Part shown: positions 1 through 64,000 of the stretch, piece after piece
How positions within the stretch are numbered: position 1 is the first letter of the stretch
Layout: every line of letters begins with the position of its first letter
From: Psychrobacter sp. NZS113
GTDB taxonomy: Bacteria > Pseudomonadota > Gammaproteobacteria > Pseudomonadales > Moraxellaceae
DNA length: 64,000 nt
NCBI RefSeq assembly: GCF_015864825.1
Contig: NZ_JADYWL010000007.1
Coordinates: 1 to 64,000, forward strand
Reading direction: 5' to 3'
Made by a program: the position numbers and the translations under genes
Notes under the pieces: model-generated
Database searches by the model: none
Told to the model about the DNA's origin: nothing
The model's input: only the letters and a program-made list of their open reading frames with translations

Positions 1-443
1 CGGCTTATCCTATTTAGCGAGCTGACTATCATATCATGTTTTAATAGTCTGTCAACTTCTTTTTTTATCTCGTTTCAGTAAGTTAACCACGTTATTTCAG
101 TGTAATTATACACTTCCTAACTGCTAGTTCCCCCTAATGAGGTGCGTATTATAGACGCTTATTTTACTAAGTCAAGAAGTAAATTTTATTAGTTTAAAAC
201 TAATTTACTTAAGATATTCGTTGAGTGATTAACCACTTCCTAAATACCCTTCCCTTCTGACTGGGTGGCATTATACTCGGTTTGATGGCGCGGTCAAGGA
301 CTCTTATAAACTATTCTATAGTTTATAAGAGTCCCTCAGGAATACTGGCTACTTATCAAAAGGTTAGCTATGAAAATAAACTTCTCATTGTCTTAAACAG
401 TTTTTTGGTTGAAATCATCTTCTTCTATATAGGATGATCTTTT
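1..443. other. AT-rich non-coding stretch with a duplicated block
   Basis: I see no convincing gene here. Two related blocks share a CACTTCCTAA element followed about 20 bases later by a GGTG-CATTATA-like element: 111-157 (GGTGCGTATTATAGACG at 141-157) and 233-279 (GGTGGCATTATACTCG at 265-279). They look like diverged copies of one spacer module. A perfect 16-bp inverted repeat follows at 298-334 and is listed separately. The region could be the trailing spacer of whatever lies before base 1, but that gene is outside the window. Confidence 0.4.
298..334. repeat. Perfect 16-bp inverted repeat
   Basis: The left arm 298-313 (GGACTCTTATAAACTA) pairs perfectly with the right arm 319-334 around a 5-base loop at 314-318. 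Neither side carries a T-tract, so it is not a textbook intrinsic terminator for the minus-strand gene that ends at 444. It could be a transcript-end hairpin or a protein-binding palindrome. Confidence 0.6.
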
Positions 444-1139
444 TTATAACTTACCTATTTTTTCAAAAAATGCTCTATACGCAGCGGCTTTTTTATCTAA
501 TGATAAAGGGTATGCCCGTGAAGTTGATGGCAACCTATATAAGGTTAGATTATTCACATCAGCTTTCTTACCTGTACTTTGCCATTCATAAGGGTAATCT
601 ATACTTTGATTGGTCTTAGGATACTTGGACTTAGTAGGTGGCTCGCTTAATAAATTGAGTAGTACCTCAGTTGCCTTACCACCTGTGGTAAACAACGTTT
701 TAACTTTTGGCACTTGTAGCAAGATATCATCTAAATCAACAGGCGTTACTACCGTTAAGTTCTTGTCAGACGCATTGCCCGTCTCACGAATGGCTTGCTT
801 TACCGTCGGACAAGAAGCGATACCTCGGTCAAACATAAAGGCGCGAATACGTTCAGGATCAAAGCGCTTCTCGTCCCCTACTCTGAAATAATCTGCATCA
901 TCAAAAAATACAAGTCCATAGATACGCCACATATCATTATAAAAATTAGGATAGTGAAAACTCATGGCCCATTTATCACTAGTCGGTGGAAACGTGCCCA
1001 TCATCATGACGGTGGCATTGGGCGGTAATACAGGTAGAAAAGGATGTGTTTCTACTTTTGCGGCATTTGTTTCGGATAAAACTGGGTTGTCATTGGTAGT
1101 ATTAGTATTTTTTTGAGCACTGTCTGGTTGTTTGGTCAT
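444..1139 (-). CDS. Uracil-DNA glycosylase family protein
   Basis: A protein of about 231 residues resembling the uracil-DNA glycosylase superfamily branch that carries a GTFPP motif. In the called protein, MMMGTFPP is at about residues 45-52, followed by YPNFYNDMWRI. The family removes uracil or mismatched bases from DNA, so base excision repair is the likely role. Substrate specificity cannot be read from the sequence. The first 30 or so residues are polar and probably disordered. An ATG at 1151 is also in frame, but the ATG at 1139 is preceded by AAGAA at a reasonable distance, so I use it. The gene stands alone, divergent from upp, and its family membership rests on motif recognition only. 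Confidence 0.65.
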   Translation of the reverse strand: MTKQPDSAQKNTNTTNDNPVLSETNAAKVETHPFLPVLPPNATVMMMGTFPPTSDKWAMSFHYPNFYNDMWRIYGLVFFDDADYFRVGDEKRFDPERIRAFMFDRGIASCPTVKQAIRETGNASDKNLTVVTPVDLDDILLQVPKVKTLFTTGGKATEVLLNLLSEPPTKSKYPKTNQSIDYPYEWQSTGKKADVNNLTLYRLPSTSRAYPLSLDKKAAAYRAFFEKIGKL

Positions 1140-1474
1140 GATATTCTTCATCAGAAAAGTCGTTTTTTTGGTATCATAGCAGGTCTAAACACTACTACAT
1201 TTATAATCACTTTATATAGTCAAATATAGTCGGCTCGAAATGTAATGATACTTTAGATGCGTTTTTGATAACATCTTAATCATACTTATGAGCCATACAG
1301 TCTTAACCTCTATCATGTCAAAAGTGTGATAGAAGCATTTGGCTACCTTGCGCATTAATTTTAATATTGATGCGTCAAATATATAGTGGACACGTGGTAT
1401 GTGTTTGTATCTTTTATAATAATGGCAACCGCAGTGACTGCGCAAGCATCAGCCCCAAAATCAAGAGAGATTCT
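1140..1474. other. Divergent spacer upstream of upp
   Basis: This 335-base AT-rich spacer lies between the divergent UDG-family gene and upp. A TATAAT at 1415-1420 could be a -10 element for upp, but I see no good -35 at the right distance. A short stem (CGCAG/CTGCG, 1430-1442) lies in what would be the upp leader. There is no convincing small gene. Confidence 0.35.
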
Positions 1475-2131
1475 ATGAGCGACTTAAATAGCGGTTTAAA
1501 AATTACGGTAATCGATCATCCACTAGTTCGTCATAAGCTCAGCCTTATGCGTGAAAAAGATTGTAGTACTTATAAGTTCCGTACATTGACCAAAGAGCTT
1601 GCGCGCTTGATGGCATATGAAGCAAGCCGGGACTTCGAGATTGAAACGTTCCCAATGGCAGGATGGTGTGGCGAAATCACTGGTGAGCAAATCATCGGTA
1701 AGACAGCAACGATTGTACCAATTTTACGTGCAGGCATCGGCATGTTGGACGGGGTGCTCGATCTGATTCCTACTGCAAAAATCTCTGTCGTAGGCTTGCA
1801 ACGTGACGAAGAAACCTTACAGCCAGTACCATTTTTTGAAAAATTCGTCAGCCACATGGACAAACGCCCAGCACTTATCATCGATCCGATGCTAGCAACA
1901 GGCGGCTCTATGGTTGCGACTATTGATATGCTAAAGAAAAATGGCTGTACTAATATTAAAGCACTCGTATTAGTAGCTGCGCCTGAAGGTGTACGTGTGG
2001 TCAACGAAGCACATCCTGATGTGACTATTTATACTGCCGCATTGGATAGCCATTTGGATGAGCACGGCTATATCATTCCAGGTCTTGGCGATGCTGGTGA
2101 TAAGATATTTGGTAAGCAACTAAATCAGTAA
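1475..2131 (+). CDS. upp: Uracil phosphoribosyltransferase
   Basis: This enzyme makes UMP from uracil and PRPP in pyrimidine salvage in the cytosol. The product is 218 residues, near the usual UPRTase length of about 208. Recognisable parts are the [13 protein letters not shown] segment, the PRPP-binding loop [12 protein letters not shown] and the C-terminal uracil-binding segment [11 protein letters not shown]. The frame is open further upstream, but the ATG at 1475 follows an AAGAGAGA ribosome-binding site and gives the canonical N-terminus, so the upstream 36 codons are discarded. It is a single gene followed by a spacer with a short tandem repeat. Confidence 0.95.
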
Positions 2132-2141
2132 CCTTTAAACT

Positions 2142-2181
2142 AAGGTATTCGGTTATCTTAGCAAGGCATTCGGTTATTTTA
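2142..2181. repeat. Imperfect tandem repeat, 21-bp period
   Basis: Two adjacent near-identical units, AAGGTATTCGGTTATCTTA at 2142-2160 and AAGGCATTCGGTTATTTTA at 2163-2181, lie between upp and the SDR gene. The function is unknown, and it may simply be a local slippage duplication. Confidence 0.6.
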
Positions 2182-2226
2182 GATAGTCATGACAAAAGCA
2201 TACAGTATCAATGATAAGGATATAAC

Positions 2227-2979
2227 ATGAACGTATTGATTACAGGCGCTAGCGCAGGTTTTGGTAAGGCATTGGCTGAGCGTTTGGTGGCAAAAGGCCA
2301 TCGCGTGATTGGCTGTGCCAGACGCCTCGATAAGTTACAAGCTTTGGCTGCAGATTTGGGCGAGGCATTTTTACCTGTGGTCATGGATGTCAGCGATACG
2401 GCTTCTATTCCACAAATCATTGCTGACTTGCCTGACGGTTTTAACCAAATCGATGTCTTGGTTAATAATGCAGGATTGGCGCTGGGCGCTGGGCCAGCAC
2501 AAGAGTCCAATCTAGATGACTGGATGCGCATGACCGATACCAATATCAAAGGGTTAATGGCCTTGACCCATGCAGTCTTGCCAGCTATGGTGGCTCGTGA
2601 TAGCGGTTATATCATCAATGTTGGCTCGATTGCAGGCAGCTGGCCGTACTTTGGTGGTAACGTCTATGGCGCGACTAAAGCATTTGTAAAACAGTTCAGT
2701 CTAAACTTGCGAGCTGACTTACTTGGCACGCAAGTACGCGTGACCAATCTTGAGCCAGGTAATGTAGCGGGCACTGAGTTTTCAAATGTGCGCTATCATG
2801 GCGATGACGACAAAGCTGCCAAGGTTTATGACGGCTTCAAAACCATGACTGGTGACGATGTTGGCGATATTTTATTATGGTTGATTGAGTCGCCTGCACA
2901 TATCAACGTGAACCGCTTAGAAGTGATGCCAGTTGCGCAAACGTATAATGGCTTAACCATTGCAAAAAATGATGGTTAG
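2227..2979 (+). CDS. SDR family NADP-dependent oxidoreductase (YdfG-like)
   Basis: A 250-residue classical short-chain dehydrogenase/reductase. The cofactor-binding glycine motif TGASAGFG is at residues 6-13, NNAG at 80-83, and the catalytic Ser134, Tyr147 and Lys151 are all present. Overall form, including the C-terminal INRLEVMPVAQTYNGLT-type segment, resembles YdfG, the NADP-dependent 3-hydroxy acid (serine/allo-threonine) dehydrogenase and malonic semialdehyde reductase. The exact substrate is an inference. It starts at an ATG behind AAGGAT and ends before a strong terminator, so it is probably monocistronic. Confidence 0.85.
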   Translation: MNVLITGASAGFGKALAERLVAKGHRVIGCARRLDKLQALAADLGEAFLPVVMDVSDTASIPQIIADLPDGFNQIDVLVNNAGLALGAGPAQESNLDDWMRMTDTNIKGLMALTHAVLPAMVARDSGYIINVGSIAGSWPYFGGNVYGATKAFVKQFSLNLRADLLGTQVRVTNLEPGNVAGTEFSNVRYHGDDDKAAKVYDGFKTMTGDDVGDILLWLIESPAHINVNRLEVMPVAQTYNGLTIAKNDG

Positions 2980-3007
2980 TTAACACAAGTAAATAGTAGG
3001 TTTACCA

Positions 3008-3060
3008 TTAGGCGGCAATACTTTATCGATAACAGATACGGTATTGCCGCCTAATTTTTT
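3008..3060 (+). terminator. Intrinsic terminator after the SDR gene
   Basis: Arms 3008-3021 (TTAGGCGGCAATAC) and 3041-3054 pair perfectly over 14 bp and run into a T-tract at 3055-3060. It lies 29 bases after the SDR stop codon. Confidence 0.85.
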
Positions 3061-3249
3061 GCTGCTTTATCATTATGAGTTTTATCACTACTATAGACGT
3101 AAGATGATCGAGCATTAACTGTCATAACCACTTTTATTTTATGCTATGGTCAGCTCTCTTACTCTTTGACACTCTCAGTTATCGAGAGGCTAAACCATCA
3201 AGACCATCGCTCATCAATACTGTTATTTATTAAACTATAAGGACATTTT

Positions 3250-4149
3250 ATGGCTAATACGCCGCTCACTCTGACGCTAGAATGGTTTTTAAATCCAGAT
3301 CACCTGCCTTTTATTGCGGGCATTCATACTGGCGCCTATTCTGATGCAGGGCTTGATATCAAAATGATAGAGCCAACTGAACATTATGATGGCTTTGCAG
3401 AATTAGAAGCAGGCAATATTGATTTACACGTGAACGAACCGATTCACTTATTCGAGCATTATTTTGAAGACTTAAAAGCATTGGGCTGTTTTTTTGTGAC
3501 GGATGGTGGCGTGCTTATCAAGCAAAGCAGCCTTGATAAATTGCATCAGAACCAACCGATTCGTATTACAACACCTGCCTCAAACCCTATTACCAATAAA
3601 ATTGGCTTTGAGATTTTAAGCCGTTATGCCAAGAAAAATGGTTTTGTGTTAGATGTCGCTAATGTCAGTTTTGTAGAGACCGATTTTCAGCACTTAGAAA
3701 ACTTACAAAAGGGTGATGAAGCAGGCGAATTTGATGGCGCATGGTTGTGCTTCTATAACTTTGAAGGTATTGAGGCCAATCATACAGGGCTTGACTATAC
3801 CTTTATTGATCAGCACTTATCACCGTATCCCAACTTTTCGGCATTGGAGCTGATGACCACCCACAGTATTTGGGAAGAAAAGTCAGAAGCGTTGACACAG
3901 TTTGTATCCGTCAGTACAGCAATGGCGCAGTTGTGTATCGACAATCCCGAACAAGCACTCACTATTTATTATGCCTATACAGATGAGACACCATCGGCAT
4001 TGATGGACGACATTATCAACGACACTTTGAAGCGCTTGATAGCACCTATCCAACCAGATGCCGAACGTTGGACCGCCCTACGTGAGATGCTATCAACATT
4101 AGATATTGCTAACATTAGTGATGCTAACTACGCCAAACTCTGGCAGTAG
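3250..4149 (+). CDS. NMT1/THI5-like domain protein without a signal peptide
   Basis: A 299-residue protein of the NMT1/THI5-like periplasmic-binding fold. The N-terminus reads LTLEWFLNPDHLPFIAG, then AYSDAGLDIKMIEPTEHYDG (residues 28-47), which is typical of this family. Most bacterial members are substrate-binding proteins of ABC importers for thiamine precursors, while yeast THI5 is a cytosolic HMP-phosphate synthase. This protein has no signal peptide or lipobox, and no permease or ATPase gene is near it. It also lacks the CCCFC cluster of yeast THI5. Whether it is a cytosolic binding protein, an enzyme or a regulator cannot be decided here. It is followed after 26 bases by an alpha/beta hydrolase gene, probably cotranscribed. 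The start follows AAGGAC. Confidence 0.7.
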   Translation: MANTPLTLTLEWFLNPDHLPFIAGIHTGAYSDAGLDIKMIEPTEHYDGFAELEAGNIDLHVNEPIHLFEHYFEDLKALGCFFVTDGGVLIKQSSLDKLHQNQPIRITTPASNPITNKIGFEILSRYAKKNGFVLDVANVSFVETDFQHLENLQKGDEAGEFDGAWLCFYNFEGIEANHTGLDYTFIDQHLSPYPNFSALELMTTHSIWEEKSEALTQFVSVSTAMAQLCIDNPEQALTIYYAYTDETPSALMDDIINDTLKRLIAPIQPDAERWTALREMLSTLDIANISDANYAKLWQ

Positions 4150-4175
4150 TATAGTTAAATCCATATAAATCCCAT

Positions 4176-5147
4176 ATGTTCAAAGCGACGTTCAACATGG
4201 CATTCAAAATACCTGAGCAATACCAACTGCAAACCACTCATGTGACAGCGACTGACGGTACGATGATACCGATATCTGTGATTGGCAAAGGTCAACCTGT
4301 GCTGCTATTACATGCTTTTGGTATGGATGCACGGCAGTTTTTGCCGTTTATATTATCCCTGACCCGACAATACTGCTTTTATTTGCCGCATTTTCGTGGT
4401 TTTGGTTTGGCCAGTGATTTGACGTTACCAACGTTTGACTTTATTGAACAATATGCAGAAGACACACAGCAAGTGGTACAGCATATTCGTCAACAGACAA
4501 CCGTAGACGCCTTACCTATTGCTGCGATATCGATGGGTGCATTGGTCATGTGGGCATACTTTAAGCGTTTTGGTCATGACAGTGTCAGCCGCTATCTGAA
4601 TATTGACCAATCGCCTCTTATCCATAATCAGCCCGACTGGCAAGATGGCGGCGTCTTTAGTACACGTCAGACAGAATTATTTGCTCAGTTTACGCGGTTA
4701 ATTTCTCATGCTGAGCCATATATGCACGTTGATGATTTTCGTCATCTACCCTATCGATTAAAAGCAGATTTGTTGGATATAGAGCGCTCGTTTTCACTGC
4801 TCTCTGTCAGCACCAAACCTTCACAGGTATTGACGAAAACCTTGAGCTATCGAGCACCGCACAAAATCTCATTAATGAAGCACGCAACATGGCAACATAA
4901 ACTACGCTGTCTATCTGCCTATGTTGCGCTGCCCTATGACTACCGCGACGTTTTGCCAACGGTAACTATTCCAATCACCTTGTTAATTGGTGGACGCTCG
5001 CAGTTGTATGATCCAAAACGGCAACAACAGTTGCTTGAGTTACTGCCCAACGCCACTGCAACGGTTTTACCGAAATCTGGTCATGCGGTGCCAATGGATG
5101 CGCCTGTGGCTTTTTATCAGGTGTTAAAGCAGTTTTTGCATCATTAA
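4176..5147 (+). CDS. Alpha/beta hydrolase
   Basis: A 323-residue alpha/beta hydrolase. HAFGMDARQF supplies the oxyanion-hole region, AISMGAL is the nucleophile elbow with Ser (Ala replaces the usual first Gly of GxSxG), and KSGHAVPMDAP near the C-terminus carries the catalytic His. The likely role is an ester, lactone or thioester hydrolase with unknown substrate. It follows the THI5-like gene by 26 bases, which suggests a shared transcript and perhaps a shared pathway. Two in-frame starts, 4176 and 4197, both lack a strong ribosome-binding site, so the N-terminus is uncertain by 7 residues. Confidence 0.8.
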   Translation: MFKATFNMAFKIPEQYQLQTTHVTATDGTMIPISVIGKGQPVLLLHAFGMDARQFLPFILSLTRQYCFYLPHFRGFGLASDLTLPTFDFIEQYAEDTQQVVQHIRQQTTVDALPIAAISMGALVMWAYFKRFGHDSVSRYLNIDQSPLIHNQPDWQDGGVFSTRQTELFAQFTRLISHAEPYMHVDDFRHLPYRLKADLLDIERSFSLLSVSTKPSQVLTKTLSYRAPHKISLMKHATWQHKLRCLSAYVALPYDYRDVLPTVTIPITLLIGGRSQLYDPKRQQQLLELLPNATATVLPKSGHAVPMDAPVAFYQVLKQFLHH

Positions 5148-5175
5148 CCCTTAAGATATTGGTCTAAGTAGACAT

Positions 5176-5204
5176 AAAAAAGCGACTTTGAAAGTCGCTT
5201 TTTT
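5176..5204. terminator. Bidirectional intrinsic terminator
   Basis: Complementary arms AAAAAGCGACTT and AAGTCGCTTTTT are flanked by A and T tracts, so the hairpin can serve both the plus-strand hydrolase operon and the minus-strand tyrS cluster, which converge here. Confidence 0.9.
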
Positions 5205-5243
5205 GTTGAGTCAGCTGTGAGATGTGTTCGCAGAAAACTGAAA

Positions 5244-5474
5244 CTAATCGTTTAAGTCTTTGATTAATTCAAACCGTGGCACTTGCTTACCATCTACCAT
5301 GACGGTTTCAGTAAACATCGTTAAAGGACGAACCCACACGCCATATTCACCGTATAGGCAACGATAAACCACTAGCGATTCTTCGGTTTCTGAATGCTGC
5401 GCGGTATGCAACACTTGATAAAGGCTGCCTTTATAATGGCGGTAGATGCCTTGCCGAACTGTCTTGTCTGTCAT
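5244..5474 (-). CDS. DUF1653 domain protein
   Basis: A small 76-residue protein that is almost entirely a DUF1653 domain: GIYRHYKGSLYQVL at the start, then VVYRCLYGEYGVWVRPLTMF. The biochemical function of this family is not known to me. The ATG at 5474 has GGA at a suitable distance, and the in-frame TTG at 5486 is rejected. It is the last gene of the tyrS / TIR / DUF1653 cluster, starting 12 bases after the TIR stop codon and followed by the bidirectional terminator. Confidence 0.8.
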   Translation of the reverse strand: MTDKTVRQGIYRHYKGSLYQVLHTAQHSETEESLVVYRCLYGEYGVWVRPLTMFTETVMVDGKQVPRFELIKDLND

Positions 5475-5486
5475 TATTACATCCAA

Positions 5487-6266
5487 TTAGTCAATTTTGT
5501 TCATATCAACATCATAGCCAGAGCTTTTCATTTCTCTAGCAATGCTATATTTCCAAGCTCCACCTGTGTCCATAGGCTTATAGACTACACCTGATATATC
5601 ATTGGGAATTTCGACATTACCTTTCACAAGTGCAACAACATTCGCTCGACCAATCTTACCGATTAAGAGTCCATGTTCAAAAATAACATTTTGCCTTGCT
5701 CTTGGTTTGAATTCTTCTAGTTTAGACTTAATAACTCCGCCGATGTCACACTCAGTATAGAGAACGATAGCAAAACCTACATCCGTATGTTTTTCTAACT
5801 TCTCTATAATTGTAGCACCAGAGTCTACTTGCTCATGGAGGATAACAGCTTCAAAACCAATTTTTTCAATAAACCTTGCTACTTCATTTTTCGCGCCATC
5901 ATCGTGACCGTGAACGATAAAGACTTTTGAGCACTTACTCTGATTATCAAAAGCGGACATAATTTGTCCCCCTGTTAGTTTTTTAGAAATATTGACATCA
6001 TAAACTAAAGTATTGACTAGATTTTCCAGCTTCTCTTTACCTTCTTGCCACTTTATTTCTTTGTCAGATCCAGTCGCACTACAGTTGATACCTTTTAAAA
6101 GGTATCTGATCGCATAAAGCTCATTTATATATTTCACTTTAGAATCAAAAAACTTCTCAACTATAACACTGACTCTAGAATAGAGCTTTTCAGCTCTTCT
6201 AGAATCATCATATTGTAACTCTATAATTTCTTTGCTTATCTCTTCAAGTATTGAAATCTTATCCAT
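5487..6266 (-). CDS. TIR-like domain nucleotide-binding protein (candidate defence NADase)
   Basis: A protein of 259 residues in two parts. Residues 1-105 are predominantly charged helix with no recognised domain. Residues 113-235 match the predicted nucleotide-binding TIR-like family also found in CBASS and Pycsar effectors. It opens with KVFIVHGHDDGAKNEVARF, and QNVIFEHGLLIGKIGRANV carries the conserved Glu (about residue 197) at the expected NADase position. Such domains degrade NAD+ in anti-phage abortive infection, but that role here is inferred. The ATG at 6266 begins one base after the tyrS stop codon and its GGA ribosome-binding site lies inside the last tyrS codon, so it should be translationally coupled to tyrS. 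Sampled lines are 25-38% GC against about 52% in a tyrS line, which suggests acquisition. I see no sensor or cyclase gene beside it. Confidence 0.75.
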   Translation of the reverse strand: MDKISILEEISKEIIELQYDDSRRAEKLYSRVSVIVEKFFDSKVKYINELYAIRYLLKGINCSATGSDKEIKWQEGKEKLENLVNTLVYDVNISKKLTGGQIMSAFDNQSKCSKVFIVHGHDDGAKNEVARFIEKIGFEAVILHEQVDSGATIIEKLEKHTDVGFAIVLYTECDIGGVIKSKLEEFKPRARQNVIFEHGLLIGKIGRANVVALVKGNVEIPNDISGVVYKPMDTGGAWKYSIAREMKSSGYDVDMNKID

Positions 6267-6267
6267 A

Positions 6268-7479
6268 TTATCCAACAGTCACTTTCGCATAGGCTTTTTT
6301 GCCTGCTTGGATAACCACGGTTTGCCCAGAAGTTAAGTTGAAACCTGCATCAACCACATCGCCATCTACTTTTACTACGCCGCGTTTTACCATGTCTTTG
6401 GCAGATGAACTATTTTTCGCAAGCCCAGATTGATTCAGTACTTGAGTGATAAACAGTGCATCCTGACCTTCTAGATCTACCGTTACTTCTGGCAAATCGA
6501 TTGGCAATTCGCCATCAGCCAACACATTACCCGCTGATTTGTGCGCATTGGCAGCGGCATCAGCATCATGGAAACGCTCGATTAACTCTTCCGCTAGAAT
6601 ACGTTTGATTTCCTGTGGATTACGACCATTTTCCATTTCTGCCAGTAGACCTTCGACTTCATCCATTGGTTTAAAGCTTAAAAATTCATAATAGCGGCGA
6701 ATTAATGTATCTGGCATAGATAAGATTTTTTGATACATCGTGCCCGGTGCGTCATAAATGGCCACGTAGTTATTTAAAGACTTAGACATTTTATTAACGC
6801 CATCCAAGCCTTCCAAAATTGGTACGGTAATACATACTTGTTGCCCTTGACCATAACGGCCTTGCAACGTACGACCCATCAATAGGTTAAAGGTCTGATC
6901 GGTACCACCAAGCTCAACATCGGCTTTCAGCGCGATAGAATCATAGCCTTGCACGAGCGGATACAAAAACTCATGGATCGAGATTGGGGTCTGTGAGGCA
7001 TAACGCTTAGAGAAATCATCACGCTCAAGCATACGCGAAACGGTTTGCTGACTGGCAAGCTGAATCATATCTGCCGCTGACATATCGTTAAACCATTCTG
7101 AGTTAAAAACTACACGGGTTTTTTCTTTGTCTAAGATTTTAAATACTTGCTCAGCATAGGTCGTGGCATTGGCTTTAATTTGCTCATCAGTCAATGGCGG
7201 ACGCGTGCTGTTTTTGCCAGAAGGATCACCAATCTTGGCCGTATAGTCACCAATTAAGAAATAAATCTCATGACCTAAGTCTTGAAAGTGCTTAAGCTTA
7301 TTGATTAGTACGGTATGACCTAAATGCAGGTCAGGTGCAGTAGGATCAAAGCCTGCCTTGATACGCAATGGACGGTTTAGCTTAAGCTTCGCCACTAAAT
7401 CCTCTTCAGATAGGATTTCTTGTGTTCCGCGTTGGATAAGAGCAAGTTGTTCTTCTAGGGTGTAAGTTTGCGTGGTCAT
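6268..7479 (-). CDS. tyrS: Tyrosyl-tRNA synthetase
   Basis: A class I aminoacyl-tRNA synthetase that charges tRNA-Tyr, 403 residues, matching the longer (TyrZ-like) bacterial type. HLGH, the HIGH-type ATP motif, is at residues 52-55 after FDPTAPD. KMSKS is at 230-234. A C-terminal S4 RNA-binding domain occupies about 337-400. The ATG follows AAAGAGA. The gene heads a minus-strand cluster with the TIR-domain gene one base downstream and DUF1653 after that. Upstream is a spacer with a degenerate copy of the window's dispersed repeat and divergent anmK. Confidence 0.97.
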
Positions 7480-7579
7480 GATGATCTCTTTATTGTCTTT
7501 ATTAAGGGTTAAACGTTTGGGCTATTTATACTAAATGTTACTAAACCAAAAAATACGATGAGCGGTGGCAAACTCGTTT

Positions 7580-7622
7580 AGTCTACTAAATACAGGACTT
7601 ACACTCATTTTCCTTGCTGCTC
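7580..7622 (-). repeat. Degenerate relative of the 108-bp dispersed repeat
   Basis: The segment reads AGTCTAC...AC-TT-CACTCA--TTCCTTG and aligns with the inner right half of copy C (49187-49233), with roughly two thirds of positions identical by eye. The terminal inverted repeats are not recognisable here, so this is a decayed fragment at best. It lies between divergent tyrS and anmK. Confidence 0.4.
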
Positions 7623-7710
7623 TGATTTTGGGAATGGTATTAAGGTCTCGTAGCCTGCAAAAGATGTTAGAATTTGACGGATATACTAGCGTTTTTTAAG
7701 GTAAATTGCC

Positions 7711-9099
7711 ATGACCAACCCCGCATCGATTGCTGATACTCGACACAATACTCATCCAGATTTAGAGATGGACAGTGATTTGGATAATAGCTTGGAAAAT
7801 ATTGACGATTTAAATTATGCCACACTTACTGAGGCACTTGAGCAGACTGTGTTTGAAAACTTCGATGATGGCTTATATATCGGCATGATGTCGGGCACCA
7901 GTTTGGACGGTATGGATGCCGTTCTTTGTCAATTCGGTACAGATACTGGTAATGAAGAAGAAACGCAGCAGCCCATGCGCTTGTTAGCTTCTTATAGTCA
8001 AGACTTCCCACCGCGACTGCGTGAAGTATTGTTAGCATTATGTCAGCCCAACGGTGTTCAGGCATTAACACCCACAGCTGACGAACCAAATAGCGAGCTG
8101 GACTGGTTCGGCTGGGCAAGTCGCGAGTATGGTGAGTTTGCAAGTGAGGTGGTCAATACGTTATTAAAACAAGCCGATACCGATGTAGAGTTGGTGCTAG
8201 CCATTGGCTGTCATGGTCAGACTGTGCGCCATCGTCCGCAGATGGGCTTTAGCTTACAGTTACTCGATGCCAATATCATCGCTGAGCGTACAGGTATCAG
8301 TGTGGTTAGCGATTTTCGACGCCGTGATATGGCCGTTGGTGGTCAAGGTGCGCCATTGGTTCCAGCCTTTCATCAAGCACTGTTTGCCACGCCTGACAGT
8401 ACTCGCGTGTTATTGAACTTGGGCGGCATTGCTAATATCACTGTCTTGCCAGCGACTTCTACTAACTCATCAAATCAACCAGACAGTATCATAGGTAATG
8501 TTGTAGATAATGGCGTTGTGGGTTACGACACTGGCCCTGCCAACTTACTATTGGATGCATGGACAGCGTTGCATACGAATAAAGGTTATGATGCGGGTGG
8601 TGCATGGGCGCAGTCTGGTCAAGTCATTGAGCCGCTGCTCAACCAGCTGTTGGTACATCCGTTTTTTGCAAAACCTTATCCCAAAAGTACTGGGCGTGAA
8701 GACTTTAACTTAGCATGGCTGCAAGAAGAGCTACAAAAATTCGAACAAGCATCTGCTATCATTCGTTATTCGTCAGCAGATGTACAGGCTACACTCACTG
8801 AACTGACGGCCATCAGTGCGAGTGCGCAAATTAATCAATTTATCGACGCTAATAAAAATACTGCGGTATATGTCTGCGGTGGCGGTGCATTGAATGGCTA
8901 TTTAATGACACGCTTGCAGGTACACCTTCCTCATTGCACAATAGAAATGACTGCGAGCTTGGGACTGGATCCAACGTGGGTAGAAGCCGTTGCTTTTGCA
9001 TGGCTAGCAAGACAAACATTGATGGGTGAAACAGGTAATTTGCCAGCAGTGACGGGTGCAAGTAAAAACGTGGTGTTGGGACAAGTCTGTTTTGCGTAG
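7711..9099 (+). CDS. anmK: Anhydro-N-acetylmuramic acid kinase
   Basis: This kinase phosphorylates and opens 1,6-anhydro-MurNAc to give MurNAc-6-phosphate in cell-wall recycling. It has 462 residues. The family signature YIGMMSGTSLDGMDAVLC spans about 56-73. GCHGQTVRHRP, LNLGGIANIT, GYDTGPAN, TGREDFNL and VCGGGALNGYLM follow in the expected order. The enzyme is usually about 370 residues long. The excess is an acidic N-terminal extension of about 54 residues plus small internal insertions. The ATG follows AAGGTAA. It is divergent from tyrS and monocistronic. Confidence 0.95.
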   Translation: MTNPASIADTRHNTHPDLEMDSDLDNSLENIDDLNYATLTEALEQTVFENFDDGLYIGMMSGTSLDGMDAVLCQFGTDTGNEEETQQPMRLLASYSQDFPPRLREVLLALCQPNGVQALTPTADEPNSELDWFGWASREYGEFASEVVNTLLKQADTDVELVLAIGCHGQTVRHRPQMGFSLQLLDANIIAERTGISVVSDFRRRDMAVGGQGAPLVPAFHQALFATPDSTRVLLNLGGIANITVLPATSTNSSNQPDSIIGNVVDNGVVGYDTGPANLLLDAWTALHTNKGYDAGGAWAQSGQVIEPLLNQLLVHPFFAKPYPKSTGREDFNLAWLQEELQKFEQASAIIRYSSADVQATLTELTAISASAQINQFIDANKNTAVYVCGGGALNGYLMTRLQVHLPHCTIEMTASLGLDPTWVEAVAFAWLARQTLMGETGNLPAVTGASKNVVLGQVCFA

Positions 9100-9131
9100 C
9101 AGATTTCATTACTATACTGCAGGTCTCACTA

Positions 9132-9338
9132 ATGTCTGTTGTTATTACCAGTCCAATAGAACATGGTTATATTGATATCAATGTACCCAGTATAAGTTAT
9201 ACATGAGTATATTTAGCGAGACGACAACATAATGTCTTTACCTTAGATAGTAACGGCCTTATCGTGGATAAACTACATAGTCAAAGTATAGGCAGTCATC
9301 AGCAATACCTTTATACTATTAAAGCAATAGATAGCTAA
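9132..9338 (+). pseudogene. Possible gene remnant with an in-frame TGA
   Basis: One reading frame starts at ATG 9132, is interrupted by TGA at 9204-9206 after 24 codons, and continues in the same frame for 43 codons to TAA at 9336. The two halves (start MSVVITSPIEHGYIDIN, end GSHQQYLYTIKAIDS) have protein-like composition. I do not recognise the family. It may be a decayed gene fragment or chance. There is no good ribosome-binding site before the ATG. Confidence 0.25.
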
Positions 9339-9554
9339 AGCAGCAGGTAGCCTTTGATACACTCGTTAGGCTTCGCAAGTACACTACACTTAAGTTTACA
9401 TATGTACACTTAAGTGTTTTATAATGGTTGTAAAAATGCATGTATGACGCTATAAATAGTATAACGCGACAGTAACAAACGATATGACGACAGCGCAATC
9501 AAATAATATCAGAAAAAACCATCCTTTTAGGAACGCAAGTACAGGACATATAGC
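9339..9554. other. Spacer upstream of the KAS II gene
   Basis: Between about 9356 and 9385 the spacer contains GATACA...CGTTAGGCTTCGCAAGT, which weakly resembles the left half of repeat copy C. After it come two ACACTTAAGT palindromes around 9394-9418. No gene is seen. The KAS II ribosome-binding site AGGA is at its right end. Confidence 0.3.
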
Positions 9555-10916
9555 ATGAGCCAAGACATCAATACAGCCACATCACCGACGACGACTGGCA
9601 CAAAGCGCCGTCCAAAAAAGCCTCATTATGAGCGCGATGATGACACTCGAGTGGTCGTTACCGGTATGGGAGCTATCACCCCACTGGGCCTAGATCTTGA
9701 GAGCACATGGACCAAACTTCTGAATGGCGAAAGTGGTATCGTACCCATCACTCACTTTGATGCCACAGAATACCGCGCTCAAATTGCCGGTGTGGTCAAA
9801 GACTTCGATGCCAAGCAATATATGAATGCAAAAGATGCGCGCCGCTATGATGAGTTTATGCATTATGCCATCGGCGCAACTACCATGGCCTTACATAATG
9901 CTGGCTTCATCGATGAGATTGGTGCAGCTGATGCGCCCGTTAAAAATGTCGATCAAGAACGTTTTGGCGTGATTATTGGGTCAGGTATTGGCGGTATTCA
10001 AACCATCGAAAACAGCTGTGCGACGCTCAATGCTCACGGGCCAAAAAAAGTATCGCCTTTTATTATTCCTGGCTCTATTGTGAATATGGCAGCTGGTCTT
10101 GTAGCCATCAAACATAAACTAAAAGGCCCTAACCTTGCTACATCGACAGCCTGTACAACTTCAACACACGCCATTGGTTTAGCAGCGCGATTGATTGCAC
10201 ATGGTGATGCCGATGTCATGCTGGCAGGTGGTAGCGAAAAAGGCTCAAGTCCTTTAGGTATGTCTGGTTTTGCCGCGATGCATGCGTTATCAACGCGCAA
10301 TGATGAGCCTACCAAAGCCTCTCGTCCATTTGATAAAGACCGTGATGGTTTTGTACTCGGTGATGGTGCTGGCGTAATGGTATTAGAGAGCCTTGCTCAT
10401 GCTAAAGCACGTGGTGCAACGATATTGGCAGAACTGGTTGGGTTTGGCATGAGTGATGACGCCAGCCACATTACCTCGCCACCAGAAGATGGTAGCGGTG
10501 CTGCCCGTGCCATGCAAAATGCGATTCATGATGCGGGTATCGAGCCTTCTGTAGTTGGTTACGTCAATGCACATGGTACCAGTACACCTGCTGGCGATGT
10601 CGCCGAATCACTGGCTATCGAAACCGTCTTTTCAGCAGTTAAAGACACTATATTGGTCAGCTCCACCAAGTCTATGACAGGCCATTTGCTTGGTGCTGCG
10701 GGCGGTATTGAAGCTATTTTCACTGTAATGGCGCTTCAGCATCAGCATGTACCACCTACCATTAACTTAGATAATCTCGAAGACAATTGCAACCTTGACT
10801 ATGTTGCCAACCAATCTCGTAAAGTTGAAAACCTACAATACGCTGTTTCGAACAGCTTTGGCTTTGGTGGCACCAATGGCTCACTAGTCTTTGCACGTTG
10901 GCCTAACAATGACTAG
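9555..10916 (+). CDS. fabF: 3-oxoacyl-ACP synthase II (KAS II)
   Basis: A beta-ketoacyl-ACP synthase that condenses malonyl-ACP with acyl-ACP in fatty acid elongation. It has 453 residues. The thiolase-fold catalytic residues are present: Cys200 in STACTTSTH, His340 in VNAHGTSTPAGD, Lys372 and His377 in STKSMTGHLLGAAGG. The C-terminal NSFGFGGTNGSLVF is typical. FabF is usually about 412 residues, and here the first 30 are an added polar, basic tail. No other fab gene is adjacent, so it may be a second, stand-alone KAS II. The symbol rests on family similarity. It starts behind AGGA and ends before a terminator. Confidence 0.88.
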   Translation: MSQDINTATSPTTTGTKRRPKKPHYERDDDTRVVVTGMGAITPLGLDLESTWTKLLNGESGIVPITHFDATEYRAQIAGVVKDFDAKQYMNAKDARRYDEFMHYAIGATTMALHNAGFIDEIGAADAPVKNVDQERFGVIIGSGIGGIQTIENSCATLNAHGPKKVSPFIIPGSIVNMAAGLVAIKHKLKGPNLATSTACTTSTHAIGLAARLIAHGDADVMLAGGSEKGSSPLGMSGFAAMHALSTRNDEPTKASRPFDKDRDGFVLGDGAGVMVLESLAHAKARGATILAELVGFGMSDDASHITSPPEDGSGAARAMQNAIHDAGIEPSVVGYVNAHGTSTPAGDVAESLAIETVFSAVKDTILVSSTKSMTGHLLGAAGGIEAIFTVMALQHQHVPPTINLDNLEDNCNLDYVANQSRKVENLQYAVSNSFGFGGTNGSLVFARWPNND

Positions 10917-10985
10917 GGCATAAAAGCGCATAATGAGATGCGTTGTAACCTTGGTGTCAGATTTACTACGTTTGTCCACTTGCAG

Positions 10986-11023
10986 CCCCTTATCTTACTT
11001 GCGTATGATAAGGGGTAATTTTT
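10986..11023 (+). terminator. Intrinsic terminator after fabF
   Basis: CCCCTTATC (10986-10994) pairs with GATAAGGGG (11007-11015), followed by TAATTTTT. It ends just before the start region of the next gene. Confidence 0.7.
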
Positions 11024-11044
11024 GGAACATTTATGGAAGATACC

Positions 11045-11884
11045 ATGTCAAGCTACTCATTTTCCCATCAGTTTTATCAACGCTGGACGTGTGCGCCTGA
11101 ACCCATCCGCGCAGCTATTACCCAAGAGCTAAAAGACATTACCACTTTACTGCAAAGCGATACACCCTTTGAGAGCTTTGAATTTCAAACCCATGATTTG
11201 GATGCTCATATTGATGAGCTTTATGAAAACCACGAAGCCGAGCAAGCCATTGCAAAGGCCATTGCTGATAAACAAGAGCAAGCACGCGCAGCCGCCGAAC
11301 AACAACGTATCGAAGAAGCACAGAAAATAAAAGCGGCAGAGGATGCCAAGCTCAAAGAAGAAGCTAAATTAAAAGAAGAGGCCAAACTGCGTGAAGAAGC
11401 AGAGGCCGCACAAAAAGAACAAGAAAAGAATGCAGCAATAGCCGCTGATAAGAACAATGATAAGTCAGTAGTAGCAGTTGAGACAAATACTGAAAACAAC
11501 GCTAATAGTAGCATCCCTGATAGCTCTGAAAAAAATAATACCAAAAGTGTGGCTACTGAAAATCCTACGCCGAACCATAAAACCATTAGCGAACATGCGA
11601 ACGCTGTTGAAGACAATACGGTTAATAATGATAGCAGCGTTAAAAATGATAGCGCTATTAAAGCCATCAACGATAAAGCCAGTAATGCCATCAAGTTGGC
11701 ATTAAAAGACGCCAAACTGAGTACCACGCATCAAGAACTGATCCGTGAACTTGAGGTACAAATTGATGATTACCTCAGTGAGCAAATGATGCTGATGTCT
11801 GAAAACTTAAAGTCTTGGCTACATGCTGAAGTCATCCAAAATCTAAGCGATCAAGATAAATCACAGACCAATAAAGAATCATAA
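11045..11884 (+). CDS. Unknown coiled-coil, Ala/Lys/Glu-rich protein
   Basis: A 279-residue protein that I do not recognise. Residues 1-60 form a compact-looking part (SYSFSHQFYQRWTCAPEP). Residues 60-130 are an Ala/Glu/Lys/Gln helix with repeated AKLKEE units, a likely coiled coil. Residues 130-205 are Asn/Ser/Thr-rich and probably disordered, and 205-279 return to helix. There is no signal peptide or membrane segment. GGAAG at the right distance supports the ATG at 11045 over the in-frame one at 11033. A strong terminator follows, so it is monocistronic. Confidence 0.7.
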   Translation: MSSYSFSHQFYQRWTCAPEPIRAAITQELKDITTLLQSDTPFESFEFQTHDLDAHIDELYENHEAEQAIAKAIADKQEQARAAAEQQRIEEAQKIKAAEDAKLKEEAKLKEEAKLREEAEAAQKEQEKNAAIAADKNNDKSVVAVETNTENNANSSIPDSSEKNNTKSVATENPTPNHKTISEHANAVEDNTVNNDSSVKNDSAIKAINDKASNAIKLALKDAKLSTTHQELIRELEVQIDDYLSEQMMLMSENLKSWLHAEVIQNLSDQDKSQTNKES

Positions 11885-11913
11885 CGAAGCTAAATGCTGC
11901 GTTCCGATAACGG

Positions 11914-11947
11914 AAAAGCCCTGTAAATGATTTACAGGGCTTTTTCT
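11914..11947. terminator. Intrinsic terminator between convergent genes
   Basis: AAAAGCCCTGTAAA (11914-11927) pairs perfectly with TTTACAGGGCTTTT (11931-11944). It is flanked by A and T tracts and can work in both directions. Confidence 0.9.
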
Positions 11948-11977
11948 ATTTTAGATTCGCAGATATAGGCCTTTACT

Positions 11978-13795
11978 TTAAATAGCCTGCGTACGCTCAG
12001 TTAACCACTCAAGTGCTGCACCGTCGACACGGTCTTTTAGCTCCGCATAAACTTGGCTGTGATAATCGTTGAGCCAGTCAATCTCTACTTGATTCAACAA
12101 TGACGACTCAATCAAACGAGTATCAATCGGACAGTAAGTAACGGTTTCAAAGTTTAAGAATTTACCAAACTCTGTCTCGGTAGGGCTTGCCACACGCGTA
12201 TTAACCATTAGATTTTCAATGCGAATACCCCACTTGCCTTCACGGTATAGACCTGGCTCATTACTTGAAATCATACCTTCTTTCATGGCACGCTCTTTCG
12301 GCGTACTCGCGTTATAAGCAATGACTTGTGGACCTTCGTGGACATTTAAGAAGTAACCAACCCCATGACCGGTACCATGACCATAGTCCATCTGTGCCTG
12401 CCATAGAGGCGCACGGCAAATGGCATCGATTAATGGTGAAGCGATACCGTCAGGGAAATGCGCTTTTGCCAATGCAATATGGGCTTTTAGCACTGTGGTA
12501 AAGTCGCGTTTATGCTCAGAACTGACTTGTCCGATACCGACCACGCGAGTGATATCAGTCGTGCCATTTTGGTATTGCGCGCCTGAGTCAATCAGTAGCA
12601 ATCCGCCCTCGCCCTCGGCCACATCAAGATAGCTGAATTTTTCTGGTGTTGCGCGGTAATGTGGCAGCGCACCGTTTTCATTAAAACCTGCAATCGTTGG
12701 AAAGCTTGGCGATACATAGTGTGGCTGCTGACTACGTACATCGATTAGCATGCTATCCACGTCTAACTCACTCAAACGCTCACCGTTTGCTAAGCGCTGC
12801 TCAAATGTCGCAAAAAACTCAGCTAAGGCAGCACCATCTTGACGCATGGCTTCACGCACATGATCGATATCAGCATCAGCTTTAACAGATTTAAGTAGCG
12901 TACTTGGCGCCATTTGCTCAATAAAGCCGATACCGTCTGCCATCTTCGATAGCGTACCGACTGCAACCTTACTTGGATCTAATAACAATAAGTCTTCTGG
13001 CGTCAACGCGCTCAATGCCTCTTGTACTGCATCATAATCAGCAATCGTGATGCCGCTATCTTTTAGGGCTGTGGCGATATCAGCACTGACTTTATTGTTA
13101 TCGATAAACAATGTCGCGTCATTTTCACTGATGAGCATGTGTGACAAAAACACAGGGTTGTAATCAACATCAGCACCGCGTAAGTTGGTCAACCATGCGA
13201 TGTCATCTAAACTTGAGAGTAAATGATGCGTCGCTCCTGCCTCTGCCATACCTGCACGCACGGCGGCAAGTTTTGAGGTGGCAGACTGAGCAAGAAATTG
13301 TTCATCATGAGCATACAACTTGGCAGCTGGTAGCGCTGGACGATCTGTCCATATTTCTGTCAACACGTCACGTTCAGTAATTAAAGTAATGTCATTGGCA
13401 TCAAATGCGTTCAACAATCGGTCCTGCTCAGCGATAGACAACACATTGCCATCGACTGCCACACTATCACCTTCTTGCAAATGCTCAGCTAACCAATCAA
13501 TATGATTGGGCTGACCTGGAGCCAGCTTCTCTAAAGTAATACCCGTGCCGTCTAACTGATCAGCAGCGTGTACCCAATAACGACTGTCTGTCCACAGACC
13601 AGCAAAATCAGCAGTCACGACGAGCGTACCGACCGAACCTGTGAATCCTGACAGCCATAAGCGTGCTTGCCAATATTCAGGCAAGTACTCAGATAAATGT
13701 GGATCGGCAGATGGGACGATAATCGCTGTCAGGTCTTGTGCAGCTATGGTCTGACGCAGACTATCGATACGATCATGGATGATTTGTTTATTCAT
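11978..13795 (-). CDS. Aminopeptidase P family protein (Xaa-Pro aminopeptidase, M24B)
   Basis: A cytosolic metallopeptidase that releases N-terminal residues before proline. It has 605 residues, the long three-domain type with two creatinase-like N-terminal domains and a pita-bread catalytic domain at about 310-540. Metal ligands are visible: Asp in LLLIDSGAQY and GTTDITR (about 400-413), His in GHGTGHGVGYF (about 475), Glu in SSNEPGLY (about 511) and Glu in GIRIENLMV (about 527). ATG 13795 has an AAGGACAC-type ribosome-binding site. It is transcribed alone on the minus strand. Confidence 0.92.
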   Translation of the reverse strand: MNKQIIHDRIDSLRQTIAAQDLTAIIVPSADPHLSEYLPEYWQARLWLSGFTGSVGTLVVTADFAGLWTDSRYWVHAADQLDGTGITLEKLAPGQPNHIDWLAEHLQEGDSVAVDGNVLSIAEQDRLLNAFDANDITLITERDVLTEIWTDRPALPAAKLYAHDEQFLAQSATSKLAAVRAGMAEAGATHHLLSSLDDIAWLTNLRGADVDYNPVFLSHMLISENDATLFIDNNKVSADIATALKDSGITIADYDAVQEALSALTPEDLLLLDPSKVAVGTLSKMADGIGFIEQMAPSTLLKSVKADADIDHVREAMRQDGAALAEFFATFEQRLANGERLSELDVDSMLIDVRSQQPHYVSPSFPTIAGFNENGALPHYRATPEKFSYLDVAEGEGGLLLIDSGAQYQNGTTDITRVVGIGQVSSEHKRDFTTVLKAHIALAKAHFPDGIASPLIDAICRAPLWQAQMDYGHGTGHGVGYFLNVHEGPQVIAYNASTPKERAMKEGMISSNEPGLYREGKWGIRIENLMVNTRVASPTETEFGKFLNFETVTYCPIDTRLIESSLLNQVEIDWLNDYHSQVYAELKDRVDGAALEWLTERTQAI

Positions 13796-14183
13796 TAAAA
13801 GTGTCCTTATTAGAGGTAGAGCAATTAATTCGAAAGAAATTAGTTCTAGAAATTATTACTGTGCGGCGGCTATGGATAGTCGTCTTATTCGAGCGGAAAA
13901 ATTTTAAGCAGTCATTGACCGATTATTATTAGAGTTATAGTCAATTACATTCAATCATTTAAGAGTTAAAGGTTTGCCAATAACCAGATACAGGAAACTA
14001 CCTATGGTTAAAGCAGAATCGTATCACAACAGCACACCATTAGATGTTTGGGCAGATAGCAGGGTTTCAATGGCGCAAGAGAAATATCTCTCCAATTAAA
14101 ACAATAAAACGTGCTACCAATTATGGTAACACGTCTCATCATACGTCACTTGTGCTGTTATTATTCACAAATGTACATCAGCC
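13796..14183. other. Spacer with a possible small gene
   Basis: A non-coding stretch between the minus-strand pepP-like and POT genes. It contains one short plus-strand frame with a good ribosome-binding site (14004-14099, listed separately). After it, an 11-bp nearly perfect hairpin pairs 14109-14119 with 14124-14134 (one mismatch, no T-tract). The dispersed repeat copy A begins at 14184. Confidence 0.4.
14004..14099 (+). CDS. Candidate 31-residue small protein
   Basis: This frame encodes 31 residues beginning MVKAESYHNSTPLDVW. The ATG is preceded by AGGA at 8 bases, and a hairpin follows 10 bases after the stop. The peptide is hydrophilic with no membrane segment and no recognised family. 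It may be a genuine small protein or a remnant of a longer gene. Only the start signal and position support it. Confidence 0.3.
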   Translation: MVKAESYHNSTPLDVWADSRVSMAQEKYLSN

Positions 14184-14290
14184 TATAGTTAATCCAAAAT
14201 AATATCGATACAAGGAAACCGAGTGCAAGCTATACATTCGTATGGTTAGCGAGGTTGACACTGTAGCGGTTTTATAGTGGATTAACTATA
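14184..14290 (+). repeat. Dispersed 107-bp repeat, copy A
   Basis: The copy is bounded by a perfect 12-bp inverted repeat, TATAGTTAATCC at 14184-14195 and GGATTAACTATA at 14279-14290. Its interior reads GATACAAGG, then CGAGTGCAAG, a central imperfect hairpin, and GACACTGTAGC. Copies B (22821-22928) and the reverse complement of C (49141-49248) share this order. It has no coding capacity and is MITE-like. It ends two bases from the stop codon of the POT transporter gene. Confidence 0.8.
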
Positions 14291-14292
14291 CC

Positions 14293-15861
14293 TTATTGCT
14301 TGGCTAGCTGTTTCTCACGCTCACTATCTTTAAGCATTTTATTGATAGGTTTTGCTAATATCAGCAAGAATATCGCGGTAACCACCAAGAATATTGTCAT
14401 GGTTGTAAATAGACCTGGCAACCCTTCGATTTTGTCAGCTGATACATGACCACCAAAGAAAGCTGCAACCAAGTTACCCATTGCGATAGAAGCAAAGAAT
14501 AGCCCCATCATTTGACCCTGCATACCCTCTGGCGCCAGCTTAGTCATTGCAGACAAACCAACTGGGCTAAGTGCTAACTCACCCAACGTTAATAGCAACA
14601 GACTACCAACCAACCATAGTGGCGACGCTAAGCCAGCACCAGGCGCTAAGATGCTTTTTGAAGCAAAAATCATTAAGGCAAAACCTGCCGCTGCGAGTAG
14701 CATACCCAGTGCAAACTTAGCCATACTGCTAGGCTCAAGACCTCGGTTACCAAGCTTGACCCAGATGATACTGATGATGGGTGCCAATATTAAAATAAAT
14801 AAAGGATTCAACGACTGGAACCAAATGCTCGGTACATCAAACCCTAATACATTCAAATCGGTATAACGATCAGCAAACAAGTTAAAAGACGTTGGTTGCT
14901 GCTCAAAGCTCGACCAAAACAGCGTCGAACCAATAATTAAGATAAAGCAAATCAACAAACGCAGCTTGTCTGTCTTATCCAGCTTAGGTGAAATGAACAT
15001 AATAGCAAAGTACAGGATGACCACCCCAGCAATTATATAAGTCATATACTCTGCGACCATCTCAGGATTGAACGATATCATTCCTGTAGAAACCAATAGC
15101 ACTACGGCGACTAATAGCGCTAAAAAACCAGCGACCCAGCGACCGACATTTTTGTATTGATCATTGGATTTTTCCCACTCGGCAGTGATACCTTTAGCTC
15201 GTGCATAACGCGTCAAGTTCTTTTGCGCGACGAAACGATAGATGAGCAATGAGACCAGCATACCCAAGCCACCAACGCCGAAGCCGACATGCCACATACC
15301 TTTTTCTTTGAATACACCAACGATCAGCGCAGCCAATAACGCGCCGATGTTAATACCCATATAGAACAAGGTAAAACCGCCATCACGGCGAGAGTCACCT
15401 TTGGGGTATAAAGCCCCCACCATCACTGAGATACAGGTCTTAAATAATCCTGAGCCCAAGACGATACAGATTAAACCGACAAAGAACAGTGTCATGCCAA
15501 ACATAGAGGAGAGTGCAATACACAAATGACCAAGGGCAATAATAATACTGCCCCACCACAGTGCTCTCTCCTGACCTAGCCAGTTATCCGCTAGCCAGCC
15601 CCCAGGTACAGCAGCCAAGTACAACGAACCCGCGAAAATACCATAGATAGCAGAAGCGGTGACTTCATCAAAGCCAAAACCACCACTACCTACCGTCGCC
15701 ACCATAAATAAGACCAGTAGCGGGCGAATACTATAATAAGAAAACCGCTCCCACATCTCAGTGAAAAACAATGGACGTAGCGGCGTTGGATGCCCCATAA
15801 AGCCAGTATCTAGTGCGTCTAATTCAGCAGCATGAGCCCCCGATCGTGTTTCTGTGCCCAT
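14293..15861 (-). CDS. POT/PTR family proton-coupled peptide transporter
   Basis: An inner-membrane major-facilitator transporter that imports di- and tripeptides with protons. It has 522 residues and about 12-14 hydrophobic segments. The family motif ExxERFxYY is at residues 35-43 (EMWERFSYY), and LFYMGINIGALLA matches the PTR2 signature. GGWLADNWLG is the conserved loop after the second helix. It is closest in form to the DtpA/DtpT type. It is monocistronic on the minus strand, with repeat copy A directly behind its stop codon. Confidence 0.92.
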   Translation of the reverse strand: MGTETRSGAHAAELDALDTGFMGHPTPLRPLFFTEMWERFSYYSIRPLLVLFMVATVGSGGFGFDEVTASAIYGIFAGSLYLAAVPGGWLADNWLGQERALWWGSIIIALGHLCIALSSMFGMTLFFVGLICIVLGSGLFKTCISVMVGALYPKGDSRRDGGFTLFYMGINIGALLAALIVGVFKEKGMWHVGFGVGGLGMLVSLLIYRFVAQKNLTRYARAKGITAEWEKSNDQYKNVGRWVAGFLALLVAVVLLVSTGMISFNPEMVAEYMTYIIAGVVILYFAIMFISPKLDKTDKLRLLICFILIIGSTLFWSSFEQQPTSFNLFADRYTDLNVLGFDVPSIWFQSLNPLFILILAPIISIIWVKLGNRGLEPSSMAKFALGMLLAAAGFALMIFASKSILAPGAGLASPLWLVGSLLLLTLGELALSPVGLSAMTKLAPEGMQGQMMGLFFASIAMGNLVAAFFGGHVSADKIEGLPGLFTTMTIFLVVTAIFLLILAKPINKMLKDSEREKQLAKQ

Positions 15862-15998
15862 AACTTTATTCCTTTAAAGATCATATTGGTAATGACCAAG
15901 CCCCTATTTATTCCGATGGGCGGTCATATAGGCGAAGTATTGTTGCACTTGGTTATATTCAAGTAAAGAAAAAATTGGTTAAAAATTACACAATTACC

Positions 15999-16045
15999 CA
16001 TAAAAAAAGCCCGTTCTCAATAGTTGAGAACGGGCTTTTTTTATG
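15999..16045. terminator. Long bidirectional intrinsic terminator
   Basis: A perfect 22-bp stem, 15999-16020 with 16024-16045, has a GCCCGTTCTCAA core, a 3-base loop and 7-base A and T tracts on either side. It lies between two minus-strand genes and therefore ends transcription of the upstream 16188-16643 gene. The rest of the 15862-16187 spacer shows nothing else. Confidence 0.9.
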
Positions 16046-16187
16046 AGTCTCGAGGACACTACTATTATACTTATAGCACTGTTGATAGAGACTTCATAAT
16101 GCTTTCACTTGAATATATGTTACTTGAATACCTATCACTTGATAGCTAAGTAGCACTATTAGATCATGTAAATGTCCATATTACAGA

Positions 16188-16643
16188 CTACTGTGCCGCT
16201 GCCGTATCATCAGCTACGTCGCCAGCTTCCAAATCACCATCTGCTTGCTCTGCAGTCAAATCAGCATCAGCCACAGCGGCTTGGCTAACGGTGCCAGAGG
16301 CAGTCGCGGAGCCCGCTTCGGCTGTCACTACTGCGCTGTCAGTAGAACCTTCAGCAGTAGAATCTCCAGCAACTGTGGCTGGCGTAACCGTTGCATCTGC
16401 TGCAGTATCAGTTGCTGCTGGCGCTGTTTCATCAGCTGGCACAGCAGCATCTTCAGCGGCAGTCGCTTCTGCTTCATCAGCAGCGGCTAATTCCTCAGCA
16501 GTCTGAACAGTAATGTGCTGTCCTGCTGGACGTAAAAATCCAGAAACACCAATTAGTAAGACAATACCTAAAAACAAGGCAATACCACCTAAAGTGTATA
16601 ACAGCTCTTTTTTTGGATTGTTATTGACGATACCTTCTGACAT
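16188..16643 (-). CDS. Unknown single-pass membrane protein with acidic Ala-rich tail
   Basis: A 151-residue protein that I do not recognise. Residues 1-14 are polar, 15-37 form one transmembrane segment (LYTLGGIALFLGIVLLIGV), and about 55-151 are low-complexity Ala/Asp/Glu/Thr with many TAA, ADA and EAE runs and no Cys. The tail is strongly acidic and probably extended in the periplasm, judging from the N-in orientation suggested by the Lys pair before the helix. ATG 16643 is preceded by AGGTGG, and the in-frame GTG further upstream is rejected. It lies upstream of a strong terminator and is monocistronic. Confidence 0.7.
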   Translation of the reverse strand: MSEGIVNNNPKKELLYTLGGIALFLGIVLLIGVSGFLRPAGQHITVQTAEELAAADEAEATAAEDAAVPADETAPAATDTAADATVTPATVAGDSTAEGSTDSAVVTAEAGSATASGTVSQAAVADADLTAEQADGDLEAGDVADDTAAAQ

Positions 16644-16784
16644 ACCTGATCCACCTTGCACAAAATATTTGAAATATTGGCCTATTATATCGCAATTTAT
16701 ACCGATTTGTTAAAACCCTTAAGTATTTAAAGGATTTATTATCGGCAAACTTTGCCAGTCTCTTTTATAGCCTAGCACCGTCTC

Positions 16785-18368
16785 TTATTTGCGTGACGCG
16801 CCCAAACGCAGTTGAGCGACCCCACGCTTGCCAAAATAGCTTAATAGCAATAGCAGCGCCATAACGAATAAAATAGGATAATTACCGAAGCGCATATAAG
16901 GCGTACTACCAACTCGCGCTTGGACATTGCCTCGTAATACGGTGCGCTCAAACTGCGGTGCACGCTCAACGATATGGCCTTTATGATCGATAATAGCCGT
17001 GACGCCTGTGTTGGTCGCACGCATAAACCAACGACCATTCTCTAATGCACGCATCTGTACCATCTGTAAATGTTGCAACGGACCTGCTGACTTACCAAAC
17101 CAGGCATCGTTTGAGATGGTCAATAAAAAGTCCGTACCGACCGCATTTCTACGAGTGGTATCAGGATAGGCCACTTCATAACAGATTGCCGTACCTAAGT
17201 TATGACCACGTACACGCAGTGGTGACTGCTCGTCATTGCCACGGCTATAGCTCATAATGTCTTTACTACCAGCCAAGTCAGGTAACACATCTAGCAACCC
17301 TTGAAACGGAATATACTCACCAAACGGCACCAAACGCTGCTTTTTATACAACCCTTCTCCTTCTGCGCCTAAAGCAATCACACTATTATAAAAAGGTGCA
17401 TACTTATCGGTGCTGGCATCATAAGCGGCTTGGTCTACATACGGTATACCAGTTACCCATGTCGTATCAGTCTCATTGGCCAGTTTTGCCATTTCATTGA
17501 TAAAATCAGCTGCTGCTATCTGAGACATAGGAATCGATGATTCAGGCCATAATACAAGGTCACTTCCCCACTCTGTGCTCGTTAACGTTGCATAGATGTT
17601 TAGGGTTTCGAGTTGATATTCATTCAACCATTTTAAATCTTGAGGGATATTACCTTGAATCAACGATACAGACAGATCTGGCGTACCTTTTGGCTTGGTC
17701 CATTGCGGATTTATCAGCCATAACGCGCTGCTAATCACTAATAAAGCGATCGAAGGAATCATATAGCCGCCACGGCGACGCAACAGCTCGACCACGCTGG
17801 CAGCCAATAATACGGCAACGAACGAGATAGCAAACACCCCAGCGACTGGAGCGAGTGATGACAGCCAAGGCTGCTCTGTAAAGGCATAACCAAGGAACAA
17901 CCACGGAAATCCGGTGAGCAGCCACGTCTTCATCCACTCTTGCAGTATCCAAAGCGCGGCAAAAGATAACGGCTGACGGCCGACCATTCGATTGAAAACC
18001 AGCGCCAAAAAGCCATGGAACAAGCCCATGCCTAGCCCCATAATGGCAATCATCAGCAGCGCCAGCCATACGGGAATGGCACCATACGTATGAATGGAAG
18101 TGTAAAGCCAAAATGCCCCAACACACCATAGCCCTGTGCCATAGGATTGACCGATCAAAAAAGCACGCTTGCCACTCATATCAGGCATCAATAATGCATA
18201 TAAAATAGCAGGCGACACCAATGCTACAGGCCACACACCATAAGGCGCGAGTGCAAAGATAAACACCGCACCTGCCAGCAAGGCAATTAGCACGGTCAAT
18301 GCTAGAGGTAAGCCCTTTGGCTTCTCGGGGTTCAGGCGTTTTTGCAAATCAACAGTAGACAGACGCAT
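16785..18368 (-). CDS. lnt: Apolipoprotein N-acyltransferase
   Basis: An inner-membrane enzyme that adds the third acyl chain to the N-terminal Cys of lipoproteins. It has 527 residues. About seven hydrophobic helices come first, then a nitrilase-fold periplasmic domain with the catalytic triad visible: Glu in WPESSIP (about 273), Lys in KKQRLVPFGEY (about 341) and Cys in AICYEVAYPD (about 393). A final helix (YPILFVMALLLLLSYF) ends the protein. corC lies directly upstream, as in many gammaproteobacteria, but a terminator between them suggests separate transcription. Confidence 0.96.
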   Translation of the reverse strand: MRLSTVDLQKRLNPEKPKGLPLALTVLIALLAGAVFIFALAPYGVWPVALVSPAILYALLMPDMSGKRAFLIGQSYGTGLWCVGAFWLYTSIHTYGAIPVWLALLMIAIMGLGMGLFHGFLALVFNRMVGRQPLSFAALWILQEWMKTWLLTGFPWLFLGYAFTEQPWLSSLAPVAGVFAISFVAVLLAASVVELLRRRGGYMIPSIALLVISSALWLINPQWTKPKGTPDLSVSLIQGNIPQDLKWLNEYQLETLNIYATLTSTEWGSDLVLWPESSIPMSQIAAADFINEMAKLANETDTTWVTGIPYVDQAAYDASTDKYAPFYNSVIALGAEGEGLYKKQRLVPFGEYIPFQGLLDVLPDLAGSKDIMSYSRGNDEQSPLRVRGHNLGTAICYEVAYPDTTRRNAVGTDFLLTISNDAWFGKSAGPLQHLQMVQMRALENGRWFMRATNTGVTAIIDHKGHIVERAPQFERTVLRGNVQARVGSTPYMRFGNYPILFVMALLLLLSYFGKRGVAQLRLGASRK

Positions 18369-18543
18369 AGCAGGTATCCAAAACCATATTTTTCAAAATT
18401 TTAAGCGTCAGTATTCAGGTAAAAACCAAGCTGAAACTGACCGTATAATATTCTATACCGTATCTAAAAATTAAACCTGCCCATGATACCAGTCTCAACC
18501 TATTAATAGGTAACATTGCGTAGCATGCACTAATCACAGACCA

Positions 18544-18573
18544 AAAAAAACACGACCGCAATCGTGTTTTTTT
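18544..18573 (-). terminator. Intrinsic terminator between corC and lnt
   Basis: AAAAAAACACGA (18544-18555) pairs with TCGTGTTTTTTT (18562-18573). On the minus strand it lies 38 bases after the corC stop, so lnt probably has its own promoter or depends on readthrough. Confidence 0.8.
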
Positions 18574-18610
18574 ATATTTCTCGATAAAATTTTAGATGGC
18601 TAGCAAGAGA

Positions 18611-19510
18611 TTAATGACTGCCTATCAAAACTTGCTGGTTAGCATCCGTTTTGGTCAGCTCTAGATTTTGGATAAAACGTCCTTCAACATCAGTAATAGT
18701 GATTTTCCAATCATCTATTACGACGCTCTCACCTTCTAAATCACCCACGAAGCCAAGTGCTTGCATGACCAGACCGCCCATCGTATCGACATCGGTATCA
18801 TCAAAGTGACAGCCAAGCTCATCATTACAGTCTTCTATCACCGTAGATGCCTGCACACGCCACGTATTTGGCTTTTCAGGATCGGCGATAATATTATTAA
18901 TATCACTATCTTCATCGAAGTCATCATGCTCATCGACGATATCACCAACTATTTCCTCGAGCAAATCTTCCATAGTGACCACGCCGCCAAAGTTACCAAA
19001 CTCATCGACGACAATTGCCATATGCACTTGCGTACGTTGTAGTGAGCGTAACAAGGTGTCAGAACGTGCTGTCTCACTAATATATAGTGGCTGACGCACC
19101 AAATCTCTGAGACGTTTACTGTCTATTTTATCTTCTTGGTCACGCACCATATGGACGAGAATAGGTATCAAATCTTTTGCCAAGAGGATACCAATGACGG
19201 CATCATCATCTTGACTGTCAAAAACAGGATAGCGCGAGTGTGTGGTCTCAAGAATGATATCCATCACTTCGGCGAGACTGGTACTTTCATGCAGACCAAT
19301 CACTTGCGGGCGCGGGGTCATGATTTCACGCACTTGGGTCGCAGGCAGGTCGAGCACGCCTTCTAACATATCGACAGTATCAGGCTCTAAGAATTGACGC
19401 GAGTCTTGTACCAAACGAATCAATTCATCACGGGTTTCAGGGGCGGTCGATAGCCAGCGTTTTAAGCCGCGCATCGACCAACTACTCGGGCTGGGAGTGT
19501 CGTCAGACAT
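18611..19510 (-). CDS. corC: CorC/YbeX-type CBS domain protein
   Basis: A 299-residue cytosolic protein with two CBS domains (about 60-185; MTPRPQVIGL opens the first) and a C-terminal CorC/HlyC transporter-associated domain (about 205-290). It lacks the DUF21 membrane domain, so it is the short CorC (YbeX) form associated with Mg/Co efflux and, more recently, with ribosome maturation. It is upstream of lnt as in E. coli, but ybeY and ybeZ do not precede it here. The neighbouring gene is divergent. Confidence 0.9.
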   Translation of the reverse strand: MSDDTPSPSSWSMRGLKRWLSTAPETRDELIRLVQDSRQFLEPDTVDMLEGVLDLPATQVREIMTPRPQVIGLHESTSLAEVMDIILETTHSRYPVFDSQDDDAVIGILLAKDLIPILVHMVRDQEDKIDSKRLRDLVRQPLYISETARSDTLLRSLQRTQVHMAIVVDEFGNFGGVVTMEDLLEEIVGDIVDEHDDFDEDSDINNIIADPEKPNTWRVQASTVIEDCNDELGCHFDDTDVDTMGGLVMQALGFVGDLEGESVVIDDWKITITDVEGRFIQNLELTKTDANQQVLIGSH

Positions 19511-19786
19511 GGTAGTGTGGTTTAACCTCTTTAGTTAATAAAAATTTAGTTAATAAAAGTCAAAGTAAGAACAAACAACAGGTAAAACGTAGATGGGGAT
19601 AAAAACAGTAAACAAAATAGGTCGCGTATCATTAATTCAGTATTAAATCATAAACAAACCACGACAAATTAGCTTCACTTTATCTTATGACTCACTGACA
19701 TTCAACGACAAATTCACTCAAATTGTATTGTCAGTGTGTTATGAATTTTGCTATGGTCAAAGCCTTTATCCACTAAGAAAAACGCT

Positions 19787-21163
19787 ATGTCGCTACGTTC
19801 TGTTTTTTCTCGCCTGCTTTCGCCGCGCTCAAATCATCGTCGTTCAGATAACGATATGGCTCGTGGTGGCGTAAATCATAGCGGCGTAAATCATAGCGGC
19901 GCAAATAACCATAACGTAGAAAGCAGCTCTGTGAAAAGCAACTCTCTGAATGGTACTCCGTCAAAGTCTACGTGGCGACATTATATTGTGCAGTGTCTAA
20001 TCATCATTACGCTGTTACTATCAGCCATTTGGTTGCTGCTTGCCATTTGGTATCAGTTTGGCGAGCGCTCGGCCATCACTTGGCTAGCAGGGATCATGAT
20101 TGTTGGTGTACTGACAGCATTGCTCAAAAGCCGCTATTGGCTAAAAAGTGCTAAGCCATCAAATAGCCAGCCTTTGACGAGTCAAGCAAAAACCAGTGGC
20201 AAAACCAGAACTAAGTGGTTAACGGCTTTATACGCTGCGATTTGGTTTTGTGGCGTTGGCTGGTTTTTTTCTATTGAACCGCAGCAAGAGCATGACTGGA
20301 TGAGCGAAGTCAGCCAACGTGTCTCTTATGAGCGTGATGCAAACAACCCTGATTTGATTACCCTGACCAATATTCGTAACTTTGACTGGCATACCGCCGA
20401 GGATGCCACCGCGCATTGGGATACTCGCACGATCGATATGTCCAAACTCTCTGGTGTCGATGTCATCAACTCTTATTGGATGGGGCCACTGATTGCCCAT
20501 ACCTTAGTCAGCTTTCGCTTTGAAGATGATCGACCACTCTCCTTTTCATTTGAGATTCGTAAAGAAAAGGGTGAATCATTTTCTGCCCTCGCTGGGTTTT
20601 TTAGACGCTACGAGCTCAGCCTGATTGCCGCAGAAGAGCGCGATATTATCTACACACGTAGTAACGCGCGCGGCGAGCAAGTTTATCTATTTCCTGTTAG
20701 CAATTTGCAGCAACACGAGGTCAAGTCGCTATTTGAGTCTTACTTGACTGCTGCCGATGAGTTGAATGCAAAGCCTGCTTGGTACAATACGCTGGCCAGT
20801 AACTGTACCAATATTATTTTTTATATGGCGCGTATCGTCAGTGGCGATCGTCTGCCATGGGATTACCGCATCTGGGTCTCTGGCTGGCTACCGAACTATC
20901 TATATAATGTCGGCATGTTAGATGCCAACCCAGAAAGCAATGGTCAGCCGTGGTCAATGGATACATGGTACGAGCGTACCCATATCAATCCAAAGGTTAA
21001 AGGGTTTGATAATCAAGTGAATCTAGCGTCTGGCAATAATAGTCACGAGAACGGCCGCGAGTTCTCTGAACAGATTCGTCAGGACATCCCTATCCCGCCA
21101 CTGGCTGATTCACAAGATAGCGCGGAGGCCAAAGCCAAATCTGCGGCTCAGGCTTCTGACTAA
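19787..21163 (+). CDS. DUF4105 domain membrane protein
   Basis: A protein of 458 residues. The first 55 are basic, with Gly-Val-Asn-His-Ser tandem units (GVNHSGVNHSG) encoded by a 15-bp DNA repeat. About three hydrophobic helices follow at roughly 65-170. The remainder is a DUF4105 domain: FEIRKEKGESFSALAGFFRRYEL, then LASNCTNIIFYMARI with a Cys in the position typical of a papain-like fold. The role is unknown, and related proteins are predicted periplasmic peptidase-like domains. An in-frame TTG at 19748 is rejected in favour of ATG 19787 behind AAGAAA. It is divergent from corC. Confidence 0.8.
   Translation: MSLRSVFSRLLSPRSNHRRSDNDMARGGVNHSGVNHSGANNHNVESSSVKSNSLNGTPSKSTWRHYIVQCLIIITLLLSAIWLLLAIWYQFGERSAITWLAGIMIVGVLTALLKSRYWLKSAKPSNSQPLTSQAKTSGKTRTKWLTALYAAIWFCGVGWFFSIEPQQEHDWMSEVSQRVSYERDANNPDLITLTNIRNFDWHTAEDATAHWDTRTIDMSKLSGVDVINSYWMGPLIAHTLVSFRFEDDRPLSFSFEIRKEKGESFSALAGFFRRYELSLIAAEERDIIYTRSNARGEQVYLFPVSNLQQHEVKSLFESYLTAADELNAKPAWYNTLASNCTNIIFYMARIVSGDRLPWDYRIWVSGWLPNYLYNVGMLDANPESNGQPWSMDTWYERTHINPKVKGFDNQVNLASGNNSHENGREFSEQIRQDIPIPPLADSQDSAEAKAKSAAQASD
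19868..19910 (+). repeat. In-frame 15-bp tandem repeat
   Basis: GGCGTAAATCATAGC occurs at 19868-19882 and again, identical, at 19883-19897, followed by a partial third unit. It is inside the DUF4105 gene, and each unit adds five residues (GVNHS), so copy-number change would keep the frame. Confidence 0.85.
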
Positions 21164-21201
21164 GAATAATCTGGCATTTATACAGGGTTGACGAAGGTTG
21201 G

Positions 21202-21804
21202 CTAAGGGTTTACCCAATGAACCACTCGATCTTCCATTTCTTCATCAGACATGCCCGTCTCGGAGACACAGCGCCCTGCCACGCCGACATTGGCAGCGCG
21301 CATTTTTTGCTGCGTCGCCACGGCATTTTGTGTCAATAATAAGTGCCAGCTTGGCAAGCTTTGTCCTTTATACAACCGCTTATAGGCACAGTGCGATGGT
21401 AGCCACATCATCTGCGGCAGGTTGTCCATGGCCAGTTGAATACAATCTGGCACATGCTCTTGGCGTGTCGCATACTGACCACAGTATCCTGTCGCACAGT
21501 CCATCAGCTGACAAGTTACATCGGTATACTCGACTAGCTCCTCGTCCACATCGCCATTCTCATCTTCATCGATGTATTTAATTAAACAGCAACTGCCGCA
21601 GCCATCACACAAAGCTTCCCATTCGCTATGGTTCAACTCATCTAGCTTAAAGCGTTCCCAAAACTGTGGGCGCAATGTTTCAGATGCTTCATCCGATTCG
21701 CTGTCAGCAAACAGGCTCACGATTGGTTTAGTTTCTGATTTCACCTGCGAGACATAAACATCAGGTAAGTTATCAGTAGATTTGTTCAACAAATTCATAG
21801 TCAT
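21202..21804 (-). CDS. YcgN family cysteine-cluster protein
   Basis: A 200-residue member of the UPF0260/YcgN family with a CDGCGSCC cluster (about residues 67-74) and further conserved Cys in VTCQLMDCATGYCGQY and PSHCAYKRLY. FWERFKLDELNHSEWEALC is the family's N-terminal signature. The Cys arrangement suggests binding of zinc or an Fe-S centre, but the function is not established. The first 45 residues are extra relative to the usual length of about 150. Two ATGs lie close together (21804 and 21798), neither with a clear ribosome-binding site. It is convergent with the DUF4105 gene. Confidence 0.88.
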   Translation of the reverse strand: MTMNLLNKSTDNLPDVYVSQVKSETKPIVSLFADSESDEASETLRPQFWERFKLDELNHSEWEALCDGCGSCCLIKYIDEDENGDVDEELVEYTDVTCQLMDCATGYCGQYATRQEHVPDCIQLAMDNLPQMMWLPSHCAYKRLYKGQSLPSWHLLLTQNAVATQQKMRAANVGVAGRCVSETGMSDEEMEDRVVHWVNP

Positions 21805-21949
21805 AGCGTCGCAGTAGCATTTTAATAAAGAGCGTTACACTATTATAGCTGTTTTTGCTGATTATGGGCGTTAAGGTAGTACAAGTTAGAAAAACGAACT
21901 CTTAGAATGACAAATAAATAAAACTCACAACATAAAAAAGGACAATAAT

Positions 21950-22687
21950 ATGTCAATTAAAACATTTGAATTAATCAGCACTACTGAAAATGGCATCGAA
22001 CTTATTAGCTATGTCGCATTGCCAGAAAACGCATCAGACGATAACCCAGTACCAGGTATTTTAGTGGCTCCAGAATGGTGGGGCGTGGTCGATCATCCGA
22101 AATCAGTAGTCGAGCGCTTGGCAGAAGCAGGTTATGCAGCAGTAGCGATGGATGTCTATGGTGAAGGTAAGCTGACCACCGATGCAGCGCAAGCCAACAT
22201 GTGGATGGAGCAAGTACTTGAAGATCAAGACATGCTTATGGCACGTTGCCGTTTGATACTCAATGACTTTAGTGATCAATTAGCTGTTGATGGTGACAAT
22301 TTAGCAGCGATTGGCTATTGCTTCGGCGGCAAAATCGTCCTAGATATGGCACGTGAAGGCATGCCATTAAAAGCGGTTGCTACGTTCCATGGTAATCCAT
22401 CACCAAAACAGCCAGCAGACAAAAACTTCACGGCCAAAGTATTGGTCGCCCATGGCCGTGATGACTCGATGGTCTCAATGGATGCCATCGAAGGTCTTAA
22501 ATCAGAGCTAGATGCCGCCGATGTGGACTACACTATCGATGTCTATGACAATGCCAAGCATGGGTTTACCAACCCGCATGCCGATGAGCGTGCTGCCAAA
22601 AATGAAGTCGATCTTGGCTACAACGAAGCCGCTGCCAAACAAAGCTGGGAAAACATGCTTGAGTTTATGAAAGCCAACTTGGCATAA
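21950..22687 (+). CDS. Dienelactone hydrolase family protein
   Basis: A 245-residue alpha/beta hydrolase of the dienelactone hydrolase family. The triad is visible: Cys124 in GYCFGGK, Asp171 or Asp172 in AHGRDDSMV, and His204 in NAKHGFTNP. The family hydrolyses carboxymethylenebutenolide-like lactones, but stand-alone copies outside a catechol pathway usually have unknown substrates, and no such pathway is seen here. The ATG follows AAAAGGAC. A terminator follows at 22757. Confidence 0.88.
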   Translation: MSIKTFELISTTENGIELISYVALPENASDDNPVPGILVAPEWWGVVDHPKSVVERLAEAGYAAVAMDVYGEGKLTTDAAQANMWMEQVLEDQDMLMARCRLILNDFSDQLAVDGDNLAAIGYCFGGKIVLDMAREGMPLKAVATFHGNPSPKQPADKNFTAKVLVAHGRDDSMVSMDAIEGLKSELDAADVDYTIDVYDNAKHGFTNPHADERAAKNEVDLGYNEAAAKQSWENMLEFMKANLA

Positions 22688-22756
22688 GTTGTAACAACAG
22701 AGAAGCGTAAAAGCTCTCGGTATACCGCAAAGGTTAAATAGCAAATAAAATAAAAA

Positions 22757-22791
22757 AAGGGCCGCTTAGTATTTAAGCGGCCCTTCTTTTT
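22757..22791 (+). terminator. Intrinsic terminator after the dienelactone hydrolase gene
   Basis: AAGGGCCGCTTA (22757-22768) pairs perfectly with TAAGCGGCCCTT (22774-22785), followed by CTTTTTG. Confidence 0.9.
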
Positions 22792-22820
22792 GAGTAGCTT
22801 TTCATAAATGACCTTTCAAA

Positions 22821-22928
22821 TATAGTCAAAGAAGTCTAAAACAGATACAAGGCAGCCGACTGCAAATTGTACAAGCAGTACATTTAAGGAGGGTAACACA
22901 GTAGCAGTTTAGTAGTTCTCTGACTATA
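22821..22928 (+). repeat. Dispersed 108-bp repeat, copy B
   Basis: Ends TATAGTCAAAGAA (22821-22833) and TTCTCTGACTATA (22916-22928) are inverted repeats of 13 bp with one mismatch. The interior has the family order GATACAAGG, CCGACTGCAA, a central hairpin with GTAC arms around 22869-22882, then AACACAGTAGC. It sits between a terminator and the DUF2339 gene and may carry part of that gene's promoter region. Confidence 0.8.
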
Positions 22929-22999
22929 AGTCGCAAGGACAGTATTGTACTTCTTAGCAAATAACGTCATTATCACTGCATTATAAGTTGTATTGAGTG

Positions 23000-25900
23000 A
23001 TGAAGATGTTTTATCTATTGATAAACCAACTGGGTTGGTTGGCTTTTACCGCACTATTAATTGTGGTGGTCGTACTCTACGTCAGAATTAATCGGCAGAT
23101 TGGGCAGCTACGCCGTGATGTAAACAAACTACAAACCGAGCTTGTGCAGCAAAAAGTCAATCACGCCACTCCCTCAGGTATTCAATCAATCGAAAGCAAT
23201 GCTGCTAGCAATAGTGATGCTACGAAAGAGAACCTAAATGAAAGTTCAACTCTCAACACAATAGATGAAACAAATACAATAGCACAGACATGGCCACCAT
23301 TACCGCCAACAACTGCTACAGTCTCAAATCTACAAGCAAACCCTTTATCAAATCCGTTATCAAAAAAGGCATCGAACAGCTCTGACAATGAGCCTACCGA
23401 AACATTAGGCTTGATAAAAAACAAAACGCTAACCACCGCGATTCAACCAGACGAAAGCTCTTTACCTATCGTCACCTCACTGTTCCATTCTATTAAAAAC
23501 TGGTTTTTCGGTGGCAATTTAGTGGTGCGTGTCGGCGTATTGGTGCTACTCGTTGGCGTGGTATTACTGCTGCGCTTACTCAGTGATTATATTGAAATTC
23601 CGATTGCCTTCAAACTCATGGCCATTGGTGGCGCAGGTTTAGGATTAGCAGCACTGGGGCTAAAGCTAACCGCAAAACGGTTCTCTTATGGCATTACGTT
23701 ACAAGGCGCAGGTCTAGCTATTGCGTACTTGAGCACCTTTTTTGCTTATAGTGTCTATCAAATTATTCCAAGTTTACCGAGCTTTATTGGGCTTGGCATA
23801 TTATCTGCCGTCACTGTTGCCCTCGCCGTCCGTCAGAACGCCTTCCCATTGGCGTTGCTAGCATTGTCTGGTGGTTTTTTCGCACCGATTTTGACCAGTG
23901 AAGATACAGGCAGTCTAGTTGCCTTGTTCAGCTATTATCTACTGCTAAATGTGGCCATTGCCATCATTGGTCATTACCGCCCGTGGAAAATTTTGAATTT
24001 ATTCGGTGTGACTGTGACATTTGGCCTCGCCTATTATTGGGGAATCAGCGGAAATCTAGACGCTGTCATTGATTCACAGCGTTGGTCATTGGCTTTGTTG
24101 GTTGCCTTACATTTGAGTCTTTACCTGTTTGTCGTGATTCGCTACGCACAGCAAATCATCGCTTACAACACCGATAACGAGCAGGCAATTAATCAGGCCA
24201 ATCGTACCAGCTCTGACGACACCGAAAAACCAGATACTGACCAGCATGCCTACCTGTTTCCTATCGACACGGGATTATTATTTTCAGTGCCACTGATGGC
24301 ATTCGGTTTATTTGCTGCGATATTAGATGGTATTCCTCATGCCTTGACCATCGTCAGTGCGATTTTAGGGACAATTTATCTTAGCTTAGGCTGGCTATTC
24401 GTCCAACGCAGTCAGCGTTATGCGTTGATTACCGAAGGCATGTTGGCACTCGGGTTCGGCTTTTTAGCTTTGGTCATTCCGCTCGCGTTAGATGCTGAAT
24501 GGATTGCGTTTGGGTGGTCAGTCCAAGGACTGGCTCTCGTGTGGTTTGGTAGGCGCTCCTTACGTGCATGGTCAGTATTACTTGGTCTGTTATTACAGCT
24601 CGTCAGTATCGGTATGTTAGTGCTTACTCTTATATTCTCTGGCAAAGACTATCCTATTTTAGCCTTAAGTATTTCAGCCATTGCTTATCTAACTTCTGTC
24701 TTTATTTTACGTAGTAGCCACTCGCCCGCACTATTAAATGATAGCTTGCGCGACGATTTATCCGATTCAACCGATTCAACAATACTTAAAACGTCCACCA
24801 CGACCTCAGACCCGATAGACACTTATGCCAATGCATTGGGTATCAGTACTGATGCCGCGCGCCAATGGCTGACATCTATCAATAGTCGAAGCACAGCGTT
24901 CAATATCGTGTGGCGCAGTCCTAGATTCATACAGTTTTTGACGATGACTGCAATGGCATGGGTACTGCATGTGCTGCTGCTTGATTTTCATCAATGGTTT
25001 ACCCATTGGCAGCTAGCCACATCAACCATGATTGCACTCACAGCACTGATTACCCTTAGCATTTACTGGGTCATTAATCGTTACCATGCATGGACGGAAA
25101 TCAGACAGCTTAGCCATGGCTTGTTATCCCTGTTTTATCTGATGCTGATACTACAGCTACCACAAAAATTTGAGCAGCACTTAGACTGGATGACCGCAGA
25201 CTGGTTGCTATTTACAGGTTTACTCATTGGTTGGTTGGTTGTTGGACAGTTGTGGCTGAAAACATGGCATAGCGATGAGCGTTCATCACATTATGATAAT
25301 ACAAGCTGGCTAAGTGCTGGTATTTTGGTTGTCGCAGCAGCGGCACACTATGGTCTACCTGCCTCTGCTGGCGTGATGGCTGTCTTGATTCCAGCCCTAT
25401 TCATGATCCTTGGATTATGGGGTGGTTATCGCTATCGCCGTGATGATCAAACAGACAAACAGGCAATTGAACTGATAACTGAAACTACCACACAGGGGTT
25501 GCTGTACTGGTTTGATTGGCAACGGGCACTGCTAAATAGTGCAGCCATCTTTGCGCCAATTGCCCTATGTTGGGTCATCATTACCAACTGGTCTTATGAT
25601 GGCGTGATTTGGGGTATGCCCTATTTTCCATTGTTGAATCTATATGACGTTACCTCAGGGTTAGCGCTACTCGTTGGTTTTAGCGTTTATTACCTGAATC
25701 AGCAATATAATAACGAGCAGTCAAACCAAAAAAACACGCTCATCCAAAAGAATATTCAGAAAATTTTCACTACTAATAATTTGCTGATTGTTTTAGGTCT
25801 TGTTAGTTTTTGGCTGATATCCAGCATCCTTATCAGGACACTTCATGCCTTTATTGGTACTCCACTATGGAATGACTATCAAGGCGGCGCGTGGCAAAGC

Positions 25901-26170
25901 GAGCAAGTTCAGACTGGACTGACCATGTTGTGGACGCTTTTGGCATTAATCGCCACTATTATGGCCAGTCGCTACTGGCAGCGTGCGCTTTGGTTTATGG
26001 GTATCGGGCTATTGGGTGTGGTTGTACTCAAACTGGTCTTGGTCGACCTGTCACAGACCGAAGCAATTTGGCGGGTCATATCCTTCCTTGGCGCAGGTAG
26101 TTTGATTCTGCTCATTGGTTATTTGGCACCGTTACCGCCGGCGCACGATGAGATCACGGATAAGACGTAA
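23000..26170 (+). CDS. Large DUF2339 polytopic membrane protein
   Basis: A 1056-residue membrane protein. An N-terminal helix (FTALLIVVVVLYV) is followed by a short coiled coil (RQIGQLRRDVNKLQTEL), a disordered Ser/Thr/Asn-rich linker (about 55-155) and then more than 20 predicted transmembrane segments from about residue 170 to the end. This is the DUF2339 architecture, whose function is unknown to me. The frame opens with GTG at 22997 and ATG at 23000, and a further ATG lies at 23006. No strong ribosome-binding site distinguishes them. It is monocistronic, after repeat copy B. Confidence 0.85.
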   Translation: MKMFYLLINQLGWLAFTALLIVVVVLYVRINRQIGQLRRDVNKLQTELVQQKVNHATPSGIQSIESNAASNSDATKENLNESSTLNTIDETNTIAQTWPPLPPTTATVSNLQANPLSNPLSKKASNSSDNEPTETLGLIKNKTLTTAIQPDESSLPIVTSLFHSIKNWFFGGNLVVRVGVLVLLVGVVLLLRLLSDYIEIPIAFKLMAIGGAGLGLAALGLKLTAKRFSYGITLQGAGLAIAYLSTFFAYSVYQIIPSLPSFIGLGILSAVTVALAVRQNAFPLALLALSGGFFAPILTSEDTGSLVALFSYYLLLNVAIAIIGHYRPWKILNLFGVTVTFGLAYYWGISGNLDAVIDSQRWSLALLVALHLSLYLFVVIRYAQQIIAYNTDNEQAINQANRTSSDDTEKPDTDQHAYLFPIDTGLLFSVPLMAFGLFAAILDGIPHALTIVSAILGTIYLSLGWLFVQRSQRYALITEGMLALGFGFLALVIPLALDAEWIAFGWSVQGLALVWFGRRSLRAWSVLLGLLLQLVSIGMLVLTLIFSGKDYPILALSISAIAYLTSVFILRSSHSPALLNDSLRDDLSDSTDSTILKTSTTTSDPIDTYANALGISTDAARQWLTSINSRSTAFNIVWRSPRFIQFLTMTAMAWVLHVLLLDFHQWFTHWQLATSTMIALTALITLSIYWVINRYHAWTEIRQLSHGLLSLFYLMLILQLPQKFEQHLDWMTADWLLFTGLLIGWLVVGQLWLKTWHSDERSSHYDNTSWLSAGILVVAAAAHYGLPASAGVMAVLIPALFMILGLWGGYRYRRDDQTDKQAIELITETTTQGLLYWFDWQRALLNSAAIFAPIALCWVIITNWSYDGVIWGMPYFPLLNLYDVTSGLALLVGFSVYYLNQQYNNEQSNQKNTLIQKNIQKIFTTNNLLIVLGLVSFWLISSILIRTLHAFIGTPLWNDYQGGAWQSEQVQTGLTMLWTLLALIATIMASRYWQRALWFMGIGLLGVVVLKLVLVDLSQTEAIWRVISFLGAGSLILLIGYLAPLPPAHDEITDKT

Positions 26171-26313
26171 CCATAACCTGATCACGACCTCACATGATGG
26201 TTAAGTGAAATTGTGGCGTGAGTAATGTGGTTCTGTAGTAAACTGGACACCATTAGAAAGTAAACGTTGATTGTTTTACTTTTAGCATTTTTTATAAAAG
26301 GTTATGAAAGCAG

Positions 26314-27270
26314 ATGGATAAGAGAGCAAGTATTCAGTGGTTCCCTGGGCATATGAACAAAGCCCGTAACGAAATCAAAGAAATCATGCCACAGATGGAT
26401 TTGGTCATCGAGGTCATCGATGCGCGTATCCCTTATAGTAGTGAAAACCCAATGGTCGCAGCACTGCGCGGTGAAAAACCTGTCATCAAAATCCTGAACA
26501 AAGCTGATCTTGCTGATCCAGAGTTGACCCAAATATGGATGGATTATCTCGAGCAGCAGAGCGGTGTAAGAGCCATTGCTTGCGATACCGAAAAAGCCAA
26601 CGACGTAAAACGCATCATCGCCATCTGTAAACAACTCGTTCCTAATAAAGTCGGTACGGGTCGTCAAATCAAAGCCATGATTATGGGTATTCCAAACGTT
26701 GGTAAATCAACGTTGATTAACACCTTAGCAGGGCGCGCTGTCGCAAGAACCGGTGATGAACCTGCCGTGACCAAATCGCAGCAGCTGATTAAGCTGGACG
26801 ATGACATCATGCTCTATGACACGCCTGGTATGCTATGGCCAAAAGTTGAAAACGAAAACTCTGGCTATCGTCTAGCAGCGACTGGCGGTATTCGTGATAC
26901 GGCTTTTGACTTCGCTGATGTCGCTAGCTACACCGCTGAGTACTTAATGCACGCCTATCCTGAGCTACTAAAAACCCGCTATAAAATTGAAGAACTGCCA
27001 AAGACTGATTGGGAGTTTTTTGAAGTCGCTGGTCGTAATCGCGGCTGTGTACGTTCGGGCAATCAAGTCGATACATACCGCATGTCTGAGATTCTCATTA
27101 ATGAATTACGTAGTGCGAAACTTGGACGTATTACGCTTGAGACACCAGCTATGACTGAGGCTGAAGAAATCGTGGTCGCTAAACAGCGTATCGCTGCTGA
27201 AGAAAAGAAAAAAGCCAAAGAAGAAGAAAAGCGTTTGCGTCGCTTGAAAACGCGGAAAAATAGGAAGTAA
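26314..27270 (+). CDS. ylqF: Ribosome biogenesis GTPase YlqF/RbgA
   Basis: A circularly permuted GTPase of 318 residues that acts in late assembly of the large ribosomal subunit. The order of motifs shows the permutation: G4 NKAD at 62-65, G1 GIPNVGKST at 125-133, then G3 DTPG at 169-172. The N-terminal IQWFPGHMNKA signature and VIEVIDARIP are typical of the family. The C-terminus is a basic Lys/Arg/Glu helix. It starts at an ATG with a weak ribosome-binding site (AAAGCAG). Confidence 0.95.
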   Translation: MDKRASIQWFPGHMNKARNEIKEIMPQMDLVIEVIDARIPYSSENPMVAALRGEKPVIKILNKADLADPELTQIWMDYLEQQSGVRAIACDTEKANDVKRIIAICKQLVPNKVGTGRQIKAMIMGIPNVGKSTLINTLAGRAVARTGDEPAVTKSQQLIKLDDDIMLYDTPGMLWPKVENENSGYRLAATGGIRDTAFDFADVASYTAEYLMHAYPELLKTRYKIEELPKTDWEFFEVAGRNRGCVRSGNQVDTYRMSEILINELRSAKLGRITLETPAMTEAEEIVVAKQRIAAEEKKKAKEEEKRLRRLKTRKNRK

Positions 27271-27293
27271 ACGTCCACTAGGATATTTCGTAG

Positions 27294-27321
27294 GGTGCGC
27301 CTAGCGCACCTGTTGTGTTTT
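27294..27321. repeat. GGTGCGC palindrome (REP-like or terminator)
   Basis: GGTGCGC (27294-27300) and GCGCACC (27304-27310) form a 7-bp GC-rich stem with a 3-base loop, followed by TGTTGTGTTTTTC. GTAGGGTGCGC...GCGCACC sequences recur in many proteobacterial genomes. Here it could act as the ylqF terminator. Only one copy is seen in this window. Confidence 0.5.
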
Positions 27322-27513
27322 TCATAACCACCTCTACATACCTAAAAATACGCTTAGATTTTACTTGGCAAACAACAGAGTTAATTGCCACTTTATCCAA
27401 TAATACTGACGACAAAGCTCACCTACCTGCATCTTGTATCAATCGTATTACACCCCATAAATAACCTTAATATCAAATTCTATATATCCCTGTTCAACTT
27501 ACAAGGAATACTC

Positions 27514-28755
27514 TTGCCTACTCAATTTTCTCAGTCACCTACTTCCCTAAACTCCTTCGCCCCACGCCTACTCGATTGGTTTGCCGAAAATGGACGCCAT
27601 GACTTACCTTGGCAACAGCACCAAACCGATACGCCCAATCCTTATATTGTTTGGTTATCCGAAGTGATGCTCCAGCAAACGCAAGTGACGACTGTACTGC
27701 CCTACTTTGCACGATTTATGGCGTCGTTTCCGACAGTGCAGGATTTGGCAGCAGCAGAATGGGATACCGTAGCAGAGCATTGGGCAGGACTTGGCTACTA
27801 TGCACGCGCGCGTAATTTGCATAAAGGTGCCAAGCAATTGGTCGAAGTAATCGATGAAACGGGCGAGTTTCCACAGACACTCGCAGCATGGGAAGCGATC
27901 TCGGGCGTTGGGCCATCGACTGCTGGTGCCATTATGGCGATGGGCTTGCATCATTATGGCGTTATCTGTGATGGCAACGTCAAACGAGTCATCACGCGCT
28001 GGGCGGCGATTGACGGTGACATTACCAAGTCTGCTACGACTAAAGAGCTTTGGGCACTGGCGGAACGCTTAACACCTAGCAAGTATTCCGGATTATTTGC
28101 ACAAGCGATGATGGATATGGGTGCAACCTTATGCACCCGTAGCAAACCTGCCTGTCTATTGTGTCCACTCAAAGAAGATTGCCTAGCGCATGCGCAAGGA
28201 CGCGAGACTGATTATCCAGTCAAAGCGAAAAAACAACCCAAGCCTAGTAAGTTCAGTAATGCGTTATTGATTAAAGATACTAGTGACAATATTTTATGGC
28301 TACAACGCCCTGATAACGGTATTTGGGGTGGATTGTGGAGCTTACCTTTGCAGTTCGTAGAAAAAATTGAGGGTAAAGCGAGTGGCAGCACTGCGAAAAA
28401 AGTAGAGACTAGCGACAATAAACCATCGGATATGCTAAATGACGTACGTAGTAATGAAAAAGTATATGAGACAGAATTTACCACTGCTGAGCAGATTATC
28501 AATGAGTGGATGATAAAAAATGAATTAGTAGCAGCACCTATCAGCAAGACTTTACTAGATGAAGCGCCTATTAAACATTCACTAACGCACTTTCACTGGT
28601 ATTTGACCCCGCAGTCCGTGACGTTAAATACTAAACAAGCTGCCGAGATAACCAAAGCACTGCAAGCCGCCGACATTAATATTAATTGGTTGAATACTAA
28701 CGATGCTCAAGCAACACTTGGATTACCACGAGCGATGGTCAAGATTTTAGAATAA
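27514..28755 (+). CDS. mutY: Adenine DNA glycosylase MutY
   Basis: This glycosylase removes adenine mispaired with 8-oxoguanine. It has 413 residues from the proposed start. Catalytic Glu50 is in SEVMLQQTQ, the helix-hairpin-helix is GVGPSTAGAI, Asp153 is in ICDGNVKR, and the four Fe-S cysteines at 207, 214, 217 and 223 have the expected Cx6Cx2Cx5C spacing. A C-terminal NUDIX-like 8-oxoG recognition domain follows, with an Asp/Ser/Lys-rich insertion at about 285-325. The likely start is TTG 27514, preceded by AAGGA at six bases. The frame is open another 43 codons upstream, but that part is not MutY-like and has no start signal. Confidence 0.93.
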   Translation: MPTQFSQSPTSLNSFAPRLLDWFAENGRHDLPWQQHQTDTPNPYIVWLSEVMLQQTQVTTVLPYFARFMASFPTVQDLAAAEWDTVAEHWAGLGYYARARNLHKGAKQLVEVIDETGEFPQTLAAWEAISGVGPSTAGAIMAMGLHHYGVICDGNVKRVITRWAAIDGDITKSATTKELWALAERLTPSKYSGLFAQAMMDMGATLCTRSKPACLLCPLKEDCLAHAQGRETDYPVKAKKQPKPSKFSNALLIKDTSDNILWLQRPDNGIWGGLWSLPLQFVEKIEGKASGSTAKKVETSDNKPSDMLNDVRSNEKVYETEFTTAEQIINEWMIKNELVAAPISKTLLDEAPIKHSLTHFHWYLTPQSVTLNTKQAAEITKALQAADININWLNTNDAQATLGLPRAMVKILE

Positions 28756-28826
28756 TCTTATAACCTATATTTCCGTACCAACCATGCTCAAACCAGCTGA
28801 TTAAACAACCATCTCATATGCCATAA

Positions 28827-28862
28827 AAAAAGCGACTCACTATTGATAGTGAGTCGCTTTTT
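28827..28862. terminator. Bidirectional terminator between mutY and tesB
   Basis: A 17-bp stem with AAAAAGCGACTCACTAT (28827-28843) on the left and its complement at 28846-28862, flanked by A and T tracts. It serves both convergent genes. Confidence 0.9.
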
Positions 28863-28888
28863 CTTTAGTCGTTATAATATAGTTAGCG

Positions 28889-29791
28889 CTAAGACTTCGG
28901 CACACGTAATCGCATCAAGCCTTCTTGTTGTACCGTGGCAACCAGCTTACCATTTTGCCAAAACTGACCATGGTTCAGCCCTTTGGCATTAGATGTGGTA
29001 TCACTCCACATATCGTATAGTAGCCAATTATTTAAATCAAAGTTACGATGAAAATGCATCGAATGATCGATACTGGCGGCTTGCAGACCACTGGTCATAA
29101 AGCTCACACCATGTGACATCAGCCCTGTGCCCACCAAATAAAAATCAGATGAAAACGCCAAGAGCGCTTGCTGAATCGCCACTGGTTGATTGCCCAGCTC
29201 ACGGATACGCAGCCAGTTTGCCTGCTTTGGTTTCATTGGTTCTGGATTGATAGGGTCACGTGGTTTAACCGGTTTAATCTCGACATGACGACGACGCATA
29301 AAGCGTGATTTCAGCGCATCTGGCACTTTACCGATATGCTCTCCTTTCAGCTCCTGCTCAGCGAGCAAGTCTTCAGGTGGCGGATAAACAGGCATGTCTT
29401 CCTGATATTCCAAACCCTCTTCCATCGGTGAAAACGAAGCAATCATTGAAAATATCACTTGCTCAACCGGTGGCTTACCACGTGCTTCTTTATATTGAAT
29501 CGCTGTCACTTCGCGTGCAGACAGACTGCGGCCATCGCGCAATCGACGCACCTGATAAATCACTGGCTGGTTGATATCACCACCACGCAAAAAATACCCA
29601 TGCAATGAATGGCAAGGCTTGTCTTTATCCAACGTATGAGCCGCTGCCATAATCGCTTGTGCCAGCACTTGCCCACCAAAGATACGACTGCCGACATAGT
29701 CATGGCTCTTACCCTCAAATACATCAGGGGTAACTTCAATAAGCGCGACAGTAGCCAGCAGCTCATCTATCAGTTGCGAATAATCGGACAT
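28889..29791 (-). CDS. tesB: Acyl-CoA thioesterase II
   Basis: A double-hotdog acyl-CoA thioesterase of 300 residues that hydrolyses medium- and long-chain acyl-CoA. SRIFGGQVLAQAIMAA and SLHGYFLRGGD are typical of the first hotdog; SIDHSMHFHRNFDLNNWLLY and GLNHGQFW near the end belong to the second, where the catalytic Asp/Thr/Gln are expected. ATG 29791 with AAGGAAA upstream is preferred to the in-frame TTG at 29818. Confidence 0.93.
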   Translation of the reverse strand: MSDYSQLIDELLATVALIEVTPDVFEGKSHDYVGSRIFGGQVLAQAIMAAAHTLDKDKPCHSLHGYFLRGGDINQPVIYQVRRLRDGRSLSAREVTAIQYKEARGKPPVEQVIFSMIASFSPMEEGLEYQEDMPVYPPPEDLLAEQELKGEHIGKVPDALKSRFMRRRHVEIKPVKPRDPINPEPMKPKQANWLRIRELGNQPVAIQQALLAFSSDFYLVGTGLMSHGVSFMTSGLQAASIDHSMHFHRNFDLNNWLLYDMWSDTTSNAKGLNHGQFWQNGKLVATVQQEGLMRLRVPKS

Positions 29792-30169
29792 GACGATATG
29801 TTTCCTTATTTTTATCAAAAACGCTAACTATCTGAAGACAAGTGCCCAATCATATCAATATGATACAGCGACAAATCCTTTGCGTTTGAATTCAAAATAA
29901 TATGAAATCACTTGCTGAAAGTACACAAGAGAGATTGTAGAACAAAAATACAGTCATAGCAGCGCTATCGCTAGTATTTATTATAAATAGAAAAAGGTAA
30001 TCATATTACCCAATATCGATAGCTTTGGCTAGGTAGCGACAGACTACTTGGGAGTATCCATTTGATTGTTAGACTACGACAATAGATGACCATACACTGG
30101 TAAATGTCGATATTAGCCATAGAGAACGAGGCTTTTTATATCACCTCGTTCTTTATCTTTGTCTCAAAA
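29792..30169. other. Spacer between rapA and tesB
   Basis: About 380 AT-rich bases between two minus-strand genes. A 9-bp stem, AGAACGAGG (30123-30131) with CCTCGTTCT (30144-30152), lies just behind the rapA stop and may be a weak terminator, though it lacks a clear T-tract. No gene is seen. Confidence 0.35.
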
Positions 30170-33058
30170 TTACGGCTTCACGGCTACTAGCACACGGATA
30201 GAATCAGGTACTAATGACAAGTTGCTTAATGCTTGCTCGCCTTGTGCTTTTAGCTGCTCTAAACGCTCAATCTCTGCAGGGCGCACGTTAGGGTTGATGG
30301 TTTGCAAATGTTGTAGGCGTTTGATTTCACGCGACCACTGCTGGCTAAAGCGCGCGCTTGCTTGCTCACCAATCTCAGCCAACTGCTGACGGGCAATATC
30401 CTCAGCTTCATAATAACGCTGCTCAATCACATCGCCGCGCACTTTAATCACTTGGCGTGCACGGTTTTTATCCAAACGCTCAATATGCGGCATGATCATC
30501 TCAGCACTGATACGTGCTGATAAATCACTGCCCTGCTCACTGATAAAGACGCGAATGTTTTGCGTGGTCAATGTCGCTGGCAAATTGAGCATTTTTGGTG
30601 CTATCGCTTCTACGCGGAAATTCACTTCTAGCAGCACCATGCCTTGTGGTACAGCAGCACTTTTGAGCATTGCAACTGTGGTATTACCAAAGGTACTGGT
30701 ACTCGCCAGCTCATAGATAGCACGCATCAATGGATGCTCATGAGTGATGAATTCGATATCTTCACGCTGTAGCGCTTGATCACGCTCAAACGTCAACGTC
30801 ATACCGTCTTCGTCACCAAGTGGCAAACCATCGATATAGTCACTAATCTCAGTGCTATCAATCGGGGCGATAACCCAAGATCCATCACGCTGAATATTAT
30901 GATCTATATTGGCCGAAGCAAAGAAACGCTCAATGAATTGCGGCAATAGATTATGCCCATCAAAATCACGCATGGCATCAGCGATACGCCCAGCAACACG
31001 CGGACGGCATGAGTTATACTCAAGCAAGCGATCGCGACCAGCTTGTAGCTGTGCTTCTAATCCCAATCTCGTCTGTAGCGCTTCGTCGATGATACCTTGT
31101 AGAATAACCTTGTTTTCGGCCGTATCTGCACCTTCTAGCATTGGCTTCAGCACTTGGATATATTGCTCTTGTACGCTCTGCGCCGTCGGTGAAATCTGAT
31201 TGAACATATTCAGTGCATCGTTATACCAATGATACAGACGCTCTTGCGCCGTGCCTTGTACATAAGGCACATGCAACATGATTTGTTGCGTCTGACCGAT
31301 ACGATCTAGGCGACCAATACGCTGCTCTAAAGTATCTGGATTCGCAGGCAAATCCCATAATATCAACTGACTCGCAAATTGGAAGTTACGACCTTCTGAA
31401 CCAATCTCTGAGCACAATAGTATCTGTGCGCCTTCACTGTCTGCGAAGAACGCTGCTGCTTGGTCACGCTCAAGCAATGTCATCTGCTCGGTAAAGATAG
31501 CTGTCTTAATGCCTGCATGCAGACGTAATACCGCTTCCAAACTCTCTACCGTCGCACCACTACGGGCAATCAACAGCACCTTTTGATGTTTCAGATCGCC
31601 GCGCAAGATATCAACCAACCAAGACACACGTGGGTCATCTTCTAGCCAGCCACCATCAGGTTGATTCTCTTCGCCCCATAGCTGCTCACGCAGTTTACCC
31701 GTGGTTTGATAGCTGTTTACCCATGCATCAGGTAATGGCAGCGGATAAGGCTGACTACTACGACCATAAAACCCTTTGACACTCTCACGGGTATTACGGA
31801 ACAGGATACGACCAGTACCATGACGATCTAGCAGCTCGTTAAGCGCATAGGTACGCAGTTTTTCGTCGTCATTAATCCCTGCTAATTCATCAGCACCGAG
31901 CGTAAGCAAGCTACTCAACGCAGCGATTTGCCCGTCACTCAATGGCTTGTCTTCTATCAGTACACCAGCGACCGTTGCCGTTTCAGCAAAAGCGGCTTGA
32001 CCATCGATAAACTCATCTAAATCATCAAAACGATCCGGATCGAGCAAGCGCAAACGAGCAAAATGACTCTGTGCACCAAGCTGCTCAGGTGTCGCTGTCA
32101 ATAGCATGACGCCTGCCGTCTCTTCTGCAAAGTCAGCAATCAAGTCATATTTATCATTGCCGCCTTGTGCTTCATCCCAATGCAGATGATGCGCCTCATC
32201 GACCACCAATAAATCAAACCCTGCGTCCATCGCTTGGTCATACAAGTCAGGATGGTCAAGCAATAGATCCATACCAGCGATGATGCACTGCTCGGTCGCA
32301 AAGACGTTCTGTTCAGGATCGTGCTCTTTAATCGCTGCCGTACGTACCAAGTCAAACAAGGCAAAATTTAGATTAAAACGGCGGCGCAGCTCAATCATCC
32401 ATTGGTATTGCAGACTATCTGGAACCAGAATGAGCACGCGCTCAGCCTTACCGGTCAATAGCTGCTGATGAATAATCAAGCCAGCTTCAATGGTTTTACC
32501 TAGGCCAACTTCATCAGCAAGTAAGACACGCGGTGCAATACGTTTACCGACTTCATGAGCGATATAGAGCTGATGCTCAATGATATCGACACGCGCACCC
32601 ATCAGGCCTTTGAGTGGATGACCAGCCAGCGCTGATTGCATACGCAAGATATCTTGACGCAGCTCATACCAATCACCACGTTCAATGCGGCCAGCGAGCA
32701 GACGCTCAAGCGGCTTGGCAAGCGTGATGTTGGCAGCGAGACGAGTCTCCATGATGCCGCGCTCGTGTTCATCGACACTATATTTGAGCACACCCATCAC
32801 TTCATCGACAGCATTGACCGTGTAGCATTTGCCGTCTTGGTCATAAATGCTGTCACCAGCTTTGAACACTACGCGCGATAATGGCGCAGAGTTTTTGGCA
32901 TAGACGCGCGTCTCTTCGCTTTGCGGGAATAAGATATGCACACATCGGTCGTCAACATCGATGACCACACCCAAGCCAAGCTCAGACTCCGTATCAGATA
33001 AATAACGTTGACCAACGGCGAATTCAGTACTGTGCAATGAAGCGATAGAGATAGTCAT
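30170..33058 (-). CDS. rapA: RNA polymerase-associated ATPase RapA (HepA)
   Basis: An SWI2/SNF2 ATPase that binds RNA polymerase and helps it recycle. It has 962 residues, the usual size. The N-terminal tandem Tudor-like part begins FAVGQRYLSDTESELGLG. The helicase core has Walker A DEVGLGKT (about 181-188), DEAHH (about 286-290), LLTATPEQLG, and the C-terminal helicase lobe with RIGRLDRIGQTQQI. The RapA C-terminal domain follows. The gene is monocistronic, with a long spacer to the divergent sensor kinase. Confidence 0.96.
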   Translation of the reverse strand: MTISIASLHSTEFAVGQRYLSDTESELGLGVVIDVDDRCVHILFPQSEETRVYAKNSAPLSRVVFKAGDSIYDQDGKCYTVNAVDEVMGVLKYSVDEHERGIMETRLAANITLAKPLERLLAGRIERGDWYELRQDILRMQSALAGHPLKGLMGARVDIIEHQLYIAHEVGKRIAPRVLLADEVGLGKTIEAGLIIHQQLLTGKAERVLILVPDSLQYQWMIELRRRFNLNFALFDLVRTAAIKEHDPEQNVFATEQCIIAGMDLLLDHPDLYDQAMDAGFDLLVVDEAHHLHWDEAQGGNDKYDLIADFAEETAGVMLLTATPEQLGAQSHFARLRLLDPDRFDDLDEFIDGQAAFAETATVAGVLIEDKPLSDGQIAALSSLLTLGADELAGINDDEKLRTYALNELLDRHGTGRILFRNTRESVKGFYGRSSQPYPLPLPDAWVNSYQTTGKLREQLWGEENQPDGGWLEDDPRVSWLVDILRGDLKHQKVLLIARSGATVESLEAVLRLHAGIKTAIFTEQMTLLERDQAAAFFADSEGAQILLCSEIGSEGRNFQFASQLILWDLPANPDTLEQRIGRLDRIGQTQQIMLHVPYVQGTAQERLYHWYNDALNMFNQISPTAQSVQEQYIQVLKPMLEGADTAENKVILQGIIDEALQTRLGLEAQLQAGRDRLLEYNSCRPRVAGRIADAMRDFDGHNLLPQFIERFFASANIDHNIQRDGSWVIAPIDSTEISDYIDGLPLGDEDGMTLTFERDQALQREDIEFITHEHPLMRAIYELASTSTFGNTTVAMLKSAAVPQGMVLLEVNFRVEAIAPKMLNLPATLTTQNIRVFISEQGSDLSARISAEMIMPHIERLDKNRARQVIKVRGDVIEQRYYEAEDIARQQLAEIGEQASARFSQQWSREIKRLQHLQTINPNVRPAEIERLEQLKAQGEQALSNLSLVPDSIRVLVAVKP

Positions 33059-33703
33059 AGGGCGATGTCTTTTGTACTCAGGTAGTAAGAAATTAGATAG
33101 ATAGCTTAGAAAACAGCAATGGCGGCTAACGACCGCTAAATAAGGTTGTTTACACCGTAAAATGTCAAAAAGACATAAACGAAGTGCTACAACATCAATC
33201 GAGCCAGCAGTTTAGCCGACCATTATATAACGTTAGCGGGTAGATGAGTGCGTTAAGTTGACTTTTCAAGAGCAGATTCATACAAGATTATGTCAATGCT
33301 AAGCATAAGTTGGTCATATAAAACAATAAGATAACGACTCGCAAGTATATAAAAAACATTTACATCATAAAATTGTTTCTATACTGTTACTTTATGAAAA
33401 CAGATGCATTTTTTGTTACGTTGGTTATTCATGTTTATTATTAATAAAAATATTTAGTGGCCCAATATCTAAAACCAGTTTTGTTCAAAACTGTACGAAT
33501 ATCACTGCTTTTATAGACACTTAACTTTTAAAGAAACATAACAGTTAAGCCTTAAAGCTATTTGCTTGACCTTTTCTTTTAGCCCATTCGACATTTGATA
33601 TTCAGATTGAGGATACGCTTTAATAATCACGGCTCTTTTTCTACCCAAAAATACTGCTGATGGTATTTTTCGTACTTTATATAATTCAAGGATGAATACA
33701 TTT
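33059..33703. other. Divergent spacer between rapA and a sensor kinase gene
   Basis: About 645 AT-rich bases that should hold the promoters of both divergent genes. I cannot point to a convincing -35/-10 pair. A 74-codon minus-strand frame across 33511-33735 overlaps the start of the kinase gene and has no ribosome-binding site, so I do not call it. Confidence 0.35.
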
Positions 33704-36013
33704 ATGAGTGCCTCCAAAAAAGTTGGCTTGCTCAACCAAGTCAGTACCCAAGTGACCGTTATTTTGTTTCTTGCTTTTGCAGTTGTTCTTGCCGTTGTCG
33801 TCTATATCGTCGAAAAAGAAGGTTATGAAAAAATCCGACTTGAGTCCGGAAAACTAGTGGCTCAACGAGGTAATACGGCAGTCAATAGCATCTCCTCAGA
33901 TGTCAATCGTGTGATGCGTAGTGCATTGCAGCTACAGCAAAGTGCGCAGACACTACCACTACAAGAAAACATTCTACAAGCCAGTACTGCCAATGCTTTT
34001 GATAAGCGAGACTATAGCTTGCTAGGCAGCGGTGGTATTTGGCCTGATATTGGTGCGCTTGGTGAGGGTGCAGCTACTCATCCATTTTTGATGGTACGCC
34101 AAGAGGGTGATTACCGAGCCATCCTAACAGATCCAAATCCTGCCAATCCTTACTATAAACAAGACTGGTTTAATAAGGTAAGAGCCCTCAATCCTGACGG
34201 TTGTATTTGGGCTGATGTGAGCCCCACTCAGACCAAAGGCGAGCTTGCTATGAGCTGCGGCGTGGCTATCGAGCGTGACAATCAATTTTGGGGTGTGAGC
34301 ACAGTAAACTTTACACTTAATCAATTACAAGAAAACATCGTCAATCTGAGTGAAAGCTCTGGTTCAGGTTATATTTTATTGCTTGATAATAGCAATAAGG
34401 TCATCGCCTCATCTAACCCCGAAAGCCTAAACTATATCGATGAAAAAACCGGTACACCGCTTGATATTAAGCAAGTGATTGACTCAGACCCTGCTTGGCA
34501 ACCTATCTTAGATTTTTTAGAGACTCAGCATAGTGACATCATCAAACAAGTTGCGGCGAAAATCTCTCCAGAAGCCCAACAAATCATTGCAACACTTAAT
34601 AAAACAGAAGCAACTGCTGTTAGTAGTTCTGAGCTTATCAACTATTCGGCTTATGTGAATGCCAGTGAAAACCATCAAAGTACGATGGACAGTCGCCTAT
34701 TGCAGAATTTCGAGTTAACCAATGACAACTATTATAATGGTAGTCAGGCGTATGTTTTCCAGATTCCTGAAACCTACTGGAAACTCATCGTGGTACAGCC
34801 CGACTCTGCCGTCAATGCCATTGCAGATAACTTAAGCAAAAACCTGATCAGATCAATCATGTTAGCGTTACTTATCACCGTTGTGCTGATCTATTTCATG
34901 CTGACATTCTTGGCATTTAAACCATTGAAAGAGACCACAGACAAAATCTCTCTGGCTGAAAAACTGATTGATGACAAGCAATACAACAAGCTCAGCGAGG
35001 TCAAGTTTGCGGGTGGACGTAATGAGATTGGTCTAGTTAACCATTCTATCAATGAGCTACTTCATCGCATTCAGTCTAATGAAGGTAAGCTTGCCAATAT
35101 CAATCAACAGCTAGAAGTGAAAGTCGAAGAACGCACTGCTGAGTTGCAAGACACCTTAAAAGAGCTAAAGAACTCACAACTGCAATTGATACGGTCTGAA
35201 AAAATGGCCACGCTCGGTCAGATGGTCGCAGGCGTTGCTCATGAAGTAAACACACCTTTATCCTATGTGCAGAACAACCTCGAAATCATTGGGCAATTGA
35301 CAGCACAATATGAAGATTTGATTGCTTTGGTGCAAGGGTTGAAGACACTTAATACTAATGAAGCAGTGCCTACCACTGAAATCGAGAAACTATTGGCTGA
35401 TATCGTTCGTGCTTCTGATGAAATCGAAGAGGATGACCTATCAGATGAGCTCAAAGAGCTGATTAAAGATTCCTTATTTGGTGTAGAACAGATTACCGAG
35501 ATGGTACTCAATTTACGTAATTTTGCACGTCTTGATGAATCAAAAGTCAAAACGATCGATGTTCGCGAATGTATAGAATCTTCGCTAAAAATCGCTGGTA
35601 ATTCTATTAGAAATCAAGAGATTGTCACCAACTTTGGCACAACGCCTGAAATCAAATGCTCACCATCACAAATCAATCAGGTGCTGGTCAACCTATTGAA
35701 CAATGCCTCGCAAGCCATGGATGGTAATCCTGATGACAAAATCGAAGTGCGTACCTACGCTGATGATATCAACGTTTATATTGAGGTCAGTGATAACGGT
35801 AAAGGCATGAGCCAGTCCGTATTGGATCAAATATTTGAGCCGTTCTTTACCACAAAAGCAGCAGGTGAAGGTACTGGACTCGGCATGGCTATCAGTCAGC
35901 AAATTATGGAACAACATAATGGTGCGATTCAAGCCACATCAACCGAAGGCGTGGGCACGGTGTTTACCCTAACCTTGCCCATCGATAATCATTTAACAGA
36001 ACAAAATATGTAA
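33704..36013 (+). CDS. dCache sensor histidine kinase
   Basis: A membrane two-component kinase of about 769 residues. TM1 is at about 13-36 and is followed by a periplasmic double-Cache sensing domain to about 385 (contains YYKQDWFNKVRALNPDG), then TM2 (IMLALLITVVLIYFMLTF) and a HAMP-like linker with coiled coil. The HisKA domain has its phospho-accepting His at about 513 in GVAHEVNTPLSYVQNN, and a catalytic ATPase domain follows with NQVLVNLLNNASQAM, DNGKGM and GEGTGLGM. The His box is separated from the next helix by an acidic insertion. ATGs at 33692 and 33704 are both possible. The response-regulator gene follows after 111 bases. The ligand is unknown, and Cache domains usually bind small metabolites. 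Confidence 0.9.
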   Translation: MSASKKVGLLNQVSTQVTVILFLAFAVVLAVVVYIVEKEGYEKIRLESGKLVAQRGNTAVNSISSDVNRVMRSALQLQQSAQTLPLQENILQASTANAFDKRDYSLLGSGGIWPDIGALGEGAATHPFLMVRQEGDYRAILTDPNPANPYYKQDWFNKVRALNPDGCIWADVSPTQTKGELAMSCGVAIERDNQFWGVSTVNFTLNQLQENIVNLSESSGSGYILLLDNSNKVIASSNPESLNYIDEKTGTPLDIKQVIDSDPAWQPILDFLETQHSDIIKQVAAKISPEAQQIIATLNKTEATAVSSSELINYSAYVNASENHQSTMDSRLLQNFELTNDNYYNGSQAYVFQIPETYWKLIVVQPDSAVNAIADNLSKNLIRSIMLALLITVVLIYFMLTFLAFKPLKETTDKISLAEKLIDDKQYNKLSEVKFAGGRNEIGLVNHSINELLHRIQSNEGKLANINQQLEVKVEERTAELQDTLKELKNSQLQLIRSEKMATLGQMVAGVAHEVNTPLSYVQNNLEIIGQLTAQYEDLIALVQGLKTLNTNEAVPTTEIEKLLADIVRASDEIEEDDLSDELKELIKDSLFGVEQITEMVLNLRNFARLDESKVKTIDVRECIESSLKIAGNSIRNQEIVTNFGTTPEIKCSPSQINQVLVNLLNNASQAMDGNPDDKIEVRTYADDINVYIEVSDNGKGMSQSVLDQIFEPFFTTKAAGEGTGLGMAISQQIMEQHNGAIQATSTEGVGTVFTLTLPIDNHLTEQNM

Positions 36014-36124
36014 GCATAAGCGAAGTGTTAATTATATTGTCAGTGCAGCGCATAACCGGGCGGCACTGACAAAAGGAACAATACCTATAATTTAGCCCCT
36101 ACTATTCATCGTAAGGATACGAAC

Positions 36125-37081
36125 ATGAATGAGATTGAAGACAACATACAGCCGTCTGTTCTAAGTACTGAACCCAAACCAAAAATTGCGTTTATCGATG
36201 ATGAAAAACGCATTTTGCGCTCGATGAAACTGCTCTTTCGCAAAAGTCATGATGTTTTCATCACCACTGACCCCAACGAATATATTGATTACATCAAAAA
36301 TAACCACGTGCATGTGGCCGTCAGCGACCAACGTATGCCTGAGCGTGTTGGTGTTGACATATTACGAGAAGTCAAAGAAGTTTCACCATCGACTATGCGT
36401 ATTTTGCTTACTGGGTATGCCGATTTGAATGCTATTATTGGCTCTATTAACGACGGCGAAATTTATCGTTACCTAACCAAACCGTGTAAATCTGAAGAGC
36501 TTCAATCAGTTGTTGGCCGTGCCACCGAAATTGCTTTGACGTACAACCCTGATGAAAATGCAGATCAAATCGACAGCTCAGATAATAAGCAAACACTGTT
36601 GGTCATAGATGAGAACGATGAGTTGATTGAACAAATTCGCAAGCAATTTTCAAACAGCTATAAAGTATTACATGCTACCAGTTTAGAAGCTGCCTACGAT
36701 TATCTTGCTAACTACGATATTGGAGTTTGTATCACAGATATTAATGTTGCTGGTGAGAATATCGCGCCTATTATCTTCACCTTAAAGCAAGATGCACCGC
36801 ACCTAGTGGTATTAGTGCAAACACAGTTCCAAGATGCCAGTTTATTGATTGATCTTATTAACAAAGGTCAGGTATATCGCTGCTTACCAAAACCAATGCG
36901 TGCCAGCCTGCTAGAGATTAGCGTCAATCGCGCGTTCCGCCATCATAGCAATCTCAAAGCCAGCCCTGATTTGGTCAAACGTCACGAAGTAGAGCACGAC
37001 CCTGAAAATGATATTCGTATTGATTTAAGCAATCGAGTGCGTAGTTTTATTGGTAAATTGCGCAAGCGTTTTTCGTTATAA
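36125..37081 (+). CDS. Response regulator with two receiver domains and no output domain
   Basis: A 318-residue protein. Receiver 1 (about 20-135) has the acidic pair Asp25-Asp26, phospho-acceptor Asp68 in SDQRMP, Thr96 and Lys119 in LTKPC. Receiver 2 (about 155-270) also looks intact: Asp162-Glu163, Asp205 in ITDINV, and Lys256 in LPKP. The last 45 residues are basic and carry no recognisable HD-GYP, GGDEF, HTH or kinase domain. It is placed behind a dCache sensor kinase, so it is its likely partner and may act as a phosphorelay or protein-interaction regulator. The ATG follows AAGGAT. It ends before a strong terminator. Confidence 0.9.
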   Translation: MNEIEDNIQPSVLSTEPKPKIAFIDDEKRILRSMKLLFRKSHDVFITTDPNEYIDYIKNNHVHVAVSDQRMPERVGVDILREVKEVSPSTMRILLTGYADLNAIIGSINDGEIYRYLTKPCKSEELQSVVGRATEIALTYNPDENADQIDSSDNKQTLLVIDENDELIEQIRKQFSNSYKVLHATSLEAAYDYLANYDIGVCITDINVAGENIAPIIFTLKQDAPHLVVLVQTQFQDASLLIDLINKGQVYRCLPKPMRASLLEISVNRAFRHHSNLKASPDLVKRHEVEHDPENDIRIDLSNRVRSFIGKLRKRFSL

Positions 37082-37120
37082 CCTGTTATTTATAAAAAAA
37101 CAGCCACGGCGAAACCCTTA

Positions 37121-37160
37121 TAAAAAACCCTTACATCAATTATGGCGTAAGGGTTTTTTA
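37121..37160 (+). terminator. Intrinsic terminator after the response regulator gene
   Basis: TAAAAAACCCTTAC (37121-37134) pairs with GTAAGGGTTTTTTA (37147-37160), giving a 14-bp stem with a T-tract. Confidence 0.9.
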
Positions 37161-37268
37161 TCATTTTATCTCTCACGTTAAAAACGTTAAGCACCAGACG
37201 CCTCATTGATAACTGATACCTCGCAATTTTTTGATTCATAGTCGTTCAGTAGGTCAGCTTCAACTTTC

Positions 37269-37339
37269 AATGCAATATTTTTAATCGCTGTTTCTGATTA
37301 CTATTTTAATGCGATATTTTCAATCAACCGCTTTTGATT
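37269..37339. repeat. Imperfect direct repeat, 39-bp period
   Basis: AATGCAATATTTTTAATC...GATT at 37269-37299 and AATGCGATATTTTCAATC...GATT at 37308-37339 are two similar units upstream of the hydroxyacid dehydrogenase gene. They could be paired regulator sites or a chance duplication in AT-rich DNA. Confidence 0.45.
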
Positions 37340-37415
37340 GACCAAGGCAACATGCTACATTACGTCGATAATCATTAAAACCAACTTTAAAATAACCATT
37401 CGATAAGGAATAACC

Positions 37416-38357
37416 ATGCAAGCGGTTTTTTTAGACAAAGGCACTTTTTCTGATGGTATCGACTTACCTGTCCCAACAGGCATAAGCGACTACGTCACTT
37501 ATAATGAGACCCCAAAAGACACTTCTGTTATTTTAGAGCGCTGTAAAGACGCCGATATTATCATTACCAATAAAGTTCAGATTAACGCTGAAGTAATAAG
37601 CAAACTGCCCAAGCTCAAACTCATTCAACTGACTGCTACTGGTATGAACAACGTCGATCAAGACGCTTGTAATGAGCACGGTGTTGCGCTTTTTAATGTC
37701 GCTGGTTATGCGGTCAAAAGCGTGCCCGAGCATACGTTTATGCTCATGCTAAATGCAATGCGCGCAGGCATTCACTACCATCAAAAAGTCTCTGATGGTA
37801 CGTGGCAAGCGAAGGGTGATTTTTGCCTACTTGATATCCCGCTGATAGATTTGGAAGATAAAACGTTAGGTATCATTGGGGTTGGCACCATCGGTAAACG
37901 CGTCACCGAAATCGCGCGTGCTTTTGGTATGACCGTATTATGGGCGGAACAGCAAGGACGGGTGCCGCGTAATGACGACTATACAGCGTTTGAGGACGTA
38001 CTTGCTCAGTCCGATGTTCTAAGCTTACATTGCCCATTAAATGCACAAACTCAGCACCTTATTAATGCAGATACCTTAGCAAAAATGGCTAAACAGCCGC
38101 TCATCGTCAATGTCGCTCGTGGTGGTATCGTCGATAGCCAAGCGCTGACTGATGCAATTAATGACGAGCAAGTCATTGGTTATGCCAGTGATGTGTTTGA
38201 ACAGGAACCTATTGCTAATGATGACCCGCTATTGAGCTTAAAGAACCATCCACGTGTCATCTTTAGCCCGCACAACGCTTGGGGCAGTAAAAGCGCACAA
38301 GAGACACTGTGGCAGATGCTAAGCAAACAAGTCGCGGATTTTATCGAGACACATTAA
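37416..38357 (+). CDS. hprA: D-2-hydroxyacid dehydrogenase (glycerate dehydrogenase-like)
   Basis: An NAD(P)H-dependent reductase of 313 residues that most resembles glycerate/hydroxypyruvate dehydrogenase. The Rossmann motif GVGTIG is at 155-160. The catalytic Arg235 (NVARGGIV), Glu264 (DVFEQEP) and His286 (FSPHNAWGS) are all present. The SPHNAW version of the His motif and the N-terminal FLDKGTF are typical of HprA, although substrate assignment within this superfamily is uncertain. The ATG follows AAGGAA. Confidence 0.85.
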   Translation: MQAVFLDKGTFSDGIDLPVPTGISDYVTYNETPKDTSVILERCKDADIIITNKVQINAEVISKLPKLKLIQLTATGMNNVDQDACNEHGVALFNVAGYAVKSVPEHTFMLMLNAMRAGIHYHQKVSDGTWQAKGDFCLLDIPLIDLEDKTLGIIGVGTIGKRVTEIARAFGMTVLWAEQQGRVPRNDDYTAFEDVLAQSDVLSLHCPLNAQTQHLINADTLAKMAKQPLIVNVARGGIVDSQALTDAINDEQVIGYASDVFEQEPIANDDPLLSLKNHPRVIFSPHNAWGSKSAQETLWQMLSKQVADFIETH

Positions 38358-38377
38358 AGGACAGCCACTCATCCAAT

Positions 38378-40015
38378 CTAACGACTGAATCGTAGCCAAT
38401 CATCCTTTATTTTACGGTATTTGAGCACTATTCGGTCGCTGAGATAATTGTTTGTAACCCGCCAAGGATAGATATCTCCTTGCTTGGGTAGCTCGTGTTG
38501 AGCGCGATTGACATATCCTGAGGATAACGCGCCCATCACAGTCTCTGATTGGACATGGGCAGCGCCATGCTCACTCTGCGCTTCCGCTAATACTGCTTGA
38601 TAACCATGCTTATCCATATAGCCAAGCAGTCGCATCACATACTGACAGGCCAAATCAATCTTTAATGTCCATGAGGCGTTGGTGTAGCCGAACAGCACTG
38701 CCATATTGGGCACATTTTCAACCATGACCGCTTTATAAGTCATGCGTGTACCGATATCTACTGCCTCTCCATCGATATATACTTTTGCACCACCCAGCAT
38801 TTGTATCTTTAGCCCTGTCGCTGTCACGATGATATCTGCATCGAGATGTTTGCCAGAGTTGAGCATGACACCTGTCTTCGTGAAATGGTTTATTTGGTCA
38901 GTCACGACGGCTGCGCGCTTACCCTGTAACGCTTTGAATAAATCACTGTCTGGTACTGCGCATATCCGTTGGTCCCAAGGATTATAATCGGGTACAAAAT
39001 GCGCCACATCGACATCGCTGCCTTTTAGTTCTGTTTTGACGCCGCGCTTTAATAGCGCTTTCATAAATTTGGGGGCTACTATAGCCGCTCGGTAAGTACC
39101 TTGTTGTATGAGTACATTGCGGGTACGCAATACCATATAGGCCTGCTCTTTTGATAAAGGTGAAAACTTGCCTGACAGCCAATCGAGCGCATAATCATCG
39201 CCTGGCACACTTGCCACATAAGTGGGTGAACGCTGCAGCATAGTGACGTGTTGGGCGCATTGCTCAGCTTCTTCATCTACTAACGCTGGTAGCAACGTCA
39301 TCGCCGTCGCACCACTCCCGATAATGACTATCTTTTTGTCTTGATAGTTGACGTTATGCCAATGCTGCGGATGGACTATCCGGCCTTCAAACGTTTCTTC
39401 TTGATCAAAATGAGGCTTATAACCTTGCTCATAATCGTAATAACCAGTGGCACCGACGACGAACTTGGCTGTCAGAGTAAACACTTCACCGCTAACATGG
39501 TTTTTTACCATGGCCGTCCATCGTTGGCTGCTAGTTGACCAAGAAAGCTGCTGTACCTCATGCTGATAACGAATATGTTCAGTGACGCCAAACTCCTGTG
39601 CCGTATCAGCAATATAACGCTTAATATCCCCGCCTTTTGCCAAAATCCTATGGTTCAACCATGGCCTAAAACTGTAGCCAAACGTCAACGCGTCAGAGTC
39701 AGAGCGAATGCCGGGGTACGTAAATAAATCCCATGTACCACCCAAATCTGTACGCTTTTCTAAAATCGCAAACCGCTGCGAGCTTTTCTGCTGCTGTTTT
39801 GATGATTGACGTTTACGTTGACCTGGGCTTTTATGACCAAACAGCCCTCTGTGTTTTTGCTGCTGCAATCGGCAAGCCATACCTATACCGGCAATTCCTG
39901 CGCCGATGATAAGCACTTCATAATCTACTGGCGTGTCTAAGCGCGCCTTTTTAGATTGAAAGCGTCTCTTCACTGCCTGCCTTGCCGCCTGCTTTGCTGC
40001 TATGATATCAAGCAT
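38378..40015 (-). CDS. Flavin-containing monooxygenase (Baeyer-Villiger type)
   Basis: A 545-residue FAD/NADPH monooxygenase. The FAD-binding motif GAGIAGIG is at 38-45, the Baeyer-Villiger fingerprint FxGxxxHxxxW is present as FEGRIVHPQHW (209-219), and the NADPH-binding motif GSGATA is at 233-238. The residue after the fingerprint Trp is His rather than the usual Pro or Asp. Between the first beta strand and the dinucleotide-binding region there is a Lys/Arg/Gln-rich insertion (about 56-82), and the first 28 residues form a basic helix. The likely role is oxidation of a ketone or a heteroatom, with unknown substrate. It is convergent with hprA. Confidence 0.88.
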   Translation of the reverse strand: MLDIIAAKQAARQAVKRRFQSKKARLDTPVDYEVLIIGAGIAGIGMACRLQQQKHRGLFGHKSPGQRKRQSSKQQQKSSQRFAILEKRTDLGGTWDLFTYPGIRSDSDALTFGYSFRPWLNHRILAKGGDIKRYIADTAQEFGVTEHIRYQHEVQQLSWSTSSQRWTAMVKNHVSGEVFTLTAKFVVGATGYYDYEQGYKPHFDQEETFEGRIVHPQHWHNVNYQDKKIVIIGSGATAMTLLPALVDEEAEQCAQHVTMLQRSPTYVASVPGDDYALDWLSGKFSPLSKEQAYMVLRTRNVLIQQGTYRAAIVAPKFMKALLKRGVKTELKGSDVDVAHFVPDYNPWDQRICAVPDSDLFKALQGKRAAVVTDQINHFTKTGVMLNSGKHLDADIIVTATGLKIQMLGGAKVYIDGEAVDIGTRMTYKAVMVENVPNMAVLFGYTNASWTLKIDLACQYVMRLLGYMDKHGYQAVLAEAQSEHGAAHVQSETVMGALSSGYVNRAQHELPKQGDIYPWRVTNNYLSDRIVLKYRKIKDDWLRFSR

Positions 40016-40075
40016 AATACGGTCCTTGTTTTTGCATGATTTATCTAATTTTCATGATTTAACTAAAAAATCTGA

Positions 40076-40789
40076 TTAAAAAGGACTTGGGCTTTCCCAG
40101 TCCATCCACGCACCCAATACCGGATGCTTTAGACGTAGATGCTGTGCATGCAGATTGAGCCTTGGCGCAATCTCTAACGCAGTCCCTTCAGCATAAATAG
40201 GGTCGCCAATCATCACATGATCAACATGCACCATATGTACACGTAGTTGATGGCTACGACCGGTAACCGGCTTTAGCATCACTCGTGTCACTGCATGACC
40301 GTCACACTCTTCATGAGCCAATATTTCATACATGGTTAACGCATGCTTTGACCAATCGTGGTCAACGATGTGGCGCGGTTTGGTCGCAGGCTCGTAGCGG
40401 ACTGGCACTGATATTTTGCCAGTTGCACCAACACTCTCCCACTGGCCAAAGACACGGGCTTGATACTTCTTCTGTGGCAAACGCTCAATAAACTGCTTAC
40501 TGATATGAGTTTGTGCTGCTGCGTTTTTTGCAAAAATGAGCAAACCTGAGGTATCCATATCAAGACGATGAATCAATTTGACTGCTGGATTGACGCGCTC
40601 AAGCCTTGCTAGCAAACTCACATTTAGCGTTTTACCATTGACACTTAATAGCCCTACGGGTTTATCAACCACCCAAATATCATCGTCCTCGTAGACCGTA
40701 ATATCTCGTGCAAATGCTTGAAAAAACTCAAACGAACGGGCATTTTCTTGAGCATTAAGGGCGTTGACTTCTTCATCAGTAAAAAGCAT
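40076..40789 (-). CDS. RluA family pseudouridine synthase
   Basis: A 237-residue enzyme that isomerises uridine to pseudouridine in rRNA or tRNA. IHRLDMDTSG carries the catalytic Asp77, the active-site signature of the RluA group, and PVTGRSHQLRVHM is the conserved C-terminal segment. There is no S4 domain. The size and lack of S4 fit RluA (23S U746 and tRNA U32) more than RluC or RluD, but the site specificity is an inference. It starts at ATG 40789 and ends 60 bases before the monooxygenase start. Confidence 0.88.
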   Translation of the reverse strand: MLFTDEEVNALNAQENARSFEFFQAFARDITVYEDDDIWVVDKPVGLLSVNGKTLNVSLLARLERVNPAVKLIHRLDMDTSGLLIFAKNAAAQTHISKQFIERLPQKKYQARVFGQWESVGATGKISVPVRYEPATKPRHIVDHDWSKHALTMYEILAHEECDGHAVTRVMLKPVTGRSHQLRVHMVHVDHVMIGDPIYAEGTALEIAPRLNLHAQHLRLKHPVLGAWMDWESPSPF

Positions 40790-41171
40790 AAAAATGGGCT
40801 ACTTATATTAAGGCGTAAAGGTAAAAAACAGACTTACTTATGGATTAAAATGTGAGGTAAATGGCAATTTCAAGCGTAAAGAGATATGTCAGACGGGTTA
40901 AACAGTCGCAACCATTTCATCAAAAATGCACAGAGCAGAATCAACTGGCAGGCAAAATATAATTCATATCGCCCTATGTCGATTTATTGTGCTAATCGCA
41001 ATTGTTAAACAATTTAACCAGCCTGCATCTGTCAAGTTTGAGCAAACATGTTAATATAATGGCACATTTTCACCACTTCTAAACGATTCTTTGGTCACTC
41101 ATCACGCTACTATCTAACTAAGATATTATGTAATGTATGGCGATAGAAATAATAAAACAAGAGAGAAAACT
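40790..41171. other. Divergent spacer upstream of trxA
   Basis: About 380 bases between the divergent pseudouridine synthase gene and trxA. A TATAAT at 41055-41060 is a possible -10 for trxA, but no TTGACA-like element lies 16-18 bases before it. No gene is seen. Confidence 0.35.
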
Positions 41172-41498
41172 ATGTCAGATCTTATTTTCCATACCACCGA
41201 TGCAGACTTTGATAAAGACGTACTAGAGTCAGACGTACCAGTATTGGTAGACTTTTGGGCCGCTTGGTGTGGTCCTTGTAAAGCCATCGCTCCTATTTTA
41301 GAAGATTTAGCCGCTGACTACCAAGGTAAAATCAAAATTGTTAAGGTAGATGTTGATAGCAACCCACAAGCGGCTAGCCGTTTTGGTATTCGCAACATCC
41401 CAACCCTGTTTGTATTCAAAGATGGCGAAAAAGTTGATTCAGTAATGGGTTTACAGCCAAAAGCTGAATTGGCAAAAGTATTAGACAAGCATTTATAA
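41172..41498 (+). CDS. trxA: Thioredoxin 1
   Basis: A small cytosolic disulfide reductase. The 108 residues from ATG 41172 match the usual TrxA length, and the redox site WCGPC is at residues 32-36 with the cis-Pro segment RNIPTL later. The ATG follows AAGAGAG. The frame runs 13 codons further upstream to another ATG, which is rejected. trxA followed by rho is a common gammaproteobacterial order. Confidence 0.97.
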
Positions 41499-41545
41499 GC
41501 TTGTGATAGCTAAGCATATGTTAAAAATTGCAATGTAATAGAAGG

Positions 41546-41577
41546 AGCCACTATCTCACTGAGATAGTGGCTTTTTT
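41546..41577 (+). terminator. Intrinsic terminator after trxA
   Basis: AGCCACTATCTC (41546-41557) pairs with GAGATAGTGGCT (41561-41572), followed by a T-tract. It separates trxA from rho. Confidence 0.92.
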
Positions 41578-41629
41578 GCTTATTTTTTATGCAAAAAACT
41601 CGATTATATGACTTTTTTGGCAAAATTTA

Positions 41630-41659
41630 TTGACAATGCTATTGTGAAGACCGTATAGT
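41630..41659 (+). promoter_or_regulatory. Sigma-70 promoter for rho
   Basis: TTGACA (41630-41635) and TATAGT (41654-41659) are separated by 18 bases, a near-consensus pair just behind the trxA terminator. A start near 41666 would give rho an untranslated leader of about 350 bases. Confidence 0.7.
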
Positions 41660-41665
41660 CTGCTG

Positions 41666-42016
41666 ACAACAGAAAACTAATTGTTTTCATAAGTGTCTTA
41701 TCGCTATTCTCCTCGTGTTTATCAACAAAAACACAATCGTCGTTATAAACACCATTGCTGAACGAAATGACTAAACACAATTACTGATATTGAGTTTTTG
41801 ACGCAGACTCTTATGTAGCCTTCTTTATATTTATTTCTTATTACCTTGCATCAAACGACTGCAATTCGTACATAAGCTGACATGTAACACCCAAACTACA
41901 TAAATCCTAGCTCTGTGCACGCACCCTCTATCGCCATATTATCGTTGTTTTAATCAATGTCGTGACTTGTGCTGCTAATGGCATCTCTCATCTGATCACT
42001 TGCTAATGACCTATCT
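41666..42016 (+). promoter_or_regulatory. Long untranslated leader of rho
   Basis: About 350 bases without a convincing gene lie between the promoter and the rho ATG. rho is known to be autoregulated by Rho-dependent attenuation in its leader in E. coli, and a long leader here fits that. The stretch is rich in C-containing, weakly structured sequence, but no specific rut site is claimed. There is no recognisable ribosome-binding site before ATG 42017. Confidence 0.45.
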
Positions 42017-43285
42017 ATGAATCTTACTGAATTAAAGAAAAAATCAATCGCTGAGCTATTGGCTATCGCAAAAGAAATGGGTCTTGATAATATGGCACGT
42101 AGCCGTAAACAAGATATTATCTTTGCTATCCTCAAAACCCATGCCCGTAACGGTGAAGCCATCTATGGTGACGGCGTCCTTGAGGTTCTACCGGATGGTT
42201 TTGGCTTTTTACGCTCATCAGAAGGCTCTTATTTAGCGGGTCCTGATGATATCTACGTCAGCCCTAGCCAAATTCGTCGCTTTAGCCTAAAGACGGGTGA
42301 CAGTATCGCTGGTACGATTCGTCCACCAAAAGATTCTGAGCGTTATTTTGCGCTATTAAAAGTCGGTGAAATCAACTTTGATACGCCAGATCGTTCACGT
42401 CATAAACTTATCTTTGAGAACTTGACCCCACTATTCCCAACTGAGCATTTAAAACTCGAGCTTGGTAATGGTACAACCGAAGATTTGACTGGTCGTATCA
42501 TCGACTTGATCGCACCGATTGGTAAAGGTCAGCGCTCTATTATCGTTGCGCCGCCAAAAGCCGGTAAAACGATGCTGCTACAGACCATCGCCCAGTCAAT
42601 TACTCGTAACAATCCTGAGTGTTATCTCATCGTACTATTGATCGATGAGCGCCCAGAAGAAGTCACTGAGATGGTACGTACGGTACGCGGTGAAGTGGTT
42701 GCCTCTACTTTTGATGAGCCACCACAGCGCCATGTTCAAGTGGCTGAAATGGTCATCGAAAAAGCCAAGCGTTTGGTCGAGCATAAGCAAGATGTGGTTA
42801 TCTTACTGGACTCAATTACACGTCTTGCTCGTGCTTACAACACCGTTATTCCTTCATCTGGCAAAGTATTGACAGGTGGTTTGGATGCCAATGCGCTTGA
42901 GCGTCCAAAACGCTTCTTTGGTGCTGCACGTAATGTCGAAGAAGGTGGTAGCTTGACGATTATTGCCAGTGCTCTTATCGATACTGGTAGTAAGATGGAT
43001 AGCGTTATCTTTGAAGAATTCAAAGGTACAGGTAACCAAGAGATTACGCTTGAGCGCGATCTGGCTGAAAAACGTGTCTTCCCTGCGATTAATATCAAAA
43101 AATCTGGTACTCGCCGCGAAGAGCGCCTGCTTGATGAAGATAAACTGCGCAAAGTTTGGATTTTACGTAAATTACTACAGCCGATGGATGGCGTACAAGC
43201 AACTGAGTTCTTGTTAGACCGCTTAAAAGAAGCGAAAACCAATGATGAATTCTTTGAGCAGATGAAACGTAAATCACAGAACTAA
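42017..43285 (+). CDS. rho: Transcription termination factor Rho
   Basis: A hexameric RNA-dependent ATPase that terminates transcription. It has 422 residues, the E. coli size. The N-terminal Rho_N helix bundle ([18 protein letters not shown]) is followed by the cold-shock-like RNA-binding domain ([15 protein letters not shown]) and the ATPase with Walker A at 178-185 (APPKAGKT), [14 protein letters not shown] as Walker B and GGLDANAL as the Q-loop region. It has its own promoter and a long leader, and a terminator follows. Confidence 0.98.
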
Positions 43286-43336
43286 GGCTAGCACCGTATT
43301 GCTTTAGCATAATACGCAAGCATTTGGCTTAGACAA

Positions 43337-43362
43337 AAAAGACCGCTTCCGAGCGGTCTTTT
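43337..43362 (+). terminator. Intrinsic terminator after rho
   Basis: AAAAGACCGCT (43337-43347) pairs with AGCGGTCTTTT (43352-43362) around a TCCG loop. Confidence 0.9.
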
Positions 43363-43761
43363 CTATTTTTACGATTAGAGATTACAACCAGCAATCTCAA
43401 CTGACTTGTTATCTATACGAACGCAACAACTCTGAGCAAAACCTCTATCAAGGACACAGTGGAGAAACATCCTTTACAGGATATTCGCAAAGAATAGCGC
43501 TTTTACTACGCGCATAAATTATTAGTTGGGGTAGTATGAGCATACTCTGCTACACAAATCGACAGCAGTATCAATTTTTGATACATTTAACGCAGTCTTT
43601 ATTAATACAGACCACGATATGTTTTGCGGTAACACAATAGGTCATTTTAAGACTATTGCCCAAGTATCCTAATACTGAATGTTAGTACTAAAATGCTTGG
43701 ACAATGCAAATATCGTGTTTTGATTATGATTAACTAACTTGATAACTTAACAGGTGATATT
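43363..43761. other. Spacer between rho and a small lipoprotein gene
   Basis: About 400 bases. A 34-codon frame from ATG 43536 has only a weak GGGGT upstream and is not called. No clear promoter pair is seen. The AGGTGAT ribosome-binding site of the next gene is at the right end. Confidence 0.3.
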
Positions 43762-44001
43762 ATGAAATTTGCTAAAACTATTGCAATGACTGCTCTTACT
43801 AGCTCTGCTCTTATCATGGGCGGCTGTGCAACTAATGGATATAGCAGTGGCTTGAGCAATACTGCTAAAGGTGCTGCTGTTGGCGCTGCTGCGGGTGCTG
43901 TACTTACAAGTAACGGCGATAGCAAAGACATCGCTCGTGGCGCACTTGGTGGTGCTGCAGTAGGCGGTGCTGGTGCTTATATTCTTGACCAAACTCGCTA
44001 A
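43762..44001 (+). CDS. Small glycine-zipper lipoprotein
   Basis: A 79-residue protein with a signal peptide (Lys5, then a hydrophobic stretch) and a lipobox-like end at Cys22 (LIMGGC; the -3 position is Met, so slightly atypical). The mature part has two glycine-zipper stretches, GAAVGAAAGAV and GALGGAAVGGAGAY, which usually insert in or against membranes. This resembles OsmB/YMGG-type outer-membrane lipoproteins, often linked to envelope stress. The specific role is unknown. The ATG follows AGGTGAT. An unusually long terminator follows. Confidence 0.8.
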   Translation: MKFAKTIAMTALTSSALIMGGCATNGYSSGLSNTAKGAAVGAAAGAVLTSNGDSKDIARGALGGAAVGGAGAYILDQTR

Positions 44002-44038
44002 TTGATCTCATCAAGGCTGAATCCTACCTTGATAGAAT

Positions 44039-44096
44039 CTTAGCTAGACACAAAAAAGCCTGCAATTGATTGCAGGCTTTTTTGTGTCTAGCTAAG
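44039..44096. terminator. Terminator with a 27-bp perfect stem
   Basis: Arms 44039-44065 and 44070-44096 are perfectly complementary over 27 bp with a TTGA loop. The core is GCCTGCAA, with A6 and T6 tracts inside the arms and CTTAGCTAGACAC/GTGTCTAGCTAAG as an outer extension. It serves the converging lipoprotein and metallopeptidase genes in both directions. Confidence 0.9.
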
Positions 44097-44138
44097 GCGT
44101 ATCGAAAATAAATACGCTTAGCATGATATCTAGTACAC

Positions 44139-45029
44139 TTATAGCGCTCCACTAAACGTATCACAAGACTGTACGCTACCACTCTCTAGACCACGAGTGA
44201 ACCATTGCACACGCTGCTGACTGGTCCCATGAGTAAAGTTGTCAGGTACAACCGCGCCACCACTAGCTTTAGCTAAACGGTCGTCACCGATTTGACTGGC
44301 TGCATTGATAGCTTCATCGATATCACCCGCTTCTAAGAACTGTACGCGCTCTTGATTACGCTGCGCCCAAACACCTGCGAAGCAATCTGCCTGTAACTCT
44401 TGTAGTACTGACAGCCTATTGGCTTCTGCACGCGTGACTTGACGTCTGGCTTCGTTGACTTGCTGACTAATACCTAGCAACGTCTGCACATGGTGACCAA
44501 CCTCATGCGCGATGACATAAGCTTGAGCAAAATCACCCGCCTTGCCTTCGTTGCCTTCATCACTAGAGCCCTGCTTATCACCTGTGATACCAAGATTTTG
44601 ACTCATTTCTACAAAAAATGATTTATCTAAATAAACAGTTTGATCTGCTGGGCAATAAAACGGACCTGTCGCCGCGCTAGCGCTACCGCAAGCTGAGCTC
44701 ACTTGACCATTAAACAGAATCAATGATGGCTCTTGATAGGTACTACCTGCTTCATTAAATATTTGATGCCAGACTTCTTCTGTATCAGCCAATACTACTT
44801 TTACAAACTGTGTATCTCGATCTGTATCGGTTGCAACCTCAGTAGAGGTATCACTACTTCCACCGCCAGTAACGGCTTGACCTGTCTGCAAAGCCGTCAT
44901 TGGGTTTACCCCAAATACTAGCCATAAGATACCAGCAATGATAATACCGCCGATACCACCGCCAACCATCTTTCCGCCACCACTACTGGTGCGTACGTTT
45001 GAACTACCACGTCGACCTTGCCATTTCAT
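44139..45029 (-). CDS. Neutral zinc metallopeptidase (YpfJ family)
   Basis: A 296-residue membrane-anchored protein. MKWQGRRGSSNV is the typical family start, followed by a Gly-rich stretch and one transmembrane helix at about 22-40. The zinc site HExxH is at 175-179 (AHEVGHH), and GTSQQRVQWFTRGLESG is typical of the C-terminal part. The family (putative neutral zinc metallopeptidase) has a conserved but poorly understood role. ATG 45029 has a GAGGAA ribosome-binding site, and the in-frame TTG at 45044 is rejected. Confidence 0.9.
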   Translation of the reverse strand: MKWQGRRGSSNVRTSSGGGKMVGGGIGGIIIAGILWLVFGVNPMTALQTGQAVTGGGSSDTSTEVATDTDRDTQFVKVVLADTEEVWHQIFNEAGSTYQEPSLILFNGQVSSACGSASAATGPFYCPADQTVYLDKSFFVEMSQNLGITGDKQGSSDEGNEGKAGDFAQAYVIAHEVGHHVQTLLGISQQVNEARRQVTRAEANRLSVLQELQADCFAGVWAQRNQERVQFLEAGDIDEAINAASQIGDDRLAKASGGAVVPDNFTHGTSQQRVQWFTRGLESGSVQSCDTFSGAL

Positions 45030-45549
45030 AATTTTATTCCTCAAACATACGATAGGTACTGCTGCTCGTATTGATAGTTATTCGTATAATATTACAGCCA
45101 ATACTGTTTTTTATCTTGGTGCTTTAGCCTATTATATTAAAAATAATAGGCTGTATAGGCCTTTCGATAGATAACACCTCTTTAATTTACTCACATTACA
45201 TCAAACGTTACATTTATTTACTGATTAATCGTCGTGAAAGCAGTAAATTATTGCAAGTAAATTTAGAAGTTAATATCCAAAAAACTTCTTTAAAAACAAT
45301 CTGATGTCATTGATTGCATTTTTTTTGATATCCAACAGGGTGTTAAAAATTATAATCAATATACGAAGTAAAATTAAACTTACAATTTTATTGTTACTTA
45401 ATTGTACGGACTATTTCCATTTAGGTAGAAAACATATAGAATGCGTGCAAGCTGAGTAGCTGTAACTGGAAGTCGTTGAATACTGAGAAATCTCGGATTT
45501 CAACCCATGTTGCTGCTATTGATCATTTCATTTTTCCGGAGAAAACACT
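45030..45549. other. Divergent spacer with a hairpin
   Basis: About 520 AT-rich bases between divergent genes. AGCCTATTAT (45126-45135) and ATAATAGGCT (45143-45152) form a 10-bp stem with a 7-base loop, about 100 bases upstream of the metallopeptidase start. No T-tract follows on the minus strand, so an operator-like palindrome is possible. No gene is seen. Confidence 0.4.
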
Positions 45550-45906
45550 ATGAAACTTAAATTACTTGCTCTAGCTGGTATCATGACTGCAACTATGGGC
45601 CTAACTGCCTGTGACAGCAGCAAAGAAAACGCTGCTGAAGATTTATCTGACGCATCAGAAGAAGTGCAAGACGCTTCTGCAGAACTAGACGAAGCTGCTG
45701 CTGAAGGCGAAGTAACTGCTGATGCTGACGCTGCTGTTGCTGGCGCTGAAGCTGACATCGCTGATGCTCAAGCTGCAACTGCTACTGACGAAATGGACGC
45801 TGAAGTTCCTGTAGACGGCGAAGCAACTACTAGCATGGATGTAGCTAGCGAAACTCCAGCTGTTGACGCTGCTGACGAAGTTGTTGTTGAAGAACCAGCT
45901 CAGTAA
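45550..45906 (+). CDS. Small acidic Ala-rich lipoprotein
   Basis: A 118-residue protein with a signal peptide and a clear lipobox (LTAC, Cys21). The mature 98 residues are almost only Ala, Asp, Glu, Val, Thr and Ser with a strong negative charge and no further Cys, so probably a helical or disordered periplasmic tether. I do not recognise a family. CGGAG precedes the ATG, and a terminator follows directly. Its composition recalls the acidic tail of the membrane protein at 16188-16643. Confidence 0.75.
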   Translation: MKLKLLALAGIMTATMGLTACDSSKENAAEDLSDASEEVQDASAELDEAAAEGEVTADADAAVAGAEADIADAQAATATDEMDAEVPVDGEATTSMDVASETPAVDAADEVVVEEPAQ

Positions 45907-45938
45907 TTTTATCGTTTATACGATGAATATACTGTAGT

Positions 45939-45968
45939 AAAAAAAGAGAGCATTAGCTCTCTTTTTTT
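45939..45968 (+). terminator. Intrinsic terminator after the acidic lipoprotein gene
   Basis: AAAAAAAGAGAGC (45939-45951) pairs with GCTCTCTTTTTTT (45956-45968). Confidence 0.88.
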
Positions 45969-46146
45969 ATGCCTGTTATTTATGATATATAACAAACTAA
46001 TATCGTAATATTCATCAATATTGCTACTCATATATGGTTTAAGCATATCAACATGCTTAGCTTGCACACCTAGACTATATAGTGAGTAACAATCGACGAC
46101 CTAAATATCAAAACTTAAGCCGTCATCATCAATACAAACATCTAGA

Positions 46147-46446
46147 TTAGGCGTCAAATAGACGCTCATCAACCTGCTGGCGAAACTTCTGTCCTGTTTT
46201 AAAGGTAACCACACGTCGGGCTGATACCGCAACGGGCTCCCCTGTCTTCGGGTTACGACCTGGTCGGCTGTTTTTATCTTTAAGTTCGAAATTGCCAAAG
46301 CCTGAAAGCTTGACCTCTTTGCCATCAATCAAACTCTCTGACAACTCATCAAAAAAGTTCTCTACCAAACAGCGGCCTTCTTGGCGTGTTAGGCTTAGGT
46401 GACTCATTAAATGCTCAATCATGTCAGATTTGGTTAGGGTGCTCAC
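46147..46446 (-). CDS. ihfA: Integration host factor subunit alpha
   Basis: A 99-residue DNA-bending protein that pairs with Ihf[11 protein letters not shown] at the N-terminus, the [21 protein letters not shown] beta-arm region with its intercalating Pro, and [13 protein letters not shown] are typical, and the position behind pheT is the standard one for ihfA rather than hupB. The start is GTG at 46446, with AGGAG seven bases upstream. It is the last gene of the rpmI-rplT-pheS-pheT-ihfA block. Confidence 0.95.
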
Positions 46447-46672
46447 AGTACAACTCCTATGCTATGTCGTGATGTCGAATATCATGGTTTAGCGGTATGA
46501 GGGTTAATGTTAGCTATTATAAAGGTTTTTGGATGTTTTTTTAATAAAAAACGCAGAAAAGTCCTTTATTAATAACCACTTAACGTATTTTAGGGCTTTC
46601 TATTAGTAGCAATGCTCCGTAGCCTTATGAATAGAAAAGCTACAGAGCATTGTTTATTGTCTATATTAAATA

Positions 46673-49078
46673 TTAGCTATCGCGTAACTGCGCAGAATGC
46701 TGTGTTGTTAGCGCTTGCACAACCTGATCAGTAGTCGTTTTTACCACGTCATCAGATAAGGTTTGCGTACTGTCTTGCCATACGAGTGCAAATGCCAATG
46801 AGCGCTGACCTGTCGGTACTTTATCGCCTTGATAAACATCAAATAACCACAGATCTGTCAATAGCTCGCCTGCGGCAGCACGAATCGTAGTTTCTAGTGT
46901 CTGCAAACTAATATCACTATCGACTAGAATGGCAATATCGCGGCGTACTTGTGGGAACTTACTAGGCGTGCTGATAGCATGCTGCTCACGAGCGACAGTC
47001 AGCAATGGTGCAAGTGATAGCTGCGCAACCCAAGTGGCTGGTAGGTCTAACTGTTTTGCGGTGTTAGGGTGCAATTGGCCAAGCCAACCAACGTACTGAT
47101 CATCGATATATAGTTTAGCGCTTTGACCAGGATGCAAAAAGTTTAGTCCACTACGCTCATAACGGATACGAGCACCCTCTATTTGCGCAGGTAATAACTG
47201 CTCGATATCATGTTTGAGGTCATAAAAGTCTAAAGCACGATTCTGATAGGCTTGCTCATCCCACACATTACCGACTGCGACCAACGCAATACTTGGTGTC
47301 TGTACTAATTCGCTAATGCTCTGCCCGACAAAGCTAAGACCCGTTTCAAAGAAACGTACGCGTGGTTGCTGACGGTTCAAGTTATATTGCACACATGGTA
47401 ATAAACTTGACAGTAAGGTGCGGCGCATAACGGCTAAATCACTAGAGATAGGATTGGCTAGTGCCAGTACCTCTCCCAGTGCTTCGTCATCGAGCAATGC
47501 TTCTAGTTTTGCATCGCTAAAACTAAAGCTAATCGCTTCCATATAGCCAGTATCGACCAATGCCAACTTCATCTCATGAGTCAAGTCAGCGGTATCGTCA
47601 TAATCCATGCTTACTTGCAGATGTGGCAAAACGCTTGGAATATTGTCATAACCATAAATACGGGCAATCTCTTCGATAAGATCCTCGCGGATACTCATGT
47701 CAAAACGATAAGATGGCGGCTTACAGACCAACGCATCTGCTTGTTGCTCAACTTCAAACCCTAACTGAGTTAAGATACGCACCATCTCTGTTGGCTCAAT
47801 ATCGATCCCAATGACATCACGAACTTTAGTGATGGGCAAAGTAATTGGCGCACGTGCTGGTAAATGCTCACTACTCTCAGCTTTTACGATAGGACCCGCT
47901 TGACCACCAGTGACGCTAATAATCAAATCACAAGCACGTGCCAATGCTAGCTCTGGTAACTCAAAATCTACCCCACGTTCAAAACGTTGCGACGCATCAG
48001 TATGTAAACCAAAGCGGCGTGCGCGAGCAGCGATAGCAAGCTGACCAAAGAAAGCACTTTCTACAATAATATTGGTTGTGCTATCAGTAATGCTACTACG
48101 CTGACCACCCATGATACCAGCAAGTGCCAGTGCCCCTTTATCGTCAGCAATCACGAGCTCATCACCCGTTAGAGTAACCGTTTGCTCATTGAGTAAAGTA
48201 ATGGTCTCAGCAGGCTGCGCCAAGCGCACAACGATATCACCAACGATGGTATCTGCATCAAAAGCATGTAGCGGCTGACCCAACTCCATCAATACATAGT
48301 TGGTCACATCAACCAAGAAGTTGTGTGAACGTAATCCTGATTGAACGAGCGCATCCTGCATCCACTTTGGTGTTTCGATACTACGATCAATATTGCTAAT
48401 CGATTGTAATAAGTAGCGTGGACAGGCTTCAACGGCATTTACCGTTACGGCTGGCGTTGCACCATTTTCGGTAATAGTGATGTTTTCAGCGATGGTTGGC
48501 ATTTGCATTGGTAAGTCGTTGATGACTGATATTTCACGTGCAATACCACGTACACTAAAGCAATCACCACGGTTTGGTGTGATAGAGATATCCAATATCT
48601 GATTATCTAAGCCTAGATATTCACGGATATCTGTACCGATCAGCGCATCTGCAGGTAATTCAAGCAAACCGTCTATGCTATCCGTTAAATCAATTTCGGA
48701 AGCACCACAAAGCATACCGTTAGAGGCCACGCCGCGTAGATTACCGTTTTTGATTTTAAAGCCCTTCTTGTCATCGCTTGGTAGCACTGCCCCAACGGTG
48801 GCAACAGGTGCTTTCATACCGACGGTGACATTAGGAGCACCGCATACAATTTGTAGCAGCTCAGCTTCACCGATATTTACCTGCGTGACTCGCAGTTTAT
48901 CCGCATCTGGATGCTGCTCAACGCTGACGACTTCACCGACGACCACACCACTAAAGGCACGAGCAACCGCATAGCGATCATCAATCTCTAGCCCTGCCAT
49001 GGTTAACTGTTCGGCCAACTGTTCGCTGGTATTCGTGGGGTTCACCCATTGACGTAGCCACTGTTCGCTAATTTTCAT
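46673..49078 (-). CDS. pheT: Phenylalanyl-tRNA synthetase beta subunit
   Basis: An 801-residue subunit of the alpha2-beta2 enzyme. It shows the N-terminal tRNA-binding OB domain (VVGEVVSVEQHPDADKLR), the B3/B4 editing region (ITPNRGDCFSVRGIARE), B5 (LTQLGFEVEQQ), the core domain (EEIARIYGYDNIP) and the C-terminal anticodon-binding domain (FPQVRRDIAILVD). In most bacteria pheT follows pheS almost directly. Here 187 bases lie between them and most of that is repeat copy C. Confidence 0.97.
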   Translation of the reverse strand: MKISEQWLRQWVNPTNTSEQLAEQLTMAGLEIDDRYAVARAFSGVVVGEVVSVEQHPDADKLRVTQVNIGEAELLQIVCGAPNVTVGMKAPVATVGAVLPSDDKKGFKIKNGNLRGVASNGMLCGASEIDLTDSIDGLLELPADALIGTDIREYLGLDNQILDISITPNRGDCFSVRGIAREISVINDLPMQMPTIAENITITENGATPAVTVNAVEACPRYLLQSISNIDRSIETPKWMQDALVQSGLRSHNFLVDVTNYVLMELGQPLHAFDADTIVGDIVVRLAQPAETITLLNEQTVTLTGDELVIADDKGALALAGIMGGQRSSITDSTTNIIVESAFFGQLAIAARARRFGLHTDASQRFERGVDFELPELALARACDLIISVTGGQAGPIVKAESSEHLPARAPITLPITKVRDVIGIDIEPTEMVRILTQLGFEVEQQADALVCKPPSYRFDMSIREDLIEEIARIYGYDNIPSVLPHLQVSMDYDDTADLTHEMKLALVDTGYMEAISFSFSDAKLEALLDDEALGEVLALANPISSDLAVMRRTLLSSLLPCVQYNLNRQQPRVRFFETGLSFVGQSISELVQTPSIALVAVGNVWDEQAYQNRALDFYDLKHDIEQLLPAQIEGARIRYERSGLNFLHPGQSAKLYIDDQYVGWLGQLHPNTAKQLDLPATWVAQLSLAPLLTVAREQHAISTPSKFPQVRRDIAILVDSDISLQTLETTIRAAAGELLTDLWLFDVYQGDKVPTGQRSLAFALVWQDSTQTLSDDVVKTTTDQVVQALTTQHSAQLRDS

Positions 49079-49140
49079 AAATATCTCGGATCAGAATTTT
49101 ATAATAAAGTGTTGGAGTAACGCTTGGCGAATTCACTTGC

Positions 49141-49248
49141 TATAGTCAATCCTATATAAACTAGATACAGCGTCAGGCTCGCTCAGTCTACAATTTGTAG
49201 CACTTTCACTCACCTTCCTTGTATCTAAATTATCTTGAACTGACTATA
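49141..49248 (-). repeat. Dispersed 108-bp repeat, copy C, inside pheS-pheT
   Basis: The ends TATAGTCA (49141-49148) and TGACTATA (49241-49248) are inverted. Its reverse complement has GATACAAGGAAGGTGAGTG, a hairpin with CTACAA/TTGTAG arms (49188-49203), then GAGCGAGCCTGACGCTGTA, in the same order as copy A. It fills most of the gap between pheS and pheT and so must be transcribed with them, where it could fold or alter coupling. Confidence 0.8.
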
Positions 49249-49265
49249 TAGGCATAAGGAAAAAT

Positions 49266-50417
<1,152 letters not shown>

Positions 50418-50547
50418 TTAAAATAAAGGCTAATAATATGAATGGCTTGAATATTTAGACAACAAAAAATTTAATTGCACATCAAACGAATTTTTTCTGA
50501 ATTCGAATAGTGCAAATAAAGTCAGCTCTAAAATATTTTAATATAAA

Positions 50548-50574
50548 AAAAGCCACCGACCAGCGGTAGCTTTT
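50548..50574 (-). terminator. Terminator or attenuator between rplT and pheS
   Basis: On the minus strand AAAAGCTACCG pairs with CGGTGGCTTTT (one mismatch; arms 50564-50574 and 50548-50558) and runs into a T-tract. It lies about 55 bases after the rplT stop and about 220 before pheS. I found no Phe-rich leader peptide beside it. Confidence 0.75.
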
Positions 50575-50629
50575 ATTAATATCGTACTATTAATCAATAT
50601 TAGTTCTATTCATTTAGATAGGCTAATAT

Positions 50630-50986
50630 TTATGCTAGTTCCGCTTTTGCTTTTTCAACCAATGCAGTGAAAGTCGCTGCATCATGCATAGCGATGTCAG
50701 CAAGTACGCGACGATCGATTGCGATGTTAGCTTTTTTCATGCCATTGATAAAGCGGCTATAGCTCAAACCGTTTAAACGTGCACCAGCATTAATACGTGC
50801 AATCCAAAGACGACGGAAGGTACGTTTTTTGTTGCGACGGTCACGATAAGCATATTGACCAGCTTTGGTCACTGCTTGTACCGCTACACGGTAAACACGT
50901 GAACGGGCACCGTAGTAGCCTTTTGCGCGTTTTAGGATTTTTTTGTGACGACGATTCGCCTGTACACCACGTTTTACACGGGCCAT
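50630..50986 (-). CDS. rplT: 50S ribosomal protein L20
   Basis: A 118-residue ribosomal protein bL20, matching the family throughout: [19 protein letters not shown], then [14 protein letters not shown] and [14 protein letters not shown]. It binds 23S rRNA early in assembly and in E. coli also represses its own operon. GGAG precedes the ATG. It is downstream of rpmI with about 150 bases between them, longer than usual. Confidence 0.98.
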
Positions 50987-51136
50987 AAATTACTCCAAGA
51001 TATTTTTAATCATTATTAAACGAATCACGATGTCATCGAATAGTAGACATCGTTATCAGATTGCAAGGTCAAATATTTTTAATTAAGTGGCTATTAATTA
51101 AATAGCGCTTGATTAAATGCATATGACGATAGGCTA

Positions 51137-51334
51137 TTAGATGTATGGGCACATACGACGAACTGCTGCTTCGTCAGACTTGTCCACCATCTTAAGACCG
51201 CGCAACTGGCGAATACGCTTAGCTGATTTCTTGGTCAAGATATGGCTTTTGTTTGCTTGCTTACGTTTGAAGCCGTTTGCTGTTCTTTTGAAGCGTTTAG
51301 CTGCACCGCTTCTGGTTTTCATCTTAACTTTCAT
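51137..51334 (-). CDS. rpmI: 50S ribosomal protein L35
   Basis: A 65-residue basic ribosomal protein bL35: [17 protein letters not shown], then [15 protein letters not shown] 51334 (GAGG upstream) gives the usual size, and the 26 open codons before it are not part of the protein. infC does not precede it, unlike in E. coli. The next gene upstream is divergent. Confidence 0.96.
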
Positions 51335-51771
51335 GATGATTTGCCTCTTTGTCTTTGATAGAACCTGGTCGTCAAATAGTAAATAACGAATAGTGGCTTT
51401 AAAAACAACCACTAAACCTCTATTTGCCTCGAGGTGGGAGGCGGTATTTTAGCAGATAGCGCGCTGTTTTGCCAAGGAAAGTTTTAATCTTGCCCCAGTA
51501 AACCATCATCGTAGATAACGAGTATGAACCGACTGCTAGCCTTTCTGATAAAAACACCAATAAAACTGGAAAATCATCCGCAAATAGATTGAATGTCAGC
51601 TTAAGCTGTGCTTAAGTAGAGAGTGAATACTGGTATAGTTTAGGAGCTAATAATACAAGGCTACTTATCACACTTATTAGCCGTATATCATGCGGTCGTC
51701 ATCGTTACGATGTTAGCAACCTATATCAAGTTCAGCAGAACTCATCACCTGCCGTCAACCTAGGAAATAAT
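51335..51771. other. Divergent spacer upstream of rpmI
   Basis: About 440 bases hold the promoters of rpmI (minus) and of the thioesterase gene (plus), and probably the L20-responsive leader. I could not identify specific sites. A 22-codon frame at 51524 is too weak to call. Confidence 0.35.
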
Positions 51772-52218
51772 GTGTCAAGAAAAGAGTTGGATTTTGATAA
51801 CGATTTATTTGTTTTTGAAACAGTTATGCGTGTACGTCATACTGAGGTTGATATAGGCCAGCATCTGACACTCGAATCATTGACGGCGTTGGTGACTGAA
51901 GCACGAGCAAGATTCTTATACTCCAAAGGTATTAAAGAGATCAATGCTGACTATCAGGGCTTGATTATCGATGAGTTACAGTTAAACATTGATGGTCATG
52001 TACCTCTGCGTGACCAGCTCCTGTTTGAGATAGGCGTTGAGCCGTTGTATGATGATGACGGCGGCAATATAGTGATAAAAGTTACGCGTATGCACACAGG
52101 TGAAACAGTGGCTAAAGCACGGCTACACTTTCTCAGTTACGACTTTCGGCTACATAAAGTGACGGCGCTAAACAACACTTTAAAAGAAGCGCTGTACCCA
52201 CACTTAGTTAATCTTTAA
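51772..52218 (+). CDS. Hotdog-fold thioesterase-like protein
   Basis: A 148-residue protein resembling single-domain 4-hydroxybenzoyl-CoA-type thioesterases. RVRHTEVDIGQHLTLESLTA is the active-site region (the family usually has a DxxGH-like element here), and VTEARARFLYSKGI is the central hotdog helix. The substrate is unknown, probably a small acyl-CoA. GTG 51772 is preceded by AGGA at 6 bases and is the most likely start. It is divergent from rpmI and precedes hisIE. Confidence 0.75.
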   Translation: MSRKELDFDNDLFVFETVMRVRHTEVDIGQHLTLESLTALVTEARARFLYSKGIKEINADYQGLIIDELQLNIDGHVPLRDQLLFEIGVEPLYDDDGGNIVIKVTRMHTGETVAKARLHFLSYDFRLHKVTALNNTLKEALYPHLVNL

Positions 52219-52341
52219 TATTGTTTTTCTTAAAATACTGTCTTTGCTTAACCAGCTTTCTCACTCGCAATATCAAAAGAGTGAGTGGCCATGTTGCAAT
52301 GACCATTCCTTACTTCATACTTATAAGATGATAGATATATT

Positions 52342-53175
52342 ATGACTTTACCTGCTTGGCTGGCTGCCATAAAATTTAATGATGATGGTTTGATTCCTGC
52401 AATTGCTCAAGACCATAAATCTGGGCGTATTTTGATGATGGCATGGATGAATGCTGAAGCCTTACAGTTGACTGCGCAAACTCAGACAGCAGTTTATTTT
52501 TCGCGCTCACGCAGCAAGCTGTGGCACAAAGGCGAAACCTCAGGTCATACTCAAACTGTCCACGATATTCGCTTGGACTGTGATGCAGATGTGATTGTAC
52601 TTGATGTCACCCAAGCTGGCGGCATTGCTTGCCACACTGGCCGAGAGTCTTGTTTTTATCAGCGCTTGGACCTATCTGGGCAAACGCCAGAGTGGCAAAC
52701 TGTCGATAAGGTGCTAAAAGATCCTGCTGATATCTATCATTCAGATGCAGCGAGTTCTCCTCATCAAAACCATGAAGCTGATGCAGTTGGTACAGTCGCA
52801 AATACTGAGAGTCAAATAGAAAGCGCCTCTATTTTGCAGCAACTTGATAATGTATTGGCCGAGCGTAAGCAAGCAGATGCTGATAGCTCTTATGTGGCTA
52901 GCTTATACGCTAAAGGGTTGAATAAAATATTAGAAAAAGTCGGTGAAGAAAGCACAGAAAGTATCATCGCTGCCAAAGATTTCGCCAGTTGCGATGAAAG
53001 TATAGACAAAGCGCAATATGATGAGGCACGTCATGAGCTCATTTATGAAGTTGCCGATGTCTGGTTTCATACGTTGGTGGGACTGGCATGGTTCGACATA
53101 GAGTCGGACGCTGTGTTAAATGAGCTAGGTCGTCGCTTTGGATTGTCGGGCATCGATGAAAAGGCTTCGCGATAA
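52342..53175 (+). CDS. hisIE: Bifunctional HisI/HisE
   Basis: Catalyses two histidine-biosynthesis steps: phosphoribosyl-ATP pyrophosphohydrolase and phosphoribosyl-AMP cyclohydrolase. It has 277 residues. HisI is at about 1-115 ([37 protein letters not shown], and [11 protein letters not shown] with metal-binding Cys), a disordered linker is at 130-170, and HisE is at about 175-270 ([20 protein letters not shown], then [16 protein letters not shown]). It is followed by tatABC, a common proteobacterial order. Confidence 0.95.
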
Positions 53176-53418
53176 CTTGTGATGTTGTAAAGTCAATCTA
53201 ATGAAGGCAGCTTGTCAAATCGTAAAATAATTAGCTACTCTGTTTGATTATTTTGCGATTTCACCCTTTTGTCACAACTGCAGGTTATAATATAGCTCTT
53301 TTAACGTCGCATTATATGTCGATACTTTTTGTGTACTATATTGCTATGTGATAAACGCAAAGCTATAAACGTAAAGTATTCATATACAGACTGAAAACCA
53401 AGACATGAGGATAGCTTT

Positions 53419-53691
53419 ATGGGCAGTTTTTCTATTACGCATTGGCTAATACTATTGGTCGTTGTGGTCGTCGTATTTGGCACCTCTAAACTGAGAAATG
53501 CAGGCAAAGATTTGGGCGGTGCGGTTAAGGGCTTCAAAGAAGCGGTCAAAGATGAAAATACCGAGCATGCTAAAAAGCATGCCGTCCTTGATCACGATAG
53601 CAATACACGTACAACAGATCGCTCAGCTACTGACAACATCAATAATAGCGATATCAACGCCGCCCCAACTGACGATAAGCACAACGTATAA
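53419..53691 (+). CDS. tatA: Twin-arginine translocase subunit TatA
   Basis: A 90-residue pore-forming Tat subunit: a short N-terminal transmembrane helix ([18 protein letters not shown]) with the hinge FGTSKL, an amphipathic helix ([17 protein letters not shown]), and a charged disordered tail of about 50 residues. It is the first gene of tatABC, 243 bases after hisIE, so it may have its own promoter. Confidence 0.95.
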
Positions 53692-53744
53692 TGCCTATAG
53701 CACTTCGCCAGCCTGTAGTTCCTAGATAGTGACACTCAACCATT

Positions 53745-54446
53745 ATGTTTGATATTGGGTTTTCCGAATTACTCCTCTTTGGCATAATCGCCTTGATTGT
53801 TCTGGGTCCAGAAAAACTGCCTCAGGCAGCACGGACGGCTGGGCAATGGTATGCCAAAATTCGCCGTACGGTTTCTACTTTACAGTCTGAAATAGAGGCT
53901 GAGCTAGATTTGGCTGAAACACGGCAGCAAATGCAAAAAGAGCTGGCAAAAATCCGCCAGACTGAGTCGGATATGAAACGCGAGCTAGCAGAAATGCGCG
54001 GCAATATGAAAGAGTTTGAAAACGCTCAAAATCAACATTTCAATGCAGCGCATGATACTGTCGATAAGCGTGCATATGGCAAGGCTGATGAAAATAATGG
54101 TGAGCAAAATAGTAGTGAACAAAAAAATCAGTCAGTCACGCCCAAAGAATTCGATTATGCCTATGTGCAAGATACGACATTAATAGATACTAAGCAGCCA
54201 TTAGTATCAGAAGTAGATGACAGTTTACACGGCTCTTTCACCGGCAGCACGCCCCAAGATAGCACTCATCAAGTGGTTCAAAACATCACGACCAAACCTT
54301 GGGAAAATATGTGGTTCCGTCTTGGTGCGTATGACAAAGCTCGCCGTTTACCTATGCCTCCCTACCTGCCGAATTATAAAGCCGACGTTTTATTAAACAG
54401 TCCTGTAAGCATGCAGACTTCTGACAATAAACAGGAGTCTGATTGA
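53745..54446 (+). CDS. tatB: Twin-arginine translocase subunit TatB
   Basis: A 233-residue subunit that forms the substrate receptor with TatC. MFDIGFSELLLFGIIALIVLGPEKLP is the typical TatB start with the conserved Glu and the GPEKLP hinge, followed by a long amphipathic coiled-coil helix (about 30-100) and a polar tail. It is longer than E. coli TatB (171). Its TGA stop overlaps the tatC ATG by one base. Confidence 0.95.
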   Translation: MFDIGFSELLLFGIIALIVLGPEKLPQAARTAGQWYAKIRRTVSTLQSEIEAELDLAETRQQMQKELAKIRQTESDMKRELAEMRGNMKEFENAQNQHFNAAHDTVDKRAYGKADENNGEQNSSEQKNQSVTPKEFDYAYVQDTTLIDTKQPLVSEVDDSLHGSFTGSTPQDSTHQVVQNITTKPWENMWFRLGAYDKARRLPMPPYLPNYKADVLLNSPVSMQTSDNKQESD

Positions 54447-55312
54447 TGGGATTATTCAAACGCAAAAAAAGCCGCCAAGAAAAAGTCGCTAGTTCAGACA
54501 AAGAAGCAACTACCGATGCGATAGATAAAAATGAGTCTACAGATGCGTTAAGCGCTGTGGCTGATATGCCTATTACAGAACATTTGATTGAGCTACGTAG
54601 ACACTTAATTAAGATATGTGTTGCTGTACTGGTCATATTTTTGGCGTTAGTCGGATTTTCACGCGAGCTATATAACCTATTGTCAGATCCGTTGGTTGCA
54701 CAACTGCCAGCCAATTCGACCATGATTGCGACAGACATCACCTCCAACTTTATGGCTCCAATACGTCTGACTGTATTTGTCGCTGCATTCTTTGCCATGC
54801 CTTATATTCTGTATCAAATTTGGTCATTTGTAGCGCCTGGTCTATATAAGAAAGAGAAGAAAATCGCGATTCCAGTACTATTATCTTCGATATTCTTATT
54901 TTATTCTGGCGTAGCGTTTGCCTACTTCATCGTACTCAAAGGGGTTCTAAAGTTCTTTATCATGTTTGCCCCGCAAAACGTCCTACCAATGACAGATATC
55001 GACAGTTATCTAAGCTTTGCACTCAAACTGTTTATGGTATTTGGCTTAACTTTTGAGATTCCAGTCGTCACTTTGCTATTGATATTAACTGGCATTGTCT
55101 CCATTCAGAGTCTAGAAGATAAGCGCCGCTATATCATTGTCGGTTGTTTTGCCGTGGCAGCAGTCGTCACACCGCCTGATGGCGTATCAATGCTGATGCT
55201 AGCGATTCCGATGTGGTTATTGTTTGAGCTTGGTTTGTTTTTAGCCAAAATCTTAATCAAAGAAGAGCCTAGCGCTGCTCTAGCTGCTAAGACGGCCTCG
55301 CACAAAGAATGA
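54446..55312 (+). CDS. tatC: Twin-arginine translocase subunit TatC
   Basis: A 288-residue six-helix membrane protein that recognises the twin-arginine signal peptide. MPITEHLIELRRHL near residues 44-57 is the TatC N-terminal signature, and FVAPGLYKKEKK is the conserved first periplasmic/second cytoplasmic region. An extra 40-residue charged N-terminus precedes it. ATG 54446 overlaps the tatB stop (TGATG) and has AGGAG upstream. Confidence 0.96.
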   Translation: MGLFKRKKSRQEKVASSDKEATTDAIDKNESTDALSAVADMPITEHLIELRRHLIKICVAVLVIFLALVGFSRELYNLLSDPLVAQLPANSTMIATDITSNFMAPIRLTVFVAAFFAMPYILYQIWSFVAPGLYKKEKKIAIPVLLSSIFLFYSGVAFAYFIVLKGVLKFFIMFAPQNVLPMTDIDSYLSFALKLFMVFGLTFEIPVVTLLLILTGIVSIQSLEDKRRYIIVGCFAVAAVVTPPDGVSMLMLAIPMWLLFELGLFLAKILIKEEPSAALAAKTASHKE

Positions 55313-55491
55313 ACTTACCAGTTAATTCAAAACAGGCCAACGCGCTAATCTGTTAATATGGTTACTTAAGCCTCAAGCAATCGTCCATACATCTTTTGAC
55401 TATATTATCACTAATCAGCCATTGTCTATGCAGTGGCTTTTTTTACCCCCATCATTTTTGACCATGTTTTACTCTTTTAGGTAACTTTGTT

Positions 55492-56991
55492 ATGTCCGCA
55501 TCTATGCCAGCTTATATGAGCGATCCCACTGATGAGCAATTGAATGCGCTTAATATGGCGATGGATCACAAGTCATTCAAAGTGGTGGCTTATGCGGGTG
55601 CTGGTAAAACCACGACGCTCAAGCTAATCGGTGAGCGCCTGCGCGGACGCGGCTTATATTTAGCCTTTAACAAAACGATTGCCAATGATGCACGCTCAAA
55701 GTTTCCACCACATGTGGAATGTCGCACTTTTCACTCACTTGCCTATCGTCATGTCGCGCGTGACATCACTGCAAAACTCTCCTTGCCGCGCTTTTCACCT
55801 AAGCGTCTGGGTGACGATTTGGGCTTGCAACCTGTACAAGTCCGTCGGCAAATGGATGGGGTTAATAAATACATCACACTCACGCCAGCCCGATTGTCGC
55901 GATTTGTCAGTGATGCGGTGAGTCACTTTTGTAGTACGCATGCCAGCTACCCTGCCCCCAGACACATACTTTTCCCAAGTTGGCTCGATGACTCAGATGC
56001 AGAGCAATTGCGTGAGATGCTCTACCCTGCCGTAGAACAACGCTGGTTGCAGTCGATTGATGCGCGTCATCCTGCTGGCATTGGGCATGATATTTATCTG
56101 AAACTTTGGGCATTGTCTAAGCCAAGCATTCCAGCCGATTTTATCTTATTTGACGAAGCGCAAGATGCCGACCCATTGATGATGGGTATTTTGACCCAGC
56201 AGCCGAGACAGGTCATCTATGTAGGCGATGCACATCAGCAGATTTACGAGTGGCGCGGTGCGGTCAATGCCATGAAAAAACTGCCGCTGCCGCAAACCTT
56301 ATTGACGCAGTCGTTTCGCTTCGGCGAGCCAATTGCAGAAGTTGCCAATACACTGCTCAAGGCATTGCAAGAAGATGTGCCGCTCAAGGGCAATCCTAAT
56401 AAACAGTCCTCTACTGACAAAGGCATGGTACATAGTAAAAAAGACGCCATCCTATGCCGTACCAATGCCGCTGCGATGTCGCAATTATTGACTGGACTTA
56501 AACTCGGTCATAGAGTGGCGCTGCAAGCAGACACTGATCGTATGCTGAAATTCTGTCAGGCTGCCGAAAATTTAAAAAATGGCAAATCTGCTTATGGTGT
56601 GCCCGAGCTGGCATACTTTTATAATTGGGGTGACGTACAAGAGTATTCTGAAACCAATGAGGGCAGCGATCTCAAAACTCTAGTCAAACTGGTCGATGAC
56701 CATGGCACCAATGTATTGAGTCAAGCGGTCAATAGCTTGACCAGTATCGAAAATGCGGACTATGTCATCTCAACTGCTCACAAAGCCAAAGGGCTTGAAT
56801 GGGGAAAGGTACAGTTAGATGATGACTTTTATTATGATGTCACCACCAATGCGGTCAAGATAAGTCCAGAAGAGTTGCGCTTACTATATGTCGCTTGCAC
56901 TCGTGCCCAGAGCAATTTGGACATCCATAATATTAAAGACTTGATATCAGGATTGCAGACAGGTAAGAAAGTTATTTTTGGTAAGACTTAA
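55492..56991 (+). CDS. UvrD-like superfamily 1 DNA helicase
   Basis: A 499-residue SF1 helicase. Walker A is AYAGAGKTTT (34-43), motif Ia FHSLAYRH, Walker B DEAQDADP (221-228), motif III YVGDAHQQIYEWRG, motif IV FRFGEPIAEVA, motif V in STAHKAKGLEWGKV and motif VI LLYVACTRAQ. The compact size and the order are like the FBH1-type or small UvrD helicases that unwind recombination intermediates. The exact role is unknown. It is monocistronic between tatC and dusC. Confidence 0.9.
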   Translation: MSASMPAYMSDPTDEQLNALNMAMDHKSFKVVAYAGAGKTTTLKLIGERLRGRGLYLAFNKTIANDARSKFPPHVECRTFHSLAYRHVARDITAKLSLPRFSPKRLGDDLGLQPVQVRRQMDGVNKYITLTPARLSRFVSDAVSHFCSTHASYPAPRHILFPSWLDDSDAEQLREMLYPAVEQRWLQSIDARHPAGIGHDIYLKLWALSKPSIPADFILFDEAQDADPLMMGILTQQPRQVIYVGDAHQQIYEWRGAVNAMKKLPLPQTLLTQSFRFGEPIAEVANTLLKALQEDVPLKGNPNKQSSTDKGMVHSKKDAILCRTNAAAMSQLLTGLKLGHRVALQADTDRMLKFCQAAENLKNGKSAYGVPELAYFYNWGDVQEYSETNEGSDLKTLVKLVDDHGTNVLSQAVNSLTSIENADYVISTAHKAKGLEWGKVQLDDDFYYDVTTNAVKISPEELRLLYVACTRAQSNLDIHNIKDLISGLQTGKKVIFGKT

Positions 56992-57068
56992 TTATCCTCC
57001 ATCTCTGCCAATCTCAAGCTTCATTCTATCTTTCGTTATAGCAACCTTTTAGCAGTGAACCACAAGCA

Positions 57069-58088
57069 ATGAACCATAATGATCAGCTTCAAATCCGTCA
57101 AAATACGATCTCTCAATTATTTTCTGACCCTGTTCGCCTCCTTGCACCAATGGAAGGGCTAACCGATCCGTTGATGCGGCAAATCCTCACGCAGATTGCG
57201 GCAGATTTAGGTCGTCCCTATGACTGGTCGGTTAGCGAGTTTATTCGTGTGACTCAGCATGTCTTGCCCGCGCATGTGTTTTACAAATACGTTCCAGAAT
57301 TGCGTCATGATGCCAAGACTGCCTGTGGCACACCGATTCATTTGCAGCTCTTAGGTAGCGAAGCGCAACTCATGGCAGACAACGCGGCATATGCTGCCGA
57401 GCTTGGTGCACCTGCCATTGATATTAATTTTGGCTGCCCTGCCAAGACAGTAAACAGCCATCGTGGTGGTTCCGTATTATTGGATGAACCTGAAACCATG
57501 TATCAGATTATTAGCGCTGTACGTCAGGCAGTACCTGATAATATTCCTGTGTCTGCCAAGATTCGTTTGGGATATACCGATACCAGTAGAATGGATGATA
57601 TTCGTGGCGCGATTAACGACAGTGGTACTGACTGGCTGACCATTCATGCACGCACCAAAACCCAAGGTTATAAGCCGCCAGCCTATTGGGACAAGATTCA
57701 AAGTTTTAATGCGCTCGATATTCCAGTGATTGCCAACGGTGAGATATGGAACGCAGAGCATGCACAGAACTGTATGACGCAAGCAGGTACAAAACATTTA
57801 ATGTTAGGTCGCGGTGCGGTTACCCGTCCCGATTTGATTGCGCAGGTTGATAGCAATATTAATGATACGGGAATGATGACTGCCTTAGCATGGGAAGATT
57901 TAATCACACATCAGATTAAATTTTTGGAAGGTCAGGCTAAAACTGAAGTCATACTGGTCGGTCGCTACAAGCAATGGCTCGCTATGCTCACCAAAGGCTA
58001 CGGCGAAGCTAAGATAGTATGGGATGATATGAAACGAGAAAAAAACAAAGCAGTTATCATTAGCGCACTGCAAGCCAGTGTAGGCTAA
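57069..58088 (+). CDS. dusC: tRNA-dihydrouridine(16) synthase
   Basis: An FMN enzyme that reduces U16 of tRNA. It has 339 residues. LLAPMEGLTDPLMR opens the TIM barrel, the catalytic Cys123 is in INFGCPAKTVN, WLTIHARTKTQGYKPPA and NGEIWNAEHA bind FMN, and LGRGAVTRPD follows. APMEGLTD and the long N-terminal segment match DusC more than DusA or DusB. No strong ribosome-binding site precedes ATG 57069. Confidence 0.93.
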   Translation: MNHNDQLQIRQNTISQLFSDPVRLLAPMEGLTDPLMRQILTQIAADLGRPYDWSVSEFIRVTQHVLPAHVFYKYVPELRHDAKTACGTPIHLQLLGSEAQLMADNAAYAAELGAPAIDINFGCPAKTVNSHRGGSVLLDEPETMYQIISAVRQAVPDNIPVSAKIRLGYTDTSRMDDIRGAINDSGTDWLTIHARTKTQGYKPPAYWDKIQSFNALDIPVIANGEIWNAEHAQNCMTQAGTKHLMLGRGAVTRPDLIAQVDSNINDTGMMTALAWEDLITHQIKFLEGQAKTEVILVGRYKQWLAMLTKGYGEAKIVWDDMKREKNKAVIISALQASVG

Positions 58089-58165
58089 TGATAACTGCTT
58101 TTATCTAAAAGCTAGGCTGTCTTAAAACTCATTCATCTTGAAGTTAATAGACTTAACAAACTGTA

Positions 58166-58591
58166 CTAAATACTTACTCGAATCGCTAAATAAAATAGCA
58201 TCAAAGAACAAGCCATCGATAACGCCCAAAGTATCGAGCGAAAAGCTGACAAATTGGTGATATAAGCCACACAAAAACCAATACGAATCAGCACATACAG
58301 CCAAGCCAATACATTGATAATTGCCTGTGGCACGAAGAACAGCATTGCCGTTAGGACAGCCGCCAAAAATATAGGCAACGTCTCATAGCTATTTTGCTGT
58401 GCAGCATTAGCACGTGCCGCCATTCCTGTCGCATTTTTAAAAAAATCACGTGGATGCGTATTATTTCTGAGCTTAAAACCGCCAGACGCTTTTGCAACGA
58501 TTGATACTAACCATGGTAATAAACTTGCCACCACCATTGCCGAAATGGCAGATGCTGCGGTATTAGAGACCAACTCCAAAAGTGCATTCAT
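58166..58591 (-). CDS. MAPEG family membrane protein
   Basis: A 141-residue protein with four hydrophobic segments and the MAPEG-type central motif ANAAQQNSYETLPIF, which includes the conserved Asn/Glu that bind glutathione in the eukaryotic enzymes. It is a putative inner-membrane protein whose bacterial function is unclear. It lies 14 bases downstream of the OsmC gene and probably shares its transcript. Confidence 0.85.
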   Translation of the reverse strand: MNALLELVSNTAASAISAMVVASLLPWLVSIVAKASGGFKLRNNTHPRDFFKNATGMAARANAAQQNSYETLPIFLAAVLTAMLFFVPQAIINVLAWLYVLIRIGFCVAYITNLSAFRSILWALSMACSLMLFYLAIRVSI

Positions 58592-58605
58592 TAATATATT
58601 CGCCT

Positions 58606-59019
58606 CTACCCTGCTATAACTTCAAAATCATGAGTGACGTTCACGCCGCCCTGTACCAACATTCTACTGGCTGAGCAGTATTTTTCTGCTGATAAATGAA
58701 TGGCTTTTTCGACTTGCTTTTCTTTGACATCTTGACCCGTCACCACAAAATGCATATGGATATCGGTATATACCGCTGGTACGGTTTCAGCACGTTGTGC
58801 AGTCAATTCACAACGCACATCTGTCACTGCTTGGCGTGATTTTTGTAAGATCTCTACGACATCATAGCTAGCACAACCACCAAGTCCCAATAGAATCAGC
58901 TCCATTGGACTAGCGCCTTTTTCTTTATCTGCATCGATCTGTACATTATGTCCTGACGGTGACACGCCCATAAAAGCTTTGTTTTCTTGCCACGTAACAC
59001 TTGCTTTTGACTCTGACAT
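58606..59019 (-). CDS. OsmC family peroxiredoxin-like protein
   Basis: A 137-residue OsmC/YhfA-type protein with the two reactive Cys in place: Cys49 (LGLGGCASYD) and Cys115 (EKYCSASRM). The family reduces organic hydroperoxides using thiols. YhfA-like members are less well defined. It is followed by the MAPEG gene 14 bases later, a pairing that could link peroxide handling with membrane lipid or thiol chemistry (inference). Confidence 0.88.
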   Translation of the reverse strand: MSESKASVTWQENKAFMGVSPSGHNVQIDADKEKGASPMELILLGLGGCASYDVVEILQKSRQAVTDVRCELTAQRAETVPAVYTDIHMHFVVTGQDVKEKQVEKAIHLSAEKYCSASRMLVQGGVNVTHDFEVIAG

Positions 59020-59550
59020 TTTGCCTGTTCCTTATTTCAATTAGCAGGTTCTCTGCTTTTTATTTTTAATAATACCCGTTGCCTTAATACTGTATGGGTA
59101 GTTATATCACGTTGCTAGTGTAGCATAAGCCAAAGCGAGATTTTATATCTCCATTCTCGTTAACTGTCGTTGGCTACTATCATGACTCTAGTTACATTTA
59201 TAGTAGCCTAGCTTCTTTAATTCATGATTTATTTATAATAATCGTTTTTAAATCATGGCTGAATACTAATACACTTATTCCACCGTCATTACTGAAACTT
59301 GCCCTCGCTGTAATGTCTTGTAAATAAACTTACAAAAGTCTATTTATAACCACTTGATTTTAAACAGCTAAACTCGTGAAACATTTTATAGCAAAATACT
59401 GTTACACATTTTGCTTGTTTCTTGGTTTAATAACGGTAATGAATCTTGTTTTGACCTAATATCGATAACAATCACCTTATAATAATTATGATTGTTGTCA
59501 TGGTTTTAGATCGAAATAAGCTATTTTAAATAAATTAAAAAGGTTTAGTC
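59020..59550. other. Divergent spacer upstream of rppH
   Basis: About 530 AT-rich bases. A 9-bp inverted repeat pairs GGCTACTAT (59172-59180) with ATAGTAGCC (59200-59208) around a 19-base loop. A TTGACC (59451) and a TATAAT (59478) are 21 bases apart, too far for a good promoter. No gene is seen. Confidence 0.35.
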
Positions 59551-60069
59551 ATGATAGATGCAGACGGCTTTCGCGCCAATGTCGGCATCATCTTGGCAAA
59601 TACACAAGGGCAGGTTCTGTGGGCAAAACGTATTGGTCACAACGCTTGGCAGTTTCCGCAAGGTGGTATCGATCGCGGAGAGACGCCGATGGATGCGATG
59701 TATCGCGAGCTCTGGGAAGAGGTCGGCCTACATCCGCGTCATGTAGACTTGTTGGCAGTGACGCAAGATTGGTTGCGTTATCGTCTGCCAAAACGCTATG
59801 TGCGACATGGACAACACCCTTTGTGTATTGGGCAAAAACAAAAATGGTTTTTGCTGCGCTTAGATGAGGCAAATACTCAACATATCCGCTTCGATGAAGG
59901 GAAGCCAGAATTTGACCATTGGCAATGGGTCAGTTACTGGTATCCACTCGGACAAGTGATTCATTTTAAACGAGGCGTTTATCGCCGTGCCTTGCAAGAA
60001 CTGGTACGCGAGCTTCCCTTAAAGCAAGAACTGATTATCCCTGAGCAAGAAAATCATTTGATAGTGTGA
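59551..60069 (+). CDS. rppH: RNA pyrophosphohydrolase
   Basis: This enzyme removes pyrophosphate from the 5' end of mRNA to trigger decay. It has 172 residues. The Nudix box spans 38-60 with the REx2EE core [21 protein letters not shown] at the N-terminus and [11 protein letters not shown]-type sequence ([12 protein letters not shown]) match RppH. The ATG follows AAAAAGG. A terminator follows. Confidence 0.95.
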
Positions 60070-60094
60070 TAAATCGCTCAATTTATAATGTAAT

Positions 60095-60150
60095 AAAAAA
60101 CACCCTTGGTAATTGCTAGAGTTTTTAGCCATTACCAAGGGTGTTTTTTT
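60095..60150. terminator. Bidirectional terminator after rppH
   Basis: AAAAAACACCCTTGGTAAT (60095-60113) pairs perfectly over 19 bp with 60131-60149. The 17-base loop contains its own GCTA/TAGC pairing. It serves the converging rppH and NRDE genes. Confidence 0.9.
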
Positions 60151-60175
60151 ATTGTTGTTCAGCTATCGAATGCAG

Positions 60176-60991
60176 TCACTTTGAATGATGGTCAAACTCT
60201 CGACTGGTAATATTGGCCGTGAAGTTTGCGCCCGTAGCGCCCTCTTTGCGCAACGTCAAAATACTTTGGGTACGAGTCCCATAAGTGGGTACATTGTTTT
60301 CTGTATTGCCAAAAGCCACTGGTTCAATATAAACAGAAGACAGCATCTGCTCCACCTCAAACGCCACGCCAGTATCAGGCAGCTTATCTGCTGGCGCTGA
60401 TGTACTATCAGATAACGCATCGAAAGCTGCCTCTTGCCAGTACTCAGACGAGCTGTTCTCAGCAATCAGTGGCAATACTTCTTGCCGTAGCCTGCCACGT
60501 AAACGCTCTGTCTTAAACCAACTGTCCTCTGGCTGACCGTTAGAAAGCACATGCAAACCTGCATACAATGGCGTTGGCGCATGACCGCGATTATTAACGA
60601 TGACAGCTTGTGCCATATCGCCAATAATAAGATTAAAGCCAGCATAATCTTGCAAAGTAATATTTCGGGCAAAATCCATTGGGCTAATAGTACTTGTCAA
60701 AAAGTCAGTCACTAACGCACCGCGCGAACGCTCATCTGTCCCTGCCTGCACACCATCACGAAAGTTCAATACCGCAGCCCAACGGCCATTTTGCTCAAAA
60801 AAACTCGTCTGTTTTTCTTGATGAATACCTAGCCATGTGCCACCGCTTTGCTTATCACGCCCAGCGTAAATAGGCTGATCAGACCATTGATGTAAAGGCT
60901 CAGTTGGACGCTCCAGAAACTCATCACGATTGGACAATAATACCAATGGCAGCTCATCAAATAACTGCCAAGCAATGGCGACGATACACAT
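60176..60991 (-). CDS. NRDE (TANGO2-like) family protein
   Basis: A 271-residue protein with the NRDE motif SNRDEF at residues 20-25, then QPIYAGRDKQSGGTWLG, the family signature. Cys2 directly follows the start Met, as is typical for TANGO2/NRDE proteins, whose fold resembles N-terminal-nucleophile hydrolases. The function in bacteria is unknown, though heme handling has been proposed for relatives. ATG 60991 has AAGGA upstream, and the 19 open codons before it are rejected. Confidence 0.88.
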   Translation of the reverse strand: MCIVAIAWQLFDELPLVLLSNRDEFLERPTEPLHQWSDQPIYAGRDKQSGGTWLGIHQEKQTSFFEQNGRWAAVLNFRDGVQAGTDERSRGALVTDFLTSTISPMDFARNITLQDYAGFNLIIGDMAQAVIVNNRGHAPTPLYAGLHVLSNGQPEDSWFKTERLRGRLRQEVLPLIAENSSSEYWQEAAFDALSDSTSAPADKLPDTGVAFEVEQMLSSVYIEPVAFGNTENNVPTYGTRTQSILTLRKEGATGANFTANITSREFDHHSK

Positions 60992-61081
60992 AGCATTCCT
61001 TTTATAATAATCTGTTATACCAATGCTTTTTAGCAAAAAAAAGCGCATCGTTTGAGGTTTTACTTACTAATCGAGTAGCAT

Positions 61082-62737
61082 TTATCGATTGCCAGCTAAC
61101 AGCTTATTGGCAGGATAGCTAACCTGAGACGTTGAGCGTATGACTTGTGACTGCTTGCTTGGCAAATCGAACTCCCATGCTACTATGCCTTGATTGTCAT
61201 TCCAATCTCGTTCGGTTACAGGCGGCGTATGAGTGACCGTAACCTTCAAGCTGTCATCACGGCTGATAGGCTCACTGCCCAATACTTGCAAACGTACACT
61301 GCGATTATGCTGATTGGTAAATTGATAGGCGTTGGTGGTCGTTATGGTTTGCGTACGGTTTAGCACACCTTTCTCACCTTGCTTGTCTTCATTGGTCAGC
61401 TCTTTCACAAGCATGTTTGGATCACTACCAAAGCCAATGCCTTGCTCTTTTAGCATTTGGTAGCTATAACGTGATTGACCTACATAGTTGTCATCACGGT
61501 ATAGCTGTAATGACCCATCTACCCAGTCTGGTGTTAGAAATGGCGCTGATGCATACCAGTAGACGGCAGTCTCGACGCTTGGTGTGCTGCGAATCCATAG
61601 CTTACTGCTACCAGATTGCTCTCCAATCACTGTACGTACACGTCTTCCATCACTTGGAATACTAACCAGCTGCGGTAAGCGATACTCGATGATGCCATTT
61701 TTATTTTGGCTACTAACGGTAAAATTAGGTAGCGGTGCCATAGGCGCTCCTGCTCCTTTAGTGTAAGCCCTTTCTGCCACTACTACAGGAGCAGCATCCA
61801 TCATAGATAGCTCACGCCTAACATTCGCATCTTGATTCTCTTCATATAATGACAGACGCTGCACATACGGCAGTTGCCCTGTCGTACTCTGATTGGGATT
61901 AACGGTACTGAGTGTCACAGGTACGTTTGTCCAATTCTCACCCGTCTGCTGGGCGATAATCGCAGAAGCTGTGATACTTAACTGCTCACTATTTGTATTT
62001 AGGTGAGCTTGATATGCAGGTTCCCAACCTGCGCCGCGTACTTGGTAATGCAACTTAACGCTACTTGGCGAGCGACTGGCGGTACGTACACTCACCTGTG
62101 TCACATTATTAAAGGTTGATGTCGCGCTGCCTGACATAAGCTGATTAAGTGCATCTTGAGCACGCGCCTGACGCTGTTGAATCTTTAAAATTCTTTGGTT
62201 AATACTAGTCGCTTGAGTTTCTATATCACGCGCACTATTAGCAATTGTACTATCCGTATTAACCTGCGTGGCTTTGGTCAAATTCTGTAAATATGCTTTT
62301 GCTAAGCGTGCTGCTTCCAATTCTGCATTGATATTGGCTAAAGTGTTTTGCTGCGTCTGCACCTTAGCATCACCTTGATATTGGCATTGCGCTGCTTGCT
62401 CTCCAGTCAATTCTTCAATACTGATTTCACCGACGTTGACGTTACCCACCGCCTGTACACTCAAGCTCTCTTTATCCATATGAGGTGACAAACATGAAAA
62501 CACAACGGTTTGTTCACCGTTACCTGTGATAGGCAACGCCCGTGTCACGCTTGCCAAACCTTGATAAATAGTGACTTGTTCAACGTTGCTCGTTGCCGCT
62601 TGCGCCGAAGACAATCCCAATACGGTACTACCACCAAACATAAGCGGCAAAACCAAAAATCTAGTCATTTTATTAAGCGGCGGTAATGCGCTGCCATGGT
62701 CTGTTGAAACAGACGCCTGTATTACATGTGCGTTCAT
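61082..62737 (-). CDS. DUF4139 domain (MuiA-like) secreted protein
   Basis: A 551-residue protein. Residues 24-47 form a signal-like hydrophobic segment ending in AQAA, after an unusual polar N-terminus of 23 residues. A DUF4140-like N-terminal domain (VTIYQGLASVTRA) is followed by a coiled coil (about 130-205) and DUF4139 (SVKLHYQVRGAGWEPAYQAHL through the C-terminus). These resemble the mucoidy-inhibitor MuiA family, whose molecular function is unknown. ATG 62737 has AAGGAA upstream. It is divergent from urtA. Confidence 0.85.
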   Translation of the reverse strand: MNAHVIQASVSTDHGSALPPLNKMTRFLVLPLMFGGSTVLGLSSAQAATSNVEQVTIYQGLASVTRALPITGNGEQTVVFSCLSPHMDKESLSVQAVGNVNVGEISIEELTGEQAAQCQYQGDAKVQTQQNTLANINAELEAARLAKAYLQNLTKATQVNTDSTIANSARDIETQATSINQRILKIQQRQARAQDALNQLMSGSATSTFNNVTQVSVRTASRSPSSVKLHYQVRGAGWEPAYQAHLNTNSEQLSITASAIIAQQTGENWTNVPVTLSTVNPNQSTTGQLPYVQRLSLYEENQDANVRRELSMMDAAPVVVAERAYTKGAGAPMAPLPNFTVSSQNKNGIIEYRLPQLVSIPSDGRRVRTVIGEQSGSSKLWIRSTPSVETAVYWYASAPFLTPDWVDGSLQLYRDDNYVGQSRYSYQMLKEQGIGFGSDPNMLVKELTNEDKQGEKGVLNRTQTITTTNAYQFTNQHNRSVRLQVLGSEPISRDDSLKVTVTHTPPVTERDWNDNQGIVAWEFDLPSKQSQVIRSTSQVSYPANKLLAGNR

Positions 62738-63124
62738 ACATCATTCCTTAGAAGTAAAATCCATTATGGCAGCAGCGCACTTTTACTATCAGACTTGCCA
62801 TCATATAAGCGCGCAAGACAATTTCTATCAAAAATAGTATCTTTCAAAGATATAACCGTAGCGTTTTTGACACTTTTTAGCAACAAATGTCTCTATCAAA
62901 GCTAACGTCATATTTTTATATTGTGCACGGTTTCTCTATTTATTCCCTTTTATGGTGCAACTTACCAAAATCTATGCACTAGATTAATGAAAAAACGCAA
63001 CAATTTTTAATTATTGTGCTGTTATTTCCCAAATAACGGCCTTTTTAACTTGGCACGGAACTTGAACTATTAATCACTGTTAAGTAACAATATTTTATTT
63101 TTTGTATTTACTTAGGAGATGTCC
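62738..63124. other. Divergent spacer carrying urtA control region
   Basis: About 390 bases between the divergent DUF4139 gene and urtA. It contains the sigma-54-like promoter listed separately. TGCAC/GTGCA half-sites around 62921-62980 could be NtrC contacts but are too short to claim. Confidence 0.4.
63050..63066 (+). promoter_or_regulatory. Sigma-54 (RpoN) promoter for urtA
   Basis: The sequence TTGGCACGGAACTTGAA closely fits the -24/-12 consensus TGGCACG-N4-TTGCW, with one deviation (TTGA for TTGC). It lies about 60 bases before ATG 63125. Nitrogen-limitation control by NtrC and RpoN is well known for urea transport operons. Confidence 0.7.
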
Positions 63125-64000
63125 ATGTTTTCGTTACCAATTTTAGCCAACCCTCAGTTTGTTGAGTCGAATATTCCTAGCAAACTCAAATCACGCGTTT
63201 CACTATTGGCGATAGCTGTCATCAGTAGTTTGAGTCTCGCTGCCTGTCAAAAACCTGCAGAAACTGCGACATCGACAGAAACTACAGCCGAAACGACTAC
63301 AGAAACAACGACTGAGCCTGCCGCTGATGGCGATACCATCAAAGTAGGTATCTTGCATTCATTGTCTGGCACTATGGCCATCTCCGAAACCTCTCTAAAA
63401 GATACCGCATTAATGACCATTGATGAAATCAATGCGAATGGCGGTGTACTGGGCAAGCAGCTAGAGCCTGTGGTCGTTGACCCTGCCTCTGATTGGCCAT
63501 TGTTTGCCGAAAAAGCCCGTCAGCTATTAACTCAAGATAAAGTGGATGTCATCTTTGGCGGTTGGACTTCCGTATCGCGTAAATCAGTATTACCCGTGGT
63601 TGAAGAGTTAAACGGGTTGATGTTTTACCCAGTGCAGTACGAAGGACAAGAGCAATCAGAAAATATTTTTTACACTGGTGCTGCGCCAAATCAGCAAGCC
63701 ATTCCAGCGGTAGAGTATTTAATGAGTGAAGAAGGCGGCGGTGCAGAGCGCTTTGTATTGCTGGGTACTGATTACGTCTATCCACGCACCACCAACCAGA
63801 TTTTAAAGGCATTTTTGAAGTCAAAAGGCGTGGCTGATGCAGACATCATGGAAGAGTACACACCATTTGGTTTCAGCAATTATCAAACCATCGTATCTAA
63901 CGTCAAAAAGTTCTCGACGGGTAAAAAGACAGCGGTAATTTCTACTATCAACGGCGATTCAAACGTTCCGTTTTATCGTGAACTGGCCAACCAAGGTATC
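63125..64000 (+). CDS. urtA: Urea ABC transporter substrate-binding protein (partial, cut by window end)
   Basis: 292 codons are visible with no stop, so the 3' end lies outside the window. An N-terminal signal with lipobox LSLAAC (Cys41) is followed by a Thr/Glu-rich linker and a type I periplasmic-binding domain: [51 protein letters not shown] and [14 protein letters not shown]. These are the sequence blocks that identify UrtA rather than an amide or branched-chain amino acid binder. AGGAGA precedes the ATG. The rest of the urt operon presumably follows. Confidence 0.93.

Follow-up and report, generated by a model that had tools for sequence, protein, structure and literature searches.

The window, i.e. 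the 64,000-nt stretch of Psychrobacter sp. NZS113 DNA analysed here, carries a short repeat at positions 14184 to 14290, raising the question of what kind of element this is, what moves it and whether it is confined to the Moraxellaceae. The copies of the element, which as argued below is a non-autonomous mini-transposon (MITE), the parts of copy A and the decayed relatives in the window are as follows, R1 being a covariance model trained on 23 copies from the genome of the window:

14184..14290, plus strand: MITE copy A, complete (BLAST, covariance model R1, fold)
14184..14214, plus strand: left terminal inverted repeat of copy A, resembling IS630-type ends (end comparison)
14260..14290, minus strand: right terminal inverted repeat of copy A (end comparison)
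14207..14267, plus strand: Correia-like core in copy A, some 60 nt long; it includes a central hairpin and two tandem G.A/A.G mismatches
22821..22928, plus strand: MITE copy B, complete, divergent (alignment, R1)
49141..49248, minus strand: MITE copy C, complete (alignment, R1)
7539..7639, minus strand: decayed relative, core kept and ends lost (R1, 33.5 bits, E = 1.8e-5)
9167..9240, plus strand: weak decayed core fragment (R1, 23.9 bits, E = 0.005)

Copies A, B and C can be aligned end to end with a mean column identity of 81% and share the ends TATAGTYA/TRACTATA, confirming the dispersed, non-coding repeat with inverted ends that the first-pass annotation had described from these three copies. 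The element is 107-108 bp long, is bounded by TATAGT..ACTATA and contains no coding sequence. Two decayed relatives had been proposed as well: the one at 7580-7622 lies within the real remnant at 7539-7639 on the minus strand; the one at 9356-9385 finds no support, a weak remnant being present nearby at 9167-9240 on the plus strand. Rfam models yield no match in the window at their gathering scores. Copy A lies 2 bp from the stop end of a transporter-like minus-strand gene (14293-15861) and is antisense to both flanking genes; copy B, preceded by a terminator-like hairpin (22757-22785), is placed between the plus-strand ORFs 21950-22687 and 22997-26170; and copy C sits between pheS and pheT in the sense orientation relative to both, the gene names being read from the translations. 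Promoter-like sites number 24 in the stretch scanned, compared with 19.3 expected, an uninformative difference. A near-perfect palindrome at 44039-44096 of the window, with arms of 28 bases (CTTAGCTAGACACAAAAAAGCCTGC..), gives a weak R1 match and by its sequence is no copy of the MITE.

The genome of the window (G000; 3.37 Mb, 56 contigs) is rich in further copies, as the first-pass annotation had expected. BLAST with copy A identifies at least 41 distinct loci at E ≤ 1e-7 with 40 of 97 candidates scored; its 44 rows comprise these 41 loci, two rows of copy A matching its own reverse strand and a short match, in reverse, to another copy's end, and copy B is missing from them, being too diverged. 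R1 yields at least 150 matches, copy B included, when 150 of the 1882 first-look candidates are scored; all but three have E < 1e-5, and the 23 training copies match by construction. Besides several divergent copies, at least two subfamilies stand out clearly, S1 (CGATACAAGGAAACCGAGTGCAAG) and S2 (GGATACAAGGAAGGCGAGTGAAAG). Across the family, matches at 1e-5 are found in at least 37 of 119 genomes and at least 4 of 16 genera, with 32 candidates scored per genome. None of the 48 classified sites in G000 (36 including the three of the window, and 12 more) lies in a convincing gene, the 102-codon ORF beneath one of them being taken to be spurious, and no copy lies within a convincing ORF in the genomes G023 (27 sites) and G066 (10 sites); by crude ORF calls, 2 of 29 gonococcal sites and 14 of 65 sites of the core pattern described below fall within ORFs. 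A search of the plasmid collection with L063 gives no match.

Movement has left direct traces. In one locus (L003) an S1 copy is nested within an S2 copy, converting TCAAGA-TA-ATTTAG into TCAAGA-[TATAGT...ACTATA]-ATTTAG, i.e. an insertion of 105 bp plus a duplicated TA, the intact S2 sequence being seen in copy C. The TA target duplication supposed in the first-pass annotation is documented by this single nested case, the pheS-pheT spacers having diverged too far for an empty-site comparison at base precision. Using the pheS-copy C-pheT sequence as query, 12 of 60 genomes of the genus, G000 included, show an unbroken match (E = 7e-230 or better, vs 5e-95 for the best match in the remaining 48), and the element is absent from the spacer in all 18 genomes inspected among these 48. 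The sister genome G023 contains 28 copies, 21 of them identical; a BLAST search of it with the 107-mer does not find a longer element sharing these ends. Because of the inverted ends, the nested TA duplication, the element-free sites, the burst in G023 and the matching ends of IS630 elements in relatives, the element is a MITE, the first of the two identities considered in the first-pass annotation.

A transposase with matching ends, envisaged at the same time, is found in relatives within the genus and not in G000: PF13358, the DDE domain of IS630 (DDE_3), has no match in G000, so that a search by this domain finds no partner inside the window's own genome. Among 28 genomes searched, G000 being one of them, the domain is present in 21, in 20 of these above the cut-off, and two genomes (G085 and G028) carry MITE copies with no DDE_3 match. 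Paired TATAGT ends lie 909-982 bp apart in 6 of 30 loci scanned, and further IS630-family elements of 909-918 bp, at least those listed, put the size of the family at about 910 bp. Boundaries were fixed by near-identical copies with different flanks (e.g. L214-L217 and L210-L213), and the proteins of two of the IS elements match HTH_Tnp_IS630 and DDE_3, with a layout of a short HTH ORF and a DDE ORF. The consensus of the IS630 ends, TATAGTCAATTCAATATAAAAGAGATACAATCTA, derived from 20 ends after dropping two of 22 with mis-set boundaries, agrees over about 31 bp with the left (TATAGTCGATTCAATATAATTTCGATACAAGGAA) and right (TATAGTCAATCCAATATAAATTCGCTACAGCGTC) ends of the MITE. Against 267 genomic TATAGT controls the Mann-Whitney p-values are 3e-21 and 8e-20, values that are too small throughout, since copies of common ancestry do not count as independent. 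The 95th percentile of these controls is surpassed by 35 of the 46 left ends and 36 of the 46 right ends of the MITE, and the best controls resemble IS remnants themselves.

We also compared MITE and IS630 ends originating from the same genome, using six genomes and one IS per genome. The null is exceeded in three, i.e. Cardiobacterium (score of 12.0 vs a null 99th percentile of 6.0), Conchiformibius (9.5 vs 5.8) and, as a weaker match, N. gonorrhoeae (5.8 vs 4.5). Scores stay below it in Neisseria sp. S28M (1.0 vs 4.8), G033 (-1.5 vs 5.5) and G077 (4.8 vs 6.0), the MITE of the latter (L051) scoring 11.8 with the IS630 element of G118 from the same genus. The N. gonorrhoeae record NZ_CP119140.1 holds six near-identical IS630-type elements of about 1057 bp (L412-L417) with the ends TATAGTCAATTAAAA..GGACA on one side and TATATTCAATTAAAA..GTACA on the other; an article on gonococcal mobile elements (PMC9778887) never uses the term IS630 in its main text.

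We conclude that the element is probably moved by IS630-type transposases borrowed in trans, partner and MITE being joined across species only as G000 has copies without IS630; since G000 has no IS630 match, its copies look stranded. According to this model, an IS630 transposase would bind the MITE ends of about 31 bp in trans and move the element by cut and paste into TA sites, and movement in G000 would have ended, no IS630 element being left there.

The hairpin of copy A reaches -40.4 kcal/mol compared with -18.0 ± 2.8 kcal/mol for shuffled sequences (z = -8.1), and the GATACAAGG strand usually folds better than the other strand, forming one long hairpin spanning the element (-40.4 vs -27.4 kcal/mol for copy A, -27.5 vs -26.6 for copy B and -42.7 vs -24.0 for copy C). 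In alignment A4, comprising 32 diverse Moraxellaceae elements, 26 of 33 pairs show double-sided changes preserving the pairing, and paired cells amount to 90.3%, compared with 75.0% upon shuffling and 28-41% upon sliding, with none of 500 shuffles reaching the observed values. The core is marked by two tandem mismatches, one in columns 38.70 and 39.69 (G.A in 29 and A.G in 28 of 32 elements) and one in columns 32.76 and 33.75 (G.A in 21 and A.G in 22 of 32). Columns 33 and 75 can be described as a non-standard covarying pair, with A.G in 22 of the 32 elements and C.A in 8.

Mismatches within the arms are mostly of the kinds tolerated on the GATACAAGG strand. In 46 Moraxellaceae elements G.T occurs 121 times vs 45 for A.C and G.A 75 times vs 25 for C.T, and 41 of the 46 fold better on this strand. 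A set selected by the core word alone (79 elements examined, two without arms being dropped) has G.T 74 vs A.C 41 and G.A 76 vs C.T 9, with a modest folding advantage of the same strand in 48 of 77 elements, and 24 of 29 gonococcal matches likewise fold better on it. Exceptions are one gonococcal copy folding nearly equally on both strands (-43.9 vs -43.1 kcal/mol) and a Cupriavidus element favouring the opposite strand (-48.8 vs -52.0). The direction of the bias is the same in all three sets, which suggests selection on one single strand, and compensatory pairing together with one favoured strand points to RNA or single-stranded DNA.

A core acting as a double-stranded DNA signal, i.e. a transposition enhancer or a site for a host protein, with the hairpin being a by-product of the inverted repeat, would be in line with the binding of IHF reported for long Correia elements (PMC2229807), with the pairing that inverted ends would yield by themselves and with a folding advantage that is modest in the core-selected set and missing in some elements. 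However, neither the excess of G.T over A.C and of G.A over C.T in both sets nor the folding advantage in nearly all Moraxellaceae elements would be expected from such a signal, and we regard this reading as unlikely, albeit one to be taken seriously.

The strand-specific fold and arms free to vary as long as pairing holds would also suit an element whose mobile or recognised form is a single-stranded DNA hairpin, as known from IS200/IS605 or integron cassettes, and the orientation of the copies bears on this. Among 18 sites between co-directional genes in G023 (L136-L162 and L100; 27 of 28 copies classified, L158 being left out), 16 are antisense and 2 sense, as such a hairpin might produce; 15 of 20 sites in this genome agree with the replication strand as judged by GC skew and 12 of 13 with local transcription. 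No bias is present in G000 (12 antisense and 14 sense; 48 sites), G066 (2:3; 10 of 16 loci classified), N. gonorrhoeae (7:6; 29 of 56 matches) and the core loci (16:13; 65 sites), so that a general orientation rule, strong in G023 and absent in the other four sets, was rejected. The lack of bias in these four sets, and the TA duplication and end-matching elements of DDE_3 or IS5 type pointing to double-strand transposases, render movement as single-stranded DNA improbable.

In Neisseria, transcripts of NEMIS, as Correia elements are also named, are reported to be processed by RNase III (PMC2229807, PMC10969869). Because of the strand bias and these reports we favour a structured RNA: the core would most likely act as such, less likely as a single-stranded DNA signal, and might help the element to spread or to be tolerated, e.g. 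as a processed hairpin in transcripts. We put this function of the core at about even odds.

An RNA could in principle be kept for the benefit of the host, as a regulatory RNA or attenuator rather than a selfish element, for which one could adduce that 12 genomes have a stable hairpin between pheS and pheT and that NEMIS hairpins are reported as targets of RNase III (PMC2229807). Among orthologs of the copy C site, pairwise comparison reveals 171 pair changes that keep and 151 that break the pairing, and the TACA motif common with IS630 ends is lost in 9 of 12. As changes at this site keep and break pairs about equally and TACA is lost, the fold seems to be preserved in lineages that spread and not at a fixed position. 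Orthologs lacking TACA, decayed copies, element-free sites, at least 150 sites in one genome and the burst of identical copies make a role kept for the host hardly credible.

The core connects the element to the Correia elements. Model R2 was trained on A4 alone, all Moraxellaceae. Among sequences not used in training, it detects one gonococcal Correia element with 56 bits (E = 1.4e-10, filters off) and a Cupriavidus metallidurans locus with 41 bits. Over the whole N. gonorrhoeae record it yields 56 matches from 58 candidates, and of 29 examined, 28 have TATAG..CTATA ends, 25 the start TATAGTGGATT and 23 CAGACAGTAC. A tabulation gives 126 Correia elements per genome for the gonococcus and 250 for the meningococcus (PMC9778887), so R2 recovers under half of the gonococcal ones. 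When ten candidates were scored in each of 369 genomes of the class, at least one core was found in each of four genomes besides the window's own, one of these four showing three cores once more candidates were scored.

Pairwise, 13 of 37 cores (10 of 32 from Moraxellaceae and 3 of 5 others), among them L112 (39 of 44 positions) and L075, are more similar to the Correia core than all 500 mononucleotide shuffles, and their reverse complements do not stand out. Copy A shows no pairwise similarity to it (p = 0.61), copies B and C giving p = 0.006 and 0.054 in the shuffle test; the Correia link of the window's copies hence rests on the model and on intermediates. That 24 cores, including those of copies A and C, fail to beat all shuffles is what would be expected if hairpin MITEs with TATAG ends had converged on a Correia-like appearance instead of sharing descent. 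The 13 cores that do beat them, the close match of L112 and the finding of the core with unrelated ends make convergence very improbable. We class the element as a new member of a Correia-like group. The specificity for Moraxellaceae considered at first can apply to the sequence variant alone, the folded core being common to Correia elements and betaproteobacterial MITEs.

In the open-licence papers searched, no earlier report of Correia-like elements outside Neisseria was found, and the matches listed for the core words were all unrelated by title. A Correia 105-mer has no match among phages and matches four records in the plasmid collection, two from Neisseria and two from Cupriavidus; three records filed there, NZ_CP119140.1, NZ_CP119142.1 and NZ_CP141089.1, are of chromosome size (2.2 and 4.9 Mb). 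At gathering score, Rfam returns for L226, L227 and five core loci just one tmRNA located elsewhere, and a loose E-value search returns a microRNA-model match over the L111 element, below threshold with 25.6 bits vs a cut-off of 88.

The same core is found under different ends. The pattern CGCAGACAGTACNNBNAGTACGGCAAG matches at least 109 stretches, the matches listed including Neisseriales, Burkholderiales, Methylophilales, Rhodocyclales, Cardiobacterium, Stutzerimonas and others, the orders being assigned by organism name. By strict words, 81 matches examined divide into 13 with TATAG at both ends, 9 with GAG..CAAAA-type ends on both sides, 19 with one such end and 40 with neither; in 5 of the 9 GAG..CAAAA-ended MITEs the flanking TNA triplets are equal. 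Neisseriaceae bacterium JH1-16 harbours an 864-bp element with a PF13340 match (93 bits) and GAGCCGCTAACAAAACC at both ends, which we take to be of IS5/IS427 type. Among the four core-bearing MITEs listed for this genome, the ends are identical to these in L269, nearly so in L277 and different in L305 and L327. Of six genomes searched with PF13340, this is the one that gave an IS5-type partner with matching ends, and no partner element lies beside core-pattern loci within 8-kb stretches. One apparent partner pair was rejected as being two MITEs: core MITEs at L309:2900 and L309:4064 have the same orientation, and because they sit 1.2 kb apart their outer ends look like those of a transposon.

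As the Correia core lies in MITEs with other ends, which in one genome match a resident IS5-type element, it seems, judged by sequence, to be portable between transposase families, and a core of about 60 nt is common to Correia elements and other beta- and gammaproteobacterial MITEs with different ends; as far as the searched literature shows, a portable core with changing ends has not been described before. Altogether, an IS630-mobilised MITE with a Correia-like core, most likely a structured RNA, is the best explanation as a whole, with a probability of about 0.88. A wider model is tentative and somewhat more likely to fail than to hold: a portable strand-specific structured core, probably RNA, would have been taken up by IS630- and IS5-type MITEs and be itself the unit of selection, and the gonococcal IS630-type elements would be the partner of the Correia elements.

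A review of 2007 notes, in its account of such bacterial repeats, that the matching IS had not been found or sought, RUP being the exception (PMC2229807). IS630 elements with matching ends are now at hand in the window's genus, Cardiobacterium and Conchiformibius, with a moderate match in N. gonorrhoeae, making the mover of these repeats directly testable. The recurrence of one core beneath different ends suggests a structured function on which selection can act and which is unnamed in the literature searched. If the wider model is true, the core would be a parasite of transposons, switching transposase, and with the gonococcal IS630-type elements the Correia elements would have the partner they have long been missing.

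Known systems resemble the element to different degrees. ERIC has TATAC..GTATA ends, a length of 127 bp and a full-length hairpin, and the words CGAGTG/GAGCGA can be seen in it by eye; it is alike in form, without demonstrated homology, and membership was rejected as the ERIC sites L228 and L229 give no R2 match with filters off. Both sites (L228:1501-1627 and L229:1501-1627) fold better on one strand, with -52.9 vs -43.2 and -55.4 vs -38.6 kcal/mol. MITEAba12 from Acinetobacter, also Moraxellaceae, is a MITE of 113 bp and differs by its ends GGCTTTGTTGCACAAA, a 9-bp duplication and ISAba12 as proposed partner (PMC6382973). RUP of Streptococcus pneumoniae, a 107-bp MITE at TA whose ends match IS630-Spn1 (PMC2229807, PMC3049150), is comparable by description and belongs to another host phylum. 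The short Correia type of about 105-107 bp (CREE/NEMIS) shares the length, the TATAG ends, the full hairpin and the core order ACAAGG..GUAC-loop-GUAC..GCGAG..AACGC..GUA, matched by the Moraxellaceae-only model, and TA termini with target duplication are reported for it (PMC2229807). In contrast, its ends diverge from those of the window's element beyond TATAGT and the central stem differs, e.g. GUAU or GUAG replacing GUAC. The end consensus of the element reads TATAGTCRATYCAA.. and not TATAGTGGATTAA.. as in the 26-bp Correia repeat, which makes the element Correia-like rather than Correia proper.
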